In this document: positions 1 through 35,752 of the stretch, one piece after another
Layout of the letters: each line of letters opens with the position of its first letter
Position numbering within the stretch: the first letter of the stretch is position 1
NCBI GenBank assembly: GCA_035303785.1
Contig: DATGRI010000045.1
Location: forward strand, 1-35,752
Reading direction: 5' to 3'
Source: Sphingobacteriaceae bacterium
Lineage (GTDB): Bacteria > Bacillota > Sulfobacillia > Thermaerobacterales > RSA17
DNA length: 35,752 bases
Made by a program: the position numbers and the translations under genes
Notes under the pieces: model-generated
The model's input: only the letters and a program-made list of their open reading frames with translations
Told to the model about the DNA's origin: nothing
Databases searched by the model: none

Positions 1-1111
<1,111 letters not shown>

Positions 1112-1113
1112 CG

Positions 1114-1764
1114 CTATTCACCTGCTTTCTCCTCTGGTTCCGCCGTCTCCCCCGGCTCCGCCGGGGCGTCGCCCGCCGGGGCTGCGGCGTCCCCGGCCGG
1201 GTTGCGGGCCACCTGCACCAGAGCGGGGCGCAGGACCAAGTTGCCCATGCGGTAGCCCGCCTGCAGCTCGGCCATGACGTGATTATCGGGAACGGTGTCG
1301 GAATCGGCCTGGAGCATGGCTTCATGCCACTGGGGATCAAAGGGCTTGCCCAGGGCCTCGATGCGCTCCACACCCTGGGCGCTGAGGATGTCCCGGAATT
1401 GGCGCAGGATCAAGGCCACCCCTTCCCGCACCTCGTCGTTGTCCCCGGAACCGTCGGCGGCAGCCGCCCGCTCCAGGTTGTCCAGGACGGGCAGCAGTTC
1501 CGCCAGCACCTTGGCCGCGGCCCGCTGCTCCATTTGCTGCTGCTCTTCCTGGACGCGCCGCCGGTAATTGAAGAAATCGGCCTGAAGCCGCTGCAGTTGC
1601 TCCGTCCGGGCGGCCAGCTGGGCCTCCAACTCGGCCACCTGGGCGGCCCCTTCACCGGCGGCCGTCTCCCCGTCCTGCCCGCCGGGCCCTTCCCCGTCGG
1701 TTTCTAAAGATTCTCCCGGCTCCGGGCCGCCGGGGCCCGGCGCCGTATCTTCCCGCTCCACCAT
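1114..1764 (-). CDS. grpE: Nucleotide exchange factor GrpE
   Basis: Releases ADP from DnaK and so resets its folding cycle; acts as a dimer. The 216-residue product starts with an acidic, Gly/Glu-rich disordered stretch (residues 1-40). A long coiled-coil helix follows (about 41-90, containing [15 protein letters not shown]), then the four-helix and beta domain ([14 protein letters not shown], and the GrpE signature region [17 protein letters not shown] near residue 178). The C-terminal Ala/Pro/Glu tail (195-216) is longer than usual and probably disordered. The ATG has a strong AGGAGG site 6 bases upstream. It sits between hrcA (84-base gap containing a terminator-like hairpin) and dnaK (2-base gap). 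Very likely correct. Confidence 0.97.
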
Positions 1765-1778
1765 GTTCTACCTCCTGG

Positions 1779-1819
1779 CAAATAAAAATGCCGGGCAATC
1801 AACTGGGAATGCCGGCATT
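1779..1819 (-). terminator. Terminator- or attenuator-like hairpin between hrcA and grpE
   Basis: On the minus strand an 8-bp inverted repeat (AATGCCGG at 1819-1812 with CCGGCATT at 1794-1787) encloses a 17-base loop and is followed at once by TTTTTATTT. This is the layout of an intrinsic terminator, placed inside the heat-shock operon 15 bases before the grpE ribosome binding site. It could partly terminate transcription after hrcA, or act as a processing or stability site. The large loop makes it weak. Confidence 0.5.
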
Positions 1820-1848
1820 GCAACCGTTGCGGCCAGGGTGGGCCGCTG

Positions 1849-2898
1849 CTACGGCCCCCGGCTCAACGACTCGCTCAGCAACTGGGAAACGGTCTCCACC
1901 CACGCGATCATCAGACTGTAGTCCATGCGCCGCGGGCCGATGACGGCCAACTGGCCCAAGGTGCCGTCGCCCATGGCGTAGGTAGTGGTCACCACGCTGC
2001 AGTCCTGGATGCCCTCCAAGGGGTTTTCCGAGCCGATGACCACCCGCACGCTGCTTTCAGGAGCCGGGTCCCCCAGCAGGCTCCGCAGCAACCCCTGCCG
2101 GCCCACCAGCAGGTGCAGCAGGCGGTGGGCCCGCTCCACATCCTGGAACTCGGGCTGCCGCAGCAGGTTGGCGGCGCCGCTGGCGTACAGGCGGGCGTCC
2201 ACGTCATCGGTCTCCTCGGCCCGCAGCAGTTCCAGCACCTGGTCCAGCACCGCCCGGTACCCGGCCAGTTCCAAGGCCAGATCCAGCAGGGCGCCCCGGC
2301 TCAGGGTCCCCAGGGTGTGCCCCTTCAGATGGCTGCTCAAGACTCGGGAAATGTGGGCCAGTTCCGCCGCGTCCATCTCCTGGGGCAGGTCGATGATGCG
2401 GCTTTCCACCAGCCCCTCGTCGGTGACCAGTACGAGAACCGCCTGCCGCCCCCGCATGGGCACTAGGTGCAGGCCGTTCAAGGTGGTCTGGTGTCGGGCG
2501 GGCACCTGGACCACCGAGAAGTATTCGGTCACCTCCGACAGGATATGGGCCGTCAGGCGGATGCGGCCCTCGATCTCCCGGGCCGCGGCCCGGTACAGGG
2601 ACCTTACCCGCTCCAGCTCCTTCTGGGGAGGGCTGATGCTGGTCATCAACTGATCCACAAACAGCCGGTAGCCCTGGTCGGTGGGGATGCGCCCCGCCGA
2701 GGTGTGGGGCTGCTCCAGCAGGCCCATGGCCTCCAAATCGGCCATCTCGTTGCGGATGGTAGCGGGGCTGACACCCAAGCCGTACTTCCGGGCCAAGGTG
2801 CGGGAACCGACGGGCTCTGCCGTGGCCACGTAGTCCACTACCACATAGCGGAGGATGTCCATTTTGCGCGTATCCAGCCTTGGCATGCGGTCCCACAT
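1849..2898 (-). CDS. hrcA: Heat-inducible transcription repressor HrcA
   Basis: DNA-binding repressor of class I heat-shock genes; it binds the CIRCE operator and needs GroEL for activity. The 349-residue product has an N-terminal winged helix (MPRLDTRKMDILRYVVVDYV, then EPVGSRTLARKYGLGVSPATIRNEMADLEAMGLL). A GAF-like dimerisation and inserted domain follows, with the conserved C-terminal segment VVIGSENPLEGIQDCSVVTTTYAMGD. An in-frame ATG at 2934 lies inside the CIRCE element and downstream of the transcription start. The ATG at 2898, preceded by GGTGAT seven bases upstream, fits better and gives the family length. It is the first gene of the hrcA-grpE-dnaK operon and autoregulated through the CIRCE at 2928-2954. 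Secure call, start fairly sure. Confidence 0.96.
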   Translation of the reverse strand: MWDRMPRLDTRKMDILRYVVVDYVATAEPVGSRTLARKYGLGVSPATIRNEMADLEAMGLLEQPHTSAGRIPTDQGYRLFVDQLMTSISPPQKELERVRSLYRAAAREIEGRIRLTAHILSEVTEYFSVVQVPARHQTTLNGLHLVPMRGRQAVLVLVTDEGLVESRIIDLPQEMDAAELAHISRVLSSHLKGHTLGTLSRGALLDLALELAGYRAVLDQVLELLRAEETDDVDARLYASGAANLLRQPEFQDVERAHRLLHLLVGRQGLLRSLLGDPAPESSVRVVIGSENPLEGIQDCSVVTTTYAMGDGTLGQLAVIGPRRMDYSLMIAWVETVSQLLSESLSRGP

Positions 2899-2927
2899 TG
2901 TTTCATCACCGGTAGGATATTGATGCA

Positions 2928-2954
2928 TTAGCACTCATGCCCCGGGAGTGCTAA
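2928..2954. promoter_or_regulatory. CIRCE operator (HrcA binding site)
   Basis: Perfect inverted repeat TTAGCACTC-N9-GAGTGCTAA, which is the CIRCE consensus without mismatch. It lies just downstream of the predicted hrcA transcription start and 29 bases before the hrcA ATG, the usual position for negative autoregulation by HrcA. Confidence 0.98.
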
Positions 2955-2965
2955 AGGTCAAGTTC

Positions 2966-2995
2966 AAAATAGCACTGGGGACGAGATGCTGTCAA
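2966..2995 (-). promoter_or_regulatory. Sigma-A promoter of hrcA-grpE-dnaK
   Basis: A perfect -35 box TTGACA (2995-2990), an 18-base spacer and a -10 box TATTTT (2971-2966). Transcription would start near 2959, immediately before the CIRCE element, so bound HrcA would block it. Confidence 0.85.
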
Positions 2996-3065
2996 CGCCG
3001 CACACCCGGGCCCCTCCTGCATACTTATGCACTGACGAAGCACCAATATTCCGTGGCGGCGGTTC

Positions 3066-3094
3066 TTGCCCGGACCGGCCCTTCAAGGTATAGT
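3066..3094 (+). promoter_or_regulatory. Probable sigma-A promoter of carB
   Basis: TTGCCC (3066-3071), a 17-base spacer and TATAGT (3089-3094). Start of transcription would be near 3101, leaving a G+C-rich leader of about 150 bases before carB. I see no PyrR-binding motif or T-tract terminator in that leader. An A+T-rich imperfect palindrome at 3218-3234 (TATTATTATGCAT core) faintly resembles an arginine box. Confidence 0.65.
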
Positions 3095-3252
3095 ATTGTG
3101 GACTGCCTGCGGGGCTCCGGCCCTATGTAGGGAAAGAAACGGGCCAATTCCCCGCCGCCGGCCGGGGGGGCTGCCCGTCCTGCCGCCCCGGGGACCGGTG
3201 CCGCAGCAGGTCAAACCTTCGTATTATTATGCATCAGCGGGAGGTCTCCCCC

Positions 3253-6529
<3,277 letters not shown>

Positions 6530-6549
<20 letters not shown>

Positions 6550-7402
6550 GCCGGGTGATGCCCGACATGGGCTCGCCCAGATCCTCCGATACCTTTGCCA
6601 CCAGCTCCGCATCCATGTAGTTGGCCGTGGCCTGGACGATGGCCCGGGCCCGCTTCACGGGATCCCCCGACTTGAAGATGCCGGAGCCGACGAAGATGCC
6701 GTCGCACCCCAACTGCATCATGAGGGCCGCATCGGCGGGGGTGGCGATGCCGCCGGCGGCGAAGTTGACCACCGGCAGGCGGCCCTGGCGCCGCACTTCC
6801 CGCAGCAGTTCCAAGGACACCGCCATCTCCTTGGCCAGGGTGGACAATTCGGCCTCGGAGGCGTTGAGCACCCGGCGCAGTTCGGCGGTCACCGTGCGCA
6901 TGTGACGCACCGCTTCAGCCACGTCGCCCGTGCCCGGCTCCCCCTTGGTGCGGATCATGGCCGCCCCTTCGGCGATGCGCCGCAGGGCCTCGCCCAGGTT
7001 GCGGGCGCCGCACACAAAGGGCGTGTTGAACTGGTGCTTGTCGATGTAGAACTCGTGGTCGGTGGGGGTCAAGACTTCGCTCTCGTCGATGCAGTCCACG
7101 CCAACGGCCTCCAGCACCTGGGCCTCGGCGAAATGGCCGATGCGGCACTTGGCCATGACGGGGATGGAAACGGCGTCCATGATGGCCCGGATGCGGACGG
7201 GGTCGGCCATCCGGGCGATGCCGCCGGCGGCGCGAATGTCGGCGGGCACCTTCTCCAAGGCCATGACGGCCACGGCCCCGGCTTCTTCCGCTATCCGGGC
7301 TTCTTCAGGAGTAGTCACGTCCATGATGACGCCGCCCTTGAGGGGGGCTATGCTTTCTACTTTTTTCAGCCATGCCGCCTGCCGGCTTTGGCGATCCTCC
7401 AT
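6530..7402 (-). CDS. pdxS: Pyridoxal 5'-phosphate synthase, lyase subunit PdxS
   Basis: Forms PLP from ribose 5-phosphate, glyceraldehyde 3-phosphate and ammonia in the DXP-independent vitamin B6 pathway. The 290-residue TIM barrel is very well conserved: [20 protein letters not shown] (substrate aspartate), VMAKCRIGH (the Schiff-base lysine), [11 protein letters not shown] (second lysine), [20 protein letters not shown] and FVGSGIF (phosphate binding). A GTG at 7435 would add 11 residues, but the ATG at 7402 has AGGGGAGG eight bases upstream and matches the family start. The glutaminase partner pdxT, normally the next gene, is absent here: pdxS runs directly into the convergent carB. The 148-base gap from hemW holds a possible promoter and an attenuator-like hairpin. 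Confidence 0.97.
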
Positions 7403-7418
7403 CAGCGGTACCTCCCCT

Positions 7419-7497
7419 AAAAAATTTCGCCCCACACCTAGGGCGGGGGACAGGGGGTGTCGGTCAGCCGTCTTAGGTGCGGCTGATAATCAGCATA
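7419..7497 (-). promoter_or_regulatory. Structured pdxS leader: possible operator and attenuator
   Basis: Reading towards pdxS, a possible extended -10 (TGG followed by TATGCT, 7497-7492) is overlapped by the near-perfect palindrome GCTGATTATCAGC (7494-7482). Further on, CGCCC (7445-7441) can pair with GGGCG (7432-7428), closed by six T residues (7424-7419), a small terminator-like hairpin directly before the ribosome binding site. Its loop TAGGTGTG (7440-7433) can instead pair over 8 bp with CGCACCTA (7481-7474) upstream. This could be conditional termination. Nothing identifies a ligand, and the -35 match is poor. Confidence 0.4.
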
Positions 7498-7550
7498 CCA
7501 TTCTCTTTTGCCGAAAGGAATCGGGCCGGCGGGGCCGGTTGAGCCCGGGC

Positions 7551-8702
7551 TCAGGCCAGGAACTCGGCCCAGACGTTGTTGGCCACCATCAGGCCTTCCC
7601 GGGTCAGGCGCAGGTGGTCGTCCACCACCGCCACCCAGCCCCGGCGCCGGCAGTAGGCCAGGGCATCCCGGAAAACGGCGGTCGGCTCCCGGCCGAAGCG
7701 CCGGCGGAAGGCGTCCAGGTCCAGCCCCCGGAGGAGGCGGGTGCCCAGGAGGACCATCTCCCCCATGGCGGTGCGCTCATCCCGGGGCTCGTCCCGCTGG
7801 GCCACGGGCAGGCGCCCCGCCCGCACCGCCTCGGTGTAAGGCCGGAGAAAGCCCGCGTTGGCCCAGCGGCGGCCGCCCCAGAAGGACCACGCCCCCGCCC
7901 CCAGGCCCAAGTACTCGAGAAAGTGCCATACCGCCAGGTTGTGCTCTGCGTACTTGCCGTCCCGGGCGAAGTTGGAAATCTCGTAATGGTCGTAGCCCGC
8001 CGCCGCCAGCCGGTCCATGGCCGTCTCGTACATGGCCGCCTCCTCTTCCTCCCCGGGCCGGGGCAGCCGGTTTTCCCGCTCCCACCGCCAGAAGGTGGTG
8101 CGGGGCTCCACCTGCAGCCCGTAGACGGACACGTGATCGGGGGGCGGGTCCAGACGGAGCAGGGTGGTCAAGGTCTCTTCCCATTGGGCCAAGGTTTGAC
8201 CCGGCAAACCGAACATGAGGTCCACGTTGATGTTGGTGAAGCCGGCCTCCCGGGCCTGCCGGTAGGCCCTCAGGGCGGCGGCGGCATCGTGGTTGCGGCC
8301 CAGGCGGCTCAGCAGGTCGTCCTGGAAGGCCTGGACGCCCATGCTGAGGCGGTTGACCCCGGCCCGCCGCCAGGCCACCAAGGCTTCGGGGCTTACGTCT
8401 TCAGGGTTGGCTTCCAAGGTGATTTCCGCCCCGGGCAGTATGGACAGCCGGCGGCCCAGCCCCTCCAGGAGGCGCACCACCCCTGCCGGCGGCAGCCGGG
8501 AGGGGGTGCCGCCGCCCAGAAACACCGTGTGGAAGGTGGCGCCGGCCACTTGGGGATCCCGGCGGTGCAGATCGGCTTCCGCCAGCACGTCGTCCACATA
8601 GGCGGCGATGCGGTCGGGGCCCTTGATGACGTAGGCGTTGAAATCACAGTAGAAGCACTTGCGGGCGCAGAAGGGAATGTGGACATACAAGCCCGGGCCC
8701 AC
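7551..8702 (-). CDS. hemW: Heme chaperone HemW (radical SAM, HemN-like)
   Basis: Radical SAM protein related to coproporphyrinogen III dehydrogenase; HemW members bind heme and deliver it to respiratory proteins rather than oxidise the porphyrin. The 383-residue product shows the Fe-S cluster motif CARKCFYC (Cys12, Cys16, Cys19). The SAM-binding FLGGGTPS follows, with NRLSMGVQAF, GFTNINVDLMFGLPGQT and the HemW-type EHNLAVWHFLEYLGLGAGAWS segment. The C-terminal winged-helix domain ends the protein. Start is GTG, 13 bases after lepA, with GAGGGG nine bases upstream. The lepA-hemW pair is the standard Firmicute order; hrcA, which usually follows, is separated here by pdxS and carB. HemN activity cannot be excluded by eye, but the N-terminus fits HemW. 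Confidence 0.93.
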   Translation of the reverse strand: MGPGLYVHIPFCARKCFYCDFNAYVIKGPDRIAAYVDDVLAEADLHRRDPQVAGATFHTVFLGGGTPSRLPPAGVVRLLEGLGRRLSILPGAEITLEANPEDVSPEALVAWRRAGVNRLSMGVQAFQDDLLSRLGRNHDAAAALRAYRQAREAGFTNINVDLMFGLPGQTLAQWEETLTTLLRLDPPPDHVSVYGLQVEPRTTFWRWERENRLPRPGEEEEAAMYETAMDRLAAAGYDHYEISNFARDGKYAEHNLAVWHFLEYLGLGAGAWSFWGGRRWANAGFLRPYTEAVRAGRLPVAQRDEPRDERTAMGEMVLLGTRLLRGLDLDAFRRRFGREPTAVFRDALAYCRRRGWVAVVDDHLRLTREGLMVANNVWAEFLA

Positions 8703-8715
8703 AGGCCTCAGCCCC

Positions 8716-10518
8716 TCAATCCCGGTCCACCCGCAGGACGGCCATGAAGGCTTCCTGGGGTATTTCCACGCTGCCGATCTGCTTCATGCGGCGTTTGCCT
8801 TCCTTTTGCCGCTCCAGCAGCTTGCGCTTGCGGGTGACGTCGCCGCCGTAGCATTTGGCCGTCACGTTCTTCCGCAGGGCCCGCACCGTCTCCCGGGCGA
8901 TGATGCGGCTGCCCACCGCCGCCTGGATGGGCACTTCGAATTGCTGCCGGGGGATGATGGACTGGAGCTTTTCCGCCAGTTCCCGGCCCCGGGGGTAGGC
9001 GGCGTCCCGGTGGACGATGAGGGACAGGGCGTCCACCGGCTCCCCGCTGACCAGGATGTCCAGGCGGACCAGGTCGCCGGTGCGGTAGCCGATCAACTCG
9101 TAGTCCAGGGTGGCGTGGCCCCGGCTGCGGGACTTCAACTGGTCGAAGAAGTCGAACATGATCTCCGCCAGGGGCAGCTCGTACTCCAGCAGCACCCGCT
9201 GGCCTTCCAGGTAGGACATGTTCAGGTAGGTGCCCCGCCGCTCCTGGCATAGCTCCATGACGGCGCCCACGTACTGGGAGGGCGTAATCAGGTCCGCCTT
9301 GACGTAGGGCTCGGCGATGGCCGTGTAGTCGCCGGAAGGCGGCAATTTGGCGGGGTTGTCGATGTTGATGATGCTGCCGTCCTTCAGGTGGACCTGGTAC
9401 ACCACGCTGGGGGCCGTCATGATCAAGTCCAGGTCGTGCTCCCGCTCCAGCCGCTCCTGGACGATCTCCATGTGGAGCAGGCCCAGGAAGCCGCAGCGAA
9501 ACCCGAACCCCAAGGCCGCCGACGTTTCCGGCTCGAACACCAGGGCGGCGTCGTTCAGCTGGAGACGCTCCAGGGCTTCCCGCAGGTCCTCGTAGTCGGC
9601 GCTGTCGATGGGGTACAGGCCGCAGTACACCATGGGCTGGACAGGGCGATAGCCGGGCAGGGGCTCCGGCGCGGGGTTGTGGGCGCCGGTCACCGTGTCT
9701 CCCACCCGGCACTGGCGCACGTCCTTGATGCCCGCCACCATGTAGCCCACCTGCCCGGGGCCCAGCCGGTCCACCGCCACGGGATCGGGCACGAACACTC
9801 CCACCTCGTCCACTTCGAAGTCGTGGCCGGCGGACATGAGGCGGATGGCCTGGCCTTTTACCACGTGCCCGTCCACGACGCGGATGTAGGCCACCACGCC
9901 CCGGTAGCTGTCGTAATGGGAATCGAACACCAAAGCCTTCAGGGGGGCGCCGGGATCCCCTTCCGGCGGCGGGATGCGCTGGATGATGGCCTCCAGCAGC
10001 TCCTGGATGCCCCAGCCCTCCCGGGCGGAAACCAGCAGGCACTCGTCGGGATCGAAGCCCAGGTCGGCCAGCTCCAGCTTCACTTCATCGGTGCGGGCAT
10101 GGGGCAGGTCGATCTTGTTGATGACGGGGATGACCGTCAGGTCGTGCTCCAAGGCCAGGTACAGGTTGGACAGGGTTTGGGCCTCCACCCCCTGGGCCGC
10201 GTCCACCACCAGCAGGGCCCCCTCGCAGGCCGCCAGGCTGCGGGACACTTCGTAGGCGAAATCCACGTGGCCGGGGGTGTCGATGAGGTTCAGGGTGTAG
10301 GAGCCGGCGGGGGTTTCGTAGTTCATGCGCACGGCCTTCAATTTGATGGTGATGCCCCGCTCCCGCTCCAACTCCATGGCGTCCAGCCGCTGATCCTCCG
10401 CGGTCCTGGGCGGAGCGGCGCCGGCGGCTTCCATCAGCCGGTCCGCCAGGGTGGACTTGCCGTGGTCGATATGGGCGATGATGCAGAAGTTGCGGATGTG
10501 CTCGGCGGCTGCAGCCAT
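8716..10518 (-). CDS. lepA: Elongation factor 4 (LepA), GTPase
   Basis: Ribosome-binding GTPase implicated in initiation and back-translocation under stress. The 600-residue product has G1 AHIDHGKST (residues 15-23), the switch region RGITI, G3 DTPGH and G4 NKID. EF-G-like domains II, III and V follow, then the LepA-specific C-terminal domain with [20 protein letters not shown] and [18 protein letters not shown]. An upstream ATG at 10545 lies in the predicted -10 box and cannot be used; the ATG at 10518 has GGAGGGG five bases before it. A good sigma-A promoter overlaps the end of spoIIP, so lepA-hemW is expressed in growing cells independently of the sporulation gene. Secure. Confidence 0.98.
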
Positions 10519-10543
10519 GGCTTCCCCTCCAAGTATCGTGCAC

Positions 10544-10573
10544 ATTATCGCCGCTAGGGGAAACCGTTGTCAA
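10544..10573 (-). promoter_or_regulatory. Sigma-A promoter of lepA-hemW
   Basis: TTGACA (10573-10568), an 18-base spacer and GATAAT (10549-10544). Transcription would start near 10537, giving a leader of about 20 bases that contains the lepA ribosome binding site. The -35 box covers the spoIIP stop codon. Confidence 0.8.
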
Positions 10574-11886
10574 AAGAGGCTTACAGCCCATGGTGAGGCC
10601 GCTGCAACGGCCGCCGATGAGGCTTGGGAAACGGGCCCGGCGGGGCACTCGTAGGGCACCCCCGGCCGGGGCAGGAGGCCCCGCCTGCCGGCGGCATCGA
10701 TGACGTGGGCCAGAATCCTGGCCGTAGCCAGGGCTTCTTCCAAGGTGTTCTCCACGCTGCCGATTTCGATGAGGAGGGCGCCCGGCATCAGGTGCTGGTT
10801 GAACCGCTCCCGGTGCCGCCGCACGCCCCGGGACAGGCCGGGGTAGCTTTCCTCCACCAGATGGTTCAAGGTCTCGGCCACGCACAAGTTTTGCCGCCAG
10901 TTGGGGTGATCCTGGCTGCGGGTGCCCACCACGAACAGCACTTTGGCCATCGGCTGATCGCCCACGGTAGCCAGGCTCACGGACCGGGGCACGGCGTCCC
11001 GGTGGAGATCCAGGATGAGCATCAAGGACGGGTGGACGTCGGTGACCCGGCGGCCCGTCCCGCCGAAATTCTCCAGCATCTGCAGGGACCGGTAGTAGGC
11101 GCCGATGCGGGTCACGGCGTTGTTCTGCCAATCGAACAGGTCCGTCACGTGGATCACCGGCACGCCGTGCTGTTCCTGGAGCACCGACGCCAGTTCCCGG
11201 CCCACCCGGATCATGTTCCGGGCGGGGTCGGGGCTGAAGCCGTGGCCGGCGGGGTCGCCGCCGGCCGTGGCGGCAGGGCCGCCCAAAAAGGCCTCGGATC
11301 CGTGGGTATGGTAAATGAGGACCACCGGCCCCCCGGCGGCAGGCGGCCAATCCCGCGCCTCCCCGCCGTCAGGGGGCTCCGCCGGTGACTCCGGAGTGTT
11401 CCGGGTATTCCAGCCATCCTGCACCAAGGGGATGAGGGGCGGCTGCCCGCCGGAGGCATGGGATGCCGGGGGCGGGGCCATGGTGCCCAGGCCGGGCAGT
11501 TCCGCCGCCAGCAGGGTCCAGGGCCGGCCCAAGGACATGCCGCCGCCCGCCTCCATGAACAGGCGCAGGAGCCGTCCCGGATTCAGGCCTTGGGGATCGG
11601 TGAGGGACGGCGGCGGGTCCACCCACTGGAGGACGGGGATCGCCGTGCGCAGTATGTGGCGCAGGAGGCGGGTACCCGGGCCCGGCCGCCCGGCGGATGC
11701 TGCCGCGGGCACCGCCGGCTCCAGGCCCCCCGCCGGCGGCAGGAACATCAAAGCCATGCCCAAGGCCGCTATAGCCCACAGGAGCAGGAAAGGCCAGGCC
11801 CGGTACCAGGCGAAGGAGCGCCGGCCGGTCCCCATGGGCCGCCAGGCGGCAGTTGCTCTAAGATGTGCCCGCTGTTCCCTTCCCAT
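10570..11886 (-). CDS. spoIIP: Stage II sporulation protein SpoIIP
   Basis: Cell-wall amidase/endopeptidase which, with SpoIID and SpoIIM, thins septal peptidoglycan and drives engulfment in the mother cell. The 438-residue product has a basic N-terminus and one membrane anchor (about residues 29-50). A Gly/Ala/Pro-rich variable region (50-180) follows, then the SpoIIP catalytic domain: VLIYHTHGSEAF, LILDLHRDA, and FNQHLMPGALLIEIGSVENTLEEA, with the conserved His and Glu residues. The ATG at 11886 has no ribosome binding site and lies at or next to the predicted sigma-E transcription start. The next in-frame ATG is at 11835, also without one. gpr, usual upstream neighbour in Bacillus, is replaced by a small holin-like gene. 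Function is secure; the start is uncertain. Confidence 0.93.
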   Translation of the reverse strand: MGREQRAHLRATAAWRPMGTGRRSFAWYRAWPFLLLWAIAALGMALMFLPPAGGLEPAVPAAASAGRPGPGTRLLRHILRTAIPVLQWVDPPPSLTDPQGLNPGRLLRLFMEAGGGMSLGRPWTLLAAELPGLGTMAPPPASHASGGQPPLIPLVQDGWNTRNTPESPAEPPDGGEARDWPPAAGGPVVLIYHTHGSEAFLGGPAATAGGDPAGHGFSPDPARNMIRVGRELASVLQEQHGVPVIHVTDLFDWQNNAVTRIGAYYRSLQMLENFGGTGRRVTDVHPSLMLILDLHRDAVPRSVSLATVGDQPMAKVLFVVGTRSQDHPNWRQNLCVAETLNHLVEESYPGLSRGVRRHRERFNQHLMPGALLIEIGSVENTLEEALATARILAHVIDAAGRRGLLPRPGVPYECPAGPVSQASSAAVAAASPWAVSLF

Positions 11887-11893
11887 ATGGAAA

Positions 11894-11922
11894 GGTGTAT
11901 GAGAGGGGGACGGGCACTATGC
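11894..11922 (-). promoter_or_regulatory. Sigma-E-like promoter of spoIIP
   Basis: GCATAGT (11922-11916), a 14-base spacer and CATACACC (11901-11894) closely match the mother-cell sigma-E consensus (KMATATT and CATACANT with about 14 bases between). SpoIIP is known to be sigma-E dependent in Bacillus, which supports the match. Confidence 0.65.
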
Positions 11923-11942
11923 CGGGGAGGGGACCTTCCCCT

Positions 11943-12269
11943 TCAGCGCAGCTCCGTGGGCACCACGGCGTCGATGATGCCGATGACCAGGGACGCCAGC
12001 AGGGCCCCGATGATGGATACTTCCATGGACGGCACGATGAACTGGGTGAGCCAGATGACCACAGCCGCCGTCAGAAAGCCGATGATGCCCCGGTTTTGGG
12101 GCGAAACCCTCTGGCCCATGAGGGCCTCCACGATGTAGCCGATTACGGCGATGGCCAAGGCTGCCAGCAGGGCATTGACGAAGCCCATGATGCGGAAGCC
12201 GGGCAGGATGAATCCGAGGAGCAAGAGGACCAGGGCCGACACGACGAAGCGGATTACGGCTCCCAGCAT
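11943..12269 (-). CDS. Phage-holin-family (YvlD-like) small membrane protein
   Basis: The 108-residue product is almost entirely hydrophobic, with four predicted membrane segments (about residues 5-25, 31-50, 62-82, 84-102). A short charged loop MGQRVSPQNRG lies between segments 2 and 3. This is the pattern of the 'phage holin family / superfamily IV' membrane proteins such as Bacillus YvlD, whose role is unknown. The ATG has GGAGGTG seven bases upstream. It precedes spoIIP by 56 bases, in the place where Bacillus carries the spore protease gene gpr, so a spore-related role is conceivable but unproven. A weak promoter-like pair (ATGACC, 18 bases, TATAGC; 12369-12340) lies upstream, back to back with the rpsT promoter. 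Confidence 0.75.
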   Translation of the reverse strand: MLGAVIRFVVSALVLLLLGFILPGFRIMGFVNALLAALAIAVIGYIVEALMGQRVSPQNRGIIGFLTAAVVIWLTQFIVPSMEVSIIGALLASLVIGIIDAVVPTELR

Positions 12270-12368
12270 GATACTTCACCTCCAGGGGGGACCGGCATGG
12301 ATTGGAATCCTTGGCCTAGCCTGTCCTGGCGGGGTGCCGGCTATACCTTCCCCCGGAATGCCGGGTCA

Positions 12369-12397
12369 TTGTCGCTGTCGGCTCCCTGTGATAGAAT
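12369..12397 (+). promoter_or_regulatory. Sigma-A promoter of rpsT
   Basis: TTGTCG (12369-12374), a 17-base spacer and TAGAAT (12392-12397). Transcription would start near 12404, immediately before the GGAGGTG ribosome binding site, giving a very short leader. Confidence 0.75.
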
Positions 12398-12419
12398 TGC
12401 CCTTCGGAGGTGAGCCTGT

Positions 12420-12701
12420 TTGGCTAAAAGTCTCTCCGCCAAAAAGCGGGTGCGGCAGGCAGCCGTCCGCACCATGCGGAACAAGATGTACCGCTCCCGG
12501 ATCAAGACGGCTGAGCGGCGCCTGCGGGAAGCCGTGGAGCAGCAGGATGCCGCCGAAGCAGCCGCCCGCCTGCAGTGGGCCTACAAGGTCATCGACAAGG
12601 CTGCCAAGCGGGGTGTAATCCACGCCAATACCGCCGCCCGGCGCAAGGCCCGGATGGCCCGCATCGCCCAGTTGGCCACGGCAGCCCAGGAAGTTTCCTA
12701 A
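12420..12701 (+). CDS. rpsT: 30S ribosomal protein S20
   Basis: Primary 16S rRNA-binding protein of the 30S subunit. The 93-residue, highly basic product begins MAKSLSAKKRVRQAAVRTMR and continues with NKMYRSRIKTAERRL and KVIDKAAKRGVIHANTAARRKARM, the S20 three-helix signature. Start codon is TTG with GGAGGTG seven bases upstream; TTG or GTG starts are common for rpsT and can allow autoregulation. It is transcribed alone and converges on holA, whose stop codon it overlaps by a few bases; this convergent rpsT-holA pair is conserved in Firmicutes. Confidence 0.97.
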   Translation: MAKSLSAKKRVRQAAVRTMRNKMYRSRIKTAERRLREAVEQQDAAEAAARLQWAYKVIDKAAKRGVIHANTAARRKARMARIAQLATAAQEVS

Positions 12702-13750
12702 GACCGCCCGGCTGGCTGTTGGGCTTTGGCTCTTCCGGTGGTGACCAGCCCGGCGACCAGCATCTCAACCGCCAGCCCGGGTGGCAGTTTGCCCGTCTTG
12801 ATGGCCAGATCCGTCTCACAGCAGGCCGTCAAGCCCTGGGCGATACGCCCGCTGTCCAACCGGCCCGCCTGGGCCTGTAATTTTTTGGCCACGAAAGAGT
12901 GCACCTTCAACCGGCGGCGGATTTCCGCCGGCGGGTATCCCCTTTCCGCCATCGCCTTAACCTGAAGCAGCTGCCGCATGTGCCTGGCCAGCATGGTCAA
13001 GATCCGCAGGGGCGGCTCGCCCGTGGCCAGCAGGTGATGGAGCACCTTCAAGGCGGCGCCGGTGCGCCCTTCTCCCACAGCGTCCAGCAGATCGAAAATG
13101 CGCCATTGGCCGCTGCCGCTGACCACCGCTTCCACTTCGGCGGTGTCCACGGGCCGGCCGGGGCCGGCATAGAGCAAGACCTTGTCCAGTTCCCGCTCCA
13201 ATTGCTGCAGATCCCCGGGCACCGCCGACGCCAGCAGGGCGGCGGCGGCCGACGTCATGGGGCTTCCCCGCTCCCGGGCCCGGCGCACCAGCCAATTGGC
13301 CGTCTCCCGGGGCCCCAGGGACTGGCACTCCACCGTCAGGGCGTGTTCCTGGAGCAGGCGCGCGGCGGGGTTTTGCTTCTCCACCGCCGTCATGTCGAAA
13401 ACGAGGCATGTGTCCTCGGTGATGAAGGGCAGGACCTTCGCCAAAGCCTCCACCGCCCTTTGGACGACGGCCTGGGCCTTGACCGTCAAAGGTTCCCACT
13501 CCCGCACCACCACCAGGCGGCGCCCGCCGAAGAGGGGCGGCGTCCGCAGGATCTCTTCCACCTGGGACAGGTGGTGGTCCGCTTCTTCCAGGCGGTGGAG
13601 GCCCAAGGAGGCTTCGGGCCCGTCTCCCAGCGCATGGCGGGCCAGGCGGTCAATAAAGCCGCGGCGTAAGTACGTCTCGGGACCGACCACCAAGTATACC
13701 GGCGCGGGGCCGGCCTCGGCCAGCCGGCGCAGCGCCTCGCCCACCTTCAC
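12698..13750 (-). CDS. holA: DNA polymerase III delta subunit
   Basis: Clamp-loader subunit that opens the beta sliding clamp during DNA replication. The 350-residue product begins MKVGEALRRLAEAGPAPVYL. It continues with VVGPETYLRRGFIDRLARHAL, RRLVVVREW, the AAA+-like central part (AVPGDLQQLERELDKVLLYAG) and the C-terminal collar helices (RIFDLLDAVGEGRTGAALKVL, PPLRILTMLARHMRQLLQVK). A longer reading frame starts at ATG 13780, but the GTG at 13750 has a perfect AAGGAGG nine bases upstream and gives the usual family N-terminus, so it was chosen. It follows comEC, as in Bacillus (comEC-holA), and ends against rpsT. Confidence 0.93.
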   Translation of the reverse strand: MKVGEALRRLAEAGPAPVYLVVGPETYLRRGFIDRLARHALGDGPEASLGLHRLEEADHHLSQVEEILRTPPLFGGRRLVVVREWEPLTVKAQAVVQRAVEALAKVLPFITEDTCLVFDMTAVEKQNPAARLLQEHALTVECQSLGPRETANWLVRRARERGSPMTSAAAALLASAVPGDLQQLERELDKVLLYAGPGRPVDTAEVEAVVSGSGQWRIFDLLDAVGEGRTGAALKVLHHLLATGEPPLRILTMLARHMRQLLQVKAMAERGYPPAEIRRRLKVHSFVAKKLQAQAGRLDSGRIAQGLTACCETDLAIKTGKLPPGLAVEMLVAGLVTTGRAKAQQPAGRS

Positions 13751-13807
13751 CGGGAGCAGCCTCCTTTCCATCAGGCCCATCTTTTACATCCTAACTAACA
13801 TCATTCA

Positions 13808-16351
13808 TCATTCTACAGGGCGGCAGCCGCCTCCCCCCCAGGCAGCCCGGTAGCACCACCGCCCCTTTTCAACTGTGAACCGGAGGGCACCGTGTTGCGG
13901 GGTGCTCAGCACCAAAGTCCCGCGGGCCGCCAGCCGCGCCGTCACCTCCGGGTGGGGGAAGCCGTAACGGTTGTTGCGGCCCGCCTGGATGACGGCCACC
14001 TCCGGGTCTATGGCCTCCAGAAAGGCGGGGGTGGTGGAAGTGCGGCTGCCGTGGTGGCCGACCTTCAGCAGGTGGGCCCGGAGCCCCGCCTCCCGGTGCC
14101 GGCTGAGAAGGAACTCCTCCCCGGGCGCCTCCAGGTCCCCCGGCAGCAGCCCGCGGAAGGCGCCGTAGTGCAGGATCATGACCAGGGAGTTGTTGTTCAC
14201 GTCGCTGCCGGTGCCCGCCAGAGGAGGACGGGGCGGCCCTAAAACCTCCAGGAACGCGGGCCCCAGGGGGATTTGGTCCCCCGGCCGCGGTACCACCCGG
14301 GGCACGCCCCGCTCCCGGGCCGCCGCCACCATGGCGTCGTAGGCGCCGCCGGCGGGGAAGCCGGGCTCCACCAGGGCACCGGGCAGGCCGGGGCCGGCGG
14401 CCAGCAGGTGGGCGATGCCCGCGGCATGGTCGGCATCCCCGTGGGTAGCCACCAGGAGATCGGGGGCTTGGACCCCCCGCCTCCGCAGGTAAGGGGCCAG
14501 CACGAACCGGGCCTGGTCCCGGGCGCCGCCGTCCACCACCACCCACAAGCCCGGCGGGATGCCGATGACGAAGCCGTCCCCCTGGCCCACATCGGGGAAC
14601 ACCATTTCCAGCCGTCGGGGAGCCGCCAGGACGGAATTCCACACCAGCAGGGCCGCCAAGCCCAATACCGCCGCCGCCAGCCGGCCGGGCCGGGGAAGGC
14701 GGGGACGGCGCTTTTTCACCAGGGGCGGCCGGAAATCGGCCAGGCACCAGCCCAGCCAGGCGTAATAGCAGGCCGTCAGCCAAGGAGGCGGCACCGGCAG
14801 CACCACCGGGGGCAAGGGCAGGTGCTCCGCCCAGTGGACCAGCCCTTGGAGCAGCCTGACGGGCCCGCTTATGATGACGGCCGACACCCCGCCCGCCGCG
14901 GGGAACAAAGCAACGGCCGGCAGGAGCACCAGCCCCAGCACCAGGACGGCGGCCACCAAAGGCACCGCCGGGGGCGTCAGCAGGATGGACAAGGGCTGCA
15001 CCGTGCCGAAGGCGTGGAGCATTACCGGCAGGGTGCCCAGGAAGGCCGCCAGACCCGCCGCCAAAGGGCCCGTCAGTCGCGGCACCAAACTGCTTGAGGA
15101 AGGACCGCCGGTGGTGAAACCACCCGCCAGGAGGGCGATGGCTGCCGCCGCGCCGAAACTGAGCTGCCAGCCCACATCCCACAACTGGTACGGGTGGTAG
15201 ATCAGGAGGGCAAGGGCGGCGGCCCCTACGGCGTTCAAGGGTGCCGGCGGCCGGTCCAGCAGCCTTTGGCAGCCCGCCAGGGCCAGCATCAAGACGGCCC
15301 GGACGATGGGCGCCCGGCCCCCCGTCCACAGCACCAAGGCCGCCAGCACGACGGCCTGCACCATGAACCGGCGATGCCGGTGGGCCACCACGGGCCGCAG
15401 GAGGAAATTGAGGCAGCCCACCACCAGGCCGACGTGCAGGCCCGACACCGCCAAAAGGTGGGCCAGCCCCGTGGCCTGGAACCCCGCCCTGTCGTCGGGA
15501 TCCAGTTCCCCTTGGTCGCCGAAGAGGAGGGCGGCGGCCAACCCCCATTGGCCGCCCGTCATTTGCCGGCGGAGGCGGTTGTAGGCCTCTTGCCGCAGGT
15601 CGAAGAGGAGGCGCCGCATCCCGCCCGGGGGCGTCCCCGCCTGCAGCAACTGGCCCGGATCGTTGATGTAGAGCACATAGGGCACCCGCCGGGCCTCCCA
15701 GTAGCGGTGGCCGTCGAAGCCCCACGGGTTGGCGGGCGGGCGGGGCCGCACCACCGCTCCCCGCACGATGACGGCATCGCCGTAGCGGGCCGGCGGCTCG
15801 TCTCCCGCCTCCCGGCTGGGCCATTCCAGCCGGATGCGGGGCGGGCGCCCCCCATCCACTCCGGCAACGGGGCACAAGATGAGGCGCCAGCCGCCCGCCG
15901 TTGCTTCGGGCGGGCTGCAAATATAGCCGGCTGCGGCACCGGCGCCCCCTGCAGGGCCGGCCAAAGCGCCGGCCTCATCACCGGCGAAGAGTTGTTCAGG
16001 ACGATTCTCGTCCGCGGCCCGGGCCGCCGCCAGGTGGGCCGCCCCGGCCCACACCAAGCCCAGGGCAAGGCAAAGCAGGGCTCCCAGCCGCCGGGCCCGC
16101 CCCAGGCCGGGTTGGCTGCCGGCGGCCCCGCCAAGCCTGCGGGGGCCCAAGACCCAGGCTCCCGGCCTGCCTGCCAGGCAGCCCAAGACCCAGCAGAAGA
16201 CGGCCGCCACCCAGGCCGCCCCCGGCCTCAAGAAGGGCAGTTGCCGCCCCAGGGCGATGCCCCCGGCGAACAGGAGGGCCGCCGCCGCCAAGGGCATGTC
16301 GCCGCCGGGGATGCCCGCCGGCCGGCCCAGAACCCGCCCGGCGCCGGCCAT
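13808..16351 (-). CDS. comEC: DNA uptake channel protein ComEC (ComEC/Rec2 family)
   Basis: Inner-membrane channel for single-stranded DNA uptake during transformation. The 847-residue product has N-terminal membrane segments and an OB-like external domain (DUF4131, about residues 90-220). The competence domain with LFGDQGELDPDDRAGFQATG and LAHLLAVSGLHVGLVVG follows, with further membrane helices. The C-terminal metallo-beta-lactamase-like domain (from about 580) carries VFPDVGQGDGFVI, VATHGDADHAAGI and LLKVGHHGSRTS, so nuclease-type metal ligands are present. The ATG at 16384 overlaps comEA and lacks a ribosome site; the ATG at 16351 has AAGGGG nine bases upstream. comEB is missing between comEA and comEC. 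Secure identity. Confidence 0.95.
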   Translation of the reverse strand: MAGAGRVLGRPAGIPGGDMPLAAAALLFAGGIALGRQLPFLRPGAAWVAAVFCWVLGCLAGRPGAWVLGPRRLGGAAGSQPGLGRARRLGALLCLALGLVWAGAAHLAAARAADENRPEQLFAGDEAGALAGPAGGAGAAAGYICSPPEATAGGWRLILCPVAGVDGGRPPRIRLEWPSREAGDEPPARYGDAVIVRGAVVRPRPPANPWGFDGHRYWEARRVPYVLYINDPGQLLQAGTPPGGMRRLLFDLRQEAYNRLRRQMTGGQWGLAAALLFGDQGELDPDDRAGFQATGLAHLLAVSGLHVGLVVGCLNFLLRPVVAHRHRRFMVQAVVLAALVLWTGGRAPIVRAVLMLALAGCQRLLDRPPAPLNAVGAAALALLIYHPYQLWDVGWQLSFGAAAAIALLAGGFTTGGPSSSSLVPRLTGPLAAGLAAFLGTLPVMLHAFGTVQPLSILLTPPAVPLVAAVLVLGLVLLPAVALFPAAGGVSAVIISGPVRLLQGLVHWAEHLPLPPVVLPVPPPWLTACYYAWLGWCLADFRPPLVKKRRPRLPRPGRLAAAVLGLAALLVWNSVLAAPRRLEMVFPDVGQGDGFVIGIPPGLWVVVDGGARDQARFVLAPYLRRRGVQAPDLLVATHGDADHAAGIAHLLAAGPGLPGALVEPGFPAGGAYDAMVAAARERGVPRVVPRPGDQIPLGPAFLEVLGPPRPPLAGTGSDVNNNSLVMILHYGAFRGLLPGDLEAPGEEFLLSRHREAGLRAHLLKVGHHGSRTSTTPAFLEAIDPEVAVIQAGRNNRYGFPHPEVTARLAARGTLVLSTPQHGALRFTVEKGRWCYRAAWGGGGCRPVE

Positions 16352-16364
16352 GGGTCGTAGCCCC

Positions 16365-17114
16365 TTAAGAACTGCCGTCCACATAAATGTAGGGGCGCAT
16401 GTTCTCCAGGGAGCGGGGCCCGATGCCTTGGACCCGGGTCAATTCATCCACGCTCTGGAAAGGACCGTGGGCCTGGCGATAGGCCACGATGCGGGCCGCC
16501 AGGACGGGGCCGATGCCGGGCACCTGCTGCAGGGCGTCCACGCCGGCCCGGTTCACGTTCACCCGGGCCATGGCCCCAGGCGGCTCTTCTCCCGGCGCTC
16601 CAGCCCCCGTTGAGGGTGTTTCCTCCCCCCGGCGGGGCACGTACAATTGCTGGCCGTCCTGCAGGGGAGCCGCCAGGTTGATCCGGTCCAGGTCGGCTTC
16701 CGGGACCGCGCCCCCGGCGGCGTTGACGCCGTCCACCGCCCGGGCTCCCTCAGGCAGTTCATAAACCCCGGGAGCCGCCACCGCCCCCGCTATGTGGACC
16801 TGCAGCAACCGGTCCCCCGCACCCGCCTCTTCCCGGTCCGGATCCCCGTCCAGCCCGCTGGCCGGGTTTTGGCCGGGATCCTGGCCCTGCGACTCCCCTT
16901 GCCCGGGAGGAGCGCCCGGGCCGCCGGCAGCCCCCTCTTCCGCCGCCCACGGCACCACCCGCTGGGTCAGGTATTCATGCAATTCCCGGCGGGCCTGGTG
17001 GACCCGCCACTGCTGCCACAGGAGGAGGGCGGAGCCCACCAGCAGGGCGATGCACAGCCAGGCCACCAGCGTCCCCTCAGCCCGGCGCCAAGACCGGCCC
17101 CAGTACCGGCCCAT
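16365..17114 (-). CDS. comEA: Competence DNA receptor ComEA
   Basis: Membrane-anchored double-stranded DNA receptor for transformation. The 249-residue product has a short basic start and one membrane anchor (about residues 14-33). An external Gly/Pro/Gln/Asp-rich linker (60-100) follows, then an SLBB domain (VHIAGAVAAPGVYELPEGAR, INLAAPLQDGQQLYVP) and a second low-complexity linker. The C-terminal double helix-hairpin-helix has VNVNRAGVDALQQVPGIGPVLAARIV and LTRVQGIGPRSLENMRPYI. A TTG at 17153 extends the frame but is inside the upstream hairpin; the ATG at 17114 follows a G-rich site eight bases away. The gene lies 91 bases after leuS and 13 bases before comEC. Confidence 0.93.
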   Translation of the reverse strand: MGRYWGRSWRRAEGTLVAWLCIALLVGSALLLWQQWRVHQARRELHEYLTQRVVPWAAEEGAAGGPGAPPGQGESQGQDPGQNPASGLDGDPDREEAGAGDRLLQVHIAGAVAAPGVYELPEGARAVDGVNAAGGAVPEADLDRINLAAPLQDGQQLYVPRRGEETPSTGAGAPGEEPPGAMARVNVNRAGVDALQQVPGIGPVLAARIVAYRQAHGPFQSVDELTRVQGIGPRSLENMRPYIYVDGSS

Positions 17115-17117
17115 AGG

Positions 17118-17173
17118 ACAACGCCCCCAGCACCAGTTTCTGCCAATAGGCAATTCGGCGCTGAGGGCGTTGT
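17118..17173 (-). promoter_or_regulatory. Hairpin covering the comEA ribosome binding site
   Basis: On the minus strand ACAACGCCC-T-CAGC (17173-17160) is complementary to GCTG-GG-GGGCGTTGT (17133-17118). The helix has 13 paired positions, with a smaller TGCC/GGCA hairpin in the loop. The 3' arm contains the G-rich site just before the comEA ATG and ends four bases before it. No T-tract follows, so a terminator is unlikely; it may reduce comEA translation. Confidence 0.5.
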
Positions 17174-17205
17174 TTCCTGTTTTTTCCTTTTAACCTTTCG
17201 GGGGG

Positions 17206-19692
17206 TCAGCCGATGACGATGTTGACCAGCCGGTCGGGCACCGTCACCACCCGGCGTACCTGCTTCCCGTCCAGCAGGTCCCGCACCCGCTGGCTGGCCA
17301 GGGCCGCCGCCTTCAATTCCTCTTCGCTGGCGCCGGCGGCCATCTGGATGCGATCCCGCACCCGCCCGTTCACCTGAACCACCACGGTAACGGTGCTGGC
17401 GGCCAGGGCGGAGGAGTCCGCCTCGGGCCACGGCTGCTGGTGGACGCTGCCGGCCTTGCCCAGCACCACGGACCACAATTCCTCGGCCAGGTGGGGCACA
17501 AAGGGCGCCAGCATCCGGACCAGGGCGTCCACCCCTTCGGCCATGACCTCCCGGGCAGCCCCCGGGCCGTGCTGCTCCTGCACCGCCGTCATCTCATTCA
17601 CCAGTTCCATCATGGCGCTGATGGCCGTGTTGAACTGGAAGCGGTCGTTGATGTCGTGGGTCACCTTGTGGATGGTCTGGTGCAGCTTGGTCCGCAGGCG
17701 ACCCCGGACCTCGTCGCCGGCGGGATCGTCACCCCCGGCATCCCTTTGGGCCCCTTGGAAATGGGTCGCCAGGCGCCACACCCGCTGCAGGAAGCGGGCG
17801 GCCCCTTCGATGCCGCTGTGCTGCCACTGGAAGTCCCGCTCCGGCGGCGCCGCGAACAAGATGTACAGCCGGGCGGCGTCGGCGCCGTACCGGTCCACCA
17901 TCTCCTCGATGGACACCACATTGCCCTTGGACTTGGACATCTTGGCCCCGTCCATCACCACCATGCCGTTGCAGAACAGGTTGGTGAAGGGCTCCGCCGC
18001 CGGGACGAGGCCCTCATCGTACAGCACCTTGGTGATGAAGCGGGAATACAGCAGGTGGAGCACCGCGTGCTCGATGCCGCCGATGTACTGGTCCACCGGC
18101 AGCCAGTACTTGACCTCCTGGAGGTCGAAGGGCCCCTCCTCGTACCGGGGCGAGCAGTACCGGTAGTAGTACCAGGAGGAATCCACAAAGGTGTCCATGG
18201 TGTCCGTTTCCCGCCGGGCCGGCCCGCCGCACCGGGGGCAGGAGGTGTTGACGAAGCCCTCGTGCCGGGCCAGGGGCGAGCCCCCCTCGCCCGTCAAGGC
18301 CACATCTTCGGGCAGCAGCACCGGCAGCTGATCTTCGGGCACGGGCACCGTGCCGCACTGGTCGCAGTAGACAATGGGAATGGGCGCCCCCCAGTACCGC
18401 TGGCGGGAAATGAGCCAGTCCCGCAGGCGGTAGCTGACGGTGCGCCGGCCCCAGCCCTGCTCCTCCAGGAAGTCGGCGATGCGCTCCCGGGCTTCGGGAC
18501 TGGGCAGGCTGGTGAAGGGCCCCGAGTTGATCAAGACGCCTTCGTCGGCGAAGGCCGTGCCGGTGCCGGCGGGATCCACCGTGCCCTCGGCATCGGTGAT
18601 GACGGTCCGCACCGGCAGGTCGTATTTCAGGGCAAAATCCAAGTCCCGCTGGTCGTGGGCCGGCACCGCCTGGATGGCGCCGGTGCCGTACTCCATCAAG
18701 ACGTAATCGGCGGCCCAGATGGGGATGCGCTCCCCCGTGGCGGGATTGACGGCATAGGCGCCGGTGAACACCCCTTGCTTGTCGCCTTCGGCCATCCGCT
18801 CCCGGTTGGTCATCCGGCCCACCCGGGCGATGAAGTCCTGGACGGCCGCCTCCTGGGGCGTGCCCCGGGCCAGTTCCATGGTCAGGGGATGCTCGGGCGC
18901 CAGCACCAGGAAGGTAGCGCCGTACAAAGTGTCGTGGCGGGTGGTGAAAACCCGGACGGAGCCGGTGCCGTCGGCCAGGGGGAATTCGATCTCGCACCCC
19001 TCGCTGCGGCCGATCCAGTTTTCCTGCATGACCCGCACCCGCTCGGGCCAGCCGGGCAGGTTCTTCAGGTCTTCCAGCAGGCGGTCGGCGTAAGCGGTGA
19101 TGCGGAAGAACCACTGCTCCAGCTCACGGGTCTCGACGGGCGTGTCGCAGCGCCAGCAGCGTCCGTCCTCCACCTGCTCGTTGGCCAGCACCGTTTCGCA
19201 GCGGGGGCACCAGTTGACGGGGGCCTTGCGCCGGTAGGCCAGCCCCTTCCGGTACAGGAGCAGGAAGAGCCACTGGCTCCAGTGATAATAGCCGGGATGG
19301 CTGCAGGCGATCTCCCGCCGCCAGTCGTAGGAGTAGCCCATGCGCTTCATCTGGTCCCGGATGATGTCGATGTTGTCGTAGGTCCACTTGGCGGGATGGA
19401 CGCCGTGGTTGATGGCGGCGTTTTCCGCCGGCATGCCGAACGAGTCCCATCCCATGGGGTGGAGCACCTGGTAGCCCGTCATGGTCTTGAAGCGGGCCAG
19501 CACGTCGCCGATGGTGTACACCCGGGTGTGGCCGATGTGGAGCGCCCCCGACGGGTACGGGTACATGGTCAGGCAGTAGAACTTAGGCCGGCCGGGATCC
19601 ATGTCTGTCTCGTAAATGCCGGACTCGGCCCAGCGGGCCTGCCAGCGGGCTTCGATGTCTTTGAAGTCGTAGCGGTCACCTGGCAGTGACAC
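17206..19692 (-). CDS. leuS: Leucyl-tRNA synthetase
   Basis: Class I synthetase charging tRNA-Leu with leucine. The 828-residue product shows the HIGH motif in YPYPSGALHIGH (residues 52-55). A zinc-finger-like pair of CxxC motifs (CPRCETVLANEQVEDGRCWRC) and the CP1 editing domain follow, then the KMSKS motif in MDGAKMSKSKGNVVS (about 583-587). The C-terminal anticodon-binding and Leu-specific domain ends with VTVVVQVNGRVRDRIQ. Start is GTG with GGAGGG seven bases upstream; an ATG between them is out of frame and opens only a seven-codon ORF. Expression is controlled by the T-box leader at 19714-20049 and the promoter inside rsfS. Identity is certain. Confidence 0.98.
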   Translation of the reverse strand: MSLPGDRYDFKDIEARWQARWAESGIYETDMDPGRPKFYCLTMYPYPSGALHIGHTRVYTIGDVLARFKTMTGYQVLHPMGWDSFGMPAENAAINHGVHPAKWTYDNIDIIRDQMKRMGYSYDWRREIACSHPGYYHWSQWLFLLLYRKGLAYRRKAPVNWCPRCETVLANEQVEDGRCWRCDTPVETRELEQWFFRITAYADRLLEDLKNLPGWPERVRVMQENWIGRSEGCEIEFPLADGTGSVRVFTTRHDTLYGATFLVLAPEHPLTMELARGTPQEAAVQDFIARVGRMTNRERMAEGDKQGVFTGAYAVNPATGERIPIWAADYVLMEYGTGAIQAVPAHDQRDLDFALKYDLPVRTVITDAEGTVDPAGTGTAFADEGVLINSGPFTSLPSPEARERIADFLEEQGWGRRTVSYRLRDWLISRQRYWGAPIPIVYCDQCGTVPVPEDQLPVLLPEDVALTGEGGSPLARHEGFVNTSCPRCGGPARRETDTMDTFVDSSWYYYRYCSPRYEEGPFDLQEVKYWLPVDQYIGGIEHAVLHLLYSRFITKVLYDEGLVPAAEPFTNLFCNGMVVMDGAKMSKSKGNVVSIEEMVDRYGADAARLYILFAAPPERDFQWQHSGIEGAARFLQRVWRLATHFQGAQRDAGGDDPAGDEVRGRLRTKLHQTIHKVTHDINDRFQFNTAISAMMELVNEMTAVQEQHGPGAAREVMAEGVDALVRMLAPFVPHLAEELWSVVLGKAGSVHQQPWPEADSSALAASTVTVVVQVNGRVRDRIQMAAGASEEELKAAALASQRVRDLLDGKQVRRVVTVPDRLVNIVIG

Positions 19693-19713
19693 CGGTCATC
19701 CCTCCATAACCCA

Positions 19714-19746
19714 GCAACCCCCCGTCCGGAAGGGACGGGGGGTTGC
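19714..19746 (-). terminator. Terminator-like stem of the leuS T-box
   Basis: A perfect 14-bp stem (GCAACCCCCCGTCC with GGACGGGGGGTTGC) and a five-base loop CTTCC, beginning directly after the T-box motif, where the competing terminator always lies. It is followed by TGGGTTATGG and not by a run of T. Termination may therefore be inefficient, or the switch may act on translation, since the leuS ribosome site lies about ten bases beyond the stem. Confidence 0.7.
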
Positions 19747-20049
19747 CCGCGGTACCACCCTACTTGGTCGCATCACAGTCTTGCCCATTGTGGAGCGGAC
19801 GGGACTTGAACCCGTGGCCTCGTGAATGCCATTCACGCGCTCTCCCAACTGAGCTACCGCCCCATGTGGAAAGTACGACCCACTTGCTGCCTTAACGCGG
19901 CCTGACGGAGACGGCTACTCGCGGCGCCTGCCTTTCGCCGTCCCACCTCCCGGGCGAGTTCCGCCGCTGTCGACACCGGCTTCCACCCGCCGGAACCAAT
20001 CGGTCCCGGCCCCGGCTCGCTGCCGCCGACGGTGCGGCGTACTGTTCCC
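19747..20049 (-). promoter_or_regulatory. T-box riboswitch (leucine specifier) of leuS, interrupted by tRNA-Ala
   Basis: Leader RNA that senses uncharged tRNA-Leu. Stem I has the 5' strand GGGAACAGTACGCCGC (20049-20034, with the conserved AGTA) paired to GCGGCGGAA, followed by the specifier CTC (19958-19956), a leucine codon matching leuS. Distal stem I shows AGCGAGCCGG and GGTGGAAGCCGG. A stem II with GACGGC/GCCGTC and its AGTA follows, then CCGCGTTAAGGC. The T-box sequence AGGGTGGTACCGCGG (19761-19747) exposes TGGT, matching an A73 discriminator base as in tRNA-Leu. Between these two parts, in the loop of a helix GGTCG (19880-19876) / CGACC (19770-19766) with inner CACA/TGTG pairs, lies a complete tRNA-Ala gene. 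The interruption is highly unusual. Confidence 0.88.
19791..19863 (-). tRNA. tRNA-Ala (anticodon GGC)
   Basis: All arms pair canonically. The acceptor GGGGCGG/CCGCTCC includes the G3-U70 alanine identity pair. D-arm GCTC/GAGC has loop AGTTGGGA, anticodon stem CGTGA/TCACG has loop ATGGCAT (anticodon GGC), and T-arm ACGGG/CCCGT has loop TTCAAGT. Discriminator is A73. The 3' CCA is not encoded (the next bases are CAA), so it must be added after processing. No promoter of its own is visible; it lies inside the leuS T-box leader on the same strand and would be transcribed from the promoter at 20103-20131. Confidence 0.97.
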
Positions 20050-20099
20050 GTTCATAGGCTGTTCTTTATGGGCAAAAGGTTTGGCCAAAACCAGCATCC

Positions 20100-20468
20100 T
20101 CAATTATAAGGAACCGGTTCACCAGCGTCAACCTCAAGGACTTCCGCGTCGCCCCACAGCCGTTCCAGGCCGTAGTAGTCCCGCTCTTCCTCGTGGAAGA
20201 CGTGGACGATGACATCGCCGTAGTCCAGCAGCACCCAGCGCCCTTCATTGTAGCCTTCCACCCTCAGGGGCCGCAAATCCGCTTCCTGCCGCATATAGTC
20301 CATGATGTGGTCGGCTATGGCCCGCACCTGCACGGGCGTGTTGCCGCTGCAGACGACAAAGTAATCGCTGACGGCGCTCAGGGCCCTCAAGTCCAGGATG
20401 ACCACCTTGCGGGCCTTGCGCTGGGCGGCGGCGGTCCCGGCCATCAGGGCCTGCTCTCGGGAATTCAC
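20100..20468 (-). CDS. rsfS: Ribosomal silencing factor RsfS
   Basis: Binds ribosomal protein L14 (uL14) and prevents subunit joining when nutrients are low. The 122-residue product contains the family core: KARKVVILDLRALSAVSDYFVVCSGN, VRAIADHIMD, VEGYNEGRWVLLDYGDVIVHVF and ERDYYGLERLWGDAEVL. Length is normal. Start is GTG, nine bases after the LCP gene, with only a distant G-rich site inside the upstream gene, so coupled translation is likely. An ATG at 20444 is an alternative. The nadD-(LCP)-rsfS-leuS order is common in clostridia. The 3' end carries the leuS promoter. Confidence 0.95.
   Translation of the reverse strand: MNSREQALMAGTAAAQRKARKVVILDLRALSAVSDYFVVCSGNTPVQVRAIADHIMDYMRQEADLRPLRVEGYNEGRWVLLDYGDVIVHVFHEEERDYYGLERLWGDAEVLEVDAGEPVPYN
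20103..20131 (-). promoter_or_regulatory. Sigma-A promoter of the leuS T-box leader and tRNA-Ala
   Basis: TTGACG (20131-20126), a 17-base spacer and a perfect TATAAT (20108-20103), located within the last codons of rsfS. Transcription would start near 20096, about 45 bases before stem I of the T-box. It is one of the best promoter matches in the window. Confidence 0.85.
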
Positions 20469-20477
20469 CTTGACGGG

Positions 20478-21860
20478 TCAGTCCCCCCTTTCGCCGGCCG
20501 GCATGACCAAGGCCGGCAGCTGGGCCCGGGTGGCGAAATCCCGGCCCAGGATGATCATGACGTCCACTTCTTCTTCCACTTCTTCTTCGTCCAAGTCCTG
20601 GCGGAAAAATTCCGCCGAGGGCACCAGCCGGGCCACGTGGCGGGCCAGCACCTGCAGGCCCACGTCGTCCCCGCCCTTGCGGCCGATGACCTGGGTCCGC
20701 TCAGCGGGCTCGCCCTGGGGCTCCAGCAGGACCACCTGGTAGCCCATGCGAGTCAAGGCTTCCTCCAGCCGGTCGGCCCCGCTGTTGTAGATGGCCACTT
20801 TGAGCCCGGCGTTGGCTTGGGGATCCACGCCCCAAACCACCTGGTCCATCACGTCGTCCAGTTCCTGCTCGTCCATCTGCCAGTAGCTGACACCGTTAAT
20901 GTAGGCCGGCTTGCCGGGCACCATGCCCGTGACCAGGCTGTCGCCGGTCAAATCGTCCTTCCGGGCGGCGGCCAGCCGCAGCAGGTCCAGGATCTCGCCG
21001 GTGGACAGGTCGGTGGTTACGCTGGCCGTCAGTTCCTCCACCAGGTCGGGCAGGCGGGTCAGCATGTTGAGCCGCAGCACCCGGTCCACCAGGGCCTTCA
21101 CGAACTGCTGCTGCCGCCGGATGCGGGGAATGTCCCCTTCTTCGTCGGTGCGGTAGCGCACGTAGTGGAGGGCCTGCTCGCCCTGCAAAGTGTGACGGCC
21201 CACCGGGATGTTGATGTACAGGTCCTGATACGGGTCCTCTTTCACCATGGGCTGCGCCACGTGGATCTCCACGCCGCCCAGCAAGTCGATGAGACGCTCG
21301 AACCCTTTGAAGTCCAGGCGGATGAACCGCTTCACCGGCACCGCAAAAACTTCCGAAACGGTGGCCATGGCCAGCATGGGCCCGCCGTAGGCGTGGACGT
21401 GGCCCATCTTGGTGGGATTCTCACGTACCGGGTTCCGCCCCCGCAGGGCCGTCAACTCGGTGATGGCCGCCTGGGGGATTTGAACGTGGGTGTCCCGGGG
21501 GATCCACAGGAGCCCCACATGCCCCGTCAGCTTGTCGATGGTCAGCAGCATGATCACGTCGGAGCGGCGCGCCCCTTCGGCCACCCGGCCGCCCCCTTCC
21601 ACCAGGCCTTCATCCACGCCCAGCACCAGTATGTGGAGGGGTTCGTCGGGCGACAAAGGCTCCCGGTTCACCGGCAATTGCTCGTCGGCATGGTGGGCGG
21701 CCTGCCGGCCCGCTTGAATCCCGGTGATGAGCCGGTAGGCCAGGGAGCCGCCGTAAATGCCCGTGGCCAGCAGCAGCAAGCCTGCCAAACCTACCAGCCA
21801 GACATATCGCCGCTTGATGCGGCGGCGCCGCCGGCCTCCGGCGGCCGCTTCCCCACCCAT
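20478..21860 (-). CDS. LCP (LytR-CpsA-Psr) family cell wall polymer transferase
   Basis: LCP enzymes transfer wall teichoic acid-like or other anionic polymers from a lipid carrier to peptidoglycan outside the membrane. The 460-residue product has a very basic N-terminus (GRRRRRIKRR) and a membrane anchor (about residues 20-42). The LCP domain (about 75-230) has the typical ARRSDVIMLLTID, LLWIPRDTHVQIP, FIRLDFKGFERLIDLLGGVEI and GEQALHYVRYRTDEEGDIPRIRRQQQFVKAL. A C-terminal LytR_C domain follows (from about 355, LKVAIYNSGADRLEEAL). An acidic patch DLDEEEVEEEVD lies near the end. ATG has GAGGG seven bases upstream. The position between nadD and rsfS is seen in other clostridia. The exact polymer is unknown. 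Confidence 0.93.
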   Translation of the reverse strand: MGGEAAAGGRRRRRIKRRYVWLVGLAGLLLLATGIYGGSLAYRLITGIQAGRQAAHHADEQLPVNREPLSPDEPLHILVLGVDEGLVEGGGRVAEGARRSDVIMLLTIDKLTGHVGLLWIPRDTHVQIPQAAITELTALRGRNPVRENPTKMGHVHAYGGPMLAMATVSEVFAVPVKRFIRLDFKGFERLIDLLGGVEIHVAQPMVKEDPYQDLYINIPVGRHTLQGEQALHYVRYRTDEEGDIPRIRRQQQFVKALVDRVLRLNMLTRLPDLVEELTASVTTDLSTGEILDLLRLAAARKDDLTGDSLVTGMVPGKPAYINGVSYWQMDEQELDDVMDQVVWGVDPQANAGLKVAIYNSGADRLEEALTRMGYQVVLLEPQGEPAERTQVIGRKGGDDVGLQVLARHVARLVPSAEFFRQDLDEEEVEEEVDVMIILGRDFATRAQLPALVMPAGERGD

Positions 21861-21878
21861 AGGTCATCCCTCGAACCT

Positions 21879-22535
21879 TTATTTATCGTCCAGATACAGG
21901 CGGTTTTCTTTGATGTAATGCCTAACGGCCTCGGGCACCAGGTAGCGGATGGAGCGGCCCCGGCGCACCCGGTCCCGCAGTTCCGTGGAGGAGATATCCA
22001 GGGAAGGGATGCTCACGGACAGCACCCGCTCCCGCTGCCAGGGCGCCAAGGCGCCCAGGGACTCCTCCAGCAGGGTGCCGTTGTATCCCGGGCGGCTGAC
22101 CACCACGAACTCCGCCAGCCGGAACAGGCGCTCCGATTCGTACCACCCCGCCACGCCGGCGAAGGCGTCCAGGCCCACTACTACAAACAGGCGGTCGTCG
22201 GGATACAGGGCCGTCAACTGGTCCAAAGTATGAACGGTGTAGCTGGGCCCGGGCCGGTCCAACTCCACCGTGGACACCTGAAACAACGGGTTGTCCTCCG
22301 TGGCCAGCCGGGTCAAGGCGTGGCGATCGGCGGCGGGGGCCACGGTGGCCATGTCTTTGTGGGGCGGAATGCCGCAAGGAATGAAGAGCACCTGGTCCAG
22401 AGACAACTCCTCGGCGGCGCTCTGGGCGGCGATCAAATGGCCGTAGTGGATGGGATCGAAGGTGCCCCCCAGCAGCCCCAGGCGCCGGCCCCGGGCAGCA
22501 TTGCCCGAACCGCGGCGCGCAGTCGGGTCGTTCAC
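21879..22535 (-). CDS. nadD: Nicotinate-nucleotide adenylyltransferase
   Basis: Converts nicotinate mononucleotide and ATP to deamido-NAD in NAD synthesis. The 218-residue product has the nucleotidyltransferase signature GGTFDPIHYGHL (residues 23-34, HxGH), PCGIPPHKD, DDRLFVVVGLDA and the C-terminal ISSTELRDRVRRGRSIRYLVPEAV motif with the ISSTxxR signature. Start is GTG overlapping the obgE stop as GTGA, with GGAGGCG eight bases upstream, showing translational coupling. Neighbours obgE and rsfS are the usual ones. Confidence 0.97.
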   Translation of the reverse strand: MNDPTARRGSGNAARGRRLGLLGGTFDPIHYGHLIAAQSAAEELSLDQVLFIPCGIPPHKDMATVAPAADRHALTRLATEDNPLFQVSTVELDRPGPSYTVHTLDQLTALYPDDRLFVVVGLDAFAGVAGWYESERLFRLAEFVVVSRPGYNGTLLEESLGALAPWQRERVLSVSIPSLDISSTELRDRVRRGRSIRYLVPEAVRHYIKENRLYLDDK

Positions 22536-23830
22536 TGCCCCATCGCCTCCGGATCCGCAAAAGTAAATTCTTCCTGTCCTATGTAGATAGTATCACCATC
22601 TTCAGCCCCGGCCCGCCGGAGAGCCTCATCCAGCCCGATGCGCCGCAGGCGCCGCCACAAGTACCGGAGCGCTTCTTCATTCTCCAGATCGGTCATTGCC
22701 ACCCATCGTTCAACGGTGGCGCCCTTCACCCGCCAGCCGTCGTCCTCCCGTTCTATTTCGAAGGCGGCGCCCCGGTTCCTGGGGCGATAAACCCGGCGCA
22801 GGGCCTCGGCCGCGGGCGTGGCCGCCGGCGGCGTCTGGGCCAGGATCCGCCGGATCTCCCCCAGCAGCTTGTCCACGCCCATGCCCGTGGCCGCCGAGAT
22901 GGCCACCACGGGGCCGTAGGCGTCCCCCAAGGCTTCCTCCAAAGCAGGCCGGGCTTCCTGCGCCTCGGGCAAGTCCATTTTATTCAAGGCCACCACCGAG
23001 GGCAGGTCCAGGAGCCGCGGGTGGTACAAGCCCAGTTCCCGTCGCAGCAGGGTCAAATCCTCCAGGGGGTCCCGCCCCTCCGTGCCGGCGGCGTCCACGA
23101 TGTACACCAGCACCCTGGTCCGCTCGATATGTCGCAGGAACTGGTGCCCCAGGCCCACCCCCTCATGGGCGCCCTCGATCAAGCCGGGGATGTCGGCCAT
23201 GACGAAGCCCTCGCCGTCGGGAAAGCGCACCACACCCAGCTGGGGCTGCAAGGTGGTGAAGGGATAAGGGGCGGTCTTGGGCCGGGCTGCCGAAACTTGG
23301 GCCAAAAGGGTGCTCTTGCCGGCGTTGGGCATGCCCACCAAGCCCACGTCGGCCAGGAGCTTCAGCTCCAGTTTCAAGACCAGTTCCCGGCCGGGCTCGC
23401 CTTTTTCCGCCATGCGGGGCGCCCGGTTGGTGGGGGTGGCGAAGCGGGCGTTGCCCCGGCCGCCCCGGCCGCCCCGGCAGGCCGTAAACTCCTGCCCGGG
23501 CTCCGTCAGGTCGGCCAGCACCTCGCCGCCGGCGTCCCGCACCACGGTGCCGGGGGGCACCCGCAGCACCAAATCCTTGCCCTTGGCTCCCTTGCGGTTG
23601 TTGGGGCCGCCCCGGCCGCCGGGCTGGGCCCTGTAAAGGTGGCGATGTCGAAAAGAGGTGAGGGTGGAAAGGGAAGGATCAACTTTGAAGAGCACGTCGC
23701 CGCCCCGGCCCCCGTCGCCGCCGTCGGGGCCGCCCCGCGGCTCATAAGGTCCCCGGTGGAAACTGACGATGCCGTCGCCTCCGTCGCCGCTTCGGACCCT
23801 GATTTCCACCTCGTCGATGAAGGCCCGCAG
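22532..23830 (-). CDS. obgE: GTPase ObgE/CgtA, probable CTG start
   Basis: Essential ribosome-assembly GTPase, also linked to the sporulation phosphorelay in Bacillus. Domains are the glycine-rich Obg fold (first ~160 residues), a G domain with GMPNAGKST (about 166-174), ADIPGLIEGAHEGVGLG and NKMD, and a C-terminal OCT domain. The first ATG/GTG/TTG in frame is GTG at 23809, but the upstream codons encode FIDEV, which is the conserved Obg N-terminus (typically MFVDEV). Between the previous stop and these codons the only likely start is CTG at 23830, preceded by AAAGGGTGAG. I therefore place the start there (432 residues). The stop overlaps nadD. Identity secure; start is inferred. Confidence 0.93.
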   Translation of the reverse strand: MRAFIDEVEIRVRSGDGGDGIVSFHRGPYEPRGGPDGGDGGRGGDVLFKVDPSLSTLTSFRHRHLYRAQPGGRGGPNNRKGAKGKDLVLRVPPGTVVRDAGGEVLADLTEPGQEFTACRGGRGGRGNARFATPTNRAPRMAEKGEPGRELVLKLELKLLADVGLVGMPNAGKSTLLAQVSAARPKTAPYPFTTLQPQLGVVRFPDGEGFVMADIPGLIEGAHEGVGLGHQFLRHIERTRVLVYIVDAAGTEGRDPLEDLTLLRRELGLYHPRLLDLPSVVALNKMDLPEAQEARPALEEALGDAYGPVVAISAATGMGVDKLLGEIRRILAQTPPAATPAAEALRRVYRPRNRGAAFEIEREDDGWRVKGATVERWVAMTDLENEEALRYLWRRLRRIGLDEALRRAGAEDGDTIYIGQEEFTFADPEAMGQ

Positions 23831-23836
23831 GGGCTC

Positions 23837-24409
23837 TCACCCTTTGCCCGCCAGCAGCGTTACGTTGACTTCGCCGGCGTCGTGATGCATCCGCAGGGTT
23901 CCCTCCGCCAGCCACCGGGCCAGAATGGGGTGCCCGGAGAGGCGTTCAAACAAGGTCACCGACTGATCGCCCAACCGCGTATATGTAATGGATACCGCCT
24001 TGGGCACCACATAAATCTTGACGGCAGCCTCGCCGGCGGCATTGTAGACGGGCAGCAGCTCGCCGATGCAGTAGCGGAAGGCCACCATGGGCAAGTCCAT
24101 GGGCTCGGTGCCGGCGCTCACCTCCAGGTCCACATGGATGCCCCAGAGGCGCGCCATGCTCACCCATGTCCATAGCCAGGGAGCCAAGGAGCCGGGCATG
24201 TTGCGCAGCTGCTCCCGCTCCTGCTGGGCTTTGGCCGCGATGGCTTCCACATGGGCCAGGGCCCGCTCCGGCTCCTGCATCTGCAGCCAGCCCATGATTA
24301 CCTGCACGTCGTTGAGAAAACTGTGTTGCTGAGCCCGGGCCAATTGATAAGCCAATTCTTCCGGCACCGGATCGTATATCTGTTCGTAAACCCCGGCCAC
24401 CAGCGCCAC
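23837..24409 (-). CDS. Spo0B-like histidine phosphotransferase domain protein
   Basis: The 190-residue product carries QQHSFLNDVQVIMGWLQM near its start, which resembles the Spo0B/sensor-kinase H-box with His29 as the probable phosphate acceptor followed by a long helix. The second half (about 85-185) resembles a degenerate ATPase-like domain without visible ATP motifs. Location between rpmA and obgE is exactly that of spo0B in Bacillus, where the protein passes phosphate from Spo0F to Spo0A. I infer a sporulation phosphorelay role from place and H-box; sequence identity to Spo0B looks low. Start is GTG (24409, or 24400) with a weak ribosome site. A terminator separates it from rpmA, and a palindrome precedes it. 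Confidence 0.75.
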   Translation of the reverse strand: MALVAGVYEQIYDPVPEELAYQLARAQQHSFLNDVQVIMGWLQMQEPERALAHVEAIAAKAQQEREQLRNMPGSLAPWLWTWVSMARLWGIHVDLEVSAGTEPMDLPMVAFRYCIGELLPVYNAAGEAAVKIYVVPKAVSITYTRLGDQSVTLFERLSGHPILARWLAEGTLRMHHDAGEVNVTLLAGKG

Positions 24410-24417
24410 CCCGCTTA

Positions 24418-24437
24418 GGGTACTACCCTAGGGTATA
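24418..24437. repeat. Palindromic element upstream of the Spo0B-like gene
   Basis: A perfect 12-bp palindrome TACCCTAGGGTA is followed, towards the gene, by a third copy of its half site (TACCCTA). The group lies in the 130-base gap before the Spo0B-like start, about ten bases upstream of it. Such a cluster is typical of an operator for a dimeric repressor, but no regulator can be named. Confidence 0.45.
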
Positions 24438-24494
24438 GCCTAGCCGTCGTTTGCCTGCCGGAACGTTGCCCCTCTCCGGCGCCCCGGCAAAGAG

Positions 24495-24519
24495 AACCCC
24501 CGGCATGCAGCCGGGGGTT
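24495..24519 (-). terminator. Intrinsic terminator after rpmA
   Basis: Minus-strand stem AACCCCCGGC / GCCGGGGGTT (10 bp) with loop TGCAT, followed by CTCTTTG. It lies 21 bases after the rpmA stop and would end the rplU-prp-rpmA transcript, at least partly, before the Spo0B-like gene. The T-tract is short. Confidence 0.7.
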
Positions 24520-24539
24520 GCAGGGAAAATTCAGCCAAG

Positions 24540-24836
24540 TCAGACAAGCTGGGCGTCCTCCACCGGAAGAACACTCACCTTGCGCCCGTTGCGCCCGGCC
24601 CGCTGGAAGCGCACCACGCCCGTTACCGTGGCGAACAAAGTATGATCCCGGCCCACGCCTACGTTGACGCCGGGCTTGATGCGGGTGCCCCGCTGGCGCA
24701 CGATGATGCTGCCGGCGGACACCAGCTGCCCGTCGTAACGCTTGACGCCTAGGCGCTTGGATTCGCTGTCCCGGCCGTTCTTGGCGCTGCCGCCGGCCTT
24801 CTTCTGGGCAAATAGCTGGAGGTCAATGGAACCCAT
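24540..24836 (-). CDS. rpmA: 50S ribosomal protein L27 (with cleavable N-terminal extension)
   Basis: Its N-terminus reaches the peptidyl-transferase centre of the 50S subunit. The 98-residue product begins [20 protein letters not shown], followed by [32 protein letters not shown], the L27 signature. The first nine residues, ending LQLF, are the Firmicute-type extension removed by the protease Prp, encoded just upstream. A longer frame exists, but the ATG at 24836 with GGAGGTG six bases before it fits the family. It overlaps the end of prp by 14 bases. Last gene of the rplU operon. Confidence 0.97.
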
Positions 24837-25176
24837 CCACGTCACCTCCCCGGGACCCCTCAACGACTGCCAGGGCATCCCCGTAATTCTGCTCCAAATC
24901 CTTCAGGCTCCGTAACAAAGTTTCCAGCAAGACCGCGGCCCCCGACCTGCTGCGGGGGTCCAAATCCTCAGGCAGTTCACAGCGCAGGAATCCGTGCTTT
25001 TTCTCCAGGGCGACGGGAATGCCCACCACATCCGTCAGGCCCAGCACCGCGGCCTGGCTTAAAGCCGAGACGGCGGCGCAAAGGATGTCCTGTCCGTAAG
25101 GCCCCTGGCCGCCGTGGCCGGAAATGGTGAACGAGGCGATGTGACCGTTGCGGCGCCGGAACTGGGCCCGGATCAC
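24823..25176 (-). CDS. prp: Ribosomal-processing cysteine protease Prp (YsxB)
   Basis: Removes the N-terminal extension of ribosomal protein L27, a step needed for ribosome maturation in Firmicutes. The 117-residue product shows the catalytic pair His21 (in [12 protein letters not shown]) and Cys33 (in [13 protein letters not shown]). The family segment [18 protein letters not shown] lies near the C-terminus. Start is GTG, five bases after rplU, with GAGG ten bases upstream. Located between rplU and rpmA as always, and overlapping rpmA. Secure. Confidence 0.95.
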
Positions 25177-25181
25177 GACGG

Positions 25182-25493
25182 TCAGACCTCGATTTTTTCG
25201 ATCCGTACCCGCGTGTAGCCTTGGCGATGGCCCCGCTGCCGGCTCCAGCGCTTCTTGGGTCGATAGTAAAAAACCTTGACCTTCTTGCTGCGGCCATGGT
25301 CCAGCACCCGGGCGTGCACCTGGGCGCCTTCCACCCGGGGGGTGCCCACCCGCAGGCCGGCCCCTTGGCCGACGGCCAGAACTTCTTCGAAGACGACCGG
25401 GGCATCGGGCTCGGCCGCCAGGGACTCCACGCGGATGACGTCCCCTTCGGCGACCCGATATTGCTTACCACCGGTGGCTATAATCGCGTACAT
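25182..25493 (-). CDS. rplU: 50S ribosomal protein L21
   Basis: 23S rRNA-binding protein of the large subunit. The 103-residue product begins [18 protein letters not shown], with [43 protein letters not shown] at the end, all typical of L21. ATG with AGGAGGAG seven bases upstream. First gene of rplU-prp-rpmA, transcribed from the sigma-A promoter at 25524-25552. The leader is only about 25 bases, too short for the structured L21 leader of Bacillus. Confidence 0.98.
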
Positions 25494-25523
25494 GACTACT
25501 CCTCCTGTGTCTACGGCGCGTTG

Positions 25524-25552
25524 ATTTTAGCACGGCCCCCGGGGGGCGTCAA
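25524..25552 (-). promoter_or_regulatory. Sigma-A promoter of rplU-prp-rpmA
   Basis: TTGACG (25552-25547), a 17-base G+C-rich spacer and TAAAAT (25529-25524). Transcription would start near 25517. The spacer contains a CCCCC/GGGGG inverted repeat just after the rng stop, which may also act as weak 3' structure for rng. Confidence 0.85.
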
Positions 25553-25569
25553 CGCCGTCGCCGGCGGGG

Positions 25570-27270
25570 CTAAACCATCTTGGCCTTGGCGTAGGTGCGG
25601 AAGGCCCGGGTGATCTCCACCTTGACCTTCTCCCCCACCTTGTTGCCGGCCCCTTCGATGTCGATGACGTAGCCTTCCACCCGGGCGATGCCGTCCCAGA
25701 CGTTGGACACGTGGGGCTCCTCCACCGTCAGCTCCAGCACCTGGCCTGTCTTCACCGGCAGGGCCCGCTCCTCCACTTCCTCCCGGGTGCCCCGGGAGCG
25801 GACGATCATCTCCTCCACGTGGCAGTTCTCGGCGCCCCGGACGAAGATGTTCTTGCCCGTCTCCCGCTCCAATTCCCGCAGGTTGGTGCCGCCGGGACCG
25901 ATGAGGAGGGAGGCCACCGAAGGATGGACCTCCACCAGGATGGCCTCGCTCTCGGCGTTGCGCATGATGCGCTTGATCTCCCGGCGCACCCGGCGGGCCA
26001 CGCTCTCCTCGGTCAAGACGTAGCCCCGGCCGTCGCAGTAGTGGCACGTCCGGGTCAACTGGTCCAGCAGGCTGCGCCGGCCCTTCTTCCGGGTCAACTC
26101 CACCAGGCCCAGCTGGGTGAGGCCCAGCACCGTGGTGCGGGTGCGGTCCCGCTCCAGGGCCCGATCCAGTTCCCGGACCACCTGGTGCCGGTGGTGGGGC
26201 TTCTCCATGTCGATAAAGTCGATGATGATGATGCCGCCGATGTCCCTCAGCCGCAGTTGGCGGGCAATCTCCCGGGCCGCCTCCATGTTGGTCTTGAAGA
26301 TGGTCTCCTGGAGATTGTCGGTGCCCACGTACCGGCCCGTGTTGACGTCGATGGCCGTCAAGGCTTCGGTCTGGTCGATGACGATGTAGCCCCCCGACTT
26401 GAGCCAGACCCGCTTCTTAAGGGCCTGCTCCATCTCCTCGTTGATGCCCCGGGCATCGAACAAGGTCAGGTGCGGGTGCTGGAACAACTGGACCCGGTCC
26501 ACCAGTTCGGGGGAGAAGACGCCCACCAGCTCCCTGATGCGCTCGTATTCCCGGGGCGAATCCACCACCAGGGAGTCCACGTCGGTGGTGAAATGGTCCC
26601 GCACCATGCGGTAGCTGAGACTCAAATCCTGATACAAAACTTTAGGTGCCCGGCCTTCCTTGGCCCGCTGCTGGATGTCGGCCCACAGGCGCTGCAGGAA
26701 CCTCATGTCCCGGGCCAGGTCTTCCCGGGACCGCCCCTCGGCCACGGTGCGCACGATGACGCCCATGCCCCGGGGCCTCAATTCGTGGGCCAATTGCTTC
26801 AGCCGCTCCCGCTCCTCCTCCTTGGCGATCTTGCGGGAAACCCCCACGTAGTCCACCCCGGGCATCAATACGAGGAAGCGGCCCGGCACCGTCAAGTTGC
26901 GGGTGATGCGGGCGCCTTTGTTGCCCGTGGGCTCCTTGGCCACCTGGACGATCACTTCTTGTCCTACCTTCAACAGGTCCTTGATGGTGGCCCGGCGCAG
27001 GTCCTCCGGCAGATCATCATCCTCGCTGTCGAAGTCCAGGTTGAGGGGGTGGGCGTCGGCCACGTAAAGGAAGGCGTTCTTTTCCAGGCCGATGTTGACG
27101 AAGGCGGCTTGCATGCCGGGGAGCACGTTTTCCACCCGTCCCTTGAAAATATGGCCCGCTACCCGCTGGGTCAGGGGCCGTTCCAGGTGGAACTCCACCA
27201 GAATTCCGTCTTCCAAAACGGCGGCTCTGGTTTCGTCCTGCTCAACGGAAATCAAAATCTCCTTTTGCAA
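25570..27270 (-). CDS. rng: Ribonuclease G/E family with C-terminal TRAM-like domain
   Basis: Endoribonuclease for rRNA maturation and mRNA decay. The 566-residue product has an S1 domain at 35-120 (FKGRVENVLPGMQAAFVNIGLEKNAFLY). RNase H-like and 5' sensor regions follow, then the DNase I-like catalytic part with metal-binding AIDVNTGRYVG and IIIIDFIDM. The zinc-link cysteines are in CHYCDGRGYV. Beyond the usual core are a KH-like part (HPSVASLLIGPGGTNLRELE) and a TRAM-like beta domain at the C-terminus (GQVLELTVEEPHVSNVWDGIARVEGYVIDIEG), an RNA-binding module. Start is TTG with a GGAG site ten bases upstream. A short ORF with a better ribosome site overlaps the start. Located between spoIVFB and rplU as in many clostridia. 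Confidence 0.94.
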   Translation of the reverse strand: MQKEILISVEQDETRAAVLEDGILVEFHLERPLTQRVAGHIFKGRVENVLPGMQAAFVNIGLEKNAFLYVADAHPLNLDFDSEDDDLPEDLRRATIKDLLKVGQEVIVQVAKEPTGNKGARITRNLTVPGRFLVLMPGVDYVGVSRKIAKEEERERLKQLAHELRPRGMGVIVRTVAEGRSREDLARDMRFLQRLWADIQQRAKEGRAPKVLYQDLSLSYRMVRDHFTTDVDSLVVDSPREYERIRELVGVFSPELVDRVQLFQHPHLTLFDARGINEEMEQALKKRVWLKSGGYIVIDQTEALTAIDVNTGRYVGTDNLQETIFKTNMEAAREIARQLRLRDIGGIIIIDFIDMEKPHHRHQVVRELDRALERDRTRTTVLGLTQLGLVELTRKKGRRSLLDQLTRTCHYCDGRGYVLTEESVARRVRREIKRIMRNAESEAILVEVHPSVASLLIGPGGTNLRELERETGKNIFVRGAENCHVEEMIVRSRGTREEVEERALPVKTGQVLELTVEEPHVSNVWDGIARVEGYVIDIEGAGNKVGEKVKVEITRAFRTYAKAKMV

Positions 27271-27302
27271 CTCACCTCATCTCCTGCCGGAAATCTGTTC
27301 AT
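27252..27302 (-). CDS. Possible short upstream ORF (16 codons) overlapping rng
   Basis: ATG at 27302 with GGAG seven bases upstream opens a 16-residue frame (MNRFPAGDEVSCKRRF) ending in TGA at 27252, 19 bases inside rng in another frame. Its ribosome site is better than that of rng. It could couple or restrain rng translation; equally, it may be chance. Confidence 0.35.
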   Translation of the reverse strand: MNRFPAGDEVSCKRRF

Positions 27303-27348
27303 AATATGACTCCTGCCCTCATATGCCCCTGATGAATCTGGCAAACAA

Positions 27349-27354
27349 ATTATA
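27349..27354 (-). promoter_or_regulatory. Candidate -10 box of an rng promoter
   Basis: A perfect TATAAT (27354-27349) in an A+T-rich patch between spoIVFB and rng, about 80 bases before the rng start. The hexamer 17 bases upstream (TTCGAG) is a poor -35, so the promoter is uncertain, but the base composition differs sharply from the surroundings. Confidence 0.5.
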
Positions 27355-27385
27355 ACGCACCTATAACTTGCCTCGAAGAATGACT

Positions 27386-28273
27386 TCATATTGATGATCC
27401 TTTGTCCAAAAGTTCCGCCAGGGAATCCCGGTACCGGCCGGCCATGGCGGCGGCCAGCAGGTCCCCTTCCGCCAGCAGGCCCCGGGGGCGCAGGTCGCCG
27501 TCCAGCACCCATACCACATAGTAGTGGCGGCTGCCCAGATGGGGCAGCAGCTCCCCCAATGACAGGGTGGCGGGCGCCGCCAATACCTTGACGGGCAGCA
27601 GGCCCCGGCGGGACAATTCGGCCCGCCGCTGCCAGACGGGGCGCAGGAAGGCGTGCTCGCCGGCCACCGCCTCGTCCCGGGCCGCCAGGAACACCGCCGC
27701 CGCCAGGACGAACAGGTTGGGCTGGCGCACCTCCAGGAGCCAGGACACCGTGCCCGCCAGGAGAAGGGCCGCCGCCACCCCGTAGCCGAACCAAAGGAGT
27801 TGCCGGGCGGCGCCCCGGTCCCCCCGCCGCAGCCGCAGCAGGGCCTGCACCACCCGGCCGCCGTCCAAAGGCAGGGCGGGCATCAAGTTGACCACGACCA
27901 GCAGGGAATTCACCTGGAGAAACAGCCCCAGCAGTCCGGGATCGAGGCTCCACCAGCGCCCGGCCCAGACGCCGGCCAACACCAGCACCAAGTTGTTGAA
28001 GGGGCCGGCCAGGGCCATCAAGGCCGCCACCGGCGGGTCCATGGCCGTAAGGCCCGGCACTTGGGCCACGCCGCCGAAGGGGTAGAGGGTGACCCGGTCC
28101 ACCACGGCGTTGAAGCCCCGGGCCACCGCCAGGTGGGCCAGTTCGTGGGTCAAAAGGGAGCCGATGATGATGACCGTTTCCCGCAGGTAGCCGGACGCCG
28201 CGGCCAGCGCCAGCAGCAGGGCCAGCCCGGGATGGATGAAAACCGGCGTGCCGAAGACCTTGCCCAGGGACAT
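27386..28273 (-). CDS. spoIVFB: Stage IV sporulation protein FB, site-2 metalloprotease (M50)
   Basis: Intramembrane zinc protease; in Bacillus it cuts pro-sigma-K in the mother cell. The 295-residue product has the zinc motif HELAH (residues 43-47) in a membrane helix and the second metal motif NLMPALPLDGG (129-139, Asp137), with several membrane segments. A CBS-like cytoplasmic tail (about 225-290) matches the regulatory region known from SpoIVFB. ATG at 28273 has almost no ribosome site and lies 19 bases after spoIVFA, so coupled translation is likely. The spoIVFA-spoIVFB pair makes the sporulation role more likely than a general site-2 protease. Confidence 0.9.
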   Translation of the reverse strand: MSLGKVFGTPVFIHPGLALLLALAAASGYLRETVIIIGSLLTHELAHLAVARGFNAVVDRVTLYPFGGVAQVPGLTAMDPPVAALMALAGPFNNLVLVLAGVWAGRWWSLDPGLLGLFLQVNSLLVVVNLMPALPLDGGRVVQALLRLRRGDRGAARQLLWFGYGVAAALLLAGTVSWLLEVRQPNLFVLAAAVFLAARDEAVAGEHAFLRPVWQRRAELSRRGLLPVKVLAAPATLSLGELLPHLGSRHYYVVWVLDGDLRPRGLLAEGDLLAAAMAGRYRDSLAELLDKGSSI

Positions 28274-28292
28274 GGCGGCCGGCCGGTGGGGG

Positions 28293-29093
28293 CTAGAAGC
28301 CTTCCATAGTGCGGCGCAGCTTGGGCTCCGGATCTACAGGCAGGCCGTCCAGCTCCAATTCCAGATACAGTTTGTGCAGCCCGTCGGCCCCGGGCGCCAG
28401 GGCAGCGATCATCTGCCCCTGGTATACCTGGTCCCCCGGCTGGACGTAGGCCACATCGCAGCCGCCGTAGCGGCTCACCCAGCCGCCGCCGTGCTCCACG
28501 GCCACCAGCCAGCCCCCGTCCTCGCCCAAGTACTCCACCGAATAGACCCGGCCCGCCGCTGCCGCCCGCACCGGCTCGCCGGCCACGGCGGCGATCTCGA
28601 TGCCGGGGAAGAACCGGCGCTCCTCCAGCCCGTCGGTGCCGGCGGGCTGCCAGCCGAAGCTGCGGATTACCTCCCCCTGGACGGGCCATGCCCATTCCCC
28701 GGGGCCTTGGTCATCCTCCAAGGCAGATCCGCCGGCGGGCAGGGCGCTGTCGGTCAAGCGCTCCCGCAGCATGGACCGGACGCCGGCCACCCCGGCGCTC
28801 CAGCGGCGCCACAAGGCCTGGGCCGCCTCCTGGAAGCGGGACAGATCCACATCGTGGTCCACCACCCAGCGGGCCCCGCTGCGCACCCGGTCCCCCAGCC
28901 CCCACGGCAAGGCGGCGCCCGCCCACACCAGCAGGCCCGCCAGCAGGGCCCCCAGCACCTGGCGGGCGAACCGCTGCTCCAGGACCCGCCGCCACGGCGC
29001 GGGCCGGTAAAGGGTCCGGGGACGGCCGGGACGGGGTGTTCCTTGATAATCATCGCGCCAGGTCCGGACCTTGGGGCCCCCTGACCCCGCCAT
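28293..29093 (-). CDS. spoIVFA: SpoIVFA-like membrane protein with degenerate M23 domain
   Basis: SpoIVFA anchors and inhibits SpoIVFB until a forespore signal arrives. The 266-residue product has a basic cytoplasmic start and one membrane segment (about residues 45-65). An external helical linker follows, then a C-terminal LytM/M23 fold (about 135-255: WPVQGEVIRSFGW, FFPGIEIAAVAGEPVRAAAAGRV, YVQPGDQVYQGQMIAAL). The metal ligands are lost: the usual HxGxD is PGIEI and the HxH is LYLEL, so it should be inactive as a peptidase, as SpoIVFA is. An ATG at 29120 lies inside the predicted -10 box; the ATG at 29093 has GAGGGGG seven bases upstream. Directly upstream of spoIVFB. Confidence 0.85.
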   Translation of the reverse strand: MAGSGGPKVRTWRDDYQGTPRPGRPRTLYRPAPWRRVLEQRFARQVLGALLAGLLVWAGAALPWGLGDRVRSGARWVVDHDVDLSRFQEAAQALWRRWSAGVAGVRSMLRERLTDSALPAGGSALEDDQGPGEWAWPVQGEVIRSFGWQPAGTDGLEERRFFPGIEIAAVAGEPVRAAAAGRVYSVEYLGEDGGWLVAVEHGGGWVSRYGGCDVAYVQPGDQVYQGQMIAALAPGADGLHKLYLELELDGLPVDPEPKLRRTMEGF

Positions 29094-29115
29094 GGCCTCG
29101 CCCCCTCTCGCAATA

Positions 29116-29144
29116 CGCATATGGGGACAGGCGCCCGGTTATGA
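29116..29144 (-). promoter_or_regulatory. Sigma-E-like promoter of spoIVFA-spoIVFB
   Basis: TCATAAC (29144-29138), a 14-base spacer and CATATGCG (29123-29116), with the same spacing as the element before spoIIP. The -10 part matches the sigma-E consensus only in its first half. Transcription would start near 29109, 16 bases before the chosen start. In Bacillus spoIVFAB is sigma-E dependent. Confidence 0.5.
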
Positions 29145-29161
29145 TTGCCCCCCAGGCGGCG

Positions 29162-30340
29162 TCAGCCGAATTGGATCTTGTGCCGCCGCATGTGGACGTT
29201 GAGGAGCAGGCCGATGGCGGTGCAATTGACCAGCATGGCGCTGCCGCCGTAGCTGATGAAGGGCAGGGGAATGCCGGTGACGGGCATGACGCCCAGCACC
29301 ATGCCCACGTTGACGATGACGTGGAGGCCGAGGAAGGTGATGAGGCCGGCGGCCATCAGGCTACCGAAGTCATCCTTGGCCAGGGTGGCCACCCGGGCTC
29401 CCCGCCAGATGAGGATGAGAAACAGGAACAACAAGGCTGAGGCCCCCACGAAGCCCAGTTCCTCACCCAAGATGGCGAAGATGAAGTCGCTGTGATGCTC
29501 CGGCAGGTACTGGAGCTGGCTCTGGGCGCTGCCGAACAGCCCCTTGCCCAGGAGCCGGCCGGAGCCGATGGCGAACTGGGATTGGATGATCTGGTAGCCG
29601 AAGCCGAAGCGGTCGGCATAAGGATCCAGGAAGATGGTCAGGCGGGTGATCTGGTACGGCTTGATCCACTCGGGCTTCCCCAGGTAGATGCGCAGGAGGA
29701 TGGCCCCCACCCCGGCGGCCAGGGTCGACCCCAGCAAGGTCAGGTAGCGGCCCATGGGAAAGCCGGACACCAGCAGCATGCCGAAGAAGGTGCCCACCAG
29801 CACCATGGAGGTGCCCAGGTCGGGCTGGATGATGATCAAGGCGATGACCGGCAGGAGGTACAAGGCGGGCACCAGCAGATCCCGCCACTGCCTGACGCCC
29901 TCTTCGGAACGGGTAAAGAGAACCGCCAGGACGATTACCATGGCCGGCTTGGCCAATTCCGACGGCTGGAGGGCGAAGGGGCCCAGGGAAATCCAGCGCT
30001 GGGCGCCCAGTTCCGAGCGGGTGCCCACCACCAGCACCAGCAGCAGGAGAAGCAGGTTGACGGCGTAGATGGGCCGCAGCCAGCGGGCCAGGGCTTGATA
30101 GTCCACCATCATGGCCGCCGCCATGCACACCATGCCCCCCGCGGCCCACAGCAGCTGGCGCTGGAAGAAGCTGTAGCCCGATAGCTTGGTCCACCGGCTC
30201 CACTGGAGCAGGGACACGGCATGCTCGCCGGTGGCGCTGGCCAGGACGACCAGGCCGAACACCATCAGGGCCAGGGTGGTCAGGAGCAGGACAAAATCCA
30301 TATTTCGCAGGTAGCGCCACTCGTTACGCAAGCCTGGCAA
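29162..30340 (-). CDS. rodA: Rod shape-determining SEDS glycosyltransferase RodA
   Basis: Lipid II polymerase of the elongasome, working with PBP2. The 392-residue product has about ten membrane helices. SEDS motifs include LGAQRWISLGPFALQPSELAKP, IIQPDLGTSMVLV, the large loop after YQITRLTIFLDPYAD, QSQLQYLPEHHSDFIFAILGEELGF and PVTGIPLPFISYGGSAML. Start is TTG at 30340; a GAGAGGA site is only three bases away, so TTG at 30331 or ATG at 30301 cannot be excluded. It follows minE and precedes spoIVFA, the standard clostridial order. Confidence 0.95.
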   Translation of the reverse strand: MPGLRNEWRYLRNMDFVLLLTTLALMVFGLVVLASATGEHAVSLLQWSRWTKLSGYSFFQRQLLWAAGGMVCMAAAMMVDYQALARWLRPIYAVNLLLLLLVLVVGTRSELGAQRWISLGPFALQPSELAKPAMVIVLAVLFTRSEEGVRQWRDLLVPALYLLPVIALIIIQPDLGTSMVLVGTFFGMLLVSGFPMGRYLTLLGSTLAAGVGAILLRIYLGKPEWIKPYQITRLTIFLDPYADRFGFGYQIIQSQFAIGSGRLLGKGLFGSAQSQLQYLPEHHSDFIFAILGEELGFVGASALLFLFLILIWRGARVATLAKDDFGSLMAAGLITFLGLHVIVNVGMVLGVMPVTGIPLPFISYGGSAMLVNCTAIGLLLNVHMRRHKIQFG

Positions 30341-30403
30341 GAATCCTCTCGTTGCAGCGATTGGAGGTATGGGCGCGCCCCGGCGGCGGCCCGGACCGGG
30401 AGG

Positions 30404-30673
30404 CTACCGGCGCCCGCGGCGCAGGCCGCGGATGGGCACGCTGGCCACCAGGGCCGTCCGGCCGCCGTCGGTGCTCAATTGAAAGGCGCTGGCGGCCCGG
30501 TCGATGTCCACGCGCCGGGCGATGACATCCAAAATATCTTCTTTCAAATCTTCCAGCAGGGCCGGTGAAAGGCTCAAGCGGTCATGGACCAGCACCGCCT
30601 GCAGCCGCTGCCGGGCCATATCCCGGCTGCCGGGCCGGAAACGGGCAAGAAGTCGTCCCCACACCGACTGCAC
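30404..30673 (-). CDS. minE: Cell division topological specificity factor MinE
   Basis: Stimulates MinD ATPase and drives Min oscillation, freeing midcell from MinC. The 89-residue product has an amphipathic start (QSVWGRLLARF), the anti-MinCD helix RDMARQRLQAVLVHDR and the topological specificity domain LSLSPALLEDLKEDILDVIARRVDID. The frame can begin at GTG 30682, but GTG 30673 is six bases after AAGTAGGTG, a near-perfect ribosome site, and was chosen. Third gene of minC-minD-minE. Bacillus lacks MinE, so its presence points to a clostridial-type division system. Confidence 0.92.
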   Translation of the reverse strand: MQSVWGRLLARFRPGSRDMARQRLQAVLVHDRLSLSPALLEDLKEDILDVIARRVDIDRAASAFQLSTDGGRTALVASVPIRGLRRGRR

Positions 30674-30702
30674 CGTTTTCACCTACTTCTCGTATGGCTG
30701 CC

Positions 30703-31500
30703 TCAGGCGCCGCCGAACAGTTTGCGCAGGCGCCCGAAGAGGCCGTTGGACTCCGTCAGGTTCAACAACTCTATCTCGTGACCCATTATGCGCCCGGCGA
30801 TGTTGCGATACGCCCGGCCCGCCCGGGAGTTGGGATCGAAGGTGGCCGGCTCGCCCCGGTTGGTGGCGATGACGATGTGCTCGTCTTCAGGCACAACCCC
30901 CAGCAGGGGTATGGCCAGGATGTCCACGATGTCGTCCACATCCATCATATCGCCCCGCCGCACCATCTGGGGCCGCAGGCGGTTGACGATGAGCCGGGGG
31001 CCGTTCTCCAGGCCGGCCGCCTCCAGCAGGCCCACGATGCGATCGGCGTCCCGCACCGCCGCCACTTCCGGCGTGGTTACCACTATGGCGTCGGTGGCGC
31101 CGGCGACGGCGTTGCGAAAGCCCTGCTCGATGCCCGCCGGGGAGTCCACCAGGATGTAGTCGAACTCCTGCTGCAAGGTGCGGCACAAATCCCGCATCTG
31201 GTCCGGGGATACCGCATCCTTGTCCCGGGTTTGGGCCGCCGGCAGGAGGAACAAGCCGTCGTACCGCTTGTCCCGGATGAGGGCCTGCTTAAGCCGGCAG
31301 TAGCCCTCCACCACGTCCACCAAGTCGTAAACTATTCGATTTTCCAGGCCCAGCACCACGTCCAGGTTGCGCAGCCCGATGTCGGCATCGATGAGCACCA
31401 CCCGGTGCCCGCTGCGCGCCAGTTCGGCGCCCAGGTTGGCGGTGGTGGTCGTCTTGCCCACGCCGCCTTTGCCCGAGGTCACAACAATGACCTGGCCCAA
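30703..31500 (-). CDS. minD: Septum site-determining ATPase MinD
   Basis: Membrane-binding ATPase of the ParA/MinD family that recruits MinC. The 265-residue product has the deviant Walker A motif KGGVGKT (residues 11-17), switch VVLIDADIGLRNLDVVLG, Walker B ILVDSPAGIEQGF, and an amphipathic membrane-targeting C-terminus (LFGRLRKLFGGA). Start is TTG with GGAGG eight bases upstream; the first 22 bases overlap minC. An ATG between is out of frame. Secure. Confidence 0.98.
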   Translation of the reverse strand: MGQVIVVTSGKGGVGKTTTTANLGAELARSGHRVVLIDADIGLRNLDVVLGLENRIVYDLVDVVEGYCRLKQALIRDKRYDGLFLLPAAQTRDKDAVSPDQMRDLCRTLQQEFDYILVDSPAGIEQGFRNAVAGATDAIVVTTPEVAAVRDADRIVGLLEAAGLENGPRLIVNRLRPQMVRRGDMMDVDDIVDILAIPLLGVVPEDEHIVIATNRGEPATFDPNSRAGRAYRNIAGRIMGHEIELLNLTESNGLFGRLRKLFGGA

Positions 31501-32333
31501 GCCGCATCCCTCCTCAGCCCTTCTTCCACCACGATCTGCCCGCCGTCCAGGCGGGCCACCTCCAGGCGGGCCCCAGGCCGGCGTCCCGGCAAGGCCCCTT
31601 CTCCTTCGGGAGGCCTGCCCAGCCGGTGGCCGATGCGCAGCTGGGTGGGCTGCAGCTCCAAGGCCACCACCACCGCATCGGACCGGCCCTTGGCCCCGGC
31701 ATGGGCCAAGCCCCGCAGGGCGCCCATGACGATGATGTCACCGCCCGCGATGATCTCCGCCCCCGGGTTCACGTCGCCCAGCACCACCACGTTGCCGTCG
31801 AAGGCGATCTGCTGGCCCGAGCGCAAGGTCCGCCGCCACAGCACCGTCTGCAGGTCGCCGGTCCCTGCATGCCCCTGGGTCCGATGGGGGGATCCGGCCC
31901 GCCGGGGTTTGACGGGGGCCGCCGGCCGGGGACCTGCCGGGCCGGCGCGAGGGCCCGGCTCCGGCCCTGCCCCGGTGGTCTTGTCATCCTCCCGGAATTT
32001 GGGCGGATGCCAGTCCAGGGCGGCCAGGCGCGCCCGCTCCCCGGGCGTGGCGTTGTCCTCGGCCAGGATGTCCGCCGCCTCGTAGTGGACGATTTGCAGC
32101 ACCCGCACACCCAGGTGTTGGTTGATCAAGGCTTCCAAGCGCAAAAACTGTTCGGTGGTCAGGTCGCGGTGGGCCACATCGATGATGACGGTGGGGCCGG
32201 CGAAAGCCTGGGGCCGTTGGCGCAGTTCCAGGGCCAGCAGCGCTGCCGCTTCGTCGAAGTCCCTTGCGGGATCCAGGAGGACCAGCACGCCGTCGGACAG
32301 TGGAAAGAGTGCAACCTTCAACCCAGTGGACAC
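31479..32333 (-). CDS. minC: Septum site-determining protein MinC
   Basis: Inhibitor of FtsZ ring assembly away from midcell. The 284-residue product has an N-terminal domain (about 1-100, LKVALFPLSDGVLVLLD, TVIIDVAHRDLTTEQFLRLEALI). A long Pro/Ala/Gly/Arg-rich linker follows (about 110-160), then the C-terminal beta-helix that binds MinD and dimerises (RSGQQIAFDGNVVVLGDVNPGAEIIAGGDIIVMGALRGLAHAG). The linker is longer than usual, as is common in high-GC genomes. GTG start with GGGGAGG seven bases upstream. First of the overlapping minCDE genes, 85 bases after PBP2. Confidence 0.95.
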   Translation of the reverse strand: MSTGLKVALFPLSDGVLVLLDPARDFDEAAALLALELRQRPQAFAGPTVIIDVAHRDLTTEQFLRLEALINQHLGVRVLQIVHYEAADILAEDNATPGERARLAALDWHPPKFREDDKTTGAGPEPGPRAGPAGPRPAAPVKPRRAGSPHRTQGHAGTGDLQTVLWRRTLRSGQQIAFDGNVVVLGDVNPGAEIIAGGDIIVMGALRGLAHAGAKGRSDAVVVALELQPTQLRIGHRLGRPPEGEGALPGRRPGARLEVARLDGGQIVVEEGLRRDAAWARSLL

Positions 32334-32418
32334 GGGTCTGCCTCCCCTGCAGCCTAGAGGTTGACTACTTCCGCGGCTTTCCGGTCCGTCCCTGCCCGCC
32401 GGGCCCCCTTTCTGACCT

Positions 32419-34272
32419 CTAAATTTCGCCCGATTCCGACACCGGCGTTTCTGCCTGGTCGAGGGGGCTGGGTCGCAGGCCGAAATAGACGTCCATGATG
32501 TGGCGGGCTACAGGGGCCGCCGCCCGGGCGCCGCCGCCGCCCCCCTCCACGATGACCGCCACTGCGATCTCCGGCTTCTCGCCGGGACCGGCCGGGGCAT
32601 AGCCGGCGAACCAGCCGTGGTTATGGCTGGAGGGCCGGCCCTGGCGCTCCACGGTGCCCGTCTTGCCGGCGGCCACATAGGGCGCATCCCGGAAGGAGCC
32701 GTAGGCCGTGCCGCTCCGGCCCCGGAGGAAGCCGGTGGTGGCCCGCATGCCGGCACGGATCTGCTCCAGCTGCTCCTGCGGCATATTCAGCACGCCCAAC
32801 ACTTCCGGCCGGGCCTCGTACACCGCATTGCCATCCCCGTCCACGACCCGCTCCACCACATAGGGGCGCATCTGGGCCCCGGAGGCCAGGGTGGCCACCA
32901 TGCCGGCCACGTGGAGGGGCGAGTACAGGTGCTCCCCCTGGCCGATGGCCACGTTGAGGGCGTCCCCTTCATGGGGGAAGCGAGGCGCCACCGCTTCGGG
33001 CAGATCCTGCATCACCGATGGCCCGTCCAGGCCCACCTGGCCCGCAGCCGCTCCCATGGCCTCCACCCCGACCCGGGTGCCCACGGTCCAGAAGTAGACA
33101 TTGCACGATTCGCCGATGGCCTCGGCCAGGCCGACGGAGCCGTGGGGCCGCCAGTCCCTCACGGTGCGGCGGCCGTAGGTGAAGCTGCCGGAGCAGTACA
33201 GGCTCAAGGAGCCCAGGTCATTCTCCAGTCCCGCCAGGGCTGTGACCAGCTTGAACACCGAGCCCGGCGGGTAGCGGGCCTGGATGGCCCGGTTCCAGGC
33301 GGGATCCTGATCCGTTTGGTAGCTGGCCAGCCACTCATCCAACTCCTGCCGCCGCTGGGATCCGGGGGGCAGGAAGGGCCGCAGGGTGTACACGTTGGGA
33401 TCAAAGGCGGGCTGGGAGGCCATGGCCAGGATGGCTCCCGTGGAAACTTCCTGCACCACCACCGCCCCGGCGGGCGCCGGGCAGGGGCAGGGCGACCCGC
33501 GGCTGGCCCGCAGGCTTTCCATGGACTCCCGCAGGGCTTCCTCCGCCGCCGCCTGGAGGCGGGCATCCAAAGTCAAAACCACGTCGTGGCCCGGCACCGG
33601 ATCTTCCTCCAGCAGGACCCGGTGGGGGCGGAACAAGGCGTCCACTTCCACCACCTGCTGGCCCGGCGTTCCCGTCAGGCCCGGGAAGGATTGGCCGTCC
33701 CGCTCCACGGGACCGTTGAAGGAGGCTTCGATGCCGGCGGCGCCGGTGACGCTCCAGGCATCCCCCGCCTGGACATGGCCCAGAACGTGGGCCATGACCT
33801 CGCCATAGGGATACCAGCGGATGGGCAAGGTTTCCACGATGACCCCCGGCAGCCGGTGCCGCGCCTCCTCCAGGCGGGTGTGCTCCTCGGGAGTCAGGTC
33901 CACCTTAAGGCGCACCGGCCAGAATGGCTCCCGGTTCAACTGGGCCACCGCCTGCTCCACTTCCTCCAGATCCAGGTCCAGCAGTTCCGCCAGCAGGGCC
34001 TGGGTTTCGGAATCCATGGTTTCGCCGGTGTAAACCAGAGAAGCTACGAAGGCCGGCCGGTTGCCCACCAGGAGCCGGCCCGACCGGTCAAAGATCTGGC
34101 CCCGGGGCGCCGGGGTGATGACGGGCCGTATCCGCTGGCGGCGGGCCTGCTCTTCCAGTTCGGCCCCGTGGATGACCTGCAGCTGCACCAGGCGGCCCAC
34201 CAGGAGGACCACCCCCACGGCAAAGGCCAGCAGCAGCAGGTGGATGCGTCTCAGGCGGGTTTCACGACTCAC
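32419..34272 (-). CDS. mrdA: Penicillin-binding protein 2 (elongasome transpeptidase)
   Basis: Class B PBP that cross-links peptidoglycan during cell elongation with RodA. The 617-residue product has one membrane anchor (about 10-30) and the dimerisation/pedestal domain (PAPRGQIFDRSGRLLVGNRP near residue 54). The transpeptidase domain has SVFK (active serine near 336), SCN (near 388, SxN) and KTG (near 535). GTG start overlaps the end of mreD by 11 bases; the ribosome site GGGGAG lies in mreD. SpoVD is a possible alternative name, but the mreCD-minC context favours PBP2. Confidence 0.94.
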   Translation of the reverse strand: MSRETRLRRIHLLLLAFAVGVVLLVGRLVQLQVIHGAELEEQARRQRIRPVITPAPRGQIFDRSGRLLVGNRPAFVASLVYTGETMDSETQALLAELLDLDLEEVEQAVAQLNREPFWPVRLKVDLTPEEHTRLEEARHRLPGVIVETLPIRWYPYGEVMAHVLGHVQAGDAWSVTGAAGIEASFNGPVERDGQSFPGLTGTPGQQVVEVDALFRPHRVLLEEDPVPGHDVVLTLDARLQAAAEEALRESMESLRASRGSPCPCPAPAGAVVVQEVSTGAILAMASQPAFDPNVYTLRPFLPPGSQRRQELDEWLASYQTDQDPAWNRAIQARYPPGSVFKLVTALAGLENDLGSLSLYCSGSFTYGRRTVRDWRPHGSVGLAEAIGESCNVYFWTVGTRVGVEAMGAAAGQVGLDGPSVMQDLPEAVAPRFPHEGDALNVAIGQGEHLYSPLHVAGMVATLASGAQMRPYVVERVVDGDGNAVYEARPEVLGVLNMPQEQLEQIRAGMRATTGFLRGRSGTAYGSFRDAPYVAAGKTGTVERQGRPSSHNHGWFAGYAPAGPGEKPEIAVAVIVEGGGGGARAAAPVARHIMDVYFGLRPSPLDQAETPVSESGEI

Positions 34273-34771
34273 CGCTCATCATCTCCCCAGGCAGCTTGGC
34301 GGTGGCGGCATACAAGGCCAGGTAGACGGGGGGCGTCAGGAGCAGGTTGTAGAGCAGGCCGGGCAGGATGACGTAGTACAAGGCGCGGAACAAGGGAAAG
34401 GGCACGCCTATGGCCCGCAGCAGCAGGAAGATGAACACTTCTTGGACGAACACCGCCCCCGCCACCAGGGAAAAGGCCGCCGTGGCGTTTTCCCGGTACA
34501 CCTGCCGCCCCACCAGGTAGCCGGCATAGGCGCCGGCGGCTTTTAGGAACATATGGAGGCCCAGGAAGCGGCCCTGCCACAAATCCAGGAACAGGCCGGA
34601 CACCAGGCCCCCGGCCACCCCTACGGGGGCGCCCCCCAAAAAACCCAGCAGGACGGAAAAGATCATGGCCACGTCGGGGCCCGCGCCCAGCAATTTGATG
34701 AAAGGAAACACCGTAGTCTGGAGGAGCATCAGCACCAGGGCCGTCAGGCCGAGCCATATATGCCGGCGCAT
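34262..34771 (-). CDS. mreD: Rod shape-determining membrane protein MreD
   Basis: Small membrane protein of the elongasome. The 169-residue product has five to six predicted membrane segments and the family pattern LLQTTVFPFIKLLGAGPDVAMIF, GGAPVGVAGGLVSGLFLDLWQGRFLGLHMF. ATG follows the mreC stop without a gap (TAAATG) and has GGAGGAGGAG six bases upstream, inside mreC. Confidence 0.95.
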   Translation of the reverse strand: MRRHIWLGLTALVLMLLQTTVFPFIKLLGAGPDVAMIFSVLLGFLGGAPVGVAGGLVSGLFLDLWQGRFLGLHMFLKAAGAYAGYLVGRQVYRENATAAFSLVAGAVFVQEVFIFLLLRAIGVPFPLFRALYYVILPGLLYNLLLTPPVYLALYAATAKLPGEMMSGES

Positions 34772-35656
34772 TTAAGGCTCCTCCTCCGGCTCCTGGTCAG
34801 GGGGCTCCGGGGCCGCCGGGCCGCCGGCATCCCCTTCCGGCGACCAGGGCTCCAGGATCAAAACCTCGTCCAGGCGGTCGAAATTTACCGCCGGCCGGAT
34901 GGTGGCCAGCAGGCGGAGGCGGACGGGATCCCGCTCCACCAGTTCCACCTGCCCCAGTTCCAAGCCCGGCGGGAACACGTCCCCCAAGCCCGAGGTCACT
35001 ATCCGGTCACCGGGGCGCACGTCGGCATTGTAGTCGAAAAAGCGCATCAGCAGGCGCCCGGCCTGGCGGTGCCCGCCCAGCACTATGCCCGAATACCGGG
35101 AGCGGGTGACGGTTGCTCCCACGCTGGTCTGGGCGTCGGTCAGCAGCATGACGACGGCCGTCCGGTCGGTCACCCGGATCACCCGGCCCACCACGCCCCG
35201 GGGGTTGACCACCACCGAGTCGGGCTGGATACCGTCGGCCCGGCCCACATCCAAGGTAACGGTTTCGAACCAGTTGCTGGGGGACCGGCCGATGATGCGG
35301 GCCGCCCCGCTGACGGGCGGCACCCGCCGCTGAAGCCCCAAAAGGCTCTGGAGACGATGCACCTCCGCCTCCAGGTCGTCGATCCGGCGCTCGGCGGCGG
35401 CCAGCCGCTCCACCTCCTCCCGGAGGCGTTGGTTTTCCTCCCGCAGCCGGGACAGTTCCGCCAGGGCTGAAGTGGTGTCGGTTACAGCTTCGATGCCGCT
35501 GTGGACCACGGTGGTCAGGGGCGCCAAAGTATCGTGGAACCACTCTTCAACAGCCGTCAGATAGGTGCGTTCCCGCAGGGTAATGCTCACCATCACGATG
35601 ACGGCCAGCATGGCCGCCAGTGCACCCAGCACCCGCCGGTTGACAAGCCAATCCAT
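34772..35656 (-). CDS. mreC: Rod shape-determining protein MreC
   Basis: Extracellular scaffold of the elongasome, activator of PBP2. The 294-residue product has a membrane anchor (about 9-27), a coiled coil (about 63-105, SRLREENQRLREEVERLAAAE) and the two beta-barrel domains (ARIIGRSPSNWFETVTLDVG, VVVNPRGVVGRVIRV, LLTDAQTSVGATV, GDRIVTSGLGDVFPPGLELG). The C-terminal tail is Pro/Glu-rich (EGDAGGPAAPEPPDQEPEEEP) and probably disordered. ATG with GGAAGTG about ten bases upstream. Confidence 0.96.
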   Translation of the reverse strand: MDWLVNRRVLGALAAMLAVIVMVSITLRERTYLTAVEEWFHDTLAPLTTVVHSGIEAVTDTTSALAELSRLREENQRLREEVERLAAAERRIDDLEAEVHRLQSLLGLQRRVPPVSGAARIIGRSPSNWFETVTLDVGRADGIQPDSVVVNPRGVVGRVIRVTDRTAVVMLLTDAQTSVGATVTRSRYSGIVLGGHRQAGRLLMRFFDYNADVRPGDRIVTSGLGDVFPPGLELGQVELVERDPVRLRLLATIRPAVNFDRLDEVLILEPWSPEGDAGGPAAPEPPDQEPEEEP

Positions 35657-35719
35657 AGGCTTTGTTCACTTCCAGTCGCCACCGTCCCCCTCCGGCGGCC
35701 AGCAGCCGGCCGGACAGCC

Positions 35720-35752
35720 TCAGGCCAGCTTCCGGGGCGAAATCAGGAGCCG
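35720..35752 (-). CDS. 3' end of an upstream gene, probably mreB
   Basis: The last ten codons (RLLISPRKLA) and a TGA stop are visible before the window edge. The position 63 bases upstream of mreC and a basic 'LL-SP-K' ending fit an MreB C-terminus, but the fragment is too short for certainty. Confidence 0.5.
   Translation of the reverse strand, partial: RLLISPRKLA

Follow-up and report, generated by a model that had tools for sequence, protein, structure and literature searches.

A T-box riboswitch and a tRNA-Ala(GGC) gene share the rsfS-leuS intergenic gap of approximately 400 nt, both on the minus strand. The gap belongs to a 35,752-nt stretch of DNA (the window), and the features of the locus are listed in Table 1. 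Analysis of the locus suggested that it is probably a leucine-specific T-box that carries a working tRNA-Ala(GGC) gene in place of its stem III loop, resulting in one bifunctional transcript. Stem I with its AGTA and CUC specifier, the tRNA, the T-box core, and the 14-bp hairpin are all found on one strand (minus), as the initial annotation had noted; its coordinates were correct but left out the promoter (20131-20103) and the 3' hairpin.

Table 1. Features of the leuS leader in the window, in the order of transcription
Feature	Position	Strand	Basis or remark
Promoter TTGACG-N17-TATAAT	20103..20131	(-)	overlaps end of rsfS; 11/12 consensus matches
T-box stem I (bounds approximate)	19951..20064	(-)	RF00230 alignment
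AGTA in stem I	20043-20040	(-)	direct reading
CTC leucine specifier in stem I	19958-19956	(-)	direct reading
Stem II / IIA-B region, AAGTG motif at its end before stem III (bounds approximate)	19881..19950	(-)	RF00230 alignment
Stem III 5' strand GGTCGTA	19874..19880	(-)	pairs with 19772-19766; covariation across nested loci
tRNA-Ala(GGC), G3-U70, A73	19791..19863	(-)	ARAGORN and Rfam
Stem III 3' strand TGCGACC	19766..19772	(-)	RF00230 alignment and covariation
Conserved AA after stem III	19765-19764	(-)	direct reading
T-box core GGGTGGTACCGCG (UGGU at 19757-19754)	19748..19760	(-)	RF00230 alignment and pattern
14-bp competitor hairpin GCAACCCCCCGTCC / GGACGGGGGGTTGC, without U-run	19714..19746	(-)	sequence
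GGAGG ahead of leuS	19705-19701	(-)	sequence
leuS, GTG start	17206..19692	(-)	ORF; tblastn homology to genes downstream of other nested T-boxes

A permissive Rfam scan of the window returned a single full-length RF00230 match (20064-19728, model positions 1-219, 80.4 bits, E 7.1e-18), and this alignment places the tRNA within a 98-nt insertion in the loop of stem III. One full-length RF00230 match also spans the tRNA in nearly all of the nested relatives scanned. In the window and in the relatives, both flanks thus align to one T-box and not to two RNAs, which was one of the doubts attached to the first description of the locus. A search for the pattern leading from the tRNA T-arm to the T-box core gave one match in the window and none in 100 shuffles. 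The RF00230 gathering score is 93; the window T-box lies below it, like all 11 T-boxes of the genome, and is missed when Rfam is scanned at the gathering threshold, which affects annotation. In the other ten T-box loci of the same genome, no tRNA was found by ARAGORN.

The leucine specifier CUC fits the downstream leuS, and a tRNA-Leu(GAG) gene is present in the genome. Across the nested loci, AACTC was found within stem I in 141 of 154, compared with 17.6 in shuffles. Because the specifier is CUC and the nested tRNA is an alanine tRNA, the latter cannot be the cognate cis ligand, a point on which the analysis agrees with the earlier reading, and a cis-ligand role was rejected on the mismatch of CUC with GGC. 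The nested tRNA might instead act in cis as a decoy, its encoded ACCA end pairing with the UGGU of the T-box and tuning antitermination, given that the T-box has the sequence UGGU and the tRNA ends in A73. However, CCA is encoded in just 112 of 154 nested loci and is absent from the window tRNA, in which A73 is followed by CAA, and the 3' end is not free in the nascent RNA. Since CCA is not always encoded, the decoy was rejected as exceedingly unlikely.

Comparison of the nested loci revealed that their flanks share the form GAGYG-helix-tRNA-helix-AA-NNAG-GGTGG; where relatives have an ordinary leuS T-box, the same GAGYG-stem III-AA frame holds a plain hairpin. In the window, stem III sits between the RRRNG and AA motifs (AAGTG-GGTCGTA ... 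TGCGACC-AA) and consists of 7 pairs, plus CACA/TGTG. When covariation was analyzed in 82 loci, in which only the motif was used to place the 5' strand, stem III pairing reached 86.8% of cells, compared with 62.3% when the 3' strands were swapped between loci (maximum of 66.7% in 500), and it fell to 22-48% when the strand was slid by 1-3 bases. A separate covariation run gave 5.54 of 7 pairs, compared with 4.21. Covariation of the flanks, together with the plain hairpin that ordinary relatives have there, places the tRNA in the loop of stem III, and the proposal that the helix around it stands where T-boxes ordinarily have a small hairpin held up. A single-sequence fold of the stem III-tRNA region was no more stable than shuffles (z -0.27). 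Stem III is described as an invariable part of the T-box linker in one report (PMC4919913), and the RRRNG-stem III-AA motif as taking part in aminoacylation sensing in another (PMC7778990). The nested loci indicate that stem III tolerates a full tRNA, with the gene for one RNA machine lying inside the folded structure of a second.

The nested pattern was present in 23 of 61 relatives, where controls gave no match (one of the 23, L038, is without a tRNA and is a chance match). It was also present in 85 of the 398 genomes of the phylum, where controls gave one match and one genome, G183, has one extra match to something other than tRNA-Ala. The pattern occurs as well in 31 of the 301 genomes of the Thermomicrobia/Chloroflexota-side phylum, and the GTDB collection has at least 120 stretches with it. 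Among the matches listed, leuS lies downstream in 167 of 176 tRNA-Ala(GGC) loci, most of the other nine having too little downstream sequence. The 85 non-redundant GTDB loci among the matches listed are distributed over Bacillota (40), Chloroflexota (27), Thermomicrobiota (8), and, in smaller numbers, six other phyla, with the phylum taken from GTDB record titles and single metagenome records of some phyla possibly misassigned. The nested species include culturable ones, such as Syntrophomonas wolfei and a Desulfofundulus. T-box elements do stand upstream of the tRNA in relatives, and the tRNA-Ala gene inside the leuS T-box, as first annotated, is both real in the window, with its one RF00230 match, and general, being found in many genomes. 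On the LeuS tree of class relatives, the nested state is clustered, with 9 changes compared with 17.2 when shuffled, which speaks for clustering but does not give the number of gains and losses. Three nested tRNA-Ala genes (L064, L108, and L136) were missed by ARAGORN. The few pattern matches with Asn, Gln, Pro, Arg, and Ser tRNAs have no leuS downstream and were taken as chance, and the remaining matches without a recognised tRNA appear to be coding DNA or to have arisen otherwise by chance. The source is a draft genome of 69 contigs, from which an assembly artefact or a chance adjacency could be suspected; yet many genomes show the arrangement independently, some of them near-complete and with very large contigs, and the scans gave zero or one control match, so that conservation refutes this explanation, which is almost certainly wrong.

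Although the pattern is not Ala-specific, no other tRNA-in-T-box pair and no T-box besides that of leuS was found among the matches listed. The specific pairing of only tRNA-Ala(GGC) with only leuS across several phyla, among these matches, goes beyond convenience and could reflect a coupled control, in which folding, charging, or processing of tRNA-Ala alters the leucine decision and leucine is sensed jointly with alanine or processing capacity. Apart from stem III, however, the analysis found no conserved contact linking the tRNA to the T-box, and the spacing varies widely on both sides, which makes such coupling unlikely.

ARAGORN and Rfam alike identified tRNA-Ala(GGC) at 19863-19791 (66.4 bits), with the cloverleaf, the GGC anticodon, G3-U70, and A73 all present. 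The alanine identity pair G3-U70 is conserved in 154 of 154 nested loci, as is A73, and a T precedes the tRNA at position -1 in 116 of 154. The nested gene is the sole Ala(GGC) gene found in the window genome, and a single copy is near-universal among nested genomes (71 of 72); in the listed genomes of the relatives and phylum scans, this copy is the nested one by its coordinates. Where a genome has a plain T-box or none at leuS, its Ala(GGC) gene is usually located at another place. Judged from its sequence, the nested tRNA-Ala looks functional and is probably needed, and its processing and charging are implied, since no other Ala(GGC) gene was found. The 42 tRNAs found in one genome (G000) do not include a tRNA-Ala(UGC), the Ala genes being one GGC and two CGC, perhaps owing to draft incompleteness.

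In the scanned region of the window (19680-20500), the only promoter-like site lies upstream of stem I and hence of both the T-box and the tRNA; an internal promoter between stem III and the tRNA, which could have given independent transcripts, was not found there. Of 154 non-redundant nested loci, 115 have a promoter-like site 150-320 nt ahead of the tRNA, a far higher count than in shuffles. The alternative of two independent overlapping units, a tRNA with its own promoter and a T-box that is a relic or separate, draws on promoter-like sites near the tRNA in some loci and on the loci without stem I. But such a site lies within 120 nt of the tRNA in only 12 of 154 nested loci, and the CUC specifier, stem III, and the T-box core are retained in most loci, so that independence of the two units is very unlikely. 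Stem I is lost from L173 and L213, with the tRNA-Ala kept and a promoter just upstream of it, and in L173 the T-box core is also mutated; by their sequences, these two loci read as decayed switches with the tRNA retained. In the Chloroflexota-side loci L241-L249, a promoter-like site made up of stem IIA/B sequence lies 34-49 nt upstream of the tRNA and may be a second promoter or a coincidence.

For the bifunctional transcript, we infer the following order of events. RNA polymerase would start at one strong promoter and pass through stem I, the linker, and the tRNA before it reaches the antiterminator/terminator. With the tRNA placed ahead of the antitermination decision, every transcript, terminated or not, would carry tRNA-Ala, whose supply would be independent of leucine and tied by the nesting to the leuS promoter, while transcription would extend into leuS only if the antiterminator is stabilised by uncharged tRNA-Leu(GAG). 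Excision of the tRNA by RNase P and a 3' nuclease (RNase Z) would sever the switch at the tip of stem III, a cut that is expected because the tRNA, as the only Ala(GGC) gene found, must be matured. The conserved stem III helix could still clamp both halves after the cut, and sensing would either finish before the cut or work on the cut RNA, both being compatible with the arrangement. More tentatively, the leader may possibly be a split riboswitch with tRNA maturation built in, where the T-box exists partly as two pieces held by stem III and processing sets the time window or the output of leucine sensing. Co-transcriptional folding, regulation, and tRNA processing would compete on one transcript, and the nested leader makes this competition testable.

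The window leader contains the T-box core and the 14-bp hairpin, and the hairpin is followed by UGGGUUAUGG, with no U-run (19714-19704); no terminator-like site was found at this leader (19680-20500 scanned). Unlike the leuS leader, the other ten T-boxes of the window genome have T-rich tails. The hairpins of the nearest relatives (L040-L045, high GC) likewise have no clear U-run, and termination at such leaders is therefore uncertain. The output of the window leader may be weak termination or control of translation.

In Escherichia coli, metY-nusA and thrU-tufB have a tRNA co-transcribed upstream of a translation-related gene, from which it must be processed out; the nested leader resembles them in this order of genes, whereas their tRNAs do not lie within a regulatory RNA structure. 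The thrS T-box leader of Bacillus subtilis is cut by a nuclease, with an effect on the downstream mRNA, and is similar in being a nuclease-cut T-box leader, but its cut is not tRNA maturation and frees no tRNA. In comparison to the leuS-type T-box (RF00230), the window leader has the same stem I with CUC, linker, RRRNG-stem III-AA motif (as given in PMC7778990), UGGU core, competing hairpin, and downstream leuS, and differs in that the tRNA gene of another amino acid fills the stem III loop and that the leader is expected to be cut when this tRNA matures. The part of the literature that was searched holds no account of a tRNA gene within a T-box, and an earlier mention elsewhere is possible. 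The T-box and the tRNA belong to known families; what appears to be new is that they are nested, that the nesting is conserved, and that maturation of the tRNA is thereby necessarily tied to the integrity of the riboswitch. The nesting is kept across Bacillota, Chloroflexota, and Thermomicrobia, and in a few records assigned to other phyla.

Several nested loci vary in their layout. In some of them, leuS is separated from the nested T-box by an extra gene, which is a putative branched-chain aminotransferase in L075, L094, and L130 and a putative AMP-binding ligase in L061, L136, L150, and L079, both identities being a reading of the sequences. The nested leaders of L101 and L226-L230 are compact; their stem I seems to run almost straight into stem III, with no stem II region in between.
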